Shown piece after piece: positions 1 to 64,000 of a stretch of DNA of 64,000 nt; the stretch's first letter is position 1, and every line of letters begins with the position of its first letter. Both the position numbers and the translations under genes were made by a program. The stretch is taken from assembly GCF_011601345.1 (NCBI RefSeq), contig NZ_JAAORB010000010.1, positions 1 through 64,000 on the forward strand, read 5' to 3'. The notes beneath the pieces are model-generated. The model worked only from the letters and a program-made list of their open reading frames with translations. It searched no databases and was not told the DNA's origin. This DNA comes from Roseovarius gahaiensis. GTDB taxonomy: Bacteria > Pseudomonadota > Alphaproteobacteria > Rhodobacterales > Rhodobacteraceae.

Positions 1-71
1 GCCTGGGGGCTTTGCACCGCATAGGCTGGGTCAAAATTAAACGCTGAACACGGGTCAGTTTTGAACGCTCA
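1..71. mobile_element. Terminal end of an IS21-like insertion sequence (rest lies outside the window)
   Basis: Two imperfect direct repeats of about 20 bp lie at 28-47 (GGGTCAAAATTAAACGCTGA) and 52-71 (GGGTCAGTTTTGAACGCTCA). Read inward from the junction, the end is TGAGCGTTCAAAACTGACCC. A TG/CA terminus with tandem terminal repeats containing a GACCC core is typical of IS21-family (istA/istB) elements. Only the end is present, so no transposase can be read and the family is inferred. The element starts exactly where homology of the caspase-like gene on the minus strand stops. Confidence 0.6.
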
Positions 72-190
72 TTGACATGATAGTCGTGATTGCCGATCAC
101 CAACGCGAGATCGGCGGCTGCGGCCACCCCCGGCGCCAGGATGGCAAGGCTGGCGAGCGACGCCAGTCCGAGTGGGAAAAGCCGTTTCAT
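72..190 (-). pseudogene. Caspase-like (peptidase C14) exported protein, 5' fragment cut by an insertion sequence
   Basis: An ATG at 190-188 has a GGAG ribosome site 7-10 bases upstream. It opens a clear signal peptide (MKRLFPLGLASLASLAILAP, then GVAAAAD), followed by LALVIGNHDY. That string matches the first beta-strand of bacterial caspase-family proteins (usually ALVIGNxxY). After HVN the frame runs into the IS-like terminal repeats and stays open to the window edge, encoding unrelated residues, so the catalytic His/Cys region is missing here. The gene was probably inactivated by the insertion. The remainder may lie beyond the element, outside the window. The family call rests on about 20 residues. 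Confidence 0.55.
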
Positions 191-313
191 TTCTATCTCC
201 TGTCTTTTGAAAACAGGTCAATCCTACCGTGCCCCATGGTGCCGCGTCCTTAACATAGATTAGCCCTGCGCAGGGCGGCGGGGCCGACACGCTGCACCAA
301 GGCCGACGGCGTC

Positions 314-445
314 ATGGGGGATTTCAACACGGTCAAGTTGTCGAACCGCTCCGCAGCAACGGCCGATCTGAAGGGCAGTCAGATGGCGCTTGGGCCGAAG
401 CCGCCGTGGTATGGCGATGAGGCGGTGGCGAAGGTGACGATCTGA
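314..445 (+). other. Short open frame, possible gene remnant
   Basis: A 43-residue frame (MGDFNTVKLSNRSAATADLK, then a segment with GPKPPWYGDEAVAKVTI) ends at a TGA. The frame is open upstream for some distance, so this could be the C-terminal remnant of a larger gene. I do not recognise the product. There is no good ribosome binding site before the ATG. It sits between the IS-damaged gene and a stretch with no coding signal, which fits a degraded region. Confidence 0.2.
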
Positions 446-990
446 ACGTTGCTCTCGGGGTTTGGCTGTCGCACTTCATTGACGACGCGCACGACCGTTC
501 GTCTTGCACCAACCATCGACCTTTCCCAGCCCCAAAGCGGACCCACCCTTGGCGACTACCCCGTTTTGGCTGAGGATGCATGTAGGGTTTGCTCTGTTGA
601 ACAACTCCTGCTTGATCGGAGTGTAAGCTGCGGATTCAATTCTTTTAACGGGCGGTTTTTGGAGAGCGAACTCTTGCGGTGAATACCTCCCTCGCTTCGG
701 GTCCTCAGAAACCATTATGGCACATGCGATGCCGTTGGGTGGGGCCACCCATCGCATCAATTCAGGCCCAGAAGGCCCCGAATGCTTTGACACATTGGCC
801 TTGGACATATGTGACGCGCGGTGGACTTGCCGTCGCCAGCGCCTTGGGCCTTTTTGTTGGCTTTGTGGGATTTTGATTGAAGCGTTTTCGCGATAATCTG
901 TGATAGGAAAGACTGTGGCAGTCTTGGATATTCAATGACTTCAAAGGGTTATGCTGTCGAAATGAGAAATCCGTCAAAGGCCCTGATACT
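446..990. other. About 545 bp without a convincing gene
   Basis: Base composition is lower in GC than the flanking genes. Short frames exist on both strands, for example 476-808 on the minus strand, but none has a recognisable domain, a good ribosome site or convincing codon usage. The segment presumably contains the promoter of the histidine kinase that starts at 991, and debris of the region disturbed by the insertion at the left edge. No terminator-type hairpin was found. Confidence 0.5.
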
Positions 991-2961
991 GTGCTGTCAT
1001 TGAAACACCTGTTCTCGTCGGTGCGTATCCGGCTTTTGGTCATTGCGCTGCTGCCGATGCTTGTGTTGATGCCGCTGATGCTGGGCGGCTCGATGCTGCG
1101 CTGGGCTGGCAAGATCGACGATATCCTGATCACAAAGGTCAACGGAGATCTCACGATTGCCGACCAGTATCTGCAACGGCTGTTGGACACATCGGGTGAG
1201 CGGATGGCCGCGCTGGCCGACTCGGTGGCGTTGCGCGATGTGCTGGGCAACGATGCGGCGCGACAGGCCCTGCTGGATCAGCAGCGCGTGCAGCTTGGGC
1301 TGGATTTTTTGTATCTGACCGATGGCATCACAGGTCCTGATGGGTTTACGCCCGGCGATTGGCCGGTGGTCCGACATGCCATGTCGGGACATTGGCGCAG
1401 CGCGGTTGATATCCTTGGTGCGGAACACTTAAACGCGTTGCACCCCGGCTTGGCCGCGCGTGCGGCTATCCCGCTGGTCGATACCCGCGCCGCCGTGCCC
1501 ACAGACCGCACCGTTGAAACCCGCGGGATGATCATCCATTCGGCAGCACCCGTGCGCCTGCCCGACGGCACGCGGGGAGCTTTGGTGGGGGGGCGGTTGT
1601 TGAACCGGAACCTTGATTTCATCGACACGATCAATGGCCTTGTCTACCGCGAACAAAGCCTGCCCAATGGCAGCCAAGGCACCGCGACGCTGTTTCTGGA
1701 GGATGTCCGGGTGTCCACCAACGTGCGGCTGTTTGAAAATGTGCGCGCGCTGGGCACGCGTGTTTCGGCCGAAGTGCGCGCACGGGTTCTGGACGAAGGG
1801 CAGGTGTGGCTGGACCGGGCCTTTGTGGTCAACGATTGGTATATCTCGGCCTATGAGCCAATCACCGACAGCCGCGGCGCGCGCGTCGGGATGTTGTATG
1901 TGGGGTTTCTTGAGACACCGTTTCAGGCGGCCAAGACCAACGCCATTCTGACGGCAGTGGGGTTTTTCCTGTTGATCGCGCTGGTCTCGGTGCCGATATT
2001 CCTGAGCTGGGCGGGCCGCATTTTCTTGCCGTTGGAACGTATGACCCAGACGATTGCACGGGTCGAGGCGGGCGATATGTCAGCCCGCAACGCGCCCGAG
2101 GCGGACAGCGGCGAGATCTCGCAAGTGGCCGGGCATCTGGATACCCTTCTGGATCAGGTGCAAGAGCGCGACCGCCAGTTGCGCGATTGGGCCGAACGCC
2201 TTGAACGCAAGGTGGCCGAGCGCACCCGCGATCTGCAAGAGGCCAACCGGCAGTTGGAACTGACCACCGAGCAATTGGTGATGTCTGAAAAGCTGGCCGC
2301 CGTGGGCGAGATCACCGCGAGTGTTGCGCATGAAATTAACAATCCTATAGCGGTGATTCAGGGTAATCTTGAGGTGGCTCGCGCCATGCTGGCCGAGGAA
2401 GCCGACAAGGTGCACACCGAGTTTTCCCTGATCGACGATCAGGTTTACCGGATCAGTGCCATCGTTTCCAAGCTGCTGCAATTCGCCAAGCCCGAGGAAT
2501 ATTCGGATGCCTCGAACATCCTTGCAGCAGGCGATGTGGTGCGCGATTGCCTTGTTTTGACCCGTCACCAGACCGAGGTGTCCGGCATCGAGATCGCGAC
2601 CGATCTGCAAGGCGAGGCCAATGTGCGCATGGCGCGGACGGAATTGCAGCAGGTGCTGGTCAACCTGATCCTGAACGCCGTGCAGGCTATGCCGCAGGGC
2701 GGCGTTTTGACGGTGCGTGTGGCCGACATGCAAGACAGTGTCACGATCACTGTAGAGGACACAGGCCATGGCATCGCGCCCGAGGCGCAGAAGCGGATAT
2801 TTGATCCGTTTTTTACCACGAAACAAGCCGAAGGCACCGGGCTGGGCCTGTCGATCAGTCAACGGCTTGTCACCCGCACTGGCGGCACGCTTGAGGTCCA
2901 CTCGATCGAAGGGCAGGGCAGCCGCTTTGTCGTGACCTTGCCGTCCGCCCAAGAGGGGTGA
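991..2961 (+). CDS. Membrane sensor histidine kinase (Cache-HAMP-HisKA-HATPase)
   Basis: 656 residues starting at GTG, with AAAGG about 10 bases upstream. The order is a membrane helix at about 14-34, a large periplasmic sensor region to about 310 that resembles a single Cache domain, a second helix at about 314-337, a HAMP linker, a coiled coil to about 425, then the dimerisation/phosphoacceptor helix with SVAHEINNP (His447). The ATPase domain has its N box near 560 (NLILNAVQAM) and G boxes DTGHGIAPE and GTGLGLSIS. This architecture is usual for the NtrB/DctB-like kinases that pair with sigma-54-activating response regulators. No response regulator lies within reach: upstream is degraded DNA and downstream is a terminator and katG on the other strand. 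The ligand cannot be read from the sequence. Confidence 0.9.
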   Translation: MLSLKHLFSSVRIRLLVIALLPMLVLMPLMLGGSMLRWAGKIDDILITKVNGDLTIADQYLQRLLDTSGERMAALADSVALRDVLGNDAARQALLDQQRVQLGLDFLYLTDGITGPDGFTPGDWPVVRHAMSGHWRSAVDILGAEHLNALHPGLAARAAIPLVDTRAAVPTDRTVETRGMIIHSAAPVRLPDGTRGALVGGRLLNRNLDFIDTINGLVYREQSLPNGSQGTATLFLEDVRVSTNVRLFENVRALGTRVSAEVRARVLDEGQVWLDRAFVVNDWYISAYEPITDSRGARVGMLYVGFLETPFQAAKTNAILTAVGFFLLIALVSVPIFLSWAGRIFLPLERMTQTIARVEAGDMSARNAPEADSGEISQVAGHLDTLLDQVQERDRQLRDWAERLERKVAERTRDLQEANRQLELTTEQLVMSEKLAAVGEITASVAHEINNPIAVIQGNLEVARAMLAEEADKVHTEFSLIDDQVYRISAIVSKLLQFAKPEEYSDASNILAAGDVVRDCLVLTRHQTEVSGIEIATDLQGEANVRMARTELQQVLVNLILNAVQAMPQGGVLTVRVADMQDSVTITVEDTGHGIAPEAQKRIFDPFFTTKQAEGTGLGLSISQRLVTRTGGTLEVHSIEGQGSRFVVTLPSAQEG

Positions 2962-3142
2962 CATAGGCCTATGGCGTGGCGCAGGGCATGCGGCCAGCGG
3001 TTTTTTGGGCGCGCCACCAACATGTTTGCGCGAAGGGGCGGGAAAGTCCTGTTTTGCAGTCTGTCCAAGCAGAAAAGCCGGTCAGCGATCACGGCATCGT
3101 GCCGCGTGTAAAGTGGCAGACAGCGCGCGCCGACATGAAAAA

Positions 3143-3171
3143 GGCCCGGCAAACCGGCCGGGCCTTTTTTT
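3143..3171 (+). terminator. Rho-independent terminator after the histidine kinase
   Basis: Stem GGCCCGG (3143-3149) pairs with CCGGGCC (3158-3164) and is followed by seven T. A run of A precedes the left arm, so it could also act on the minus strand downstream of katG. The rest of the 2962-3278 gap holds an 18-bp palindrome at 3193-3210 (AGGCGTTT, 2-base centre, AAACGCCT) and a 9-bp stem at 3238-3261. Neither has a T tract. No gene is seen there. Confidence 0.85.
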
Positions 3172-3278
3172 GCATGGTATCGGTTGCGTGTCAGGCGTTT
3201 TGAAACGCCTACGCCATTCGGACAACCACCGCCAAACCCGCCCGGCGCGATGGCCGGGCGGATCTGCCAAGATCTGGC

Positions 3279-5627
<2,349 letters not shown>

Positions 5628-6569
5628 ATGAAAAGCCTGACCATAAAACACCTGCGCTATTTCGAGGCGCTGGCCCAGCAAGGCCATTTTGGCCGCGCCG
5701 CCGAGGCCTGCTCCATATCGCAACCCGCGCTTTCCGTTCAGATCAAGGAGTTGGAGGAAATCCTTGGCGCGTCGCTGGTCGAGCGCGGCACCCGCGATAT
5801 TCGCCTGACCGGACTGGGCGAATCCTTTGCGGCCCGTGTGCGCGAGATTTTGCGCAGTGTCGATGAATTGGGCGATCTGGCCCGCGCCTCGCAAAGTCGC
5901 CTTGTGGGGCGGTTGCGGATCGGGGTGATTCCCACGATTGCACCGTATCTGCTTCCCCGTTTGGTGCAGCATCTGACCGGGCTTTACCCCGAGTTGGAGA
6001 TTCGCCCGCGCGAAGCCGTCACCCAACGCCTGATCGAAGATCTGGCCGATGGGCAGATTGATACCGCCATTGTCGCACTGCCGGTGTCCGAGCCGAGCCT
6101 GATGGAAATGCCGCTGTTTGACGAAGATTTCGTGCTGGTCCGCCCGGCGGCAGACGCACAAAAGCCGGTGCCGAAGCCCGAGCATCTGAGCGAGATGAAA
6201 CTGCTTTTGCTGGAAGAGGGGCATTGCTTTCGCGATCAGGCGCTGTCGTTTTGCAATATGTCGCCCTCGGTGCCGCGTGATTTGATGGAGGCCAGTTCGC
6301 TGTCGACGCTGGTGCAAATGGTGGGCGCGGGTATCGGTGTGACGCTGATCCCGGAAATGGCCGTGCCGATCGAAACCCGTTCAGCGCATGTGGCGGTGGC
6401 GCGGCTGCCGCGACCCCGGCCCATGCGCACGGTCGGTATGGTCTGGCGCAAGACCAATCCCCTGGCCCCGCAATTGACAGAAATTGCCAGCGCGTTTCGC
6501 GATGTGGTGCGCGGCGGCGTTTTGGACGATGCCCGTCAATCCTTGCCCGTCGCCGCGCCGCAGCCGTAA
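5628..6569 (+). CDS. oxyR: Hydrogen peroxide-inducible activator OxyR (LysR family)
   Basis: 313 residues. The N-terminal LysR winged helix-turn-helix (about 3-62: LRYFEALAQQGHFGRAAEAC, SQPALSVQIKELE) is followed by the regulatory domain. Cys200 and Cys209 in EEGHCFRDQALSFC sit at the positions of the redox pair Cys199/Cys208 of E. coli OxyR, which separates this protein from ordinary LysR regulators. It should form a disulfide on peroxide exposure and activate katG, which is divergent. Its last 34 bases overlap the 3' end of the convergent cation-efflux gene. Confidence 0.95.
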   Translation: MKSLTIKHLRYFEALAQQGHFGRAAEACSISQPALSVQIKELEEILGASLVERGTRDIRLTGLGESFAARVREILRSVDELGDLARASQSRLVGRLRIGVIPTIAPYLLPRLVQHLTGLYPELEIRPREAVTQRLIEDLADGQIDTAIVALPVSEPSLMEMPLFDEDFVLVRPAADAQKPVPKPEHLSEMKLLLLEEGHCFRDQALSFCNMSPSVPRDLMEASSLSTLVQMVGAGIGVTLIPEMAVPIETRSAHVAVARLPRPRPMRTVGMVWRKTNPLAPQLTEIASAFRDVVRGGVLDDARQSLPVAAPQP

Positions 6570-7492
6570 AGCGCGGCGTCGGCATGGGCGCGGTCGGCGT
6601 GTTCAAATTCCAGCGTTGAATGGCAGATGCCGAACCGGTCATGCAAGATCTGCTTGATCTCGGATTTGACCTGTTCTTGGCGGGCCCAACCCGCTGCATT
6701 CAGCATGACATGGCTATCCAGCGACGCGCTGTGTTCCTGCATCTGCCAGAAATGCACATGATGCAGATCCTGCACGCCGTCGATCTTGCGCAGTTCGGCC
6801 ACAAGGTCCGAAGGATCAATGCCGGGTGGGCTGCCCAGCATCAACATCCGAATGGGGCCGCCGATTTCGCTTAACGCCAGATACAGAATATAGCCCGCAA
6901 TCGCGATGGTGATCAGCGGGTCAACAATGCGCCAGTCATACAGCAAAATCAGCGTGCCGCCGACCATCACCGCGACCGAGGCCAGCGCATCCGACAGGTT
7001 ATGCACAAACAGCGCCCGTATGTTCACGCTGTCGCGCTGCATCGTATAGGTCAGCATGGCGGTCAGAACATCAACCACCAGCGCGACGCCCGCCAATATC
7101 ACCACGATCCAACCGGTCACCTGCGGCGGGTCGATCAGGCGCATCGCCCCCTCATAGAGCAGGAACGCCCCCACCAGAATCAACGAGGTATAGTTGATAA
7201 GCGCCGCGACCACCTCGATCCGGGCGTAGCCAAAGGTCATCACCTTGTCGGCGGGCCGCCGGGCGATTTTGCGCGCAACGAAGGCGATCAGCAGCGACAC
7301 CATGTCAGACAGGTTGTGCATCGCATCGGCCACCAGCGCCAGACTGCCCGACAGCAGCCCGCCGATGATCTGCGCCACCGTCAGCAGCGCGTTCGCCCAG
7401 ATCGCTAGGCTGACACGGCGGTCGCCGCTGTCGGGGTCCAGATGGACGTGGCCATGGTGGTGACCGTGTTGCCCGTTGTGATCCTGCGCCAT
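6536..7492 (-). CDS. Cation diffusion facilitator, ZitB/CzcD type (zinc efflux)
   Basis: 318 residues with a His-rich cytosolic N-terminus (HNGQHGHHHGHVH), six predicted membrane helices, and the paired metal-site motifs HNLSD on helix II (DAMHNLSDMVS) and helix V (VHNLSDALAS). The HxxxD/HxxxD pattern is that of zinc-selective CDF exporters. A cytosolic C-terminal domain follows. It lies 24 bases behind the second CDF gene and is probably co-transcribed with it. It is convergent with oxyR and overlaps it by 34 bases. Metal selectivity is inferred from motifs only. Confidence 0.9.
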   Translation of the reverse strand: MAQDHNGQHGHHHGHVHLDPDSGDRRVSLAIWANALLTVAQIIGGLLSGSLALVADAMHNLSDMVSLLIAFVARKIARRPADKVMTFGYARIEVVAALINYTSLILVGAFLLYEGAMRLIDPPQVTGWIVVILAGVALVVDVLTAMLTYTMQRDSVNIRALFVHNLSDALASVAVMVGGTLILLYDWRIVDPLITIAIAGYILYLALSEIGGPIRMLMLGSPPGIDPSDLVAELRKIDGVQDLHHVHFWQMQEHSASLDSHVMLNAAGWARQEQVKSEIKQILHDRFGICHSTLEFEHADRAHADAALYGCGAATGKD

Positions 7493-7516
7493 GCTGCCCC
7501 CTTGTGCTGTGTGGCC

Positions 7517-8407
7517 TCAGTCCAGAACCACGATGCCGCTATGCTTGCACTTGTGCTCAGGCTCGACATGAATGGTCACCTCGGCCTCGTCGATGGCCTG
7601 TTTCAAGGCCGCTTCCAGACGGTCGCAGATTTCATGCGCGTCGAACACACTCATTTCGCCGGGCACGACAAGGTGAAATTCAATGAATGTGGCGCGGCCT
7701 GCATGACGGGTGCGCAGATCATGCGCCTCGACCGCGCCGCCACCATGTTCGGAGATCACACTGCGGATTTTCGCCAGTTCACCTTCGGGCAGGGCTTCGT
7801 CCATCAACCCGCTGAGCGATTGCGCGATCAGGTGCCCGCCTGACCACAAGATGTGCAGCGCAACCAGCGTGGCCATGATCGGATCAAGAATCCACCATCC
7901 GGTCACGATGGCCAGAACGATGCCCATGGCCACCCCTGCCGATGTCAGAACATCGGTAAACAGATGCCGCCCATCCGCGACCAAAGCGGGCGAGCGCAGC
8001 GCGCGGCCCTTGGTGACCAACAGCCACGCCCACACCCCGTTCAGGATCGTGGCCGCGCCGTTCAACAGCAAGCCTTCAAGCGGCGCGGTAATATCGCGCG
8101 GAGCGGTAAAGCCGTGATACGCCTCTTTCAAGATCAGCAAGGCGGCGATGATGATCATCACGCCTTCCAGAACGGCGCTGAAAAACTCGGCCTTGTGGTG
8201 TCCGAAGGGGTGGGTTGCATCGGCGGGCCGTGCCGCCACCTGTATCGCCACCAGCGCCGCAATCGCCGTGGCGACATTCACGGTGCTTTCCAGCGCATCC
8301 GACAGCAACGCGACCGATCCGGTCAGCCACCACGCAAGCGCCTTCAGCGCCAGCACAACGCCGCCGATGATCAGACTGCCCACGGCAAGTTTCATGGTGG
8401 CTGACAT
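7517..8407 (-). CDS. Cation diffusion facilitator, FieF-like
   Basis: 296 residues from ATG 8407, which has a GGAGGCC site just upstream; the longer frame to 8524 runs into a terminator and is rejected. Six membrane helices. The helix II site reads SDALESTVNV (Asp/Glu rather than His) and helix V reads DGRHLFTDVLTSAG. HPFGHHKAEF follows helix II as in FieF-type transporters. The C-terminal domain ends in HVEPEHKCKH, a metal-binding tail. It differs from the downstream CDF in its first site, so the two may export different divalent metals. First gene of the pair. Confidence 0.88.
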   Translation of the reverse strand: MSATMKLAVGSLIIGGVVLALKALAWWLTGSVALLSDALESTVNVATAIAALVAIQVAARPADATHPFGHHKAEFFSAVLEGVMIIIAALLILKEAYHGFTAPRDITAPLEGLLLNGAATILNGVWAWLLVTKGRALRSPALVADGRHLFTDVLTSAGVAMGIVLAIVTGWWILDPIMATLVALHILWSGGHLIAQSLSGLMDEALPEGELAKIRSVISEHGGGAVEAHDLRTRHAGRATFIEFHLVVPGEMSVFDAHEICDRLEAALKQAIDEAEVTIHVEPEHKCKHSGIVVLD

Positions 8408-8489
8408 GCGGGGCCTCCGGTTGGCGCTTGGCGAACCTCTTGGATAAAGAACCGGGCGCGAGTCCTCAAGCCAAAGGGTGCGGCCAACG

Positions 8490-8518
8490 AAAAACCCCCG
8501 CGCCGGTTGGCGCGAGGG
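8490..8518 (-). terminator. Rho-independent terminator of the iron-binding protein gene
   Basis: On the minus strand a CG-rich stem (CGCGCC, loop AACC, GGCGCG flanked by CCC and GGGG) is followed by TTTTT. It lies 25 bases after the stop of the ferric-binding protein gene and separates it from the CDF pair. Confidence 0.85.
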
Positions 8519-8543
8519 CATCATGCGTCACGGATTGCAGGGA

Positions 8544-9566
8544 TCAGTTCCAGCCGACGTTGTTAAAGATCGTCTGCGCCGCCTTGGCGTTGGTGCCGAA
8601 CACGGCGGTGTTGGTCGTGGTGTCTGGGATGAAGATGCCCAGACGCGCGGTGCGTTCGTGAAGTGGGACACCGCTGACCGCCGGATATTCGTTGTTCTGG
8701 CCTGCAAAATGTTGCTGCGCGAATTCTGTAGTCAGGAACTCAAGCAGCTTGTCGGCCTCGTCCGAATTGGGCGAATGCGCGGCCTTGGCGGCGGTGGACA
8801 GGTTCACATGCGCGCCCCGACCGCTTTGGTTGGGCCAGACAAAGCCGATGTTGTCCAGACCTTCGGTCAGGCCATCAACATCCTTTTCATAACCGCGCAG
8901 GTAGTAGTAGTGGTTGGACACCGCCACATCACATTCGCCCGACACGATGCCGCGCAACTGGTCGGTGTCGCCACCTTGGGGCGGACGCGCCATGTTTTCG
9001 ACAACGCCGGCCGCCCATTCGGTTGCCGTGTCTTCGCCATGGGCTTCGATGATCGATGCCAGCAGCGACTGGTTGTAGATGTTCGAAGATGACCGGATAC
9101 AGACCTTGCCCTTCCATTCGGGCTGCGCCAACTCTTCGTAGGATTTGGGCGGGGTATCGACGCGATCCTTGGCGTAAAAGATCATGCGCGCGCGCTGTGA
9201 GACGCCGATCCATTTTCCGTCGGGATCGCGCAGGTGCGGCGGCACACGATCATTGATCACGTCCGACGAAAACGATTGCAGGATGCCCGCCTCATCGGCG
9301 CGGCCCACGCGGCCAACATCCACGGTCAGCAGCACGTCAGCGGGGCTATTGTCGCCCTCGGCATCGATCCGGGCGATCAACTCGTCGGCCTTGGCCTCGA
9401 TCCGGTTCACGGTGATTCCGGTGCGGTCGGTGAATTCGTTGAACAGTGCATCGTCAGAATCGTAGTGACGGCTGGAATAGACGTTGACCTCCTGCGCGAA
9501 GGCGGGGGCGGTCACGGCGGTCAGGGCCAATGCCGCAATCAGGGTGCGGGGGGCTTTCAGGGTCAT
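8544..9566 (-). CDS. Ferric iron ABC transporter periplasmic binding protein (FutA/FbpA type)
   Basis: 340 residues with a clean signal peptide (cleaved after AFA). The mature protein starts EVNVYSSRHYDSDDALF, the usual opening of the FbpA/FutA family. Tyrosines in NHYYYLRGY are the expected ferric-iron ligands. No permease or ATPase for iron is adjacent, so it must work with components encoded elsewhere. A TGA-N9-TCA palindrome lies 83 bases upstream of the start (9649-9663), consistent with iron repression. A terminator follows immediately. Confidence 0.93.
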   Translation of the reverse strand: MTLKAPRTLIAALALTAVTAPAFAQEVNVYSSRHYDSDDALFNEFTDRTGITVNRIEAKADELIARIDAEGDNSPADVLLTVDVGRVGRADEAGILQSFSSDVINDRVPPHLRDPDGKWIGVSQRARMIFYAKDRVDTPPKSYEELAQPEWKGKVCIRSSSNIYNQSLLASIIEAHGEDTATEWAAGVVENMARPPQGGDTDQLRGIVSGECDVAVSNHYYYLRGYEKDVDGLTEGLDNIGFVWPNQSGRGAHVNLSTAAKAAHSPNSDEADKLLEFLTTEFAQQHFAGQNNEYPAVSGVPLHERTARLGIFIPDTTTNTAVFGTNAKAAQTIFNNVGWN

Positions 9567-9648
9567 GCCAGAATCATCCTTCTTGTTGTCTGACGAAATT
9601 AGTAAGACATTCCTATCTATTTCCGATAAAAACAGTCAAGTCAAAATC

Positions 9649-9663
9649 TGACAAAAAAAGTCA
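9649..9663. promoter_or_regulatory. Iron-Rhodo-box-like operator upstream of the ferric-binding protein gene
   Basis: TGA CAAAAAAAG TCA matches the TGA-N9-TCA consensus described for iron-responsive genes in Rhodobacterales. It is embedded in a larger perfect inverted repeat, TCTGAC-A7-GTCAGA. It lies in the 158-bp gap before the iron-binding protein gene. The regulator (RirA-like Rrf2 or Irr) is not in the window. Confidence 0.6.
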
Positions 9664-9724
9664 GACCGAGTCAAGGGTGGAAAAATGCCGTGATATCAAT
9701 GAGTTTCTGGGTGATTAAGGAAGG

Positions 9725-10534
9725 TCAGCCGCGCGCTGTCGCGCGGCCAAGGGCCGCAGCCCCGGTTGTCAGTGTAAAGATCAGCGCCGCGATGCACACG
9801 ATCGTCGGGCCTGTGGGCGTGTCGAACACGAACGACACCGGCAATCCCCCCAAGGCCGCCACCGACGCAAGGGCGGCTGCGATCAGTGCCATACGTTCGG
9901 GCGTGCCCGCCAAGGGCCGCGCGGCTGCGGCTGGCACGATCAGCATGGCGGCAATCAGCAAAACGCCGACAACCTTGATGGCCACAGCCACCACCAGCGC
10001 CAGCGCCAGTGTCAGGCCCAGTTGCTCGGCCCGTGGATCAATACCGCTGGCCTTGGCCAGATCGGGGTTCAACGTGGCGGTCAGCAGCGCTTGCCAGCGC
10101 CAGATCAGCAGCGCCACCACCAGCACCGCACCGCCCCAGATCACCGCCAGATCGGATTTGCCCACGGCCAGAATATCGCCGAACAGGTATCCCATCAGGT
10201 CGATGCGCACCCCTTGCAGGAACGACACCGCCACCAGCCCAAAGGCCAACGCCGAATGCGCCAGAACGCCCAGCAGGGTGTCCATCGCATAGCCGCGCCC
10301 TGACAGGGATGAAACCGTGGCCGCCATGATCAGCGCCACCACCAGCGCGCCGACAAACACCGACACGCCAAAGCCTAGCGCCATCGCCACACCCAGAATC
10401 GAGGCATGCGCCGTGGCATCCCCGAAATAGGCCATGCGCCGCCAAACCACGAAACAGCCCAAGGGCGCGGCGGCCAGTGCCACGCCCAAGCCAGCCAGCG
10501 CCGCGCGCATCATGAAATCGTCCAGCATCATCAT
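9725..10534 (-). CDS. znuB: Zinc ABC transporter permease ZnuB
   Basis: 269 residues, strongly hydrophobic with about eight membrane segments. It carries the metal-type permease motifs WRRMAYFGDATAHASILGVA near the N-terminus and KVVGVLLIAAMLIVPAAAA, the loop that contacts the ATPase. It forms the membrane channel for periplasmic zinc delivered by ZnuA. The ATG overlaps the znuC stop by four bases (ATGA), so translation is coupled. Last gene of the zur-znuC-znuB operon. Confidence 0.95.
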   Translation of the reverse strand: MMMLDDFMMRAALAGLGVALAAAPLGCFVVWRRMAYFGDATAHASILGVAMALGFGVSVFVGALVVALIMAATVSSLSGRGYAMDTLLGVLAHSALAFGLVAVSFLQGVRIDLMGYLFGDILAVGKSDLAVIWGGAVLVVALLIWRWQALLTATLNPDLAKASGIDPRAEQLGLTLALALVVAVAIKVVGVLLIAAMLIVPAAAARPLAGTPERMALIAAALASVAALGGLPVSFVFDTPTGPTIVCIAALIFTLTTGAAALGRATARG

Positions 10535-11304
10535 TGCGCGGCCTCGTGATCTTTCGTGCGGTCGTGATCGTGATCGTGCGTGCAGCCCGATGCGTCATCA
10601 TGAGCATGATCATGGGTGTGCCGATACAGCGCCAGCGCGCCCTGCGTGCCGGTCCCGAACAAGGCGCGGTATTCTTCGGCCTGCGCCACGTGTTCAGGCT
10701 GTCCTTCACAGCAGACATGCCCGTTCAGACAGATCACCCGGTCACTGGCGGCCATCACCACATGCAAATCATGGCTGACCATCAGCACCGCGCAGCCAAG
10801 GCTTGCGCGCACCTCTGCGATCCGCTGATAAAAGGCCGCCGCGCCGGGCTGATCCAGCCCTTGTGTGGCTTCGTCCAAAATCAGCAAATCGGGGGAGTTC
10901 ATCAGCGCCCGCGCCAGCAGCACCCGTTGAAACTGCCCGCCCGACAGGTTGGTCATCTGCCGGCTGGCCAGATCGGGCAGGCCCGCCTGTTCCAGCGCTT
11001 TGCGAATGGTCGCGCGGCGGTGGCGGCGTGGCAGGCTAAGGAAACGGCCCACGGTCATTGGCAGGGTCGGGTCGATATGCAGCTTTTGTGGCACATATCC
11101 CACCCGCAGCCCCGGGGCGCTGATCACTTGCCCCTCGGTGGGTTTGATCGCGCCGATGATCACCCGCAACAGCGTCGATTTGCCCGATCCGTTCGGCCCG
11201 ACGATGGTCACGATCTCGCCGCGGTCGATGGCGAAATCGACATGGCTCAGGATGCGGGTGCCGCCCAGTTGCACACCCACCGCTTGCGTTGAGATCAGGC
11301 TCAT
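10531..11304 (-). CDS. znuC: Zinc ABC transporter ATPase ZnuC with a His-rich tail
   Basis: 257 residues from ATG 11304, whose ATGA overlaps the zur stop. Walker A is GPNGSGKST, the signature is LSGGQFQR, Walker B is LLILDEATQGLDQ, and the switch His lies in SHDLHVV. Beyond the usual ABC fold the C-terminus adds a tail rich in His, Asp and one Cys (HTHDHAHDDASGCTHDHDHD), which could sense or buffer zinc in the cytosol. It energises ZnuB. Confidence 0.95.
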   Translation of the reverse strand: MSLISTQAVGVQLGGTRILSHVDFAIDRGEIVTIVGPNGSGKSTLLRVIIGAIKPTEGQVISAPGLRVGYVPQKLHIDPTLPMTVGRFLSLPRRHRRATIRKALEQAGLPDLASRQMTNLSGGQFQRVLLARALMNSPDLLILDEATQGLDQPGAAAFYQRIAEVRASLGCAVLMVSHDLHVVMAASDRVICLNGHVCCEGQPEHVAQAEEYRALFGTGTQGALALYRHTHDHAHDDASGCTHDHDHDRTKDHEAAQ

Positions 11305-11783
11305 GCGTGGGCCTCGGCGGCGCACGAAGGGCACAGGCCCACGGCCTCGACCACGGCCTGTTCCACAACAAACCCGGTGTCACGCACCGCTTGACCCAAA
11401 AAGCCGCGCGCGGGGTCGGCATGGGCTTCGGCTACGGCATCGCAGGCGCGGCAGATCAGGAAGGCGGGGGTATGGTTTTGATCGGGGTGCATGCAGGCGA
11501 CAAAGGCGTTCAACCGCTCAACCTTGTGGGCAAAGCCATGACTGACCAGAAAATCAAGCGCCCGATAGGCCACCGGCGGCTGCGAGCCCATGCCCTCATC
11601 GCGCAGAATATCCAAGATTTCATAGGCTCCCATGGCGCGATGGCCCTCAAGCAGCAACTCCAGCACCCGGCGCCTGACCGGGGTCAGTTGCAGGCCGCGG
11701 TCGGTGCAGGCGCGTTCGACCGTGTCCAGCCCTGCACGGATGCAACTGCTGTGATCGTGGCGTTCAAAGCCTATGGCATCCAT
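11301..11783 (-). CDS. zur: Zinc uptake regulator Zur (Fur family)
   Basis: 160 residues. An N-terminal winged helix (QLTPVRRRVLELLLEGHRAMGAYEIL) is followed by a dimerisation domain with CRAC and CPSC motifs, the structural zinc site of Fur-family proteins. HDHSSC at the N-terminus adds further ligands. Start 11783 is chosen for GGAGA 8 bases upstream. It heads an operon with znuC and znuB and is divergent from znuA. It should repress both units when zinc is plentiful through the boxes at 11839-11893, giving autoregulation. Confidence 0.94.
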   Translation of the reverse strand: MDAIGFERHDHSSCIRAGLDTVERACTDRGLQLTPVRRRVLELLLEGHRAMGAYEILDILRDEGMGSQPPVAYRALDFLVSHGFAHKVERLNAFVACMHPDQNHTPAFLICRACDAVAEAHADPARGFLGQAVRDTGFVVEQAVVEAVGLCPSCAAEAHA

Positions 11784-11838
11784 TATGCTATCTCCGGGCA
11801 GTGCGGGCGGTCTTGGGGTGGGCGGCGAATTTTCCACT

Positions 11839-11893
11839 TGATATGTTATATGGTTACAACTATCAAGCACTGCATATGTTATATTATTACATG
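11839..11893. promoter_or_regulatory. Two Zur-box-like sites between zur and znuA
   Basis: Two related AT-rich imperfect palindromes, TATGTTATATGGTTACAA (starting at 11842) and TATGTTATATTATTACAT (starting at 11875), share the core ATGTTATA. This resembles the GTTATA-TATAAC logic of Zur operators. The second abuts the znuA ribosome site. The tandem placement would let one repressor control both divergent transcripts. Confidence 0.7.
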
Positions 11894-11902
11894 GAGAAGA
11901 CA

Positions 11903-12970
11903 ATGCGCCTGCCCGCCACCGCCCTTGCTGCCCTGCTGTCGTTTGGACTGCCCGCTGTTGCAGATACGCCGCGCGTTGCGGCCGACATTGCGCCGATTCA
12001 ATCTTTGGTCGCGCAGGTGATGGATGGGGTGGGGGAGGTTGATGTGATCGTGCGCCCCGGCATGTCGCCACACGGCTACGCGATGCGCCCGTCCGAGGCG
12101 CGCGCTTTGGATCAGGCCGATCTGGTTATCTGGATGGGGCCTGAATTGACCTCATGGCTGGACGAGGCGATTGAGACCTTGGCCGATGATGCGGTTGTTT
12201 TGACATTAATGGACAACCCCGAAACCATCACCTTGGCAAGCCGCAAGGGTGCCCGCTTTGAAACGCATGAGCATGGTCACGACAGCCATGACGCGCAGGA
12301 CGACCACGCGCACGATGATCACGACGACCACGGCCATGAGGAGCATGGCCACGACGATTACGACGACCACGGCCATGACGAGCACGACGACCACGCGCAT
12401 GGGGGCCACGATCACGACGACCATGGCCATGAGGAGGCGCACGCGCATGACGGGGCCGACCCACATGCTTGGCTGGACCCGCAGAACGCCGACCGCTGGC
12501 TGGGGCTGATTGCCGCCGAACTGGCGCAGCTCGATCCCGACAACGCAGAGGCTTACAAGGCCAACGCGCAACAGGCCCGGTCCGACTTGGCCGCGCTCAG
12601 CGCTGACATCACGGCGCAGCTTGCGCCATTGGGCGACCGGCCGTTCTTGGTGTTTCACGATGCCTACCAGTATTTCGAGGCCCGCTTTGGCGTCACGGCG
12701 GCGGGGGCGATCTCGATCAGCGATGCGTCCGATCCCGGCCCGGCGCGTCTGGCGGAATTGCGCGCGCTGGTCGAGGAAGAAAACATCGTTTGCGCCTTTG
12801 CTGAGCCGCAGTTCAACACCACGATTCTTGACACCGTGTTCCCTGACACGCTGCGCATCGGCACGCTTGATCCCCAAGGCTTGGCGCATCCGGCGGGCGC
12901 TGGGCTGTATTCGGCACTTCTACGCGATATGGCCGATGCGATGGTCGAATGCCTGTCTCCCAAAGGGTGA
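11903..12970 (+). CDS. znuA: Zinc ABC transporter periplasmic binding protein ZnuA
   Basis: 355 residues from ATG 11903 (GGAG 7 bases upstream; an in-frame ATG at 11891 overlaps that site). A signal peptide ends near PAVAD. Zinc ligands are expected in SPHGY, DPHAWLDP and FHDAYQYFE, with an acidic ligand near EPQFN. Between about residues 121 and 183 lies a very long disordered loop made almost only of His, Asp, Glu and Gly. It is characteristic of ZnuA but unusually long here, and it captures zinc for the binding cleft. Works with ZnuB and ZnuC. Confidence 0.97.
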   Translation: MRLPATALAALLSFGLPAVADTPRVAADIAPIQSLVAQVMDGVGEVDVIVRPGMSPHGYAMRPSEARALDQADLVIWMGPELTSWLDEAIETLADDAVVLTLMDNPETITLASRKGARFETHEHGHDSHDAQDDHAHDDHDDHGHEEHGHDDYDDHGHDEHDDHAHGGHDHDDHGHEEAHAHDGADPHAWLDPQNADRWLGLIAAELAQLDPDNAEAYKANAQQARSDLAALSADITAQLAPLGDRPFLVFHDAYQYFEARFGVTAAGAISISDASDPGPARLAELRALVEEENIVCAFAEPQFNTTILDTVFPDTLRIGTLDPQGLAHPAGAGLYSALLRDMADAMVECLSPKG

Positions 12971-13099
12971 CGTCAATCGACCGCGCACTTGGCTGGAAAC
13001 GCAGCGTCAAACTTGCGCCACGCGGCAAAGCTGCCCATTGTGGTTCCCGAGGGAACGATGCGGCCTGACCAAAGGTCGCCTTTCGGGGAGGACACGACA

Positions 13100-15007
13100 A
13101 TGACATTTGCCTCGCGGCAGGATGCGCTTGATATTGAAAACGAAATATCGTGGGACGCGCGCGAGCGTCCTGCCACGCTTTACCAGATGCTGCGCGACAC
13201 GGTCGAAGCGTTTCCCGACCGCCCCGCCGTCAGCTATCAATTGCAATCAGGCGCGTCTGATCCGTCGCAAACCCTGACATGGCAACAATTTCACGAACAG
13301 GTCTGCCGTGCGGCCAACCTGTTCCGCGATCTCAAGATCAAAGAAACCGATGTCGTGGCGCTTGTTTTGCCCAACACGCTGGAAACCGCCATCGCCACCA
13401 TCGGTGCGGCCATTGCCGGGATCGTCAACCCGATCAACCCGCTGCTTGAGCCCGAACAGATCGGCGCGATCCTGCGCGAGACCGACGCCAAGGTGGTTGT
13501 CACGCTCAAGGCGTTTCCGAAAACCGACATTGCCCAGAAAACCGCCGAGGCGGTGCGCCATGCCTCGCATGTGCACACCGTGCTTGAGATTGACCTCAAC
13601 CGGTATCTGACGCCGCCCAAAAGCTGGATCGTGCCGCTGATCCGCCCGAAAAATCCGGGCAATCACCATGCCGATGTGAAATGCTTTAATACCGAAATGG
13701 CCAAGCATCCGATCACGCTGGGCTTTGACGATGGCGGGCAGGATCGTGTCGCCGCTTATTTCCACACCGGCGGCACCACCGGCATGCCCAAAGTGGCGCA
13801 GCACCGTTACGCAGGCATGGTCTATAACGGCTGGTTGGGGCACACCCTGCTGTTCACGGAAAAAGACAGCGTGATGTGCCCGCTGCCTTTGTTCCATGTC
13901 TTTGCCTGCCACGTCATCCTGATGGCGATGATCAAATCGGGCGCGCATGTGGTGTTTCCAACACCTGCGGGCTATCGCGGCGACGGGGTGTTCGACAATT
14001 TCTGGAAGCTGCTGGAGCGCTGGCAGACCACCTTCGTGATCACCGTGCCCACCGCCGTTTCCGCCCTGATGCAGCGCAAAGTGGATGCCGATATCTCGAC
14101 CGTGAAAAACGCCTTTTCCGGCTCGGCACCGATGCCGTTGGAACTGTTCAACCGCTTTGAAGCAGCCACCGGCATGACCGTGATCGAAGGCTACGGCCTG
14201 ACCGAGGCCACATGCCTTGTGTCGTGCAACCCACCCGAAGGCCAGAAAAAAGTCGGCTCGGTCGGGGTGCCGTTCCCTTATACAGATGTCCGCATCTACA
14301 AAACCGATGACGCCGGCGCACCGGTGGACTGCGCCACCGATGAGGTGGGTGAAATCTGTATTTCCAATCCCGGTGTTTACGCGGGCAATACCTATACCGA
14401 GGCGGCCAAGAACGCTGATCTTTACCACCACGACACCTATCTGCGCACCGGCGATCTGGGCCGGATCGACCCGGATGGTTATCTGTGGATCACAGGCCGC
14501 GCCAAGGATTTGATCATTCGCGGTGGCCACAACATCGACCCCGCAGACATCGAAGAGGCGCTGATGGCGCATCACGACGTGGCTATGGCCGGGGCCATCG
14601 GTCAGCCTGACGCCCATGCCGGCGAAATTCCCTGTGCCTATGTTGAACTGGTCGAAGGTGGGGCCACCACCGCAGATGAGTTGCGCGAACATTGCAAGGT
14701 TCACGTGCATGAACGCGCCGCAATCCCCAAACATGTCGAAGTGTTGGATGAATTGCCCAAAACCGCCGTTGGCAAGGTCTTTAAGCCCGATTTGCGCAAA
14801 CGCGCCATCACGCGCATCTACAACGCCGCGCTGGACGAGGCCGGGTTGGCCGCACGGGTGACGCAGGTGATCGATTCGAAAAAACGCGGGTTGGTCGCCC
14901 AGCTTGAGAAAACCGGCGAGCTGGACGAGGAAAAGCTGGGCCATGTTCTGGGCCAGTTCACCCGCCCGTGGGAATGGGCCGATCAGGCGCAAACCGAAGA
15001 CGCCTGA
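13100..15007 (+). CDS. AMP-dependent acyl-CoA synthetase
   Basis: 635 residues of the ANL superfamily, forming acyl-CoA from a carboxylic acid, ATP and CoA. The P-loop-like motif is YFHTGGTTGMPK, followed by EGYGLTEATCLVS (A5), YLRTGDLGRIDPDGYLWITGR (A7/A8), and the catalytic lysine in LPKTAVGKVFKPDLR. Start 13100 (MTFASRQDALDIE) has GGGGAGGAC upstream. Substrate chain length cannot be read. The gene stands alone, followed by a GC-rich intergenic repeat and convergent with leuA. About 60 residues longer than typical FadD. Confidence 0.9.
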   Translation: MTFASRQDALDIENEISWDARERPATLYQMLRDTVEAFPDRPAVSYQLQSGASDPSQTLTWQQFHEQVCRAANLFRDLKIKETDVVALVLPNTLETAIATIGAAIAGIVNPINPLLEPEQIGAILRETDAKVVVTLKAFPKTDIAQKTAEAVRHASHVHTVLEIDLNRYLTPPKSWIVPLIRPKNPGNHHADVKCFNTEMAKHPITLGFDDGGQDRVAAYFHTGGTTGMPKVAQHRYAGMVYNGWLGHTLLFTEKDSVMCPLPLFHVFACHVILMAMIKSGAHVVFPTPAGYRGDGVFDNFWKLLERWQTTFVITVPTAVSALMQRKVDADISTVKNAFSGSAPMPLELFNRFEAATGMTVIEGYGLTEATCLVSCNPPEGQKKVGSVGVPFPYTDVRIYKTDDAGAPVDCATDEVGEICISNPGVYAGNTYTEAAKNADLYHHDTYLRTGDLGRIDPDGYLWITGRAKDLIIRGGHNIDPADIEEALMAHHDVAMAGAIGQPDAHAGEIPCAYVELVEGGATTADELREHCKVHVHERAAIPKHVEVLDELPKTAVGKVFKPDLRKRAITRIYNAALDEAGLAARVTQVIDSKKRGLVAQLEKTGELDEEKLGHVLGQFTRPWEWADQAQTEDA

Positions 15008-15023
15008 GCCTTTGACAACCGCC

Positions 15024-15070
15024 GGGGGGCCAGCCCCCCGGACCCCCCGGGATATTTATGAACAGAAGAA
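15024..15070. repeat. GC-rich REP-like intergenic repeat, copy 1
   Basis: A hairpin GGGGGGC-CA-GCCCCCC is followed by GGACCCCCCGGGATATTT and then GAACAGAAGAAGG. The same architecture recurs at 19222-19285. It lies 16 bases after the stop of the acyl-CoA synthetase. Confidence 0.6.
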
Positions 15071-15096
15071 GGCTGGGCCTTTTATACGCGAATAAA

Positions 15097-15129
15097 AAAC
15101 CCCCGGTCGCTACATGGCACCGGGGGTTT
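15097..15129 (-). terminator. Bidirectional terminator between the acyl-CoA synthetase gene and leuA
   Basis: Arms AAACCCCCGGT (15097-15107) and ACCGGGGGTTT (15119-15129) are perfectly complementary with an 11-base loop, and an A-rich/T-rich run lies on either side. It serves leuA on the minus strand and can also stop plus-strand transcripts. Confidence 0.85.
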
Positions 15130-15148
15130 CTTGTTGTGTCAAAGGGCC

Positions 15149-16738
15149 TTAGCTGACGTCTTTATAGTTGATCTCTTTTTGATCCTCGCCCAAACGTCCG
15201 CGCCGCACCAACAGACGGTTCAGCGCGTTGACATAGGCCTTGGCACTGGCCACCACTGTATCGGTATCGGCGGATTGCCCAGTGGCGATATTGCCCTCTT
15301 CTTCCAGCCGGACCGAGACCGTGGCCTGCGCGTCGGTGCCTTCGGTGACGGCATGCACCTGATAGAGCGACAGATGGGCATCATTGGGGTGCAAATCGCG
15401 CACCGCCTTGAAGGTGGCATCGACCGGGCCATCGCCGGTTTGGGTGGCGGTTTTTTCGACGCCGTCGATTGTCATGACCAGCTCGGCCTCGGCGGGGCCG
15501 CCGGTGCCGCAGACCACGCGCAGCGATTTCACGACCAGCCGATCACTGGCGTCATCCTCGCCCGCGCGCATCAGCGCGATCAGGTCTTCGTCGTAGACTT
15601 CCTTTTTGCGGTCGGCCAGATCCTTGAAACGCACGAACATGTCGTTCAATTGGTTTTCAGCCAGATCATAGCCCAAATCCTTGAGCTTGGCGCGCAGCGC
15701 CGCGCGGCCCGAGTGTTTGCCAAGCACGATGTTGGTCTCGGTCAGGCCCACATCCTCGGGGCGCATGATCTCGAAGGTTTCAGCGTTTTTCAGCATGCCA
15801 TCCTGATGGATGCCGGATTCGTGGGCAAAGGCGTTTTTGCCGACGATCGCCTTGTTGTATTGCACGGGAAAGCCGCTGACCGTGGCCACCCGGCGCGAGA
15901 TATTCATGATCTTGCGGCTGTCGATCCCGGTGTGAAACGGCATGATGTCGCCGCGCACCTTCAGGGCCATCACCACCTCTTCCAGCGCGGTGTTGCCGGC
16001 GCGTTCGCCCAAGCCGTTTATCGTGCATTCAATCTGGCGCGCGCCGCCAGCGACAGCGGCCAGCGCGTTGGCTGTGGCAAGCCCCAGATCGTTGTGGCAA
16101 TGTGTGGCGAACACCACCTCGTCGCCGCCCGGCACTTCGGTGATCAGGCGGCGGATCAAATCGGCGCTTTCGACCGGGGCGGTATAGCCCACGGTATCGG
16201 GGATGTTGATGGTGTTGGCGCCTGCTTTGATGGCGATTTCCACGACGCGTTTGAGGTAATCCCACTCGGTCCGGGTGGCATCCATCGGGGACCATTGCAC
16301 GTTGTCACACAGGTTGCGCGCATGGGTCACGGTTTCATGGATGCGGTCGGCCATTTCATCTTGGGTCAGGTCGGGAATGGCACGGTGCAACGGCGAGGTG
16401 CCGATGAAGGTGTGGATGCGCGGGGAACGCGCATGTTTCACCGCCTCCCAGCAGCGGTCGATATCTTTCACATTCGCGCGCGCCAGCCCGCAAATCGTGG
16501 CATCGCGCGATTGCTTGGCAATCTCGGACACGGCGCGGAAGTCACCCTCGGAGGCGATGGGAAACCCGGCCTCGATGATGTCGACGCCCATGTCGTCAAG
16601 CATCGCCGCGATTTCCAGCTTTTCCTCGTGGGTCATGGTGGCGCCGGGGCTTTGTTCACCGTCGCGCAGCGTGGTGTCGAAAATAACGACGCGGTCTTTG
16701 CCCTGATCCGGGGCGGTGGTTTTGGTCTGGTCAGTCAT
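15149..16738 (-). CDS. leuA: 2-Isopropylmalate synthase LeuA
   Basis: 529 residues. It condenses acetyl-CoA with 2-ketoisovalerate, the first committed step of leucine synthesis. The HMGL-type TIM barrel opens with VVIFDTTLRDGEQSPGATM; HCHNDLGLATANALA carries metal ligands, and NGLGERAGNTALEEVV is the family signature. The C-terminal domain, from about residue 390, is the leucine-binding allosteric domain. Length is normal. The gene is alone and preceded by a leucine-rich leader peptide with competing stem-loops, so it is probably controlled by attenuation as well as by feedback. Confidence 0.98.
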   Translation of the reverse strand: MTDQTKTTAPDQGKDRVVIFDTTLRDGEQSPGATMTHEEKLEIAAMLDDMGVDIIEAGFPIASEGDFRAVSEIAKQSRDATICGLARANVKDIDRCWEAVKHARSPRIHTFIGTSPLHRAIPDLTQDEMADRIHETVTHARNLCDNVQWSPMDATRTEWDYLKRVVEIAIKAGANTINIPDTVGYTAPVESADLIRRLITEVPGGDEVVFATHCHNDLGLATANALAAVAGGARQIECTINGLGERAGNTALEEVVMALKVRGDIMPFHTGIDSRKIMNISRRVATVSGFPVQYNKAIVGKNAFAHESGIHQDGMLKNAETFEIMRPEDVGLTETNIVLGKHSGRAALRAKLKDLGYDLAENQLNDMFVRFKDLADRKKEVYDEDLIALMRAGEDDASDRLVVKSLRVVCGTGGPAEAELVMTIDGVEKTATQTGDGPVDATFKAVRDLHPNDAHLSLYQVHAVTEGTDAQATVSVRLEEEGNIATGQSADTDTVVASAKAYVNALNRLLVRRGRLGEDQKEINYKDVS

Positions 16739-16756
16739 TTGGGAACTCGTTGGTTA

Positions 16757-16835
16757 TCCTAAGCCTATGGCGCGAAATCAGGCACATCCTCTGAGCGGTC
16801 GCGCCGGGAACGGCACGCTCAGAGGCGGCTTAGGA
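16757..16835 (-). promoter_or_regulatory. leuA attenuator: alternative RNA pairings
   Basis: Two mutually relevant pairings are visible. A perfect 10-bp stem pairs CCTCTGAGCG and CGCTCAGAGG (16816-16825 with 16788-16797) and contains the leader stop codon. A 9-bp pairing joins TCCTAAGCC in the leader's Leu codons (16827-16835) with GGCTTAGGA just before leuA (16757-16765). A ribosome stalled on the Leu codons would block the second pairing. No strong T run follows either stem, so the mechanism (termination or access to leuA translation) is open. Confidence 0.65.
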
Positions 16836-16905
16836 GTAGCAGGCCGAAAGCGCAACCCGTAGACCGGGGCGCTTGCAGTTGTGCGATATGGCTCTGCTGT
16901 GTCAT
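16819..16905 (-). CDS. leuL: leuA leader peptide
   Basis: 28 codons: MTQQSHIAQLQAPRSTGCAF, then GLLLLSRL and a stop. Four consecutive Leu codons (ctg cta ctc cta), including two rare cta codons, and a fifth Leu before the stop give five Leu in the last seven residues. It lies about 80 bases upstream of leuA on the same strand and overlaps alternative stems. This is the usual layout of a leucine attenuation leader. Too short for routine gene finders. Confidence 0.8.
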   Translation of the reverse strand: MTQQSHIAQLQAPRSTGCAFGLLLLSRL

Positions 16906-16994
16906 GGCTGAAACTATAGGCATCGCGCGCGCCATTGAAAACCCCTGATTTTCGGGGCTGTTGTTGGCTTGAACCGCCACTGCGGCGACCTATC

Positions 16995-17669
16995 ATGATG
17001 GTCATGGAAAATGCATTGATTATAGGCGCTTCGGGCGGGATTGGCGCGGCACTGTCGGTGGCTCTGTCAGAGCGCGGGGTGGCGGTAACTGGTCTGTCGC
17101 GCTCGGGCGATGGGCTGGACGTGACGGATGAGGCCTCGGTCAGCGCGGCGCTTGGCCAGCTTAGCGGGCCGTTCGACATGATATTCGTGGCGACCGGGGG
17201 GCTGGAAATCAACGGACAACGGCCTGAAAAGTCCCTGAAGGATGTGACCGCGCAGAACATGCGTGACCAGTTCGCGCTGAACTGCATTGGCCCGTCTTTG
17301 GTGTTGAAACACGCGCCAAAACTACTGCCGCGCGACCGGCGATGCATATTTGTGGCGCTTTCGGCGCGGGTGGGGTCGATCGGCGACAACGGCTTTGGCG
17401 GCTGGTATGCGTATCGCACAGCCAAGGCCGCGCTGAACCAGATGATCCACACCGGCGCGATTGAACTGGCACGCAGCCACAAGCACTCAATCTGCGTGGC
17501 GCTGCACCCCGGCACTGTTGAAACGCCGCTGACCGCGAAATATGCGGGCCATCATCCCACAGTGACCCCGCAACAGGCCGCGACCAACCTTTTGGGCGTG
17601 CTTGACGGGCTGACGCCGGACGACACCGGCCTGTTCTACGATTGGGCTGGAAAGCGCGTGCCATGGTAA
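16995..17669 (+). CDS. Short-chain dehydrogenase/reductase (CsgA-like)
   Basis: 224 residues. The Rossmann glycine motif is GASGGIGAAL at the N-terminus, and the catalytic tetrad includes Ser in ALSARVGSI and YRTAK. The substrate is unknown. ATG codons at 16995, 16998 and 17004 are all possible starts and none has a strong ribosome site; the frame further upstream uses only a TTG. Its final codons overlap the photolyase start by seven bases, so the two are translationally coupled. That SDR-photolyase pairing suggests a shared light or DNA-damage response, but this is inference. Confidence 0.85.
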   Translation: MMVMENALIIGASGGIGAALSVALSERGVAVTGLSRSGDGLDVTDEASVSAALGQLSGPFDMIFVATGGLEINGQRPEKSLKDVTAQNMRDQFALNCIGPSLVLKHAPKLLPRDRRCIFVALSARVGSIGDNGFGGWYAYRTAKAALNQMIHTGAIELARSHKHSICVALHPGTVETPLTAKYAGHHPTVTPQQAATNLLGVLDGLTPDDTGLFYDWAGKRVPW

Positions 17670-19192
17670 AACGTCTGGTTCTGGTGCTTGGCGATCAGCT
17701 CAGCAAACCCTTGTCCGCCCTGCGCGCGGCCGACAAGGACACCGACCTGATCGTCATGGCCGAGGTCGCGGATGAAGCGGGCTACGCGCCGCACCACCCC
17801 AAGAAAATCGCACTGGTCCTGTCGGCCATGCGCCATTTCGCAGCCGAGCTGGAGCAGGACGGCTGGCAAGTGGCCTATACCCGGTTGGACGACCCGGAGG
17901 CGTCCACGTCGATCGTCGGCGCGGTGATGCGCCGCGCGCAAGAGCATTGCACCACCACGGTGATCGCCACCGCGCCGGGCGAATGGCGATTGCACCGCGC
18001 GCTTGAGGCTGCGCCACTGTCTATGACCTTGCTGCCCGATGATCGTTTTGTTTGTTCGCTGGACGCGTTCAACGCATGGGCCGAGGGCCGCAAAGAATTG
18101 CGGATGGAGTATTTCTATCGCGAGATGCGCCGCAAGACCGGGCTGATGATGGAGGGCGACAAACCCGCAGGCGGCAAGTGGAATTACGACCATGACAACC
18201 GCAAACCGGCCTCGGGCGATATGCTGCGCCCCGCGCCGATGCAGTTTACCCCCGACGAGATCACCGAAGAGGTGCTCAATCTGGTTGAGACGCGGTTTGG
18301 TGACAATTTCGGCGCGCTGCGCCCGTTTCATTTTGCGGTGACACGGGCGCAGGCCCTGCGCGCATTGGATCATTTCGCCACGACCTTGCTGGCAGGCTTT
18401 GGCGATTATCAAGATGCGATGCTGCAAGACGACAAGTTTTTGCATCATTCGCTGTTATCTCCATATTTGAATATTGGATTGCTGAATCCTGTGGAAATCT
18501 GCCAGCGTGTGGTTGAAGAATGGAAAGCCGGGCGCGTGCCGATCAATGCCGCCGAAGGCTTTATCCGGCAGGTGATCGGCTGGCGTGAATATGTGCGTGG
18601 CATCTATTTCCGCGAGGGGCCGGACTATACCGCGCGCAATGCGCTTGGCCATGATCGCGATTTACCCGCCCTGTATTGGGGGGCCGAGACGGGGATGAAT
18701 TGCCTGTCGCACGCCGTCGCCCAAACCCGCGACGAGGCCTACGCCCACCACATTCAGCGGCTGATGGTCACCGGAAATTTCGCGCTGCTGGCGGGTGTCG
18801 ACCCGGCGCAGGTGCATGAGTGGTATCTGGCCGTCTATGCCGACGCGTTTGAATGGGTTGAAGCCCCCAACACCCTTGGCATGAGCCAGTTTGCCGATGG
18901 CGGCATCATCGCGTCGAAACCTTATGTGTCATCGGGCAATTACATCGCCAAGATGTCGGATTACTGTGGCAGTTGCGCCTATTCGGTCAAGGACAAGACC
19001 AGGCCAAAGGCCTGCCCGTTCAACCTGTTGTATTGGGACTTCCTGATCCGCCATCGTGACCGGTTCAAGGGCAATCCACGCATGGGGCAGATGTATCATA
19101 CGTGGGACCGGATGGACGAGGACCGCAAACAGGCGGTTCTGGACGGGGCGGCGGAGGTGCTGTCGCGGCTGGATGCGGGTGAAGCGGTATAG
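17663..19192 (+). CDS. phrB: Iron-sulfur (6-4) photolyase / bacterial cryptochrome (PhrB/CryB family)
   Basis: 509 residues, opening with VKRLVLVLGDQLS as in the FeS-BCP family. Cys347, Cys435, Cys438 and Cys451 (GMNCL, YCGSC, KACPF) match the four [4Fe-4S] ligands of Agrobacterium PhrB (350, 438, 441, 454) with a constant offset of three. The C-terminal catalytic FAD domain and the segment RLMVTGNFALLAGVDPAQVHEWYLAVYADAFEWVE are well conserved. It probably repairs (6-4) photoproducts in light, or acts as a photoreceptor like Rhodobacter CryB. Start 17663 lies inside the end of the upstream dehydrogenase. Confidence 0.93.
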   Translation: MVKRLVLVLGDQLSKPLSALRAADKDTDLIVMAEVADEAGYAPHHPKKIALVLSAMRHFAAELEQDGWQVAYTRLDDPEASTSIVGAVMRRAQEHCTTTVIATAPGEWRLHRALEAAPLSMTLLPDDRFVCSLDAFNAWAEGRKELRMEYFYREMRRKTGLMMEGDKPAGGKWNYDHDNRKPASGDMLRPAPMQFTPDEITEEVLNLVETRFGDNFGALRPFHFAVTRAQALRALDHFATTLLAGFGDYQDAMLQDDKFLHHSLLSPYLNIGLLNPVEICQRVVEEWKAGRVPINAAEGFIRQVIGWREYVRGIYFREGPDYTARNALGHDRDLPALYWGAETGMNCLSHAVAQTRDEAYAHHIQRLMVTGNFALLAGVDPAQVHEWYLAVYADAFEWVEAPNTLGMSQFADGGIIASKPYVSSGNYIAKMSDYCGSCAYSVKDKTRPKACPFNLLYWDFLIRHRDRFKGNPRMGQMYHTWDRMDEDRKQAVLDGAAEVLSRLDAGEAV

Positions 19193-19221
19193 CAGCATTG
19201 CGCCCCGTATCGGGCCGGGCA

Positions 19222-19285
19222 GGGGGGCGCTGCCCCCCGTCGCCGCAAGCGGCGCCTCCCCCCGGAGTATTTTGGGAACAATGAA
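19222..19285. repeat. GC-rich REP-like intergenic repeat, copy 2
   Basis: A hairpin GGGGGGC-GCT-GCCCCCC, a second small stem (GCCGC-AA-GCGGC) and CCTCCCCCCGGAGTATTT, then GAACAATGAAGG. The order hairpin, CCCCCCGG-N2-TATTT, GAACA-N3-GAAGG is shared with 15024-15070. It lies between the stops of the convergent photolyase and MORN genes. Confidence 0.6.
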
Positions 19286-19294
19286 GGACGCGGG

Positions 19295-20767
19295 TTAGTC
19301 TGACGCACCGTCAGTTTGTGGCGTTTCGGGCGTTTCGGATGGCTCAGGCGCGGCGTCGTCTTCCGCGATCCCCTCGGTCTGGTCTGCCAAGGCGCCGTTT
19401 TCCCATGTGCCGCTGGCCTCTTCGCCGGTGGCATAACGCATTGTGCCGTTGCCTTGGCGCTTGCCTTTGAGGAATGTGCCCTCGTAAACATCGCCGTTGG
19501 TATAGGTGGCCACGCCTTGGCCAGAAATCTCGCCGTTTTGCCACTCGCCCTCGTAGACGAATCCGTCAGGCATGGTGATTTTGCCTTGTCCATGGCGTTG
19601 CCCGGTCTGGAACTGGCCCTCATAGATCGTGCCGTCGGGATATGTGGCGGTGCCTGTGCCGTGGCGCTGCCCATCTTGCCACTGTCCTTCGTAGCGATAG
19701 CCATCGGCATAGGTCATCACCCCAAAGCCCTGATTGCGGGCGTTTTCGAAGGCGCCTTCATAGACCACGCCGTTGGGATAGGTGGCCTTGCCTTGACCGT
19801 CGATCACGCCGCCGGCCCATTCCCCTTCGTAAGTTGATCCGTCGGGATAGGTGATGCGGCCCTGTCCGTTGGCCAGATCATCGCGGAATTCGCCCTCATA
19901 GACCGAACCGTCAGGGTAGGTCACCGTGCCTTGCCCCGAAATCTTGCCAGCGTTCCAGTCGCCTTCGTAACGGTAGCCGTCGGTGCCGGTGAACACTCCG
20001 CTGCCGTGGCGGCGATCATCTTTGAACTGGCCTTCGTAGATGTCGCCGTTTTCATAGGTGACTTTGCCCTGACCCTCGCGGCGGCCCGCCACCAACTGAC
20101 CCTCGTAGACATCGCCATTGGGTTGCGTCAGTTTGCCTTCGCCGTCGATCTGGCCTTCGGTCCACCGGCCTTCGTAGATCAGCCCATCGGGCATCGTCAG
20201 CGTGCCTTGGCCGTGCCGCGTTCCGCGCAGCACTTCGCCCTCGTAAACCGCGCCGTCGGGATAGGTGATGGTGGCCGTCCCTTCCTTGACGCCGTTCACC
20301 CAATCGCCTTCGTAGATATAGCCGCCGGGGCTTTCCATGCGGCCCTTGCCGTGATGCATCGCGTTGCGGAACCCGCCTTCGTAGCGCACCTCGTTGGCAT
20401 AAACGGCAACCCCTTGGCCGGTGATCTTGCCGTCTTTCCATTCGCCTTCATAGGTGCCGCCATCGGCAAACACGATCCGGCCGACCCCTTCGGGCTTTCC
20501 CTTGGCGAACTGCCCCTCATAGACTGAGCCATTGGGAAACCGCGCCACGCCATCGCCGCGAATTTCACCCTCGATCCATTGGCCGGTATATTCATAGCCA
20601 TTGGGCAGCGTGTAGGTGCCGGTGCCGTGCTGTAGCCCGTCCTTGAACGTGCCCTCGTAGACGCCGCCATCGTCATATTGCTTGCTGCGGACCTCGTCGT
20701 CCTGCGCCTGCGCGGTCCCGGCTAGCAGTGCGGCCAAAAGGATGGTTCTGCCCAGTGATACGTTCAT
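19295..20767 (-). CDS. Exported MORN-repeat protein
   Basis: 490 residues. A signal peptide (MNVSLGRTILLAALLAGTAQ, then AQ) is followed by 18 consecutive 23-residue MORN repeats of the form GxxYEGxWxxGxxxGxGxxxxPD and a degenerate nineteenth. An acidic, Pro/Thr-rich tail (about 45 residues) ends the protein. The repeats form an extended beta-hairpin rod, and most differ only at variable positions, implying duplication. Periplasmic location is predicted. No catalytic domain is present, so it is probably a scaffold or surface-binding protein of unknown role. It stands alone. Confidence 0.9.
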   Translation of the reverse strand: MNVSLGRTILLAALLAGTAQAQDDEVRSKQYDDGGVYEGTFKDGLQHGTGTYTLPNGYEYTGQWIEGEIRGDGVARFPNGSVYEGQFAKGKPEGVGRIVFADGGTYEGEWKDGKITGQGVAVYANEVRYEGGFRNAMHHGKGRMESPGGYIYEGDWVNGVKEGTATITYPDGAVYEGEVLRGTRHGQGTLTMPDGLIYEGRWTEGQIDGEGKLTQPNGDVYEGQLVAGRREGQGKVTYENGDIYEGQFKDDRRHGSGVFTGTDGYRYEGDWNAGKISGQGTVTYPDGSVYEGEFRDDLANGQGRITYPDGSTYEGEWAGGVIDGQGKATYPNGVVYEGAFENARNQGFGVMTYADGYRYEGQWQDGQRHGTGTATYPDGTIYEGQFQTGQRHGQGKITMPDGFVYEGEWQNGEISGQGVATYTNGDVYEGTFLKGKRQGNGTMRYATGEEASGTWENGALADQTEGIAEDDAAPEPSETPETPQTDGASD

Positions 20768-20923
20768 GTCTGCCCCTGATGCCCAGCCCAGTCCGCCCGT
20801 TCCAGCGAACGCTCTTGAAATCTAAAGGAGCCGCGCGGCAGTGACAACGGCTTTTGACCAAATCGGCTTTCCCTCGCGCGGTGATCTGCTAAATCAGACA
20901 TGAATTCAAACGAAAGGCACTCC

Positions 20924-22582
20924 ATGGCCGACCGGTTTCGCCTGACATTGGCACAATGGAATCCCACGATGGGTGATCTGGCGGGCAACGCTGCGCTGGC
21001 CCGCCGCGCATGGGAACAGGGCCGTGCCGCCGGGTCCAACCTTGTGGCCTTGCCCGAGATGTTCATCACCGGCTACAACACACAGGATCTGGTGATGAAG
21101 CCGGCGTTTCATAGCGCCGCCATCGCCGAGATTGAGGCGCTGGCGCGTGATTGCACAGATGGGCCCGCGCTGGCCATAGGTGGCCCGGCGGTGGACGGCG
21201 GCGCGCTGTATAACGCCTATTATATCCTTCAAAACGGCAAGATCGCTGCGCGCGTGTTCAAGCACCACCTGCCCAATGAAACCGTGTTCGACGAAAAACG
21301 CATTTACGCTTCGGGCGATGTCACCGGGCCTTATGCCCTGGACGGGCTGCGCATTGGCAGCCCGATCTGCGAGGACAGTTGGTACGAGGACGTGGCCGAG
21401 ACATTGGCCGAAACCGGGGCCGAGGTGCTCTTGGTGCCCAACGGTTCGCCGTATTACCGCGAAAAGGTCTCGCATCGGCATCAGTTGATGGTTGCGCGGG
21501 TCGTGGAAACCGGCCTGCCTTTGGTCTATCTCAACCTTGTGGGCGGGCAGGATGATCAGGTGTTTGATGGGGGCAGTTTCGTGCTGAACCCCGGCGGCGA
21601 ATTGGCCCTGCAAATGCCCCTGATGCAAGAGGCGACCGCGCATCTGGATCTGATCCGCACCGATGAGGGGTGGCGCGCGGAAAAGGGCGAGCTGGCCCGC
21701 ATTCCGCAGGCCACCGAGCAGGATTATCACGCGATGGTGTTGTCCCTGCGCGATTATCTGCGCAAGGCGGGGTTTTCCAAGGTGCTTTTGGGCCTGTCAG
21801 GTGGAATCGACAGCGCGCTTGTGGCCACTGTTGCTGCCGATGCGCTGGGCGCGGAAAACGTGCGTTGCGTGATGTTACCGTCTGAATATACCTCGGACGC
21901 GTCATTGCAAGACGCCAAGGCGCTGGCCGAAAATTTGGGCTGCCGGTATGATTTCGTGCCCATCGCACAGGGACGAGAGGCGATCACCGATACTCTGGCC
22001 CCGCTGTTTGACGGCACGCAGCCCGACGTGACCGAGGAAAACATTCAATCCCGTTTGCGCGGGCTGCTTCTGATGGCGATCTCGAACAAGTTCGGTGAGA
22101 TGTTGTTGACCACCGGCAACAAATCCGAGGTGGCGGTGGGCTATGCCACCATCTACGGCGATATGTCAGGCGGATATAACCCGCTGAAGGATATGTATAA
22201 AACCCGCGTTTTCGAGACTTGCCGCTGGCGCAACGCCAATCACCGCGACTGGATGCAAGGCCCCGGGGGGGCAGTCATCCCGCAGCGCATCATCGACCGC
22301 CCGCCAAGCGCCGAACTGGCCCCCGATCAGCGCGACGAGGACAGCCTGCCGCCCTATGAGGTGCTGGATGGGATCCTTGATATCCTTGTCGATCAGGACG
22401 GCTCGATCGCGGATTGCGTGACCGCGGGCTATGATCGGGCCGATGCCAAGCGGGTGGAACACTTGCTTTATATCTCGGAATACAAGCGCTTTCAGTCCGC
22501 TCCCGGCACGCGCCTGTCAAAGCGGGCCTTCTGGCTGGACCGGCGCTATCCCATCGTGAACCGCTGGCGGGATGGCGACTGA
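20924..22582 (+). CDS. nadE: Glutamine-dependent NAD+ synthetase
   Basis: 552 residues. An N-terminal nitrilase-type glutaminase domain has the triad Glu45 (LPEMFITGY), Lys113 (VFKHHLPNE) and Cys149 (SPICEDSWY). The C-terminal ATP-pyrophosphatase domain starts with LLGLSGGIDSALVA near residue 290. It amidates deamido-NAD with glutamine nitrogen, the last step of NAD synthesis. Start 20924 (MADRFRLTL) is preferred over an ATG eight codons earlier. nadD, the preceding enzyme, is also in this window but 20 kb away. Confidence 0.97.
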   Translation: MADRFRLTLAQWNPTMGDLAGNAALARRAWEQGRAAGSNLVALPEMFITGYNTQDLVMKPAFHSAAIAEIEALARDCTDGPALAIGGPAVDGGALYNAYYILQNGKIAARVFKHHLPNETVFDEKRIYASGDVTGPYALDGLRIGSPICEDSWYEDVAETLAETGAEVLLVPNGSPYYREKVSHRHQLMVARVVETGLPLVYLNLVGGQDDQVFDGGSFVLNPGGELALQMPLMQEATAHLDLIRTDEGWRAEKGELARIPQATEQDYHAMVLSLRDYLRKAGFSKVLLGLSGGIDSALVATVAADALGAENVRCVMLPSEYTSDASLQDAKALAENLGCRYDFVPIAQGREAITDTLAPLFDGTQPDVTEENIQSRLRGLLLMAISNKFGEMLLTTGNKSEVAVGYATIYGDMSGGYNPLKDMYKTRVFETCRWRNANHRDWMQGPGGAVIPQRIIDRPPSAELAPDQRDEDSLPPYEVLDGILDILVDQDGSIADCVTAGYDRADAKRVEHLLYISEYKRFQSAPGTRLSKRAFWLDRRYPIVNRWRDGD

Positions 22583-22606
22583 CGCGGCTCTGGGTGAGGC
22601 GGGCCG

Positions 22607-23002
22607 TCATTCCCACCAGCGGTCGATATGGGCGATGTCGGCGTCGGACCAGCCGAAGTGATGGGCGAATTCGTGGATGGTGACATGGGCCACCATTTGC
22701 GCGATCTCGACATCGCCCCGCGCCCGCCATTCGGCTAGGATCGGCTGCCGGAACAGCCAAACGGTATCAGGCGCAAGCATTTGGTCCATATAGGACTTTT
22801 CGGTAACGGGGATGCCTTCGTAAAGTCCGGTCAACTCAAGCGGGTCGCGCATATCAAAGGCGTCCAGCATATCCTGCGCGGGCCAGTCGACCACCCGTAG
22901 CGCCACATCTTGGGCGGCTTTGGCAAAGGGATGCGGCAGGCCCGCGACGGTCTCGCGGGCCATTTGATCCATGTCTTGCAAGCTGGGGTCGGGGGCATTC
23001 AT
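22607..23002 (-). CDS. Zincin-like metallopeptidase-family protein
   Basis: 131 residues. The C-terminal TIHEFAHHFGWSDADI is a zinc-binding HExxH motif with the extra HHFG typical of the small DUF1025/MMP-like family common in alphaproteobacteria. The protein lacks a signal peptide and is probably cytosolic. Its substrate is unknown, and proteolysis has not been generally shown for the family. It ends 25 bases from the convergent nadE. Confidence 0.85.
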   Translation of the reverse strand: MNAPDPSLQDMDQMARETVAGLPHPFAKAAQDVALRVVDWPAQDMLDAFDMRDPLELTGLYEGIPVTEKSYMDQMLAPDTVWLFRQPILAEWRARGDVEIAQMVAHVTIHEFAHHFGWSDADIAHIDRWWE

Positions 23003-23047
23003 CCCTCTAAAGTAAAGCAGTGTCAGACAGGGATAAATCCCGTTTCG

Positions 23048-23977
23048 TCAGCCTTGCATCATCAACTGATAGCTGGTCGGGACATAGCGAAACCCGTCGC
23101 CTTGTGCCTCGACATAGCCCATCCCCGGCCATGGCATGTGATACCCGATGAAGGGAATGCCATCTGCCGCCAGCATATCCAGAACGCGGCGGCGCGTCTT
23201 GGCGGCGGCGGCTTTGTCCATGTCGAACTTGACCTCCCAATCCGGGTAGCCAAGCGACCACACGTAGTGGTTGGCGAAATCTGCGGCGACCAGAAGGCGT
23301 TGCCCCTCGCTTTCGATCATGTAGGTCATATGCCCCGGCGTGTGGCCAAAGGCGGCCATGGCGGTGATGCCCGACGCCACGCTGTCCCCGTCGCCAATCA
23401 TCGTCATCTGTTCGGCCAAGGGGCGCACTTTGCTTTCAAAGCCGTCGTTTTCCATCGCGGCCCAGGCATCGAACTCGACCGATCCGGTGATATAGCGCGC
23501 ATTCGGGAAAGTCGGCGCATCGCCTTTCATCAGCCCGCCGATGTGATCGCCATGCATGTGGGTGATCACAACGATATCAATCTGATCCGGGGTATAGCCC
23601 GCCTGTGCCAAGGCGGCTGTGGTCGCCTCGGCGTTCAGGCCGGTGTCGAATAGAACCAGTTCCGCGCCCGTGTTGATCACCGTTGGCGTAAAAAAGAACT
23701 GCGCCTTGTCGGTGGGTATCCGCGCCTCGGCAGAGGCTTTGGCAAACGCGTCTTCGCTGACATTCAGGCCGAAAATCGTATGCGGATCAGGGCGCGGCAT
23801 GGTCCCGGCCAAGATTGTCGTCACCTCGAAACCGCCCAACCCAACACGGTTGTAGCTCGACATCCCCGCCCCCATCATCGGGGCTGCGGCATGGGCCATT
23901 TGGCCACCGGCGGCTGCAATCGGTAATGCGGCGGCTGAGGCCAGCAGGCTACGGCGGGTGAATTCGCTGTTGGACAT
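23048..23977 (-). CDS. Tat-exported metallo-beta-lactamase-fold hydrolase
   Basis: 309 residues. The N-terminus SEFTRRSLLASAAALPIAAA is a twin-arginine signal. The core has VVITHMHGDHIGG (HxHxDH), AAFGHTPGHMTYM, VAADFANH and a final IGYHMPWPG, which together supply the two-zinc site. It resembles quorum-quenching lactonase/alkylsulfatase-like members, but the substrate cannot be assigned. Start 23977 has AGAGGG upstream; the frame extending to 24112 is not used. Divergent from gltX. Confidence 0.9.
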   Translation of the reverse strand: MSNSEFTRRSLLASAAALPIAAAGGQMAHAAAPMMGAGMSSYNRVGLGGFEVTTILAGTMPRPDPHTIFGLNVSEDAFAKASAEARIPTDKAQFFFTPTVINTGAELVLFDTGLNAEATTAALAQAGYTPDQIDIVVITHMHGDHIGGLMKGDAPTFPNARYITGSVEFDAWAAMENDGFESKVRPLAEQMTMIGDGDSVASGITAMAAFGHTPGHMTYMIESEGQRLLVAADFANHYVWSLGYPDWEVKFDMDKAAAAKTRRRVLDMLAADGIPFIGYHMPWPGMGYVEAQGDGFRYVPTSYQLMMQG

Positions 23978-24125
23978 GGGAACCCTCTTTGGTTGTGTGT
24001 GTTCGATGGGCACTTTAGCGCAAAAACGGCTGTCTCTGCGGGCCTTCACGCGAATGTGACAGGCCCCGTCATTCTGGACAATTCCCGGCGGCTGTGACAT
24101 GGCCCATCTCAATCAGGAGAGACCC

Positions 24126-25451
24126 ATGACAACCACCCGTTTTGCCCCGTCGCCCACCGGCTATATCCACGTTGGCAACCTGCGCACCGCCTTGATGAAT
24201 TTTCTTATCGCCCGCAAATCCGGCGGCACGTTCATTCTGCGCATCGACGATACCGACCCTGAGCGGTCGAAAGAAGAGTATGTCGACGCCATCAAGCAGG
24301 ATCTGGAATGGTTGGGCCTGAAGTGGGACCGGGTTGAACGGCAATCCGAGCGGCTGGATCGCTATGCCGACGCTGCAGACAAACTGCGCGATATGGGCCG
24401 CTTTTACGAGGCGTTCGAGACGCCCACCGAACTGGACCTGAAGCGCAAAAAGCAGCTGAACATGGGCAAACCGCCAGTTTATGACCGGGCGGCGCTTGCC
24501 TTGTCCGAGGCGGAAAAAGGCGCTTTGCGCGCCGAGCGGGGCAATGGCGTTTGGCGCTTCAAGCTGGATCACGAACGGATCGAATGGAATGACGGTATTC
24601 TGGGCGATATTTCAATTGATGCGGCCAGCGTCAGCGATCCGGTGTTGATCCGTGGGGATGGTCAGGTGCTGTATACCTTGGCGTCGGTGGTGGACGACAC
24701 CGAAATGGGCGTGACCCATGTGGTGCGTGGCAGTGACCACGTTACAAACACTGCAACGCAAATTCAGATCATCCAAGCGCTTGGCGGCACGGTGCCGCAG
24801 TTTGCGCACCATTCCTTGCTGACCGGGCCGCAGGGCGAATCCCTGTCGAAACGCCTTGGCACGCTCAGCTTGCGCGATTTGCGCGCGCAAGGGGTAGAGC
24901 CGATGGCGCTGCTGAGCTTGATGGCGCGGCTTGGCTCGGCTGATCCGGTCGAGGTGCACAGCGACATGGCGGATTTGATCGAAGGCTTCGACATCGGCCG
25001 CTTTGGCGCGGCGCCGACCAAGTTTGATGTGAACGACCTGTTCCCGCTGACCGCGCGTCTTTTGCACGAGCGCGATTTTGCCGAGGTCCGCGACGAGATT
25101 GCGCGCATTGGCGTCCCCGACGCCTCGGCCGAACGGTTCTGGACGGTGACGCGCGACAACATCACCACGCTGAACGACCTGCCCGATTGGTGGGCCATGT
25201 TCCGCGACGGGGCCGAGCCTGTAATCGACGACGAAGATCGCGACTTCATCGCACAAGCGATGCAGATGCTGCCCGAGGGGCCGTATGATGACAGCACATG
25301 GTCAAATTGGACCGCGCAGGTGAAAGAGGCCACAGGCCGCAAGGGCAAGGGCTTGTTCATGCCGCTGCGCAAAGCCCTGACCGGGCAGTCGCACGGGCCG
25401 GACATGGGGCAGGTCTTGCCGCTGTTGCAAAAGATCAAAGCGCGCGATTAA
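24126..25451 (+). CDS. gltX: Glutamyl-tRNA synthetase
   Basis: 441 residues, class I synthetase. The HIGH-equivalent is FAPSPTGYIHVGNLRTA and the KMSKS-equivalent is SLSKRLG. FILRIDDTDPERS is the conserved acceptor-binding segment. Start 24126 follows AGGAGA by six bases. The shorter C-terminal anticodon domain resembles the second GluRS paralogue found in many alphaproteobacteria, so another gltX may exist elsewhere; this cannot be seen here. It is convergent with the DUF2254 gene, three bases apart. Confidence 0.95.
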   Translation: MTTTRFAPSPTGYIHVGNLRTALMNFLIARKSGGTFILRIDDTDPERSKEEYVDAIKQDLEWLGLKWDRVERQSERLDRYADAADKLRDMGRFYEAFETPTELDLKRKKQLNMGKPPVYDRAALALSEAEKGALRAERGNGVWRFKLDHERIEWNDGILGDISIDAASVSDPVLIRGDGQVLYTLASVVDDTEMGVTHVVRGSDHVTNTATQIQIIQALGGTVPQFAHHSLLTGPQGESLSKRLGTLSLRDLRAQGVEPMALLSLMARLGSADPVEVHSDMADLIEGFDIGRFGAAPTKFDVNDLFPLTARLLHERDFAEVRDEIARIGVPDASAERFWTVTRDNITTLNDLPDWWAMFRDGAEPVIDDEDRDFIAQAMQMLPEGPYDDSTWSNWTAQVKEATGRKGKGLFMPLRKALTGQSHGPDMGQVLPLLQKIKARD

Positions 25452-25454
25452 GCG

Positions 25455-26717
25455 TCATCGGCCTGTCGCGTCATCGGGGCGGCGCAGGCGGGCCTTTTCG
25501 CTGACCAGTGGCAGGGACTTATCGGCGTAGGCGCGGGCGCGCTCGGCCATGTCGTGTGCGGCTTGGGCCAGTGCCTTGTCCGGGCAGGTTGTCAGCGGTT
25601 CAAGCGCGGCAAGCAAATGCTGCACCACTTCGATCATGCCCGCCCCATCACGCGCGATGCTACCATAGGCCTTGTCGATCAGATCCTCGGGGTTTGTGTC
25701 GGGCACGAAGATGCGGTCGAATTTCGGCGGCGCATCGTTTAGCGGTGTGTGCACCCAATCCCATAACAGCCCTTGTTGGCGGGCGATCACGTCGATTGCC
25801 GTGCCCGGATCGTTGACGCCGGGCGACAAGGCGCGCGATCCGATTTCGGACAGGACAAGCAAGCCATAGGTGGCATCCTGCTCAAAGGTGCGGGTATCGG
25901 CGATGGTCAGGCAGACTTGTACTTTCTTGCGAAGCGCGTCGGACAGGCCTGCCGCATAGGCAATTGGCTGGCCTTGCAAAACATGGGTGCCGGGCGCGCT
26001 GTGGATATAGATTTTTGCTTGGCTTTTGCCCAAGGCCGCGCTGAGACGTGGCAGATCTATGAACTGCAAAAACCCCGACCGTGGCGCGCCGATGGGCTGC
26101 GCATCATCGGGGATGACCGTATCACGCGTCAGGGGTAAGGCCCGCAAGGCCGGTTCTGATCTGGTTTGCAGCAAGCTGTCGCGCGCCGCGTGTTCGGTTG
26201 CGCGCAGGCTGGTGTCCATACTGCTGAGATCGCTTAGGTGATCAATCCAGCGCAGCATGGCTAGAATGACCAGAACCACCACGGCCACGGTAACGGCCAT
26301 CACCGTCACTGCCGCGCCCGGCCCATGCAGTTGCGCCTTGAACAGGATGATCGAGGTCAGCGCATAGACAAACGCGCCGATAAACGTGGCCAATACGGTC
26401 TGCGTTGTCGTGTCGGCCAGTAGGATTCGGTGCACCCGCGGGGTGGCCTGTGCGGCCGCCGCGTTATGGGCCGACACCATGACATTCAGTGAAAACGTGC
26501 TGACCGCCAGCATGCTGGAGGCCAGTATCGTCAGGATCGGCATCACCGCGTCTGGTGTAAATCGCTGGGTCAGCGCGTCCGGGATCACGTTTTCCAAAAA
26601 GATTGCCATGGCCGAGGCCACGACGGCCAAAATAGCCATCAACGCCACGCGCACCCACAAAAGCCGGCCAAGCCGCAGAAGCATCAAGATGGGTTTGGAG
26701 GCTGTCTTGGTTTTCAT
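25455..26717 (-). CDS. DUF2254 family membrane protein
   Basis: 420 residues with four predicted helices in the first 150 residues (two N-terminal, then TVLATFIGAFVYALTSIILF and a Val/Ala-rich segment), followed by a large soluble domain. The conserved SEIGSRALSPGVNDPGTAIDVI is the diagnostic DUF2254 segment. Function is unknown in the family. Isolated gene. Confidence 0.88.
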   Translation of the reverse strand: MKTKTASKPILMLLRLGRLLWVRVALMAILAVVASAMAIFLENVIPDALTQRFTPDAVMPILTILASSMLAVSTFSLNVMVSAHNAAAAQATPRVHRILLADTTTQTVLATFIGAFVYALTSIILFKAQLHGPGAAVTVMAVTVAVVVLVILAMLRWIDHLSDLSSMDTSLRATEHAARDSLLQTRSEPALRALPLTRDTVIPDDAQPIGAPRSGFLQFIDLPRLSAALGKSQAKIYIHSAPGTHVLQGQPIAYAAGLSDALRKKVQVCLTIADTRTFEQDATYGLLVLSEIGSRALSPGVNDPGTAIDVIARQQGLLWDWVHTPLNDAPPKFDRIFVPDTNPEDLIDKAYGSIARDGAGMIEVVQHLLAALEPLTTCPDKALAQAAHDMAERARAYADKSLPLVSEKARLRRPDDATGR

Positions 26718-26782
26718 CGCGTGCCCTTGTTTGACGCGATCATGCCCCAGTGCCGGCGCGTGGTCCAGTGGCCGCGACAGGC

Positions 26783-27358
26783 TTAGTGATGCACAACCCG
26801 GATGCGGCGCGCTTGCAATTGCGCGTCGACAAACGCGCGCTCAACCGGGCTTAACTGGCGATGGCGCGGGTATAGCGGCTTGGCGCGGTCATCCAGCACC
26901 GGGGTGTCCCAGCCATCGGTGGTATCGAAAAACCGTGCTGCGCCCTCTTCGCCGAACTCTCGCAGGTAGCCTTGGACGACCACGTCGATATAGCTCAGCA
27001 AGGCGGGGTGGGTGTCGCATGGGGTGTCGTGTTGCCCCTCGGGGATGGAATATACCGCGATTTGCGGGGCGTGGGGCAGGGTATGGTGTATCTGATGGGC
27101 GGCGGGCACGCGATCATACGCAGCCTCGCGCTTGTCCAGCGCGGCCCAATCCTGCCCCGGCACGGGGGCGATCAGCCCGTCAATTTCACTATCCGCTGCG
27201 GGCACGACCGTCAGAAAGGCGACCGGGCGCAATGCAGTGTGCCGCCAGACCCGCCGCCAGCCGCGCAAACGGGCGCAATGCGTGTCTTGAAAACGATGGG
27301 TCTCGCGGTTCACAAGGCTGCCATAGCCGAAAAAATATGCATCATCGGTATATGTTAT
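26783..27358 (-). CDS. Gamma-glutamylcyclotransferase-like protein with no standard start codon
   Basis: Reading from 27358 gives ITYTDDAYFFGYGSLVNRET, whose FFGYGSLVN is the substrate-loop motif that opens this family. The only in-frame codons upstream of the motif after a TAG are non-standard. The first usable GTG (27313) lies inside the motif and would remove YGSL. An ATA at 27358 has AAGGGG eight bases upstream, so an AUA start, an error in the adjacent A8 run, or a decayed gene are all possible. The C-terminal part (YIDVVVQGYLREFGEEGAAR, DGWDTPVLDDRA) is well preserved. About 191 residues if started at the ATA. Confidence 0.65.
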   Translation of the reverse strand: MTYTDDAYFFGYGSLVNRETHRFQDTHCARLRGWRRVWRHTALRPVAFLTVVPAADSEIDGLIAPVPGQDWAALDKREAAYDRVPAAHQIHHTLPHAPQIAVYSIPEGQHDTPCDTHPALLSYIDVVVQGYLREFGEEGAARFFDTTDGWDTPVLDDRAKPLYPRHRQLSPVERAFVDAQLQARRIRVVHH

Positions 27359-27370
27359 TTTTTTTGCCCC

Positions 27371-27384
27371 TTGATCTAAGTCAT
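27371..27384. promoter_or_regulatory. FNR/Dnr-like box upstream of the Rrf2 regulator
   Basis: TTGATCTAAGTCAT matches the TTGAT-N4-ATCAA logic of Crp/FNR-family anaerobic or nitric-oxide activators with two mismatches in the right half. It lies 61 bases before the NsrR-like start, between divergent genes. No FNR-type regulator is in the window. Confidence 0.45.
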
Positions 27385-27444
27385 ATCTCTACGGTCGTTT
27401 TGTCGTCACGGTGCGCAAAATTCAAGCAGTCGGATCAACAGACC

Positions 27445-27897
27445 ATGCGCATTACCAAACGCACCAATATTGCCATTCGCGTCCTGATGTTTTGTGGGGC
27501 CAATGCAGGCCGTCTGGTGACCAAATCCGAAATAGCGGCGTGCTGCAATACCTCGGAAAGCCATCTGGCCCAAGTGATCAATCGTTTGGCGCAGCTGAAC
27601 TTTCTGCACACCCAACGGGGGCGCTGCGGCGGCATTACCTTGGCGCGACCCATGAGTCAGATCGTGATCGGGGACGTGTTTCGACAGCTTGAGTCAAATG
27701 TGCCGATTGCCGAATGTTTTGCCGATGTCGACAATACGTGCCCCTTGGTTGAGTTCTGCCGTCTGAAACTGGCGATCGCTGACGCAGCCGAAGCGTTTTA
27801 TGCCCATCTTGATGACGTCACGCTGGATGCATTGGTGTGTGACAACCAAGAATTGCTGGACGTATTCGTGCCCACGCGCTGCGCAGAACGCGCTTGA
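27445..27897 (+). CDS. nsrR: Rrf2-family nitric oxide sensor, NsrR-like
   Basis: 150 residues. A winged helix (MRITKRTNIAIRVLMFCGAN) precedes the effector region with Cys91, Cys99 and Cys105 in ECFADVDNTCPLVEFCRLK. Three cysteines before an RLK segment are the [Fe-S] ligands of NsrR, distinct from the closer spacing of IscR. NsrR represses nitric oxide detoxification genes. None of those targets is adjacent, so the target genes must lie elsewhere. Start 27445 begins the conserved MRITxxTN. Upstream frame to 26386 is not coding. Confidence 0.85.
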   Translation: MRITKRTNIAIRVLMFCGANAGRLVTKSEIAACCNTSESHLAQVINRLAQLNFLHTQRGRCGGITLARPMSQIVIGDVFRQLESNVPIAECFADVDNTCPLVEFCRLKLAIADAAEAFYAHLDDVTLDALVCDNQELLDVFVPTRCAERA

Positions 27898-27929
27898 ACT
27901 GATCCAAGCGGTATATTAGCGTTTAAGCA

Positions 27930-28090
27930 TCTGATCGGGAGAACCGGATAACCCGGTGCCGAAGGAGCAACCGCCCCGGAAACTCTCAGGCAACAAGGAC
28001 CGATCTGATAAAACAACTCTGGAGAGTTCCCGCAGTTGGCGGGACGCCGAAGGGATAGCGATCTCAGGCCAAAGGACAGAGGGGGCATCG
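27930..28090 (+). ncRNA. Tandem glycine riboswitch
   Basis: Two aptamers in series precede gcvT. The first (about 27932-28008) has CGGGAGAACCGG, GCCGAAGGAGCAA and CTCTCAGGCAACAAGGACCG; the second (about 28015-28088) has CTGGAGAGTTCCC, GCCGAAGGGATAGC and CTCAGGCCAAAGGACAGAG. The GCCGAAGG and CTCAGGC-AAGGAC blocks are the conserved glycine-binding core. Glycine binding should switch on the downstream gcvTHP operon. A short linker separates the aptamers, as in the classical cooperative form. Confidence 0.95.
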
Positions 28091-28168
28091 TGGCGCGGCC
28101 GAAACGGGTGCGCGAAACCGATGCCGGATTGATCGTTCAATCAAGCTGGCGCCATTTGGAGAGACCGG

Positions 28169-29296
28169 ATGAGCGACACCCTGCGTAAGACCCCGCTGCA
28201 TGCGCTGCATGTCGAGTTGGGTGCCAAGATGGTGCCCTTCGCGGGCTATGACATGCCCGTGCAATACCCTCTTGGCGTGTTGAAGGAACACCAGCACACC
28301 CGCGCGTCGGCGGGGTTGTTCGACGTCAGCCACATGGGCCAAGTGATCGTGCGCGCCACAGGCGGCTATGACGCTGCCGCCCGCGCGACCGAGGTGCTTG
28401 TGCCGGTGGACCTGCTGGGCTTGGCGCAAGGGCGGCAGCGTTATGGGTTTTTCACCAACGATCAGGGCGGCATACTGGATGACCTGATGCTGGCCAATCG
28501 CGGGGATCACCTGTTTGTCGTGGTCAATGCCGCCTGCAAGGACGCTGACATTGCCCATATGCGCGCCGGTCTTGAGGGGTGCGAGGTTGAGGAAATCACC
28601 GACCGGGCCTTGTTGGCGCTGCAAGGCCCCGCCGCCGAGGGTGTTTTGCAGGCCCTCGTGCCGGGTGTGGCCGAGATGAAGTTCATGGATGTTGCCATAG
28701 TCGACAGCCGGTTTGGGGAGCTATGGATTTCGCGATCGGGCTACACGGGCGAGGATGGCTACGAGATTTCCGTGCATGCCGATCAGGCCCAAGGCTTGGC
28801 TCGTGCGCTGCTGGCGCATGACGCGGTTGAACCAATCGGGTTGGGCGCGCGCGACAGTCTGCGGCTTGAGGCTGGGCTGTGCCTGTATGGTCATGACATC
28901 GACAGCGGGACCACCCCGGTTGAGGCTGGCCTGACATGGGCCATCCAAAAAGTCCGCCGCGCCGGGGGGGCGCGCGCGGGTGGTTTTCCGGGTGCGGGTA
29001 TCATCCTAGACCAGATCAGCAATGGCGCGCCCCGCAAACGCGTGGGTTTACGGCCTGACGGGCGTGCTCCGATGCGCGAGGGCACAGCCCTTTTTACCGA
29101 TGCCGAAGGCGGCACGCCGATTGGTGCGGTGACATCCGGCGCGTTTGGCCCGACCTTGGGCGCGCCCATGTCGATGGGCTATGTGCCCGCTGCACTTTCT
29201 GCCCCCGGCACCCCGCTTTATGGCGAGGTGCGGGGCAAACGAATGCCCGTGACAGTGGCCGAACTGCCCTTTGTCCCGGCCAATTTCAAACGTTGA
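28169..29296 (+). CDS. gcvT: Glycine cleavage system T protein (aminomethyltransferase)
   Basis: 375 residues. It transfers the aminomethyl carbon from lipoyl-GcvH to tetrahydrofolate, releasing ammonia. MVPFAGYDMPVQYPLGVLKEH and FDVSHMGQV are the N-terminal GcvT signatures, SRSGYTGEDGYEI follows mid-protein, and the C-terminal domain has the usual GAVTSGAFGPTLGAPMSMGYV. Length is normal. It is the first gene behind the glycine riboswitch, with GGAGAGACCGG before the ATG, and heads gcvT-gcvH-gcvP. Confidence 0.98.
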   Translation: MSDTLRKTPLHALHVELGAKMVPFAGYDMPVQYPLGVLKEHQHTRASAGLFDVSHMGQVIVRATGGYDAAARATEVLVPVDLLGLAQGRQRYGFFTNDQGGILDDLMLANRGDHLFVVVNAACKDADIAHMRAGLEGCEVEEITDRALLALQGPAAEGVLQALVPGVAEMKFMDVAIVDSRFGELWISRSGYTGEDGYEISVHADQAQGLARALLAHDAVEPIGLGARDSLRLEAGLCLYGHDIDSGTTPVEAGLTWAIQKVRRAGGARAGGFPGAGIILDQISNGAPRKRVGLRPDGRAPMREGTALFTDAEGGTPIGAVTSGAFGPTLGAPMSMGYVPAALSAPGTPLYGEVRGKRMPVTVAELPFVPANFKR

Positions 29297-29326
29297 CACT
29301 CAACCCTGACAACAAGGACGACAAAA

Positions 29327-29686
29327 ATGAAATTCACCGAAGATCATGAATGGTTGCTAAGCGACGGCGATGTGGTGGTTGTTGGCATTACCGAACATGC
29401 CAGCGAACAGTTGGGCGATGTGGTGTTCGTCGAATTGCCCGAGGTTGGCACGCAAGTGGCCAAGGGAGACGAGGTTGTGGTGATCGAAAGCGTCAAGGCC
29501 GCAAGCGATATCATGGCCCCGATTGACGGTGAAATCACCGAAATCAACGACTCGCTGACCGATGACCCCGGCAAGGTGAACGAAGACCCGATGGGCGCGG
29601 CGTGGTTTTTCAAGATCAAGCCCACCGATGATGGCCAGATAGATGGCTACATGGACGAAGACGCCTACAAGGACTTCATTGATTAA
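29327..29686 (+). CDS. gcvH: Glycine cleavage system H protein (lipoyl carrier)
   Basis: 119 residues. The lipoylated lysine lies in [19 protein letters not shown], the conserved ESVKAA motif. [10 protein letters not shown] opens the protein as usual. It shuttles the methylamine group between GcvP and GcvT. It begins 30 bases after gcvT and is followed by 75 bases before gcvP. Confidence 0.98.
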
Positions 29687-29761
29687 CCCTATTGCGGCCC
29701 TGCTTGGCTGGCCAAGGGTGCTGGTGGACAGGGCGCTTTTCTGGAAATGACGAGGATGATC

Positions 29762-32611
29762 ATGCCTTTCACTCCGACAGACTATCTGCCTTACGATTTT
29801 GCCAACCGCCGTCACATTGGCCCGTCACCCGAAGAGATGGCCGAAATGCTGCGCGCGCTGGAGGCGGACAGCCTTGAGGCCTTGATCGACGACACGGTGC
29901 CACGGTCCATCCGGCAAGATACGCCGTTGGATTTCGGCAAGCCCAAATCCGAACGTGAATTGCTGCACCACATGCGCAATGTGGCCTGCAAGAACAAAGT
30001 TCTGACCTCGCTGATCGGGCAGGGCTATCACGGCACGGTCACGCCGCCCGCGATCCAGCGCAATATCCTTGAAAATCCGGCGTGGTATACCGCCTACACG
30101 CCCTATCAGCCGGAAATCAGCCAAGGCCGGCTTGAGGCGTTGTTGAACTTTCAGACGATGGTCAGCGACCTGACCGGGCTTGAGATCGCCAATGCATCGC
30201 TGCTGGATGAGGCCACGGCGGCGGCAGAAGCAATGACCATGGCGCAGCGCGTGGCCAAGACGAAGGCCAAGGCGTTTTTTGTCGATGAGAATTGCCATCC
30301 GCAGAACATCGCGGTGATGCAGACCCGCGCCGCGCCCCTGGATATCGAGGTGATCGTTGGCCCGCCCGAGGATATGCAGCCCGACACGGTATTTGGGGCA
30401 ATCTTCCAATATCCCGGCACCTATGGGCATCTGCGTGATTTCAGCGATGAAATGGCCGCATTGCATGAGCACAAGGCGATTGGCATCGTCATCGCCGACC
30501 CGCTGGCGCTGACGCTGTTGAAAGAGCCCGGTGCCATGGGCGCGGATATCGCCGTCGGCTCAACCCAACGCTTTGGTGTGCCGATGGGCTATGGCGGCCC
30601 GCATGCCGCCTATATTGCCACCAAGGACGCCTATAAACGTGCCCTGCCGGGGCGGATTGTCGGGGTCAGCGTCGACAGTCACGGCAACCGCGCCTACCGT
30701 TTGGCCCTGCAAACCCGCGAGCAGCATATCCGCCGGGAAAAGGCCACATCGAACGTTTGCACCGCGCAGGCGCTTTTGGCGGTGATGGCGTCGATGTATG
30801 CGGTGTTCCATGGCCCCAAGGGGCTGAAGGCCATCGCGCAACGCATCCACCGTAAAACGCTACGTCTGGCCAAGGGGCTTGAGGCTGCGGGCTTTGACGT
30901 GCAACCGGATACGTTCTTTGACACGATCACGGTCGATGTGGGGCTGCTCCAGCGTGGCGTGCTACAAGCGGCCGTGCGCGAAGGCATTAACCTGCGCCGG
31001 GTGGGCGACACGAAAATCGGCATTACACTGGATGAACGCACCCGTTCCGCCACCATCGAATCCGTTTGGCGGGCCTTTGGAATCATCATGGAAGACCAAG
31101 ATTTCGAGGGCGCGTATCGGATGCCCGACGCAGTGCTGCGGCAATCCGATTACCTGACGCACCCGGTTTTCCACATGAACCGCGCGGAGACGGAAATGAT
31201 GCGCTACATGCGCCGTCTGGCCGACCGGGATCTGGCGCTGGACCGGGCGATGATCCCGCTGGGATCATGCACGATGAAACTCAATTCCGCCGCCGAGATG
31301 ATGCCCGTCAGCTGGCGTGAGTTTTCCTTGCTGCACCCCTTCGTGCCTGCCGATCAGGCCGAGGGCTACAAGGAAATGATCGACGATCTGTCCGCCAAGC
31401 TATGCGATATCACCGGCTATGCCGCGATTTCGATGCAGCCTAATTCCGGTGCGCAGGGCGAATATGCGGGGCTTTTGACGATTGCCGCCTATCACCGCGC
31501 CAATGGCGAAGGCCATCGCAAAGTCTGTCTGATCCCGACCAGCGCGCATGGCACCAACCCGGCCAGTGCGCATATGGTTGGCTGGGATGTCGTGGTGGTC
31601 AAATCCGCCGAAAACGGCGATATCGACGTTGAAGACTTCCGTGCAAAGGCCGAAAAACACTCGGAAAATTTGGCGGGCTGCATGATCACCTATCCGTCAA
31701 CCCACGGCGTGTTCGAGGAAACCGTGCGCGAGGTGTGTGATATCACGCACCGGCATGGCGGGCAGGTCTATATCGACGGGGCCAACATGAACGCCATGGT
31801 CGGGCTTGCCCGTCCCGGCGACGTGGGCGGCGATGTCAGCCACCTGAACCTGCATAAAACCTTCTGCATCCCGCACGGGGGCGGCGGCCCCGGCATGGGG
31901 CCGATTGGGGTCAAGGCGCATCTGGTGCCGCATTTGCCCGGCCATCCGTTGACAGGGGGCGAACAGGGGCCGGTGTCGGCGGCGCCTTTCGGCTCGCCTT
32001 CGCTTTTGCCGATCTCTTGGGCCTATTGCTTGATGATGGGCGGTGAGGGGCTGACGCAAGCGACGCGGGTTGCCATTCTGAACGCCAACTACATCGCCAA
32101 GCGGTTGGAGGGGGCGTATGACGTCCTTTACAAAGGGCCGTCGGGCCGTGTGGCGCATGAATGCATTCTGGATACGCGAACCTTTGAGAAAAGCGCAGGC
32201 GTGACGGTGGATGATATCGCCAAACGTCTGGTCGATTGCGGCTTTCACGCCCCAACCATGAGCTTTCCGGTGCCCGGCACCCTGATGGTTGAGCCCACGG
32301 AATCCGAGACCAAGGCCGAGCTGGACCGGTTTTGCGATGCCATGCTGGCGATCCGCGAAGAAATTCGCGATATCGAAGAGGGGCATGCGGATCGTGACAA
32401 CAACCCGCTGAAAAATGCCCCCCACACGGTCGAGGATCTGGTGGGCGATTGGGATCGGCCCTACAGCCGCGAACAGGGCTGTTTCCCGCCGGGGGCGTTC
32501 CGGGTGGATAAATACTGGCCGCCGGTCAACCGCGTCGACAATGTCTATGGCGATCGGCACCTGATCTGCTCGTGTCCGCCGCTTGAGGACTACGCAGAGG
32601 CCGCCGAGTAA
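29762..32611 (+). CDS. gcvP: Glycine dehydrogenase (decarboxylating), P protein
   Basis: 949 residues, the single-chain form with N-terminal (P1) and C-terminal (P2) halves fused. [15 protein letters not shown] is the N-terminal signature. The PLP lysine lies in [23 protein letters not shown] near residue 700. It decarboxylates glycine and loads methylamine on GcvH. Start 29762 follows GAGG by six bases; an ATG five codons upstream is less well placed. Last gene of the riboswitch-controlled operon. Confidence 0.98.
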
Positions 32612-32662
32612 AGCGCATTGCTCCGCGCCGATCTTCGGTGCGGGGCATGTCATTTGGGCGGG

Positions 32663-33526
32663 TCAGCCCATCAAAAACGCGAACCTGTCGCGCAGGTGTG
32701 TCCAGCTGTCTTCGTTCGGGGCGGCCAGAATATACCCTTCGGTCAGGTTGGCATTGTAATCGGCCCCATCCAGCATGCGCACCACGCCACCGGCCTGCTG
32801 ACAGATCATCACGCCCGCGGCGTGATCCCATGGGTTGAGCGTGCCGGAAATCATGAAATCCATCCCGCCTTGCGCCAAGGTGCGATATTCATGGCACGAA
32901 CAGCGCAGCATCAGCGTTCGGGCAAACTCGGGCAGGCAGGCGGCCATCTCGGCCTGTTTGTCCTCGGGCAGCAGATAAAGATGAACATAACCCGACATGT
33001 CCGACAGAGCCCCGCCGCGCGCCACCGATAGGGGGCGATCCGCGCCGATATTGCGTGACAGATGGGCTTTATTTTCGCTATCGGCGCATATCCAGTCATC
33101 CATCACCGGATCGTACAGCAGCCCGAACACCGGATTACCAAACCGTGTGACCGACAAGATCACCCCGAACAGGGGCAGGCCATGGGCAAAATTCCATGTG
33201 CCATCCACCGGATCAAGGATGATCGCCATTTCCGCATCACCGATTTGGTCGCGCAGATCGGGATTTGTGCTGCTGGCCTCTTCGCCGACGACAAGGGCAT
33301 GCGGGAACATCTGTTGCAGACCGCGCGCCAGCATGGCTTCGGCGGCGGTGTCGGCCTCGGTTACCAGATCGTAAGGCCCTGATTTCGATGAGATGTCGGA
33401 ATGCGACAGGTTACGGAAACGCGGCATGATTTCGGCCCGCGCGGTGCGGCGGACCAGATTGATCAGGCTGGTTTTCTGAGCTTTGCTAAGCGGCGCAGTC
33501 AGGGCAATGGGAAGAGAATCGGTCAT
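32663..33526 (-). CDS. Inositol monophosphatase family protein
   Basis: 287 residues. Metal-binding motifs of the Li-sensitive phosphatase superfamily are present in order: VVGEEAS, ILDPVDGTWNFAHG and LNPWDHAAGVMI. Candidate substrates are inositol phosphate, histidinol phosphate or 3'-phosphoadenosine phosphate; the sequence does not decide. Start 33526 (MTDSLPIAL). Convergent with gcvP across a 51-base gap and oriented with the ABC exporter upstream. Confidence 0.88.
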   Translation of the reverse strand: MTDSLPIALTAPLSKAQKTSLINLVRRTARAEIMPRFRNLSHSDISSKSGPYDLVTEADTAAEAMLARGLQQMFPHALVVGEEASSTNPDLRDQIGDAEMAIILDPVDGTWNFAHGLPLFGVILSVTRFGNPVFGLLYDPVMDDWICADSENKAHLSRNIGADRPLSVARGGALSDMSGYVHLYLLPEDKQAEMAACLPEFARTLMLRCSCHEYRTLAQGGMDFMISGTLNPWDHAAGVMICQQAGGVVRMLDGADYNANLTEGYILAAPNEDSWTHLRDRFAFLMG

Positions 33527-33595
33527 CGGTCGGGCCTTGAACGTAGAGGGGTTGACCCCATTGACTGCCACCGGACAAGGCGAATGACAATGCGT

Positions 33596-36115
33596 CTATT
33601 CGCGTGATCGCAGCACCTGTGCGGGGCGCGCCTGAATGGGCCGCCATGCAAAGGCCAGCCCGGCCAGCAGGCTGATCACCGCGCCGCCTGCGACAATGCT
33701 GAGGGCCGAAGCCCATGCAATCTCAAACCCTGTGTCCATCACGAAATGGCTGACGGCCCACCCCCCGGCAATGCCAGCGGCAAGCGCGACGATGCCCGCA
33801 ACGGCCCCAAGGATCGCCGCGCGCAGCGCCAAGCTGGCCAAGATGCGCGCCCGCGATGCGCCAAGCGTCTTGAGAATTGCCGCCTCATGCGTGCGGGCCG
33901 CCTGATCTGCCGCCGCCGCGCCGATCAGCACCAAAAAGCCGGTCAGCAGCGTGGCCGCCGCCCCCCATGCCGTGGCCGAGGCTAACCCGGCCAGCAGCCC
34001 CGACACCCGGTCGATGGCATCACGCACGCTGATCGCGGTGACGTTTGGCATCGCGTCCGAGATATCGCGTAGGATGTCACGCTCGGCCTCTTGCTCGGCG
34101 TAGATGGTCGAAATGAAGGTATGCGGCGCGCCTTCCAACGCGGCGGCGTTCATCACAATGACAAACCCCATCCCGGCGGTCGAAAAATCGACCTCGCGCA
34201 GCGATGTCAACTCGGCGGTCAGGTCGCGGCCAAGGATGTTGACGGTGATCATGTCACCGATCGACAGGCCCATTTCCTGCGCTTCTTCCTCGGCAAAGCT
34301 GATCTGTGGCGGGCCGTCATAGCCTTTGCCCCACCATTCTCCGGCGACGATCTTGGTGCGGTCGGGCCGCGCATCGGCATAGCTGATGCCACGGTCACCT
34401 TCGACAACCCAATGGCCCGGGGCCACCTCGGTTGCGGGGCGGTCGTTGATCCGGCTGATCACCCCGCGCAGCATCGGGGCTGACTCGATGCGCGACACGG
34501 CGGGATCGGTATTCAGACGCTTCATGAAGGCTGGCATCTGATCTTTCTGGATATCGACAAAGAAATAGGATGGCGCGCGGTCGGGCAGGTCGCGGGCGAT
34601 GGCACCGCGCAGGTTCTGGTCGATCTGGCCAACAGCGGCCAGCACCGACAGGCCCAGCCCCAGTGACAGCATCACCGGCGCTGCCGTGGTTCCCGGCCCG
34701 CCAATGGCCGCTAGCGCCCAAGCCAAGGCCGGGCGTCCGCGGGCCAGCGGTTTGGCCCGGCGGGCCAGTGTGACCACAGCAGCGGCGGCCAGCACCAACA
34801 GGATCAATGCGCCGAATATGCCGCCGGCGGTGGACAGCGTCAGGATGGTATTGCCTGAAAATATCATGGCCGCCCCAATCAGTGCCGTCAACAGCGCCAA
34901 GGTAGTTACCAGATACGGCCAGCGGGGCAGGCGGCGCGCCTGCCCAAGCGCATCGCGAAACAGGGCGGCGGCGCGCACGTCTTGCGCGCGGGCAAGCGGC
35001 CACAGGGCAAAGATCAGCACGGTCAGCGCGCTGTAAAGCGCGGCTTCGGCCATCGGTGCGGGATATGCGCCAAAGGCTGCGGGCACGGGCAGGCGCGCTT
35101 CGATGATGGGGGACAGAAGAACCGGCACGCCAACGCCCAAGGCCAGCCCGCAGACGATGCCGACAAGCGCCAGCAGCGCGACCTGAAAAAAGTAAGTCAG
35201 GAAAATCGTGCGCCGATCCGCGCCGAGGGTGCGCAGCGTTGCGATGGTTTCGGTCTTGGTGGCCAGATAGGCGCGCAGCGCAGCCGAGATGCCGACGCCG
35301 CCGACAGCCAGCCCCGAGAGCCCCACCAGCACCAGAAACGCGCCCAGACGGTCCACGAATTCGGCAACACCCGGCGTGCCGTTGCGAGCATCGGTCCAAC
35401 GCAGACCGGAGTCAGGGAAGGTCTGTTCTGCCTGCGTTTGGAGCGCGGCAAGGTCGGCACCTGCGGGGAAATCCAGCCTGTAGCGGGTGGAATACAGGGT
35501 GCCCGGCCCCAGCAAGCCCGCCCCCTCAAGATCGGCTGAACGCACAATGGTGCGCGGTCCAAGGCCAAAGCCCGATGTGGCATTGTCCGGCTCGAACATG
35601 ATTTCGGCACTGAGCACGAATTCAGCATTGCCAAGCCGGAACGTGTCGCCGGGTTGTAAATCCAGTTTTCCGCTCAGCAGGGGGTGCATGACCGCGCCGG
35701 GCAGGCCATCACGCCCGGCAAATGCCTGCGCAAGCGGCATCGCCGGGGCAAGCGTGACCTGCCCCAAAAGCGGATAGGCCCGGTCAACCGCCTTGACCTG
35801 CGTCAGGCCGCGTTCGCCATCCGGGGCCACGGCCATGGACCGAAAATCGACAATTTCGGACACGCGGTTTGCCGCGCCGTCCATCCAGTCGCGCTCGGCC
35901 TCATTGGCGAAGCGGTAGGTGAATTCGATCTCGGCGTCGCCGCCCAAAAGGGTGGCCCCTTTGCGCTCAAGGCCGGTGGCGATGCTTTCGCGCACCGTGC
36001 CAACGGCGGCAATCGCGGCAACGCCCAGAATGACGCAGGCCAGAAAGATGCGAAACCCGCGCAGCCCGCCACGCAGATCCCGCCGGGCCAGACGCGCGGC
36101 CGTGGGTATGCTCAT
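33596..36115 (-). CDS. ybbP: ABC transporter permease, YbbP/FtsX family
   Basis: 839 residues. One N-terminal helix (GFRIFLACVILGVAAIAAVG), a large periplasmic domain, and two FtsX-type membrane bundles around residues 265-500 and 710-835, giving about ten helices. The MacB/FtsX repeats contain RRTIFLTYFFQVALLALVG-like and ARILASLALRAAILGAVAG-like segments. The ATG overlaps the ATPase stop by four bases. By homology with E. coli ybbAP, next to tesA, the pair may move lipids or hydrophobic compounds, but this is unproven. Confidence 0.88.
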   Translation of the reverse strand: MSIPTAARLARRDLRGGLRGFRIFLACVILGVAAIAAVGTVRESIATGLERKGATLLGGDAEIEFTYRFANEAERDWMDGAANRVSEIVDFRSMAVAPDGERGLTQVKAVDRAYPLLGQVTLAPAMPLAQAFAGRDGLPGAVMHPLLSGKLDLQPGDTFRLGNAEFVLSAEIMFEPDNATSGFGLGPRTIVRSADLEGAGLLGPGTLYSTRYRLDFPAGADLAALQTQAEQTFPDSGLRWTDARNGTPGVAEFVDRLGAFLVLVGLSGLAVGGVGISAALRAYLATKTETIATLRTLGADRRTIFLTYFFQVALLALVGIVCGLALGVGVPVLLSPIIEARLPVPAAFGAYPAPMAEAALYSALTVLIFALWPLARAQDVRAAALFRDALGQARRLPRWPYLVTTLALLTALIGAAMIFSGNTILTLSTAGGIFGALILLVLAAAAVVTLARRAKPLARGRPALAWALAAIGGPGTTAAPVMLSLGLGLSVLAAVGQIDQNLRGAIARDLPDRAPSYFFVDIQKDQMPAFMKRLNTDPAVSRIESAPMLRGVISRINDRPATEVAPGHWVVEGDRGISYADARPDRTKIVAGEWWGKGYDGPPQISFAEEEAQEMGLSIGDMITVNILGRDLTAELTSLREVDFSTAGMGFVIVMNAAALEGAPHTFISTIYAEQEAERDILRDISDAMPNVTAISVRDAIDRVSGLLAGLASATAWGAAATLLTGFLVLIGAAAADQAARTHEAAILKTLGASRARILASLALRAAILGAVAGIVALAAGIAGGWAVSHFVMDTGFEIAWASALSIVAGGAVISLLAGLAFAWRPIQARPAQVLRSRE

Positions 36116-36801
36116 GCAGGCACCTTTTGCGCTTCGGCCAGCCGACCATCGACCAGTTCAACCACGCGGTCACAGCGCGCCGCCAATTCCGGCGAATGGG
36201 TGACCATCACCAGCGTTGCGTCTTCGCGCGCGCTGAGGTCGAACAACAGGTCGATGATCGCAGCGCCGGTCTTGCTATCAAGGTTGCCGGTGGGCTCATC
36301 GGCCAGCATGATATCGGGCCGTGGCGCGGCGGCGCGGGCCAGCGCCACGCGCTGTTGCTCGCCGCCCGACAGTTGCGACGGGTAATGATCGGCCCGCTGT
36401 TCCAGCCCGACCGAAGCCAGTTCTTGGGCGGCGCGGGTGAAGGCATCGGATTGGCCAGCCAATTCCAACGGGGCGGCGACATTTTCAAGCGCGGTCATCG
36501 TGGGGATCAGGTGGAACGATTGAAATACAACGCCAAAGTGATCGCGGCGCAAGGCGGCCAGTTGATCTTCGTTCATGGCAGACAGATCATGTCCCAGTGC
36601 TCGCACCTGTCCCGCGCTGGCCCGTTCCAGCCCGCCCATCAACATAAGCAGCGAAGATTTGCCCGATCCGGACGGGCCGACAAGCCCCACCGTTTCCCCC
36701 TTCTGGACATCCAGTGTGATCCCGTGGAGTATCTGGACAAGCCCCGCGTTGCCCTGAAGCGACAGCGTGGCATCTTTGAGCGAAAGAACGGGGTCGGTCA
36801 T
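36112..36801 (-). CDS. ybbA: ABC transporter ATPase, YbbA/LolD family
   Basis: 229 residues. Walker A GPSGSGKSSLL, Q-loop VFQSFHLIPTMTALENVAAPL (LolD-type), signature LSGGEQQRVALARA, Walker B IMLADEPTGNLDSKTG, switch His VTHSPELA. Start 36801 (MTDPVLSL). Its stop overlaps the permease ATG, so ATPase and permease are coupled. The start codon overlaps the divergent tesA start, as in the conserved tesA-ybbA layout of many proteobacteria. Confidence 0.92.
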   Translation of the reverse strand: MTDPVLSLKDATLSLQGNAGLVQILHGITLDVQKGETVGLVGPSGSGKSSLLMLMGGLERASAGQVRALGHDLSAMNEDQLAALRRDHFGVVFQSFHLIPTMTALENVAAPLELAGQSDAFTRAAQELASVGLEQRADHYPSQLSGGEQQRVALARAAAPRPDIMLADEPTGNLDSKTGAAIIDLLFDLSAREDATLVMVTHSPELAARCDRVVELVDGRLAEAQKVPA

Positions 36802-37477
36802 GGGATTGTACCTGATTACTAAGGACTTTCTGACATATGGGGTAACCACCCTACGGGGCAAGGTGCTGGCCGCGCTTCTTTTGGTCGCGCCGCCTGTGTT
36901 TGCAGAACAAGTTTCGGTCTTGGCGTTCGGTGACAGCCTGACGCAAGGTTACGGTCTGTTGGATCATCAAGGGCTGGTGCCGCAGCTGGATCAATGGCTG
37001 GAGGATCAAGGCCACGCGGTGCGCGTTGTCAATGGGGGTGTGTCAGGCGAGACCACGGCAGGCGGTGCAGCCCGAATCGAATGGAGCCTGACGCCCGATA
37101 TCGACACGGTGATGGTCACGCTTGGCGCCAACGACATGTTGCGCGGGATTGATCCGGCGGTGTCACGGGCCAACCTTGACCGTATTCTGACAGCGACCCA
37201 AAAGGCCGATGTGCCGGTGTTGCTGGTGGGGATGCGCGCACCGGGCAATTACGGGGCCGAATATCAGGCCGCGTATGACAGTATCTATCCGGATTTGGCG
37301 CAGAAGTTCGATACGCTGTATTTCGACCACTTTTTTGCCGGGCTGGGTTCGGACGATCCGGCACAGCTGCGCGACTATTTCCAGCCCGATGGCATCCACC
37401 CCAATGCCGAAGGCGTGCAGCTCATCGTCGAGGCGCTTGGCCCGAAGGTGGTGCAATTGGTCGAGGCCGCAAAATAA
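36800..37477 (+). CDS. tesA: Arylesterase / acyl-CoA thioesterase I (TesA, SGNH hydrolase)
   Basis: 225 residues. Block I AFGDSLTQGYGL holds the nucleophilic serine, block III is LGANDML, and block V DGIHPNAEG carries the catalytic Asp/His. A hydrophobic N-terminal segment ending in PVFAE suggests periplasmic export. The ATG at 36800 overlaps the divergent ybbA ATG and has no clear ribosome site, so the true start could be a few codons downstream (TTG 36806). Conserved neighbour of ybbAP. Confidence 0.92.
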   Translation: MGLYLITKDFLTYGVTTLRGKVLAALLLVAPPVFAEQVSVLAFGDSLTQGYGLLDHQGLVPQLDQWLEDQGHAVRVVNGGVSGETTAGGAARIEWSLTPDIDTVMVTLGANDMLRGIDPAVSRANLDRILTATQKADVPVLLVGMRAPGNYGAEYQAAYDSIYPDLAQKFDTLYFDHFFAGLGSDDPAQLRDYFQPDGIHPNAEGVQLIVEALGPKVVQLVEAAK

Positions 37478-37480
37478 AAA

Positions 37481-37503
37481 ACGGGCCCCTGCAGGGGGCC
37501 CGT
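37481..37503 (-). terminator. Terminator of the first cold-shock gene, shared with tesA
   Basis: ACGGGCCCC (37481-37489) pairs with GGGGCCCGT (37495-37503); on the minus strand it is followed by TTTTTATTTT. It lies 20 bases after the cold-shock stop codon and 4 bases after the tesA stop. Confidence 0.85.
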
Positions 37504-37522
37504 GGGATACCCAAGATATAAC

Positions 37523-37729
37523 TTAGGCCAAGGCGATATTCGTCGCCGACTCGCGGCCGTCGCGGCCGGGCTCGATGTCGAAGGTCACTTTTTGGTTGTC
37601 GGCCAGCCCGGTCAGGCCGGCACGTTCAACAGCCGAGATGTGCACAAACACGTCTTTGCCGCCACCTTCAGGCGCGATAAAGCCGTAGCCTTTTGTTGTA
37701 TTGAACCATTTGACGGTGCCAGTAGCCAT
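37523..37729 (-). CDS. Cold-shock protein (CspA family), copy A
   Basis: 68 residues, a single OB-fold domain. RNP1-like GYGFIAP and RNP2-like VFVHIS bind single-stranded RNA or DNA. GGAG lies 9 bases before the ATG at 37729. The product differs from copy B (38709) at roughly a dozen residues. It probably acts as an RNA chaperone. The long AT-richer leader (37730-37880) may hold the thermosensitive 5' untranslated region usual for csp genes. Confidence 0.95.
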
Positions 37730-37885
37730 CCGTTTATCTCCTTTTGGTTGTTGTTGCCCACGGTGTTGCGGCAACCCGGCTATGTCAGAGCAAGATCGAG
37801 TGACTGAGCCGGTCGTAACGGAGCAGATGGTCGATAGAGGTAACGTCGCGGTGAAATATATGGGGCTGCAATGCGGATCGCGCAA

Positions 37886-37916
37886 GAAAAAATGCGCGCC
37901 CGGCTTCGGGCGCGCA
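37886..37916 (-). terminator. Terminator of the L,D-transpeptidase gene
   Basis: TGCGCGCCCG (37893-37902), loop GCTT, CGGGCGCGCA (37907-37916). On the minus strand it is followed by seven T (interrupted by nothing before a C). It lies 24 bases after the stop. Confidence 0.85.
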
Positions 37917-37939
37917 AGCGGTGTTACGACTTGCAAAGC

Positions 37940-38494
37940 TTAGATAACGGTGACAACGGTCCCAACCGGGACGCGTTCATACAAGTCTCTTACATGTTCA
38001 TTCAGCATTCGGATACACCCGTTCGAGACCGAACGCCCGATCGAGCGCGGCGCAGTGGTGCCATGAATGCGGAAATAGGTGTCGCGCCCGTTCTGGAATA
38101 GGTAAAGCGCGCGCGCGCCCAACGGATTGCCCGGGCCACCGGGTTGCACGTAGTCATTATCCTTGAACCGTGCGTATTCCTGTGGGTCACGTTCGATCAT
38201 GTCGTTGGTGGGGCGCCACGTTGGCCATTCTTTTTTGACATCAATGGTGGCCGTGCCGGTAAATTGCAGCCCGGCCTTGCCGACCCCGACGCCATAGCGC
38301 AGCGCCTCACGCGGGGCGGTGACGAAATACAGAAAATGCGCGCGCGGCAGCACCAGCAATTGGCCGGGGGCATATTTCTCGGAGATGCGCACCTTGGTCG
38401 GCTTGAATTTATCTTCAAGCTCAAAGGCTTGGGCAGCAGCCGGCAGTGTGGTGGCGGCCAAGCCCGCCCCGATGAAAAAGCGGCGATCGATCAT
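37940..38494 (-). CDS. L,D-transpeptidase (YkuD domain)
   Basis: 184 residues with an N-terminal twin-arginine-like signal (DRRFFIGAGLAATTLPAAAQ). The YkuD active site reads RIHGTTAP and SVSNGCIRM, with the catalytic Cys in SNGCIR. It crosslinks peptidoglycan stems (3-3 links) or attaches proteins in the periplasm. There is no LysM domain. Start 38494. It sits between two cold-shock genes on the same strand and has its own terminator. Confidence 0.93.
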   Translation of the reverse strand: MIDRRFFIGAGLAATTLPAAAQAFELEDKFKPTKVRISEKYAPGQLLVLPRAHFLYFVTAPREALRYGVGVGKAGLQFTGTATIDVKKEWPTWRPTNDMIERDPQEYARFKDNDYVQPGGPGNPLGARALYLFQNGRDTYFRIHGTTAPRSIGRSVSNGCIRMLNEHVRDLYERVPVGTVVTVI

Positions 38495-38708
38495 GTTTGT
38501 TTCCCTCTCAAGCACACGGCAACGTATAGTTTGCCACCAAAGCATGACAAAATCAAAACCCGGTGATGTGGCGCAATCCCGGTCCGCATATGGTTTTGGG
38601 GTCACGCGGGCCTCGGCCACCGGACTGGACCCGCAAATGCAAACGGGGAAGGCCCATGGCCCGCCCCGTTCGAATTCGTCCTGTCGTCACCGTGGTGACG
38701 TGCGGCCT

Positions 38709-38915
38709 TTAGGCCAGCTGCAGGTTGGTCGCGCTTTCGCGGCCGTCACGGCCTGCTTCAACGTCGTAAGTCACTTTCTGGTCGTCTGCCAGGCCGGTCA
38801 GGCCCGAACGCTCGACGGCGCTGATGTGAACGAACACGTCTTTGCCACCTGTTTCAGGTGCGATGAAGCCGAAGCCTTTGGTGGTGTTGAACCATTTCAC
38901 TGTGCCATTGGCCAT
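38709..38915 (-). CDS. Cold-shock protein (CspA family), copy B
   Basis: 68 residues with the same motifs as copy A (GFGFIAP, VFVHIS). GGAGACTTCAC leads into the ATG at 38915. Its 3' side carries a small stem (GTCACC/GGTGAC at about 38690-38703) and a larger inverted repeat AACGGGG...CCCCGTT near 38643-38671, without a T tract. Identity between the two copies, interrupted by an unrelated gene, suggests an old tandem duplication. Confidence 0.95.
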   Translation of the reverse strand: MANGTVKWFNTTKGFGFIAPETGGKDVFVHISAVERSGLTGLADDQKVTYDVEAGRDGRESATNLQLA

Positions 38916-39387
38916 GTGAAGTCTCCTAATCAAGTATCCTGCCCGCGGAAGTGCGGCAGCGTGGCGTTGTCGTCTGGATCGAATGACTGAACGCCGTTTG
39001 AAGGGAGACAGTGGGTCGAAATAGAAAAACGTAGCAAGAGAGCGTATGACAGGTCAGGATCGGCTTGGCAAGGATAATCTGTAGCGAAGTTGTCGCGACC
39101 GTCCCGCGCGGGATCAAGGTGCGCAGCACCGCCGCGCGATCGCCAGTCCTGGGCTCCGCCCGTTCGTAGGCGAAACGCTCCCCCGGAGCGTTTCCGGGAA
39201 GCCTGCTCACCCACCCGCCGGGCTGGCGATTTGGTTCGCGTATGCGCCCTGTGTTGACGTCTTCCGATAGTGGCCGGGATAAATCGAGGGTTTCGGGGGG
39301 CGGGTCGCCATCCCGCGGTCTGGCGAACGTGCGGCTTGCTTTTTACGCCCTCAGCAGGGTGCGCAGTGACTGCGCACCCTACGATAA
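38916..39387. other. 472 bp without a gene; two strong palindromes
   Basis: No convincing frame. The part next to the cold-shock gene is likely its promoter and 5' leader. A perfect 10-bp stem with a 3-base loop (GAAACGCTCC/GGAGCGTTTC) lies at 39172-39194. A second palindrome at 39356-39380 has 12-bp arms (AGGGTGCGCAGT and ACTGCGCACCCT) around one base; it lies 7 bases after the ettA stop and may terminate ettA or be an interspersed repeat, since no T run follows. Confidence 0.6.
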
Positions 39388-41043
39388 TTACCGCGCGAAT
39401 TTCTTATGCTTGATCCGCTTCGGCTCAAGCGCGTCGGGGCCGAGGCGACGTTTCTTGTCTTCCTCGTAATCCTCGAAGTTGCCTTCGAACCATTCCACAT
39501 GGGCCTCGCCCTCGAACGCCAAGATATGCGTGCAGATACGGTCCAGAAAGAAACGGTCGTGGCTGATCACCACGGCGCAGCCGGCGAAATCAACAAGCGC
39601 GTCTTCCAAAGCGCGCAGGGTTTCAACGTCCAAGTCGTTGGTCGGTTCGTCGAGCAAAAGCACGTTACCGCCCGATTTCAACAGCCGTGCCATGTGAACG
39701 CGGTTGCGTTCGCCGCCCGACAGAAGCGAGACTTTTTTCTGCTGGTCACCGCCTTTGAAGTTGAAGGCCGAGCAATAGGCGCGCGAATTCATCTGGGCGT
39801 CGCCCAGTTGGATGATCTCGGCACCGCCGGTGATCGCCTCCCAGACATTGTCGCCGTCCTTGAGGTCATCGCGCGACTGGTCGACATAGGACAGCTCAAC
39901 CGTATCGCCATATTCCACGGTGCCTTCGTCGGGCTGTTCTTGGCCCGTCAGCACCTTGAACAACGTCGATTTACCCGCGCCGTTGGGGCCGATCACGCCG
40001 ACGATGCCGCCGGGCGGCAGCGAGAATGTCAGGTCTTCGATCAAAAGCTTGTCGCCCATGTGCTTTTTCAGGCCATCAACGTCGATCACCTTTTGGCCAA
40101 GGCGCGGACCGTTGGGGATGACAATTTGGGCGCGGGCCAGTTTTTCACGCTCGGACTGGTTGGCCAGATCGTTATAGGCGTTGATCCGGGCCTTGGATTT
40201 GGCCTGACGGGCCTTTTGGCCTTGCCGCATCCATTCCAACTCGCGCTCCAGCGTTTTCTGGCGCGATTTATCCTCGCGCGCCTCGTGCTGCAGCCGCTTG
40301 GCCTTTTGTTCCAGCCAGCTTGAATAATTGCCCTCGTAGGGGATGCCGCGGCCGCGGTCGAGTTCCAAAATCCAGCCGGTGATGTCATCAAGGAAATACC
40401 GGTCGTGCGTGACGATCAGGATGGTGCCCTTGTAGTCGATCAAGTGCTGTTGAAGCCACGCGATGGTTTCGGCGTCCAAGTGGTTGGTCGGTTCGTCCAG
40501 AAGCAGCATCTCGGGCGCTTCCAGAAGCAGCTTGCACAATGCGACGCGGCGTTTTTCCCCGCCCGACAGGGTGGTGACATCGGCATCATCGGGGGGGCAG
40601 CGCAGCGCCTCCATCGACACGTCGATTTGTGCGTCCAGATCCCACAGGTTCTGGCTGTCGATCTCGTCTTGCAGTTCCGCCATTTCATCGGCGGTTTCGT
40701 CCAAGTAGTTCATCGCCAGTTCGTTGAAGCGGTCCAGCTTGGCCTTCTTGGCCGCCACACCCAGCATGACGTTCTCGCGCACGGTAAGCGACGGGTCGAG
40801 GTGCGGTTCTTGCGGCAGGTAGCCCACCTTGGCGCCCTCGGCGGCCCATGCTTCGCCGGTGAAATCGGTGTCGAGGCCCGCCATGATCTTCATCAGGGTG
40901 GATTTACCGGCACCGTTGGGGCCCACGACGCCGATCTTCACACCGGGCAGAAAGCTGAGGTGGATGTTCTCAAAACATTTCTTGCCGCCGGGGTAGGTCT
41001 TGGAGACGCCCTGCATGTGATAGACGTATTGATTGGCTGCCAT
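39388..41043 (-). CDS. ettA: Energy-dependent translational throttle protein EttA (ABC-F)
   Basis: 551 residues with two ATPase domains and no membrane segments. Walker A motifs are GPNGAGKSTLMK and GPNGAGKSTLFK; signatures are LSGGEKRRVALCK and LSGGERNRVHMA; Walker B motifs are LLLDEPTNHLD and LLLDEPTNDLD. The arm and linker (about residues 90-140 and 245-310, charged and helical) identify the EttA subfamily, which binds the ribosomal E site and gates elongation according to ATP/ADP ratio. Divergent from nadD. Confidence 0.96.
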   Translation of the reverse strand: MAANQYVYHMQGVSKTYPGGKKCFENIHLSFLPGVKIGVVGPNGAGKSTLMKIMAGLDTDFTGEAWAAEGAKVGYLPQEPHLDPSLTVRENVMLGVAAKKAKLDRFNELAMNYLDETADEMAELQDEIDSQNLWDLDAQIDVSMEALRCPPDDADVTTLSGGEKRRVALCKLLLEAPEMLLLDEPTNHLDAETIAWLQQHLIDYKGTILIVTHDRYFLDDITGWILELDRGRGIPYEGNYSSWLEQKAKRLQHEAREDKSRQKTLERELEWMRQGQKARQAKSKARINAYNDLANQSEREKLARAQIVIPNGPRLGQKVIDVDGLKKHMGDKLLIEDLTFSLPPGGIVGVIGPNGAGKSTLFKVLTGQEQPDEGTVEYGDTVELSYVDQSRDDLKDGDNVWEAITGGAEIIQLGDAQMNSRAYCSAFNFKGGDQQKKVSLLSGGERNRVHMARLLKSGGNVLLLDEPTNDLDVETLRALEDALVDFAGCAVVISHDRFFLDRICTHILAFEGEAHVEWFEGNFEDYEEDKKRRLGPDALEPKRIKHKKFAR

Positions 41044-41176
41044 TGAGTGTGCTCCGAAACGGTTGGAAAAGAGTGTTGGTCCCGTATCTAGTCAATGTTG
41101 CAGGCCGCCGCAATCGCTGTGGGCGCGTTGGCGTTTTTCGGTTGGACAGGCGGTGAGGGGCTGGCACAAGGGCGCA

Positions 41177-41791
41177 ATGACATTGCGTTTGCCATATGTG
41201 CGCCCCGGTCAGGTGGTGGGCTTGCTGGGCGGATCCTTCGATCCGCCGCATCAGGGGCATGCCCACATCAGTCGCGAGGCGCTGAAGCGCTTTGGACTGG
41301 ATCAGCTTTGGTGGCTGGTCAGCCCAGGCAATCCGCTAAAGGCGCACGGCCCCGCCCCGATGGAGCGGCGCATCACGGCCTGCCGCGCAATGGTGACCCA
41401 TCCGCGTATCCATGTCACCGATGCCGAGGCGCAGCTTGGCACTCGCTATACGGCCCAAAGCCTGCGGGCCTTGCAGGTGGCGCGGCCCGGTGTGCGCTTT
41501 GTCTGGTTGATGGGGGCCGACAATCTGGCGCAGTTCGATCAATGGCAGGATTGGCGCGACATCATGGAGCGTGTGCCCGTGGCGGTTTTGGCCCGGCCCG
41601 GCCAGCGGATTTCGGCGCGCATGTCCAAGGCGGCAAGGGTTTACGGCGCGGCACGGCTACCGGCGGCGTCCAGTCACTCTTTGGGTCATCGCGGGCCGCC
41701 AGCGTGGTGTTTTGTCAACGTGCCCATGCTGGCCGTGTCCTCGACCCGGTTGCGGGCCAAGGGCGAGTGGCCGCAATCTGAGCGCGGATGA
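41177..41791 (+). CDS. nadD: Nicotinate-nucleotide adenylyltransferase NadD
   Basis: 204 residues. GLLGGSFDPPHQGHAHIS contains the nucleotidyltransferase GxFxPxHxGH motif, and SSTRLR is the C-terminal ISSTxIR-equivalent. It forms deamido-NAD from nicotinate mononucleotide and ATP. Start 41177 (MTLRLPYVRPGQ) has GGGCG upstream; the frame to 41033 overlaps the ettA start and is not used. Supplies the substrate of NadE encoded at 20924. Confidence 0.93.
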   Translation: MTLRLPYVRPGQVVGLLGGSFDPPHQGHAHISREALKRFGLDQLWWLVSPGNPLKAHGPAPMERRITACRAMVTHPRIHVTDAEAQLGTRYTAQSLRALQVARPGVRFVWLMGADNLAQFDQWQDWRDIMERVPVAVLARPGQRISARMSKAARVYGAARLPAASSHSLGHRGPPAWCFVNVPMLAVSSTRLRAKGEWPQSERG

Positions 41792-41850
41792 CGCAGAGTT
41801 GACCGACAAAAAGGATTGTGTGCGCCCCCGCGCTGCGCTTTATTCCCGGT

Positions 41851-43341
41851 ATGGTCAAACAGCTGTCTCGAAGATTTTTCATAGGCACGGCGCTGGGTGC
41901 GCTTAGCACAGGGGCTTGGGCGGAGGCGCCTTCTGTGTCACTGCGTCCGGTGGTCCGGCCCAAGGGTCTGCAGACTGGCGCTGCGCCGAAGGCCGATGCG
42001 CTGATCAAGACGGCCAGTCTGGGCGGTCAGGTTGAGTTCGCGGTGATGGATGTGAAGACTGGCGTGCTTCTGGAAAGCCGCGGGGCGGCTGCGGGGCTTC
42101 CACCGGCCAGCGTGATCAAGACGGTGACGGCGCTTTACGCGTTGGATAGCCTTGGCGCGGACTACCGGTTTGCGACCCGCCTGATTGCCACTGGCCCGCT
42201 GGAAGATGGTGTGCTCAAGGGCGATCTCGTGCTGGCGGGTGGCGGCGACCCGACACTTGATACCAATGCGCTGGCGCAGATGGCCTCGGATCTGAAAGAG
42301 GCAGGCGTGCGCGAGGTGCGCGGCGCATTCAAGGTTTGGGGGGGTGCTGTGCCCTATGAGCGGGTGATCGACCCCACGCAGCCCGAGCATGTGAGCTATA
42401 ACCCCTCAGTCTCGGGCCTGAACCTGAATTTCAACCGTGTTCATTTTGAATGGAAACGCGGCGGTGATGGCTACGATGTCAGCATGGATGCGCGGTCGGA
42501 TCGCTACAGGCCAGCGGTGACGGTGGCGCGCATGGTGGTCGCAGGCCGCAAAGCGCCGGTCTACACCTATAGCGATGGCGGAGATCATGACGCCTGGACC
42601 GTCGCGCGGGGCGCTTTGGGCGCTTCGGGGTCACGCTGGTTGCCGGTGCGCAAACCCGAAGCCTATGCCGCCGAGGTGTTCGCGGGGTTTGCCCGCGCGC
42701 ATGGCATCACTCTTAACTTGGGTGGCAGCCTGCGCAGCGCCCCGCAAGGCCTTGCGTTAACCACCCATCAAAGTGGCCCCTTGCGCGATATTCTGCGCAA
42801 TATGCTGAAATATTCCAACAACCTGACGGCGGAACTGGTGGGGCTGACGGCCACCGCCGCGCGCGGGGGCAAGGCAGTGGCTTTGGCGACCTCTGCCAAA
42901 GAAATGAGCCGCTGGGCCCGCAGTGAGTTGGGCATGCAAGGCGCCAATCTGGTGGACCATTCGGGTCTGAGCGAACAGTCGCGCCTGAACGCCGGGGCCA
43001 TGGCGCGTGCCTTGGTGCGGGTTCATGGCGACAAGCAGTTGCAGCCGATCCTGAAAGACATTCCCCTGCGCAATAGCGCGGGCGGGATCAATCGTGACCA
43101 TCCGGTCAAGGTGATGGCCAAGACGGGCACCTTGTATTTCGTCAGCTCACTGGCCGGGTATATGACCGCCCCGGACGGCACCGAACTGGCCTTTGCGATC
43201 TTTTGCGCCAACACGGAAAAGCGGGCCGGGATCAATCGGCGGGCCGGCGGTCGGCCACCGGGCGCGGCCAATTGGAACAGGCGGGCCAAGAGCTTGCAAC
43301 AGGCCCTGATCGAACGTTGGGGCCTTGTTTACGGGGTGTGA
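41851..43341 (+). CDS. dacB: D-alanyl-D-alanine carboxypeptidase/endopeptidase (PBP4, DacB)
   Basis: 496 residues. The penicillin-binding triad is SxxK in PASVIKTV, SxN in YSNN and KTG in AKTGTLY. An inserted domain of about 170 residues between SxxK and SxN is typical of PBP4 (S13 family). The N-terminus (QLSRRFFIGTALGALSTGAW) is a Tat-like signal. It trims or cleaves peptidoglycan stems in the periplasm. It is 59 bases after nadD, and its final 13 bases overlap the convergent glpR. Confidence 0.93.
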   Translation: MVKQLSRRFFIGTALGALSTGAWAEAPSVSLRPVVRPKGLQTGAAPKADALIKTASLGGQVEFAVMDVKTGVLLESRGAAAGLPPASVIKTVTALYALDSLGADYRFATRLIATGPLEDGVLKGDLVLAGGGDPTLDTNALAQMASDLKEAGVREVRGAFKVWGGAVPYERVIDPTQPEHVSYNPSVSGLNLNFNRVHFEWKRGGDGYDVSMDARSDRYRPAVTVARMVVAGRKAPVYTYSDGGDHDAWTVARGALGASGSRWLPVRKPEAYAAEVFAGFARAHGITLNLGGSLRSAPQGLALTTHQSGPLRDILRNMLKYSNNLTAELVGLTATAARGGKAVALATSAKEMSRWARSELGMQGANLVDHSGLSEQSRLNAGAMARALVRVHGDKQLQPILKDIPLRNSAGGINRDHPVKVMAKTGTLYFVSSLAGYMTAPDGTELAFAIFCANTEKRAGINRRAGGRPPGAANWNRRAKSLQQALIERWGLVYGV

Positions 43342-44108
43342 GCCACCGGCGCTGCAACGATCACTTCGGTGCCCCACGCGCTGCAATTTTCGGATAGGCC
43401 GGCGGGCAGCGGATGGTCGGTGAAAAACTTGTCGATATCGCGCAATGATCCGATGCGCACCGGCGCGCCGCGCCGGAACTTGGAATGGTCCGCGACCAGA
43501 AACACCTCGCGCGAGCGTTTCAGCAAGGTCTGCCCGACAACCACCTCTTGAATGTCGAAATCCAGCAGATCGCCATCTTCGTCCATCGCCGAGCAGCCAA
43601 GGATCGCGTAATCGAATTTGAAATTTTCGATGGTGCGCGCGGTCAGATTTCCCACCAATCCGTTATCGGCCCGGCGCAGGCTTCCGCCCGCGACGACGAT
43701 GTCGCTGGTTTTGTTCGCCAAAAGGATATTGGCGACGTTCATGTTGTTGGTCACCACCATCAGCCCCGAGTGGTCCAGCAGCTCTTGGGCGACGGCCTCG
43801 GTCGTGGTGCCGATATCCAGAAACACCGACGCATTGTCAGGAATCGCATCAGCACAAAGGCGCGCGATTGCTTGCTTGGCATCTTCATTCAGGCGGCGGC
43901 GTTCCTCGTAGATGATATTCGTCACGCCCGAGGGCAAAATCGCGCCGCCATGCACACGCTCCAGCTTGCCGGCATTGGCCAGTTCGGTCAAATCGCGGCG
44001 TATGGTTTGCACAGTAACGTCAAAGCGTTCGGCAAGATCCTCGACCATGACCTTGCCTTCGATCCGGGCGATTTCAAGAATGTCGGGTTGTCGAAGGGTT
44101 TGGGACAC
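43329..44108 (-). CDS. glpR: Glycerol-3-phosphate regulon repressor GlpR (DeoR family)
   Basis: 259 residues. An N-terminal DeoR helix-turn-helix (DLAERFDVTVQTIRRDLTEL, then NAGKLERVHGGAI) is followed by the sugar-phosphate-sensing domain (FLDIGTTTEAVAQEL, VTNN, GCSAMDEDG). Start is the GTG at 44108, before SQTLRQPDILEIAR; AAGG lies upstream. It is divergent from glpD and should repress the glp operon until glycerol-3-phosphate binds. Its 3' end overlaps dacB by 13 bases. Confidence 0.92.
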   Translation of the reverse strand: MSQTLRQPDILEIARIEGKVMVEDLAERFDVTVQTIRRDLTELANAGKLERVHGGAILPSGVTNIIYEERRRLNEDAKQAIARLCADAIPDNASVFLDIGTTTEAVAQELLDHSGLMVVTNNMNVANILLANKTSDIVVAGGSLRRADNGLVGNLTARTIENFKFDYAILGCSAMDEDGDLLDFDIQEVVVGQTLLKRSREVFLVADHSKFRRGAPVRIGSLRDIDKFFTDHPLPAGLSENCSAWGTEVIVAAPVAHTP

Positions 44109-44356
44109 GGCGCGAACCTTTGTTGTAATATTTTCGATTATGTTCGTTTGGTTGGTAATTTCAAGGTTAACGATGATTCGGCTTTCGTGGGAGTTTTCCT
44201 TTTTGACACAGTGCGGCAGGGAATAAGCGGTGAAAAACACCTGTAAATTCATTGGATTGCGCCAAAGCGAAAATAAACGAACATTCGTAATTGACTTGAT
44301 TGTTGCAAATGTGTTTCGTTTGCGCTCACATTCGGCGATGAGAGAGGGAGGCTCAG
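44109..44356. promoter_or_regulatory. glpR-glpD divergent control region with repeated operator-like motifs
   Basis: ATGTTCGTTT at 44140-44149 recurs inverted as AAACGAACAT at 44275-44284, and a relative, GTGTTTCGTTTGCG, lies at 44311-44324. TTCG/CGAA-containing repeats of this kind are typical of DeoR-family GlpR operators. One copy is close to each divergent start. An AT-rich segment between them likely holds both promoters. Assignment to GlpR is inferred from position. Confidence 0.6.
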
Positions 44357-45967
44357 GTGCCAACAGAGCATGACAACACCATTGTCGATCTGTTCGTGAT
44401 CGGTGGCGGCATCAATGGCTGCGGCATTGCGCGCGATGCGGCGGGCCGTGGGCTGACTGTCGAACTGGCCGAAATGAATGATTTGGCATCCGCGACCTCC
44501 TCGGCGTCCACCAAGCTGTTTCATGGCGGTTTGCGCTATCTTGAGTATTTTGAAATCCGTCTGGTGCGCGAGGCGCTGATCGAGCGTGAAACCCTGCTGC
44601 GGGCGATGCCGCATATCAGTTGGCCGATGCGTTTTGTCCTACCGTATCACCGCGACATGCGGTTCGAGGGTGAAACGCCCACCTCGAAATTGCTGAACAT
44701 TGTGATGCCATGGATGAAGGGGCGTAGGCCCGCATGGCTGATCCGGATGGGCCTCTTCTTCTATGATCACCTGGGCGGGCGCAAGATTTTGCCCGGCACG
44801 CGCACCTTGGATTTGCGCACTGATCCGGCAGGCCGGGTTTTGAAAGACAAGTTCGAGCGCGCTTTTGAGTATTCCGACTGCTGGATCGAAGACAGCCGTC
44901 TCGTGGTGCTGAACGCCCGTGATGCCGAGGCGCGTGGCGCAAAAATCCGAACCCGCACCAAAGTCACGTCAGCGCGCCGCGATGGCGATATCTGGTGCGT
45001 CACGACCAAGGATCTTTCCACCGGGGAGACCCGCGAAACCAAGGCACGGGCTTTGGTGAATGCCGGTGGGCCTTGGGTCAAGGATGTGATCCAGAACACG
45101 CTGCGCCAAAATTCCAGCGAGGGCGTGCGGCTGGTGCGCGGTAGCCACATCGTCACCCGCCGTCTGTTCGATCACGACAAATGCTATTTCTTTCAGGGCA
45201 CCGATGGGCGGATCATCTTTGCCATTCCCTATGAAACCGATTTCACCCTGATCGGCACCACCGATGCCGAGCATAGCGATGTGTCCGCCAAGCCCGAATG
45301 CACCCCCGAAGAGGCCGAGTATCTGTGCAACTTCGCGTCCGAGTATTTCCGCCAGCCAGTGACACCAGACGATATTGTCTGGACCTATTCCGGTGTGCGG
45401 CCGTTATACGACGACGGGGCCAAGTCGGCCACGGCGGCGACCCGCGATTACGTGCTAAGCCTTGACGACATCGGCGGCGCGCCATTGTTGAACGTGTTTG
45501 GCGGTAAAATCACCACATATCGCAAATTGGCCGAGGCCGCGATGGCCAAGATCACGCCGTTTTTCCCGCAGGCTGGTGAGAACTGGACAGCGGGTGTTAC
45601 CTTGCCCGGGGGGGATTTTCAGGTAAACGAGGTTGCGCGGCTGATTGATGATCTGCGCAAGGACTATGCGTTTCTGGATGAGTATTGGGCGGGCCGTTTG
45701 GTGCGCGCCTACGGCACCGAAGCCCGGCAGATTTTGGGGGACGCCACCTCGGCGGCCGATCTTGGCCCTGATTTTGGCGCGACCCTGACCGGGCGTGAAG
45801 TGACATGGATGATGCACCGTGAATATGCCCACCGCGCCGACGATGTGGTTTGGCGGCGCACGCGGTTGGGGCTGCGGATGAGCGCCGAGCAGATTGCCAC
45901 GCTGGATGCATGGATGACATCGAATGCCGGTGCCGAGGGCAGCGCCCCGGCTGCCAAGCAGGCATGA
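44357..45967 (+). CDS. glpD: Aerobic glycerol-3-phosphate dehydrogenase GlpD
   Basis: 536 residues. The FAD dinucleotide motif is DLFVIGGGINGCGIARDAAG, followed by SSASTKLFHGGLRYLE and, in the middle, LVRGSHIV and TYSGVRPLYDD. It oxidises glycerol-3-phosphate to dihydroxyacetone phosphate and feeds quinone at the inner membrane. GTG start with AGGGAGG upstream. First gene of the glp operon, 17 bases before glpS. Confidence 0.97.
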   Translation: MPTEHDNTIVDLFVIGGGINGCGIARDAAGRGLTVELAEMNDLASATSSASTKLFHGGLRYLEYFEIRLVREALIERETLLRAMPHISWPMRFVLPYHRDMRFEGETPTSKLLNIVMPWMKGRRPAWLIRMGLFFYDHLGGRKILPGTRTLDLRTDPAGRVLKDKFERAFEYSDCWIEDSRLVVLNARDAEARGAKIRTRTKVTSARRDGDIWCVTTKDLSTGETRETKARALVNAGGPWVKDVIQNTLRQNSSEGVRLVRGSHIVTRRLFDHDKCYFFQGTDGRIIFAIPYETDFTLIGTTDAEHSDVSAKPECTPEEAEYLCNFASEYFRQPVTPDDIVWTYSGVRPLYDDGAKSATAATRDYVLSLDDIGGAPLLNVFGGKITTYRKLAEAAMAKITPFFPQAGENWTAGVTLPGGDFQVNEVARLIDDLRKDYAFLDEYWAGRLVRAYGTEARQILGDATSAADLGPDFGATLTGREVTWMMHREYAHRADDVVWRRTRLGLRMSAEQIATLDAWMTSNAGAEGSAPAAKQA

Positions 45968-45983
45968 GGGAGGAACAAGACCG

Positions 45984-47072
45984 ATGACGCTAAAACTAGA
46001 AGGCGTGTCCAAGGTGGTTGCGGGGCAGACGCATATCTATCCCATCGACCTGACCCTCGAAAAGGGCACGATGAATGTGTTCTTGGGGCCTACGCTGTCG
46101 GGCAAGACATCTCTGATGCGGCTGATGGCGGGCCTTGATGTGCCCAATACTGGACGCATTGTGTGGAATGACGAGGATGTGACCGGCCGCCGGGTTCAGG
46201 ACCGGAACGTGGCGATGGTCTATCAGCAGTTCATCAATTACCCGTCGATGACCGTTTACGACAATATCGCCTCGCCTTTGCGCCTGATGGGCCGCTCGGC
46301 CAGCGAGATCGACGCCGCGGTTCAAAAATCGGCCGATTTGATGAAACTGACACCGATGCTGCAGCGCAAGCCGCTGGAACTGTCGGGCGGTCAGCAACAG
46401 CGTTGCGCCTTGGCGCGGGCCTTGGTCAAAGATGCCGGGCTGGTCCTGCTGGATGAACCGCTGGCCAATCTGGATTACAAGCTGCGCGAGGAATTGCGCG
46501 TGGAAATCCCCAAGATATTCGAAGAATCCGGCGCGATTTTCGTCTACGCCACGACCGAGCCCGAAGAGGCGCTGTTGCTGGGCGGCAATACGGCCACCCT
46601 GTGGGAGGGGCGCATCACGCAATTTGGGCTTACGCCGGATGTCTACCGCCAGCCGGTCGATGCCACCACGGCACGCGTGTTCAGCGATCCGCCGATGAAC
46701 TTTCTGTCGGTCAGCAAGACCGGAGGCAAGCTTTTGATCGGGGATGGGCAAAGCGCAACGGCGACTGGCAAGATGGCCGAGCTGCCCGATGGTCGCTACA
46801 GCGCGGGGTTCCGGCCCAACCATCTGGAAATCGGTCAGCATGCGGCGGATGCGATGAAATTCACCGCAACGCTGTCTGTAACAGAACTGACCGGCTCGGA
46901 AACCTTCGTGCATCTGGATCATCATGGTGAGCGATGGGTTGGCCTGATCCATGGTGTGCATGAGCTGACATTGGGGGCCGATCTGGATGTCTATCTGGAC
47001 CCGCGCCACGTTTACATTTTTGGCGAGGATGGCGCGCTGATCGCGCCGGCCGCCTATGCCTTGGCGGCCTGA
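45984..47072 (+). CDS. glpS: Glycerol ABC transporter ATPase GlpS
   Basis: 362 residues. Walker A is GPTLSGKTSLMRL, signature LSGGQQQRCALARAL, Walker B LVLLDEPLANLDYK. The switch region reads YATTEPEEALLLG, with Thr-Glu in place of the usual His-Asp. The C-terminal MalK-like regulatory domain is present. It pairs with GlpT as a heterodimeric ATPase. Start 45984 after AGGGAGGAA. Confidence 0.93.
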   Translation: MTLKLEGVSKVVAGQTHIYPIDLTLEKGTMNVFLGPTLSGKTSLMRLMAGLDVPNTGRIVWNDEDVTGRRVQDRNVAMVYQQFINYPSMTVYDNIASPLRLMGRSASEIDAAVQKSADLMKLTPMLQRKPLELSGGQQQRCALARALVKDAGLVLLDEPLANLDYKLREELRVEIPKIFEESGAIFVYATTEPEEALLLGGNTATLWEGRITQFGLTPDVYRQPVDATTARVFSDPPMNFLSVSKTGGKLLIGDGQSATATGKMAELPDGRYSAGFRPNHLEIGQHAADAMKFTATLSVTELTGSETFVHLDHHGERWVGLIHGVHELTLGADLDVYLDPRHVYIFGEDGALIAPAAYALAA

Positions 47073-47083
47073 GGAGGGGAAAG

Positions 47084-48159
47084 ATGGCAAAGATCACCTT
47101 GGATAATCTGGCGCATTCTTACCTGCCCAAGCCAACCCGTGAAGACGATTTCGCGCTGAAAGAGTTGAATCATGATTGGGACGATGGGGCGGCCTATGCA
47201 CTGCTTGGCTCGTCGGGTTGCGGCAAGTCCACGCTTTTGAACATCATCTCGGGGTTGCTGCATCCCAGTCAGGGGCGCATTCTGTTTGATGGTCAAGACG
47301 TCACCAATGCCCCGACAGCGCAACGCAACATTGCGCAGGTGTTCCAGTTTCCGGTCGTTTACGACACCATGACAGTGCGTGACAATCTGGCCTTTCCGCT
47401 GCGCAACCGGGGCCGCGATGAGGCCTATGTCGCCGAGCGCGTGCAGGATGTGGCACGCATGATCGGCATGGAAGAAGAACTCTCACGTAAGGCCCGAGGT
47501 CTGACGGCGGATGCCAAGCAGAAAATCAGCCTTGGACGCGGCATGGTCCGCAAGGATGTGAATGCGCTGCTGTTTGATGAACCGCTGACCGTGATCGACC
47601 CGCATATGAAGTGGGAGTTGCGCACGCAGCTTAAAAAGCTGCACCACGATTTCGGCCATACAATGATCTACGTCACCCACGACCAGACCGAGGCGCTGAC
47701 ATTCGCCGACAAGGTCGTGGTGATGTATGACGGTCGCGTTGTTCAGATCGGCACGCCCGAGGAACTGTTTGAACGGCCCGAGCATACTTTCGTGGGCTAT
47801 TTCATCGGCTCGCCGGGAATGAATGTGATCCCGGCCAAGGTTGAAGGCCGTCAGGCCTATGTCAACGGCTCGTCCATTGATCTGGGGCGCGGATATGCCC
47901 CGCTGGATGGCAAGGTTGAAATCGGCGTGCGTCCTGAATTTGCCCGCCTGTCTGACAGTGACGGCCTGCCTGTCAATATTCGCCGGGTCGAGGATGTGGG
48001 CCGCCACAAGATCGTGCGCGCGGATTTTTTCGGAAACGATATCAACATCATCGCAGGCGAGGACGAAGAGATCGGCGCAGACATGACGCGGGTCGTGTTC
48101 GATCCTGCGCATGTCAATGTTTACGCCAATGACTGGCGCGTCAACGGGGAGGCCGCGTG

Positions 48160-48160
<1 letters not shown>
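47084..48160 (+). CDS. glpT: Glycerol ABC transporter ATPase GlpT
   Basis: 358 residues. Walker A GSSGCGKSTLLN and Walker B ALLFDEPLTVIDP are intact, with switch His in VTHDQTEALTFA. The ABC signature is replaced by LTADAKQKISLGRG, so one of the two composite ATP sites in the GlpS-GlpT pair should be degenerate; the partner GlpS keeps LSGGQ but lacks the switch His, which is complementary. Not to be confused with the E. coli glycerol-3-phosphate antiporter of the same symbol. Confidence 0.92.
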
Positions 48161-49887
<1,727 letters not shown>

Positions 49888-49902
49888 AGAAGGAGACGGA
49901 TC

Positions 49903-50175
49903 ATGGAATGGATGGCATGGACATGGCCCACGGCGATTTTCTTTATGGTGATCGCGGGCCTTCTGATCACCTTTTCGATCCTTGCGATCAAGTTCCCCGA
50001 AACGCCACGCAAGGGGGTGCTGCAGATCGAAACGACACGCGGTGACAGGTTGTTCATCACGCTTTTGGGCTCGGCCTTTATCAATCTGGCCTGGCTGGGG
50101 ATCGTGGGGGCGCATCAGCCCTACGCGATGCTGGTTTGCTTGGCCTACGCTGCTGCAGTGTTCCGCTGGGTGTAG
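49903..50175 (+). CDS. Small membrane protein of the glycerol transporter operon (DUF2160)
   Basis: 90 residues. Two or three hydrophobic segments (AIFFMVIAGLLITFSILAI, LFITLLGSAFINLAWLGIVG, AMLVCLAYAAAVF) flank a conserved polar stretch KFPETPRKGVLQIETTRGDR. It belongs to the small DUF2160 family that accompanies GlpSTPQV and may stabilise the permease. Function is not established. GAAGGAGACGG precedes the ATG. Confidence 0.88.
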   Translation: MEWMAWTWPTAIFFMVIAGLLITFSILAIKFPETPRKGVLQIETTRGDRLFITLLGSAFINLAWLGIVGAHQPYAMLVCLAYAAAVFRWV

Positions 50176-50277
50176 GGCAGGCGGCGCGCATGGGGCCAAG
50201 GACACCCGGCGCGCAACACGACCGTCCTTGACTGAAAATGACGTAATTTGGTTCGAAACACGGGAGGATAGAACCCA

Positions 50278-51999
50278 ATGACCCTCAGTTTGAAAACATC
50301 AACAGCCGTCGGGCTTGCCCTGTCGCTGCTGTCTGCCCCGGCCTTCGCCGGGATGGACGAGGCGCGCGCATTCCTTGATAGCGAAATCGGCGATCAGTCG
50401 GCCTTGACCCGGGAGGAGCAAGAGGCCGAAATGCAATGGTTCATCGACGCGGCCCAGCCTTATGCAGGTATGGACATTCGCGTTGTGTCGGAAACCATCG
50501 CCACGCACGAATACGAATCCAAGGTTCTGGCCCCGGCCTTTACCGCGATCACCGGCATCGAGATCACCCATGACCTGATCGGCGAAGGTGACGTGGTGGA
50601 AAAGCTGCAGACACAGATGCAGTCAGGCCAGAACATCTATGACGCCTACGTCAACGACAGTGACCTGATCGGCACGCATTGGCGCTATCAGCAAGTGCGC
50701 AACCTGACCGACTGGATGGCCGGCGAAGGTGCGGACGTGACCAGCCCGGGCCTTGATCTGGATGATTTCATCGGCACCGAGTTTACCACAGCGCCCGATG
50801 GCAAACTGTATCAGTTGCCGACCCAGCAATTCGCCAACCTTTATTGGTTCCGGTATGATTGGTTCAACGACGAAAAGAACAAGGCCGATTTCAAAGAAGC
50901 CTATGGCTATGATCTGGGCGTTCCGGTCAACTGGTCGGCCTATGAGGACATTGCCGAGTTCTTCACCGGGCGTGATCTAAGCCATCTGGGCGTCGACGAC
51001 GAAGTCTATGGCAACATGGACTATGGCAAGAAAGACCCCAGCCTTGGCTGGCGTTACACCGATGCGTGGATGTCCATGGCAGGCATGAGCGATGTCGGCG
51101 AACCCAACGGCCTGCCGGTCGATGAATGGGGCATTCGCGTCAACGAAAAGAGTCAGCCGGTGGGCGCCTGTGTCGACCGTGGCGGTGCAACCAACGGCCC
51201 GGCGGCGGTTTACGCCATTGAAAAGGCGATTGACTGGCTTCAGAACTACTCGCCGCCTGCGGCGCAGGGCATGACCTTCTCCGAGGCGGGCCCGATCCCG
51301 GCACAAGGCAATGTGGCCCAGCAGATGTTCTGGTATACCGCGTTCACCGCAGCGTCGGTCAAGCCGGACCTGCCGGTGATGAACGAAGACGGCACGCCCA
51401 AGTGGCGCATGGCCCCCAGCCCGCACGGGGCATACTGGGAAGAGGGCATGAAGGTTGGCTATCAGGACGTGGGCAGCTGGACGCTGATGAAATCCACGCC
51501 CGTCGACCGCGCACAGGCCGCATGGCTTTATGCGCAGTTCGTGACCTCGAAAACCGTTGACGTGAAGAAAAGCCATGTTGGCCTGACCTTCGTGCGTGAC
51601 AGCTCGATCAATCACGAAAGCTTCACCGAGCGTGCGCCGAAACTGGGCGGTCTGGTGGAATTCTACCGCAGCCCGGCGCGCACCCAGTGGTCGCCCACCG
51701 GCACCAACGTGCCTGACTACCCAAAGCTGGCACAGCTGTGGTGGCAGAACATCGGTGACGCCATGTCAGGCGCCAAGACCGCGCAAGAGGCTTTGGACAG
51801 CCTGTGTTCGGATATGGAAAGCGTGATGGAGCGTCTGGAACGCGCAGGTATCCAAGGCGATATCGGCCCGGTGATGAATGAAGAGCAGGATCCCGAGTAT
51901 TGGCTGAGCCAGCCCGGCGCGCCCAAGCCCAAGCTGGCAAACGAGGACGAAGAGCCGATCACCGTCAGCTATGACGAATTGATCGCAAGCTGGAAGTAA
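50278..51999 (+). CDS. glpV: Glycerol ABC transporter substrate-binding protein GlpV
   Basis: 573 residues, longer than most binding proteins, as is usual for GlpV. A signal peptide ends in PAFAG. The conserved body includes FYRSPARTQWSPTGTNVPDY and a C-terminal AQEALDSLCSDMESVMERLE. It captures glycerol in the periplasm for GlpPQ/GlpST. It is 102 bases after the DUF2160 gene and is last in the operon before a terminator. Confidence 0.95.
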   Translation: MTLSLKTSTAVGLALSLLSAPAFAGMDEARAFLDSEIGDQSALTREEQEAEMQWFIDAAQPYAGMDIRVVSETIATHEYESKVLAPAFTAITGIEITHDLIGEGDVVEKLQTQMQSGQNIYDAYVNDSDLIGTHWRYQQVRNLTDWMAGEGADVTSPGLDLDDFIGTEFTTAPDGKLYQLPTQQFANLYWFRYDWFNDEKNKADFKEAYGYDLGVPVNWSAYEDIAEFFTGRDLSHLGVDDEVYGNMDYGKKDPSLGWRYTDAWMSMAGMSDVGEPNGLPVDEWGIRVNEKSQPVGACVDRGGATNGPAAVYAIEKAIDWLQNYSPPAAQGMTFSEAGPIPAQGNVAQQMFWYTAFTAASVKPDLPVMNEDGTPKWRMAPSPHGAYWEEGMKVGYQDVGSWTLMKSTPVDRAQAAWLYAQFVTSKTVDVKKSHVGLTFVRDSSINHESFTERAPKLGGLVEFYRSPARTQWSPTGTNVPDYPKLAQLWWQNIGDAMSGAKTAQEALDSLCSDMESVMERLERAGIQGDIGPVMNEEQDPEYWLSQPGAPKPKLANEDEEPITVSYDELIASWK

Positions 52000-52096
52000 C
52001 CCTCCCGTCCGGGGGCGGCTTGTGGGCTGGCCCCGGACACTCCCTGTCATGCAAGCCCTTGGGCGCAGTTGCACAAGCGGCTGGCACGGCTAAACT

Positions 52097-52128
52097 GCGG
52101 TCGCCGCACCCGTGGCGGCCGCTTTTTT
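52097..52128 (+). terminator. Rho-independent terminator between glpV and glpK
   Basis: GCGGTCGCC (52097-52105) pairs with GGCGGCCGC (52114-52122, one T-G wobble) and is followed by six T. It should end or attenuate the glpD-glpV transcript, so glpK may depend partly on read-through or its own promoter. Confidence 0.85.
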
Positions 52129-52165
52129 ATATCTCAACATTGACAGAACGCGCAGGACCAGACCG

Positions 52166-53662
52166 ATGACCCATATTCTTGCTATTGATCAGGGCACCAC
52201 GTCCAGCCGGGCGATCCTTTTTGACCGTGACATGCGGTTGGTCGCCACCGCGCAGGAAGAATTTCAACAGCATTACCCCGATTCCGGCTGGGTTGAACAC
52301 GATCCAAACGATCTGTGGTCCACCACCGCAGGCACCTGCCGCGAAGTGATCGAGCGGGCCGGGCTGGGCGGCGCGGATATCAGCGCCATCGGCATCACCA
52401 ACCAGCGTGAAACCACGGTTGTTTGGGATCGCGCCACCGGTATGCCTGTTTATAACGCCATCGTCTGGCAGGATCGCCGCACCGCCGAGTTTTGCCGCAG
52501 CCTGCGTGACGCAGGTCACGAGCCGATGATCAACGACCGCACCGGCCTGCTGCTTGACCCCTATTTTTCGGGAACCAAGCTGAAATGGATTTTGGACAAT
52601 GTCGAAGGGGCCCGAGCCCGCGCCGAAGCCGGAGACTTGCTTTTTGGCACGGTCGATAGCTACCTGATCTGGAAGCTGACCGGCGGCGCGGTGCATGCCA
52701 CCGATGCCACCAACGCCGCGCGCACCTTGCTGTATGACATCCGCAAGGGCCGCTGGAGTTCGACAATTTGCGACTTGCTGGATATCCCGCAATCCATGTT
52801 GCCTGATGTGCGCGACAGTGCCGACGATTTCGGCGTGACGCGCGCCGATCTGTTCGGGCGTGCAGTGCCCATTCGGGGCGTTGCCGGGGATCAGCAGGCC
52901 GCGACAGTAGGGCAGGCGTGCTTTCAGCCCGGCATGATGAAATCCACCTATGGCACAGGTTGTTTTGCACTGCTCAACACCGGCGAGACGCCCGTTGTGT
53001 CACAAAACCGGCTTTTGACGACCATTGCCTATCAGTTGGACGGCAAGCCGACCTATGCGCTTGAAGGGTCGATTTTCATCGCCGGGGCGGTGGTTCAATG
53101 GCTGCGCGACGGGCTCAAGATCATCCGCGAGGCCTCGGAAACACAAGGATTGGCCGAACGCGCCGATCCGGCGCAGAATGTGGTGCTTGTGCCGGCGTTT
53201 ACCGGCTTGGGTGCCCCCTATTGGAATGCCGAGTGCCGTGGCGCGGTGTTTGGCCTGACGCGCAATTCGCGGCCCGAAGAATTTGCCCGCGCCGCGCTGG
53301 AAAGTGTCGGCTTTCAAACCCGCGATCTGCTGGATGCGATGCGCGCCGATTGGGCGGCGCAGGCCGGCACCGGCGATGTGGCCACGCTGCGCGTCGATGG
53401 CGGGATGAGCGCGTCAGACTGGGCGATGCAATTCTTGTCCGATATCATCAACGCCCCGGTCGACCGGCCCGAGGTGTTGGAAACCACCGCATTGGGCGCC
53501 GCGTGGCTGGCCGGAATGAAGATCGGGCTTTACCCCGAGCAAGAAGAATTCGCCAAAACATGGGCGCTGGAACGCCAATTCACCGCCTGCATGCAAGAGG
53601 CCGAGCGTGTCCGCAAATACAACGCTTGGAAACGCGCGGTGGAGGCGACTCTTAGCTTTTGA
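52166..53662 (+). CDS. glpK: Glycerol kinase GlpK
   Basis: 498 residues, FGGY family. [17 protein letters not shown] is the N-terminal phosphate loop, [13 protein letters not shown] and [18 protein letters not shown] mark the ATP domain. It phosphorylates imported glycerol to glycerol-3-phosphate, the GlpD substrate and GlpR inducer. Start 52166 follows AGGA by about nine bases and falls just after the terminator hairpin. Confidence 0.97.
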
Positions 53663-53692
53663 GGTGGCACTGCCGCTGCGCACCACCGCACT

Positions 53693-53713
53693 TTGGTAAT
53701 AAATAATTACCAA
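53693..53713. promoter_or_regulatory. Perfect 8-bp inverted repeat, likely operator of the malate synthase gene
   Basis: TTGGTAAT (53693-53700), spacer AAATA, ATTACCAA (53706-53713), about 90 bases before glcB. The TGGT...ACCA contacts resemble GntR/FadR-type operators such as those of GlcC-like regulators. No such regulator is adjacent. Confidence 0.55.
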
Positions 53714-53804
53714 TCTTGTTGCCGATCGGAAACTTTGCGGGTAGCTATTGGAGGGCGTGCATACCAATGCATGCCCGCCAAGATCAGCAGTGGAGGAGCC
53801 CGAG

Positions 53805-55952
53805 ATGGTGCAACGTATTGAAAAGCATGGCCTTCAAGTGGCCGAAGACCTAGCCCGCTTTGTCGACGACAGCGCCCTGCCGGGCACGGGTGTTTCGGCG
53901 GATGGATTCTGGTCAGGCTTTGCCGCGCTGATCAAAGAGATGGCCCCAAAGAACAAGGCCTTCCTTGACCGGCGCGAAGAATTGCAGCGCCAGATCGACG
54001 ATTGGCATATCCGCCACCGCAACCAGCCGCATGATCACGAGGCCTATAAGGCGTTTCTTAAGGACATCGGCTATCTTGTCGAAGAAGGTCCGGATTTTGA
54101 GATCGAGACAACGAATGTCGACCCCGAGATTGCGCTTGTGCCGGGGCCGCAACTGGTGGTGCCGATCACCAATGCCCGCTACGCGCTGAATGCCGCAAAT
54201 GCCCGTTGGGGCAGCCTTTATGATGGGCTTTACGGCACTGACGCCATGGGAAGCCTGCCGCCCAAAGGCGGCTATGACCGTGGCCATGGTGCGCGGGTCG
54301 TGGCGCGCGCGCGGGTGTTTCTTGATGAGGCGTTTCCGCTGGTGGGCACCAGCCACGCGGATGTGCGGCGCTACTACGTGCAGGATGGGGCGCTGTTGGT
54401 TGATGATTGCCCGCTGGCACAGCCCGAGAAATTCGTCGGCTACCGTGGCAACCCGAAGGCCCCCGATGCCGTGGTGTTGCGCAATCATGGTCTGCATGTC
54501 GAACTTGTGTTTGACCGGGCGCATTTCATTGGCTGCCGTGATCAGGCGCTTTTGGCCGATGTGCAGATCGAAAGCGCTGTGTCGGCGATCATGGATTGCG
54601 AAGACTCGGTCGCCTGCGTGGATGCCGAGGACAAGGTGCAGGCCTATGCCAACTGGCTGGGCCTGATGCAGGGCAATCTTGAGGCCAGTCTCGACAAGAA
54701 CGGTAAAACCATCACTCGCCGCTTGGCCGAAGATCGCCACTATACCGCGCCCGATGGCAGTGACTTGATGCTCAAGGGCCGCGCCCTGATGTGGGTGCGC
54801 AATGTCGGCCACCTGATGACCAACCCGGCCATTCTGGACGCCGACGGCCATGAAATTCCCGAAGGCTTGATGGATGCCGCGATCACAAGCCTGATCGGTA
54901 TGCACGACCTCAAGCGGGAGGGTGGCAACTCGGTGCATGGCTCGATCTATATCGTCAAGCCCAAGATGCACGGCCCCGACGAAGTGGCCTTCACCGACGA
55001 GATATTCACTCAAGTCGAAAAGTTCCTTGGCCTGCCGAAATACACCTTGAAAATCGGCGTTATGGACGAAGAACGCCGCACCTCGGTCAACCTCAAGGAA
55101 TGTATCCGCGCCGCCAAGCATCGCGTGGCCTTTATCAACACCGGCTTCCTTGATCGCACAGGTGACGAAATACACACCAGCATGGAGGCAGGCCCCTTCA
55201 GCCGCAAAGATTTCATCAAGCGCAAGGCGTGGATCGCGGGCTATGAAAACCAGAACGTTGATATCGGGCTGGAATGCGGGCTGTCGGGCAAGGCACAGAT
55301 CGGCAAGGGCATGTGGGCCATGCCCGATATGATGGCCGCGATGCTGGAACAGAAAATCGAACATCCGAAATCGGGGGCCAATTGCGCATGGGTGCCGTCG
55401 CCCACGGCGGCGACCCTTCACGCGTTGCATTACCACAAGGTCGATGTGTTCGCCGTGCAGGACAAGCTCAAGGCCGGAGGGCGGCGCGCGTTTGTCGACA
55501 CGCTGTTGGATATCCCCATGGCCAGCTTCCAAAAATGGTCGAAAGAGCAGATCGCCAAAGAGGTCGAAAACAACGCCCAAGGCATCCTTGGCTATGTCGT
55601 GCGCTGGATTGACCAAGGCGTTGGATGTTCAAAAGTGCCCGACATCAATGATGTGGGCCTGATGGAAGACCGCGCCACCTGTCGGATCAGCTCGCAACAT
55701 ATTGTCAACTGGCTGCATCACGGCGTTGTCAGCGAGGCCGAGGTGATGGACGCCATGCAAAAAATGGCCGAAGTTGTGGACCGGCAAAACGCCGATGACC
55801 CGGATTACAAGCCCATGGCCCCCGGTTTTGACGGCATTGCCTTCCAAGCCGCCTGTGATCTGGTCTTCAAGGGTCGCGAACAGCCCTCGGGCTATACCGA
55901 ACCTGTGCTGCATCGCCGCCGGCTGGAACTCAAAGCCGCGCAATCAGCATAA
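53805..55952 (+). CDS. glcB: Malate synthase G
   Basis: 715 residues, the length of the monomeric G isoform. It condenses glyoxylate with acetyl-CoA. Conserved segments include [58 protein letters not shown] and [27 protein letters not shown] leads into ATG 53805. It allows growth on two-carbon compounds and glycolate. A 21-bp palindrome lies upstream. Confidence 0.97.
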
Positions 55953-55976
55953 ATTTATAGCAGTAGGAGGCCCAAA

Positions 55977-56405
55977 ATGGCTGAACTCTCCCTCAATCGT
56001 GCCCACTCCATCATCCGCAAAGCCTTGGCCAAAGGCCGCGAGGCTGGCTTTAAACCATTGTCGGTCGTGGTGCTTGACACTGGCGGCCACGTCAAAGCTT
56101 TCGAGCGTGAAGACGGGGCCGCCCCGGGCCGCTTTGGCATCGCCCATGGCAAAGCCTATGGCGCGATCATGCTGGGCATGGCAGGCCGGGCGCAGATGGC
56201 CCGCGCCGAACAACAGGCCTATTTCATGGCGGCCGTAAACGGAGTCTATGGCGGGCAGGTCGTGCCAGTGCCGGGCGGCGTTTTGGTGCGCGACAAGCGC
56301 GGCAATATCGTCGGGGCCGTGGGCGTGACCGGGGACACCTCCGACAATGACGTGATCGCGGCCGTTGCCGGAATCGAATCCGTCGGGCTGACGCCGGAAG
56401 ACTAA
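55977..56405 (+). CDS. glcG: GlcG/HbpS-like heme-binding domain protein (DUF336)
   Basis: 142 residues. PLSVVVLDTGGHVKAFEREDGA and VPVPGGVLVRD...IVGAVGVTGDTSDNDVIAA are the diagnostic GlcG/HbpS segments. TAGGAGGCCCAAA precedes the ATG, 24 bases after glcB, so it is co-transcribed, as in the E. coli glc operon. The role in glycolate/glyoxylate metabolism is not established. Confidence 0.9.
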   Translation: MAELSLNRAHSIIRKALAKGREAGFKPLSVVVLDTGGHVKAFEREDGAAPGRFGIAHGKAYGAIMLGMAGRAQMARAEQQAYFMAAVNGVYGGQVVPVPGGVLVRDKRGNIVGAVGVTGDTSDNDVIAAVAGIESVGLTPED

Positions 56406-56630
56406 TCAAGAGTCGATGCGTGTTGCCGATGATGGACCTTGGTACGGTCTCATCGGCGCGCCCATCCGGCCCATTCCACCACGGCGCACTGTCCGCGCTT
56501 TCTAGAATTAAATGTGGCTGGAAAGGATGGGGGGACAGGGGCGTCGAACGGGCGACACACAATCGCTCCGACGGTAACGGTCAGTTACCATCTGTCTAAA
56601 CGCTTCGTCACGCTATCTGAGGGAGATAAA
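56406..56630. other. 225 bp without a gene
   Basis: No coding signal or strong terminator. A stem GGTAAC...GTTACC at 56570-56590 is the clearest structure; the surrounding sequence has a superficial tRNA-like look on the minus strand but cannot be folded into a proper cloverleaf. Confidence 0.5.
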
Positions 56631-56704
56631 TGGAGGCGAGTACCGGAATCGAACCGGTGTACACGGATTTGCAATCCGCTGCGTCACCACTCCGCCAACT
56701 CGCC
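56631..56704 (-). tRNA. tRNA-Cys (GCA)
   Basis: 74 bases with encoded CCA. Acceptor GGCGAGT pairs with ACTCGCC, discriminator T, anticodon loop ATTGCAAAT with GCA, T-arm CCGGTTCGATTCCGG. All four arms fold. Confidence 0.97.
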
Positions 56705-56849
56705 GCCAAAGTGGTTTGTGTCGGTTACCCGATCGCTGCGATCTGTGCAAGAGCGGCTGTGTCGATTGTGGCCACGTATTTGCGTTGTTCCTTTTTGGTG
56801 GATGTGCCAAAATGAAAGTGATGTATTCCAAAGAATAAGAGCCTGCCCG

Positions 56850-57503
56850 ATGACAGACTATGCCGCGCGGCGCACCGTAATGGTCGACACCCAAGTCCGC
56901 CCATCCGATGTTACAAAATTTCCGATCATCGACGCGATGCTGTCGGTCCCACGTGAGGCGTTCGTCCCGCGTGACATGCGCGAAGCGGCCTATGTGGGCG
57001 AAAATATCGATCTGGGCGGCGGGCGCGTGATTCTTGATCCGCGCACCTTGGCCAAGATGCTGGACGCTTTGGATGTGCGCGGCGATGAGCTGGTTTTGGA
57101 CATCGGCTGCTCGCGGGGCTATTCGTCTGCTGTCATTGCCCGCATGGCCGAAGCTGTGGTGGCCGTTGAGGAAGACGCAGACATGGCCACCGAGGCACAG
57201 GGCCTGCTGGCCGAAAACGGCGTGGACAATGTGGTGCTTCACCAAGGCCCACTGACCCAAGGTGCGGCGGAACATGGCCCATACGATGTGATTGTGGTTC
57301 AGGGGGCGGTTGCACATCTGCCCGCAGAATTGACCGAACAGTTGAAAGAAGGCGGTCGTGTCGCCTGTCTTTTCATGGAAGAAACTTTGGGCGTGGTCCG
57401 TATCGGATACAAAATTGACGGCCATTTGACATGGCGGTTTGCGTTCAACGCCAGCGCGCCGGTCTTGCCGGGGTTTGAACGGCAGGCGGCCTTTACGCTT
57501 TAA
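56850..57503 (+). CDS. Protein-L-isoaspartate O-methyltransferase family protein
   Basis: 217 residues. The SAM motif I is [19 protein letters not shown], preceded by the family N-terminus [21 protein letters not shown] and PREAFVP. This is the alphaproteobacterial Pcm-like form, in which isoaspartyl repair has not been shown. Start 56850; ribosome site is weak. 46 bases before the TolC-family gene, likely one operon. Confidence 0.88.
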
Positions 57504-57549
57504 CACCGACGGGCACGTTTCGGCGGTCCTGAATTGTCAGGAGATTGAT

Positions 57550-58959
57550 GTGAGACATTCGGCGATGAAAAAGATCAGAGGCGCGCTGCTGGCTTCGGCT
57601 CTTGCATGTGCAGTGCCGGTTGCGGCTTGGTCGGAAACGCTGGCGGATACATTGGTCAGCACCTACCACGCCAGCGGCCTGTTGGAGCAAAACCGCGCCT
57701 TGCTGCGGGCCGCTGACGAAGACGTGGCCGTGACACTGTCGCAGCTTCGCCCGATTCTGAACTGGTCGGTTGACGTGACCCGCAATTTCGGGCGCAGCAA
57801 AACAGCCGGCACCCGCCGTCCGATTGCCGATACCAACACCTCGCTTGGCATCACTGCCGAGTGGCTGCTTTATGATTTCGGGCGCACCGGGCTGCAGGTC
57901 GAGGCGGCCAAGGAAACCGTTCTTGGCACGCGTGAAACATTGCGCAGCATTGAACAGCAGGTTCTGCTGCGTGGTGCGACCGCTTATTTGAACGTGCGCC
58001 GCAATCAGGCGTTCGTGGACCTTCGGCAAAACAACCTGCGCCTGTTGGAGCAAGAGCTGCGCGCTGCGCGCGATCGTTTCGAAGTGGGGGAGGTGACCCG
58101 CACCGATGTGGCGCAGGCCGAGGCGCGGTTGGCCTCGGCGCGCAGTGGCCTTGCCGCCGCGCAGGGCGATCTGGCGCAAGCGGTCGAAGAATTTGTCGCG
58201 GCCGTTGGGCGTGAGCCAAACAATTTGCAGGCGCCGGGCGCGTTGCCAAACCTGTCGGGCGATGTTGATCAGTCGAAACTGGTGGCCGCGCGCAACCATC
58301 CTGATGTCTTGAAGGCGCGCCACGATGTGGCCGCCGCCGAATTGACGATCAAGGCGGCATCGGCGGCCATGAAGCCCTCGGTCAGCCTCACAGGTCGGGC
58401 CGGTGTTACGGAAGAGTTCAACGAGAGCGATTACACCCGCTCGGGCAGCGTGGGCGTTGCGGTGACAGGCCCCATATATCAAGGCGGTCGGCTAAGTGCG
58501 CTGAAGCGTCAGGCGATGGCCCGGCGTGATGCCAATCGCGGTGCCTTGCACGTGGTGCAGTTCCAGGTGCAGCAGGAAGTCGGTAACGCCTATGCCAGCC
58601 TGCGTGCCGCGCGCGCCAGCCGTGATGCCAGCCAAGAGCAGGTGCGCGCCGCGACCGTGGCCTTTCGCGGTGTCCGTGAAGAGGCAACATTGGGTGCGCG
58701 GACAACATTGGATGTGCTCAATGCCGAACAGGAATTGCTGGACGCCCGTGCCACGCTGATTTCGGCTGAAATTGATGTCTACACTGCGGCGTATTCCGTT
58801 CTTGCGGCCATGGGGCAACTGACGGCCAAGGATCTGAACCTGCCGGTCAAAACCTATGATCCGGCAGCCTATTACAACATGGTCAAATCGGCACCGGCCA
58901 ATCTCAGCCCGCAAGGTCGCAAGCTGGACCGTGTGCTGCGCGCCTTGGGTAAAGATTAA
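57550..58959 (+). CDS. tolC: TolC-family outer membrane efflux/secretion protein
   Basis: 469 residues. A signal peptide ends near VAAWSE. Two homologous halves carry the long alpha-helical barrel pattern (RFEVGEVTRTDVAQAEARLASARSGLA in the first, REEATLGARTTLDVLNAEQELLDARATL in the second). It forms the outer-membrane exit duct for type I secretion or efflux; no inner-membrane partner is in the window. GTG 57550 is preferred, with CAGGAG 7 bases upstream; an ATG lies five codons later. Confidence 0.94.
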   Translation: MRHSAMKKIRGALLASALACAVPVAAWSETLADTLVSTYHASGLLEQNRALLRAADEDVAVTLSQLRPILNWSVDVTRNFGRSKTAGTRRPIADTNTSLGITAEWLLYDFGRTGLQVEAAKETVLGTRETLRSIEQQVLLRGATAYLNVRRNQAFVDLRQNNLRLLEQELRAARDRFEVGEVTRTDVAQAEARLASARSGLAAAQGDLAQAVEEFVAAVGREPNNLQAPGALPNLSGDVDQSKLVAARNHPDVLKARHDVAAAELTIKAASAAMKPSVSLTGRAGVTEEFNESDYTRSGSVGVAVTGPIYQGGRLSALKRQAMARRDANRGALHVVQFQVQQEVGNAYASLRAARASRDASQEQVRAATVAFRGVREEATLGARTTLDVLNAEQELLDARATLISAEIDVYTAAYSVLAAMGQLTAKDLNLPVKTYDPAAYYNMVKSAPANLSPQGRKLDRVLRALGKD

Positions 58960-59031
58960 AACCTGTCCTAATCTGTTGTGTGACCAGCGCCTCGGGGCTA
59001 AACTGAGGTGAGGCAAGAGTGGTATTGAATT

Positions 59032-60012
59032 ATGTCGGATCCCGTCAGCAACGCTGAAATCGAAGACGTGTTGTCGTCTATTCGTCGGCTGGTTTCGGTC
59101 GAAGATCGTGCCGACACCCAAGCCGATGATGCGCGCGATACATCTGAAACCATGGCCGCTGATCCCTCTCAGGGGGGGGCGGGTGACCGGCTGATGTTGA
59201 CGCCCGCCTTGCGTGTGGACGACCGCGACTCTGCACCTCAAACCGATGCCGACTCGCAGGGTGACGCAGACCTTCCCGGCGATGCCAACGCAGATCAGGA
59301 CCAGTCCGACGACGGGTCTGAGGCTCAAGAGCTTCGGTTTAGCCATAGCGACTATGAGCGCGCGTGGCAGGATACCGCCGATCAGACGGCGGAGCACGAC
59401 AGCACGGATGAGGCCGACAGCACGGGCGCAGACGATAGCGAACCGGCCGATAATGCCCCCTATGTGCTGGATCAGACACAGGCGGCAGATCCTTTGGACG
59501 CCCCCGGCCTTGGGGGTCGTATTGCCGAGGTTGAGGCGGCCGTCGCCGCGCGACACGATCAATGGGAACCCGATGGCGAGTCGGACGACGCCTATGCCGG
59601 TGGTTCTGTTTCGCCTATGGCTTGGGAAGATTACGGCCCCGAACCCACCTATGATGACGCAGATGGCGATGAGCTGACGGGCGATGCCAGTGACATTGCC
59701 GACGATACGGAACCCCCCGGCGCACAGACATTCGGTGAAACAGACGATCATCGGGTCGACGCGGGCGATCAAACGGCCGGCGCGTCTGCCGGAGGCACTT
59801 CGGCAACAACGTCGGATGATAGCGACGAGGAGACCTTGTGGGACGATGACCGTGTCGACACCGTCATCGACGAAGAAGCGTTGCGCGACATGGTCAGCGA
59901 AATCGTGCGTCAGGAATTGCAGGGCGCTTTGGGCGAACGGATCACCCGCAATGTCCGTAAATTGGTGCGGCGTGAAATTCACCGCGCCCTAAGCAGCCAC
60001 GAATTGGACTAG
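59032..60012 (+). CDS. PopZ-like (DUF2497-like) acidic disordered protein
   Basis: 326 residues in three parts. N-terminal 25 residues form a helix, SNAEIEDVLSSIRRLVSVED, like the EEILASIRRII helix of PopZ. A linker of about 220 residues is extremely rich in Asp, Glu, Ala and Ser, with Pro and Thr. The last 60 residues are helical, EALRDMVSEIVRQELQGALG then ERITRNVRKLVRREIHRAL, with the VRxEL/VxxLVxREI pattern of the PopZ oligomerisation domain. PopZ forms a polar matrix that anchors the chromosome origin. Function here is inferred from architecture. The TAG stop lies in a CTAG duplicated by an inserted element. Confidence 0.65.
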   Translation: MSDPVSNAEIEDVLSSIRRLVSVEDRADTQADDARDTSETMAADPSQGGAGDRLMLTPALRVDDRDSAPQTDADSQGDADLPGDANADQDQSDDGSEAQELRFSHSDYERAWQDTADQTAEHDSTDEADSTGADDSEPADNAPYVLDQTQAADPLDAPGLGGRIAEVEAAVAARHDQWEPDGESDDAYAGGSVSPMAWEDYGPEPTYDDADGDELTGDASDIADDTEPPGAQTFGETDDHRVDAGDQTAGASAGGTSATTSDDSDEETLWDDDRVDTVIDEEALRDMVSEIVRQELQGALGERITRNVRKLVRREIHRALSSHELD

Positions 60013-60438
60013 TGTTCTGCACCTGACGCAAGATGCCCGTGCGACGGCAAACTTGAGGTCAGGAGGCAAGTTTTCCGAGTGGAAAGGCTCAATCACGGCT
60101 GTCATCCCCGGCGCAGACATTGGAATGCCAAGCTCCTGCGCGGAGTCGAGGGCGAAGCCCGCCGCGCATCGCCGACGCGCCCCCACGCGGCGGCGATTTG
60201 GTTAGGCTGGGCGCATCGCTTTGATGTCGTTCGGATTTGGCTGACATAAAGTGCCCAGCCCCATTTAGCTTCGCCACCGCGCGCGTCGGCAATGCGCGGC
60301 TTGATCCGGCGTCTGCTCCATCCCGCAAAAGCTCAGTGGCGGTGCCACTTTGCAAACTAGCTGCCGCTCGCACCTTCGCTGAACGGGGGTCGACACCAGA
60401 GGCGAGCGTTCAAACTTACGTCAGGTGCAGAACACTAG
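60009..60438. mobile_element. 422-bp MITE-like element with terminal inverted repeats and CTAG duplication
   Basis: Terminal inverted repeats TGTTCTGCACCTGACGCAAG (60013-60032) and CTTACGTCAGGTGCAGAACA (60415-60434) match in 19 of 20 positions. Both ends are flanked by CTAG (60009-60012, 60435-60438), a likely 4-bp target duplication as made by IS5-type transposases. No transposase is encoded, so it is non-autonomous. Internal sequence is GC-rich, with a stem around 60170-60195, and no convincing frame. It separates the stops of the PopZ-like gene and cobQ. Confidence 0.75.
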
Positions 60439-61886
60439 GTCAAAGGCGCGGCCAATCTCAGCAGCAGGTCCAGATCCATATGGGTTTCCATATGCTGACC
60501 CAAAGCGTCGAGCGTGGTTTCAAGATCATCGCCATAGGTCAGGCCCGATTGCCCGCCCAGATCGGCCAGAAACGCGGCGCGAAACGCATCGGACGCAAAC
60601 AGCCCGTGCAGGTAACAGCCGCGCACACGGCCCGACGGCGATGCTGCGCCTTCCGGACGGCCCGCGATATCCAGCCATGCGCGCGCGCAATCTGGCCCGC
60701 TGGTTTCGCCAAGGTGAATTTCATAGCCTTGCACCGCATCGCCTGTGGCGCGGTATGTGGCATCGGTTAGCGCAAGACGCTTTTCCGGCTTCATCACGGT
60801 GATCACATCCAGATGGCCAAGGCCGGGCACGCTACCTGCCACGCCTTCGATACCGTCCGGATCGGCGATGTCACGGCCCAACATCTGATAGCCGCCGCAA
60901 ATGCCCAACACGTGCCCGCCGCGCCGGATATGCGCGGCCAGGTCGATATCCCAGCCTTGCGCCCGGAAATGCGCCAAATCGGCAATCGTCGATTTACTGC
61001 CCGGTATCAAAACCAGATCGGCATCGCCGGGCAGGGGCTGGCCTGCCTCGACGATCTCGACGCTGATATCAGGCTCGGACGACAGCGGATCAAGGTCGTC
61101 GAAATTCGCGATCCGGCCCAGCCGGGGCACCGCCACCTTGAAGCCGCCGCCCTTGGTGGATGCGATATCCATGACATCCTCGGCGGGCAGGCGCCATGCG
61201 TCGGCAAACCATGGCACAACCCCTAACGACGGCCAGCCGGTGCGCTGCGCGATTTCAACCAATCCATCGTCAAACAGGCTGACATCGCCGCGAAACTTGT
61301 TGATGGCAAAGCCCTTGATATGCGCGGCATCCTCGGGCGGCAAAACGGCCTGAGTGCCGACGATCTGCGCAATCACGCCGCCGCGGTCTATATCGCCCAC
61401 CAGCACCACGGGCACGCCTGCCGCTTGGGCAAAGCCCATATTGGCGATGTCGCCCGCGCGCAGGTTGATCTCGGCCGGGCTGCCCGCGCCCTCGACAATC
61501 ACCAGATCGGCGGATGCGCTGAGCCGTTTGAAGCTGTCCAGAACCGGCGGCATCAGGCGCGGTTTGGCTTTGGAATAGTCCCGCGCGCGCAACGTGGCAA
61601 AGCGTTGGCCCTGCACGATCACCTGCGCGCCGGTATCGGTTTCGGGTTTCAGCAGCACTGGGTTCATGTCGGTGATCGGCGCACGTCGCGCCGCCAGCGC
61701 CTGCAAGGCCTGTGCCCGGCCAATCTCGCCGCCATCTTCGGTGACGGCGGCATTGTTTGACATGTTTTGCGGCTTGAACGGTGCGACCGACAGGCCACGA
61801 TTGGCAAACGCCCGTGCCAGCCCGGCGACAAGCATCGACTTGCCCACGTTCGAGCCTGCGCCCTGAATCATGATCGCTTTGGCCAT
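60435..61886 (-). CDS. cobQ: Cobyric acid synthase CobQ
   Basis: 483 residues. An N-terminal dethiobiotin-synthetase-like ATPase domain ([33 protein letters not shown]) is followed by a class I glutaminase-like domain ([12 protein letters not shown] with Cys, and GCYLHGLF with the His). It amidates four carboxyl groups of adenosylcobyrinic acid diamide in B12 synthesis. Start 61886. No other cob gene is in the window. Its TAG stop lies in the right-hand CTAG of the inserted element. Confidence 0.96.
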
Positions 61887-61994
61887 TCGGCGCCTCTTTG
61901 CTCTGCTCACCAGTGGTCTTAGCGGTCGCGCTTGACCTAGGAAAGCCTTGAAGCGTCAGAGGTGGGGCAAATAAGACATGGCCGCAAAGAAATG

Positions 61995-62020
61995 AAAAGC
62001 CCCGCCAATGTGGCGGGGCC
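61995..62020 (-). terminator. Terminator of the small conserved protein gene
   Basis: On the minus strand GCCCCGCCA pairs with TGGCGGGGC around a three-base loop and is followed by TTTT. It lies 30 bases after the stop. Confidence 0.85.
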
Positions 62021-62048
62021 TGTTCTATAGTCTATCCGGCACGTTGGA

Positions 62049-62369
62049 TCAGGCGGCTTCGGCCTGTGCGGCGGCATTGCGACGTTCGCTTTCTTCGCGC
62101 GACAGCGCGACCGAGGTGCGAACCCCTTTGCCGACAAAATCCATCAGCCCCGTAACGACGCGTTCGTTCGGATCAATCCCGGCGCAGGATAGCACCTCGC
62201 GGCCATCGCGCGAGCGTGCCCACCGAGCAATCTGCTCGGGGCCATTTCCGTACTTCTTGTCATCGGCAATGGCATCGTCCAACGCTGCCAGCACCACGGC
62301 GGCAAACAGTTTCCGAGCGCGGTTGCCTTGCTCGGCGTTGAATGCCGTGCCGTCAACGAAATCAGTCAT
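62049..62369 (-). CDS. Conserved small protein (DUF6280-like)
   Basis: 106 residues, soluble, no signal peptide or metal motif. The middle (KKYGNGPEQIARWARSRDGR, EVLSCAGIDPNERVV) looks strongly constrained. I recognise it as a protein widespread in Rhodobacterales and probably in the DUF6280 family; no function is known. Start at 62369 is preceded by AAGGACGAAAC. Confidence 0.75.
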   Translation of the reverse strand: MTDFVDGTAFNAEQGNRARKLFAAVVLAALDDAIADDKKYGNGPEQIARWARSRDGREVLSCAGIDPNERVVTGLMDFVGKGVRTSVALSREESERRNAAAQAEAA

Positions 62370-62586
62370 GTTTCGTCCTTGTTTTTATTGGTCTTGTGTT
62401 TTCGGCTTAGCGATGGTTATGGCTGAGTTTAATCGATTCGGATAGAGCGGATATGCATAACTTCTATGCAAATTCCGCATAGCTTTCTGCGCGTGCAGCA
62501 CAGGATATCGTCGTCTTGCCACCCATTGCCTCACCAGATATAGGGATTGGCAATCCTTCATCAACCTTTTGTCACGGTTTTGTCTT

Positions 62587-63150
62587 ATGCCAAAGATCAA
62601 CGGAAATGAAATCAGACCCGGCAATGTGCTGGAACATAACGGCGGTCTTTGGACTGCGGTCAAGGTCGACCACGTCAAACCCGGCAAGGGCGGTGCATTT
62701 GCTCAGGTCGAAATGCGCAACCTGCGCAACGGGTCAAAGCTGAACGAACGGTTCCGCAGCGCCGACAAGGTCGAACGCGTCCGGCTAGAGCAAAAAGACC
62801 AGCAATTCCTGTATGAAGCCGACGGAATGCTGGTGTTCATGGACAATGAGACCTTTGAACAAATTGAACTGCCTGCCGAAATCTTGGGCGAGCGCCGCCC
62901 GTTCCTGCAGGATGGTATGACCATTCAGATCGAATATTATGAGAACGAGGCATTGAGCGCGGCCCTGCCGCAAAAGGTCACCTGCCGCGTTGTTGAAACC
63001 GAGCCGGTTGTCAAAGGGCAGACCGCCGCCAACAGCTTTAAGCCCGCCATTCTGGACAACGGGATCAAGGTGATGGTGCCGCCGTTTGTGGGCCAAGACG
63101 AGGATATCATCGTCAACACCGAAACCATGGACTACGCCGAACGCGCGTAA
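62587..63150 (+). CDS. efp: Translation elongation factor P
   Basis: 187 residues, three beta-barrel domains. [20 protein letters not shown] opens the protein; the loop VKPGKGGAF carries the lysine that is modified in EF-P. It relieves ribosome stalling at polyproline. Start 62587; the region before it has no strong ribosome site. A bidirectional terminator follows. Confidence 0.96.
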
Positions 63151-63170
63151 CCCGCGCCGACGCCTGAACG

Positions 63171-63208
63171 AAAAACGCCGGTCCTGATTGCTCAGGGCCG
63201 GCGTTTTT
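63171..63208. terminator. Bidirectional terminator between efp and ygfZ
   Basis: AAAAACGCCGG-T-CCTGA pairs with TCAGG-G-CCGGCGTTTTT around TTGC, one G-T wobble, with A5 and T5 tails on opposite sides. Confidence 0.92.
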
Positions 63209-63224
63209 CTGTGTGAGTCACAAA

Positions 63225-63956
63225 CTAGGGCGTGTAGGTCACCGTCGCGTCTTCGGCCTGCATCGGGCCTTTGGCCCGGTCAAACCGCAGATAGGCAATT
63301 GCCTGTCCGCCCGATTGCGTGAACAACGTGCCCGCCGGTTTGCCATCGGCGGTGATCGGGGTGCCGACCGGTGCCGCGCCGTCGATGTTGACGCGGGCCA
63401 ACCCTTTGCGCAATTCGGTCTTATGCTTCATGCGCGCGGCCACTTCCTGACCGACGTAACAGCCCTTGCGAAAATCCACGCCGTTCAGTCGCTCGAACCC
63501 GGCTTCGAGAATGAAAGTGTCCGGCGTCAGTTCCACGCCGGTTTCGGGGATACACTGCGCCACGCGGATCGCATCCCAATCGGTGCCGTCATCACCGCCT
63601 TCCGTGCCATACAGCCGCCAGCCCATATCGGGATGGCGCGGATCAGCAAAGGCACCTTCTGGCGCAGGGCCAGTGCCGCGCCTGACCTTCAGATCGCTTG
63701 GCGTCAGGGTCACATCGGCGCGCAGCTTGTACATACCCAACCGCTGCATCAGTCCGGGGGCCAGTGACGCATCCACATCCAGCAGCACCGCGTCGCCCCA
63801 CGGCAACAGCAGGAAATCGGCCAGATACTTTCCCTGTGGCGTCAGGATGGCGGCATAAACCAGCCCCTGTTCCAGTTTTGCGATATCGTTGGTCACAAGC
63901 CCCTGAAGAAAGCTGCGGGCCTCGGACCCTGTGATTTCGATGATGTTGCGTGTCAT
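63225..63956 (-). CDS. ygfZ: Folate-binding protein YgfZ (GcvT-like, Fe-S cluster maintenance)
   Basis: 243 residues. The diagnostic motif KGCYVGQEVAARMKHK is present in place of a GcvT catalytic site. It helps synthesis or repair of Fe-S enzymes using tetrahydrofolate. Start 63956 (MTRNIIEITGSEA) has GAGAGG upstream; the open frame extends to 63995 but has no better start. It lies at the window end. Confidence 0.93.
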   Translation of the reverse strand: MTRNIIEITGSEARSFLQGLVTNDIAKLEQGLVYAAILTPQGKYLADFLLLPWGDAVLLDVDASLAPGLMQRLGMYKLRADVTLTPSDLKVRRGTGPAPEGAFADPRHPDMGWRLYGTEGGDDGTDWDAIRVAQCIPETGVELTPDTFILEAGFERLNGVDFRKGCYVGQEVAARMKHKTELRKGLARVNIDGAAPVGTPITADGKPAGTLFTQSGGQAIAYLRFDRAKGPMQAEDATVTYTP

Positions 63957-64000
63957 TGCCTCTCCCGTCGCGATCTGCTTGGTAATATAGGTCATGGCGC

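Follow-up and report, generated by a model that had tools for sequence, protein, structure and literature searches.

Between the convergent popZ-like and cobQ (cobyric acid synthase) genes of Roseovarius gahaiensis lies a transposase-less element of 424 bp, which is very probably a MITE with IS630-family ends that entered the TA of a four-base stop site shared by the two genes. Both genes are left readable after the insertion. The element is of a known kind, an IS630-type MITE near RUP in type; what was unexpected is the modular family behind it. The stretch analyzed here (the window) comprises 64,000 nucleotides, positions 1 to 64,000 of contig NZ_JAAORB010000010.1; C numbers refer to the R. 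gahaiensis genome, G numbers to genomes and L numbers to loci.

Anatomy of the insertion

The 20-base inverted ends, at 60013-60032 (+ strand) and 60415-60434 (− strand), are alike at 19 of 20 positions (one mismatch) and are adjoined by CTAG at 60009 and at 60435. With up to 3 mismatches allowed, the end pattern has exactly 2 matches in the 64 kb, against a mean of 0.03 in shuffled sequence, and the inverted repeats with flanking CTAG described in an earlier note on this DNA are thus real. The inverted-repeat unit of that description stands, while its length has been revised from 422 bp to 424 bp (60012-60435, based on ends, junctions and other copies), with TA as the target. The two target copies occupy 60010..60011 and 60436..60437, TA being taken as the duplicated sequence from two other members of the family (L098 and L114, see below). 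Only short reading frames occur within the 424 bp, none of them a transposase gene, and a search of 59800-60650 for terminator-like sites and promoters returned none.

The popZ-like ORF (59032..60012, + strand) stops with the TAG at 60010-60012, the G of which is the element's first base, and the cobQ ORF (60435..61910, − strand) stops at 60435-60437 (CTA), where the third base of the codon is the element's last base. These coordinates agree with the earlier reading that the left CTAG holds the popZ-like TAG and the right CTAG the cobQ stop, and the stop of each gene is intact; the insertion would have been neutral. The identity of cobQ is firm (NF001989, 614.6 bits, cut-off 273; TIGR00313, above its cut-off; Pfam also agrees). 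The popZ-like protein matches the PopZ model weakly (NF052660, 22.2 bits, below the cut-off of 125), and its C-terminus is the same in 47 of the 49 relatives read.

Inside the element, an A end module that includes the IS630-type terminal repeat (60012..60100, + strand) is followed by a carried repeat (60102..60357 in its own-genome form, with a core at 60134-60306 that recurs across the genus) and by a B end module, also including the terminal repeat (60358..60435, − strand). Profile models were built from 17 A ends (R1) and 12 B ends (R2); R1 matches the window at 60010-60100 with 76.7 bits and R2 at 60358-60437 with 61.5 bits, each of these ends being itself part of its model.

The same junction in related genomes

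A cobQ search gave a match in 83 of 84 genomes of the genus (R. gahaiensis included), some of them weak and to other proteins. Junctions of 49 relatives were read, 29 in loci and 20 in fetched stretches, and the popZ end was located in 47 of them. Both stops fall within one four-base site in 12 of the 49: CTAG in eight (L038, L049, L052, L053, L060, L061, L079 and L094), CTAA in L037, L041 and L064, and TTAG in L062. A second script, for which the cobQ motif was narrower, found both stops in 40 of the 49 and recovered 8 of the 12 shared sites, 6 of them CTAG; the sites in L041, L052, L060 and L062 come from the first reading. Elsewhere among the relatives, the two stops either have an overlap of 10 or 16 bases or are separated, the largest distance among the 40 being 323 bp. 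Searches with R1 and R2 placed no end module at the popZ-like/cobQ junction in any of the 49 relatives; the one strong match near cobQ, in L063, is on the far side of cobQ, outside the junction.

The four-base stop sites of the relatives, together with the absence of the element there, make it well supported that the two genes would already have shared a stop site before the insertion. The empty site with overlapping stops that the earlier note had called for is thus present in related genomes, and its view that removing the element leaves one palindromic CTAG as the stop for both genes has counterparts in the eight CTAG relatives. The nearest relative by cobQ (G026, L037) has CTAA at the shared stop site, not CTAG. 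Because a G stands to the right of the second TA, the original target here would have been CTAG, and we infer CTAG as the target in the strain's own ancestor.

Transposon class and target duplication

The window's left terminal repeat is also found at the edge of complete elements that carry a transposase ORF, in L067 (363 aa from ATG) and in the MAG AG16 (372 codons between stops). By its matches to NF033545 (269.8 bits, cut-off 100) and to Pfam DDE_3, the L067 protein is a transposase of the IS630 family. The left end of these elements has the first ~20 bases of the window element with no or almost no difference; by eye the similarity gives out after about 27 bases, and at the right end they are unlike the window element. 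Two complete copies, L098 (C-TA...TA-C) and L114 (C-TA...TA-T), have an outer base that breaks CTAG and keep the TA, which shows a duplication of TA only in these two. The element has, then, terminal repeats like those of an IS630-family transposon, TA on both sides (and TA without CTAG in L098 and L114), and it is short, lacks a transposase and occurs in several copies.

A search of the R. gahaiensis genome with the element returned 23 matches, namely itself, one further full copy (85% identity) and partial ones, several of which are the carried repeat alone; these copies, which the earlier note had suggested looking for, lie at unrelated places. TC stands in place of TA at one junction of the second full copy. 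Across the family, the end pattern with at most 1 mismatch is present in 11 of 394 sampled genomes. A plasmid collection searched with the A end of L104, the B end of L205 and the A end of the window gave no match for any of the three.

No close transposase was found in the R. gahaiensis assembly; the best match, at C48, is 25% identical, and no element ends could be made out around it in positions 1100-2885 of that locus. Transposases like that of L067 occur in 7 of the 84 genus genomes at E <= 1e-40, fragments included.

Two other accounts of the locus were weighed against an IS630-type MITE. The earlier note assigned the element to the IS5 type, as a miniature element with a four-base CTAG duplication, and since CTAG stands on both sides here, such a duplication explains this locus equally well. 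The class assignment has nonetheless to be given up: the transposase gene lying between such ends is of the IS630 family (Tc1/mariner-like, NF033545), and L098 and L114 keep the TA and break the CTAG, which leaves the IS5 account very improbable. The 424 bp might instead be a conserved functional spacer of the locus and no insertion at all, a reading to which the genus-wide occurrence and the structure of the carried repeat lend something; yet the spacer is absent between these genes in 49 of 49 relatives read, and other copies sit at unrelated places in the genome; within the genus this reading is contradicted and very improbable.

In the course that we propose for the IS630-type MITE, the element would have been moved by a transposase supplied in trans, no close one of which remains in the assembly, and would have entered the TA of a four-base site at which the convergent popZ-like gene and cobQ both ended. 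The TA would have been duplicated on insertion, and as the element runs from G to C, TA plus G would have remade TAG on each side, with both proteins keeping their ends. The element would belong to a modular family whose A and B modules surround genes in some members and, here, a genus-wide palindromic repeat. We infer this order of events from the present arrangement.

End modules and carried repeat

The two ends are different modules, A of ~90 bp and B of ~80 bp, and beyond the terminal repeat they show no resemblance to each other (z about 1 in a shuffled-score test). Compared directly against shuffled sequence, the window's A end scores z 9-18 with L139, L063, L097, L070, L104 and L069, z 4.7 with L098 and L199, and z 0.4-3.5 with L115, L211, L101 and L186; the B end scores z about 6 with L197 and L104, and z 1-3 with L211, L098, L102, L115, L101 and L105. 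Given these weak direct scores, the link of some model ends to the window is an indirect one, by way of intermediates. R1 and R2 match 17 and 18, respectively, of the 84 genus genomes (E <= 0.001, R. gahaiensis included), some through the terminal repeat alone, and both modules occur in other genera (shuffled-score test) and in genomes outside the model set. Loci that hold one and the same element end (L069/L213 and L112) or one and the same element (L098 and L182) were counted once.

The carried repeat is found without the ends in the R. gahaiensis genome as solo copies at C12, C9 and C23 (89-94% identity), and six copies in unrelated flanks are present in G014. The whole element matches 61 of the 84 genus genomes, mostly through element positions ~125-295. 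The repeat, of ~170 bp (60134-60306 in the window; copies L160-L179), is seen across the genus as a covarying long stem with a small hairpin. In an alignment of 26 copies, its 28-pair structure forms in 97.1% of cells, and 9 pairs changed on both sides, against a shuffled mean of 2.1 (0 of 500 shuffles as high) and at most 3 in slid controls; the structure was derived from the alignment used to test covariation, which favours it. The whole element folds as RNA with a z of -7.4. An Rfam family was sought for the element, and the three matches at E 0.05-0.5 all fell far below the gathering score. The carried repeat may be either an RNA or a DNA palindrome.

Two contigs of the R. gahaiensis assembly, C62 (L282) and C38 (L283), have a B end no more than 90 bp from their edge; C34 and C7, too, terminate within about 160 bp of an end module. 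The sequence beside the B end looks the same by eye in C62 and C38, where a longer repeat element may have interrupted the assembly.

Genes enclosed by the end modules

A and B modules face each other over 0.4-2.0 kb in twelve elements: C2, C9 and C6 of the R. gahaiensis genome, and L098, L101, L104, L205, L211, L274, L275, L276 and L277. C2, C9, L098, L101, L104, L205 and L211 contributed both ends to the models and C6 its A end; the B end of C6 and the two ends of each of L274-L277 are outside them. Of the 8 ends in these last four untrained pairs, 4 still have TA.

Various genes are carried between the modules. C6 (L273:72-1902) encodes a membrane diguanylate cyclase (GGDEF, 136.7 bits; 5TMR-LYT), and the dehydrogenase gene beside it has its stop at the border of the element. 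An EamA transporter and a LysR regulator are encoded in L205 (275-2314), and a GNAT acetyltransferase in L211 (1895-2754). The ORFs in L098, L101, L104, L274 and L275 (147-303 aa) belong to no Pfam family, and L277 gave one match below the Pfam cut-off. An HNH nuclease is encoded in L097 (1587-2903), where an A end is present and the other side has the terminal repeat only. No transposase family was matched among the cargo ORFs tested, which were those of C6, L097, L098, L101, L104, L205, L211, L274, L275 and L277. In L294 (3515-4426; G067), a gene crosses the border of an A end, and its last codons and stop are supplied by the element. L115 (2067-7981; Marivita lacus) has an A-like end that faces a B-like one at a distance of 5.9 kb, and several ORFs lie between; this may be one large element or two unrelated ends, and L115 was left out of the count of cargo elements.

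For C6, dehydrogenase-gene loci were fetched from 29 of the 57 relatives with a match, with a reading of the gene end for 28; R1 and R2 found no end modules at these 29 loci. The left flank of C6 is unlike the neighbour in relatives, so this does not constitute a clean empty site, and none was obtained for any cargo element.

These arrangements suggest a modular family in which A and B modules enclose interchangeable contents, either genes or a structured repeat. The alternative is that the A-B pairs are not units, that independent MITE ends in decay happen to have genes between them, and that a MITE is all there is. Consistent with this are the 5.9 kb between the ends of L115, the one-sided L097 with its clear A end, the z scores below 3 to the corresponding window end for the A of L101, L186 and L211 and for the B of L098, L101, L102, L105, L115 and L211, the loss of TA at half of the untrained ends, and the want of a clean empty site. 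Against it, the twelve elements have A and B facing each other 0.4-2.0 kb apart, L274-L277 do so outside the models at both ends, and the cargo ORFs tested match no transposase family. We consider independent ends rather unlikely. For the modular family in its fullest form, an undescribed family in the Rhodobacterales of trans-mobilized cassettes, with two dissimilar end modules of IS630-type termini that surround either ordinary genes or a structured repeat, and with a tolerance of stop codons, or a preference for them, owed to the remaking of TAG by TA and the terminal G, the chances appear evenly balanced.

Stop codons as insertion sites

On either strand the first base of the element is G, and TA is duplicated, so that TA plus G yields the TAG stop of the popZ-like gene and of cobQ alike. 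By the same anatomy, any TAA or TAG stop entered at its TA would become TAG. We scored as stop-like any site at which a frame open for >=80 codons ends exactly at the junction. In the R. gahaiensis genome, 7 of 8 readable insertions (C2, C9, C6, C56, C62, C64, C25 and C34:112626; only C62 fails) are on stop-like sites, defined by open frames and not by proven genes, compared to 9 of 35 CTAG sites from the pieces around element matches (Fisher one-sided p = 0.002). C7, C34:173 and C38, with decayed junctions, were left out; in C6 and C25 the open frame runs to the edge of the stretch, and for C56 the longer locus L006 was used (189 codons). Selection against insertions inside genes would explain this excess.

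Over all ends, 17 of 62 pass the open-frame test, against 93 of 576 CTAG sides (p = 0.024). Without the 9 ends of the R. gahaiensis genome the figure is 11 of 53 (p = 0.24 against the same 93 of 576), not above background, and the preference for stops is therefore not general. As a criterion the open frame is lax: of 17 CTAG sites in the window it counts 6 as stops, compared to 1 of 17 with called genes, by which 13 of the same sites are inside genes and 3 intergenic (one within the element). CTAG is rare in the window: it occurs 19 times, where base composition predicts 228 and a second-order model 48.

Known systems and significance

The mobile insertion cassette MIC231 of Bacillus cereus belongs to the IS4 family. 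MIC231 and the qnrS2 mic element of Aeromonas, in the portions of the reports available, are like the present elements in having IS-type ends, non-transposase genes and activation in trans (PMC3129680, PMC4444841). They differ in that the ends here are IS630-like and the window copy has no non-transposase gene between them; C6, L205 and L211 do have one. RUP of Streptococcus pneumoniae is described in the accessible text as a 107-bp repeat of about 100 copies, small and transposase-less, inserted at TA, for which mobilization by the IS630 element IS630-Spn1 was proposed (PMC2229807, PMC3049150). The present element is likewise small, without a transposase and at TA, and may likewise be moved by an IS630 transposase. 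RUP differs in being shorter and in that copy number; here A and B are unlike modules, and genes lie within sister elements. ISY100 duplicates TA (PMC2170065) and IS630 is reported to prefer TA within CTAG (PMC2170065, reference list), both of which recall the insertion described here; unlike it, IS630 and ISY100 are autonomous and encode their own transposase.

In a literature search to which subscription journals were mostly closed, the partly accessible sources contained neither such cassettes in Rhodobacterales nor the stop-remaking rule. The same search returned nothing on IS630 MITEs with stop codons in Rhodobacteraceae, and nothing on insertion sequences at the overlapping stops of convergent genes.

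The popZ-like/cobQ locus indicates that a transposon can enter the most compact of arrangements, two genes on one stop site, and leave both readable, as TAG is restored on both strands by a TA target plus a terminal G. It makes a neat example, while the cassettes are what deserves further attention. That different genes lie within one kind of ends suggests that genes in the Rhodobacterales may travel by a route so far overlooked.
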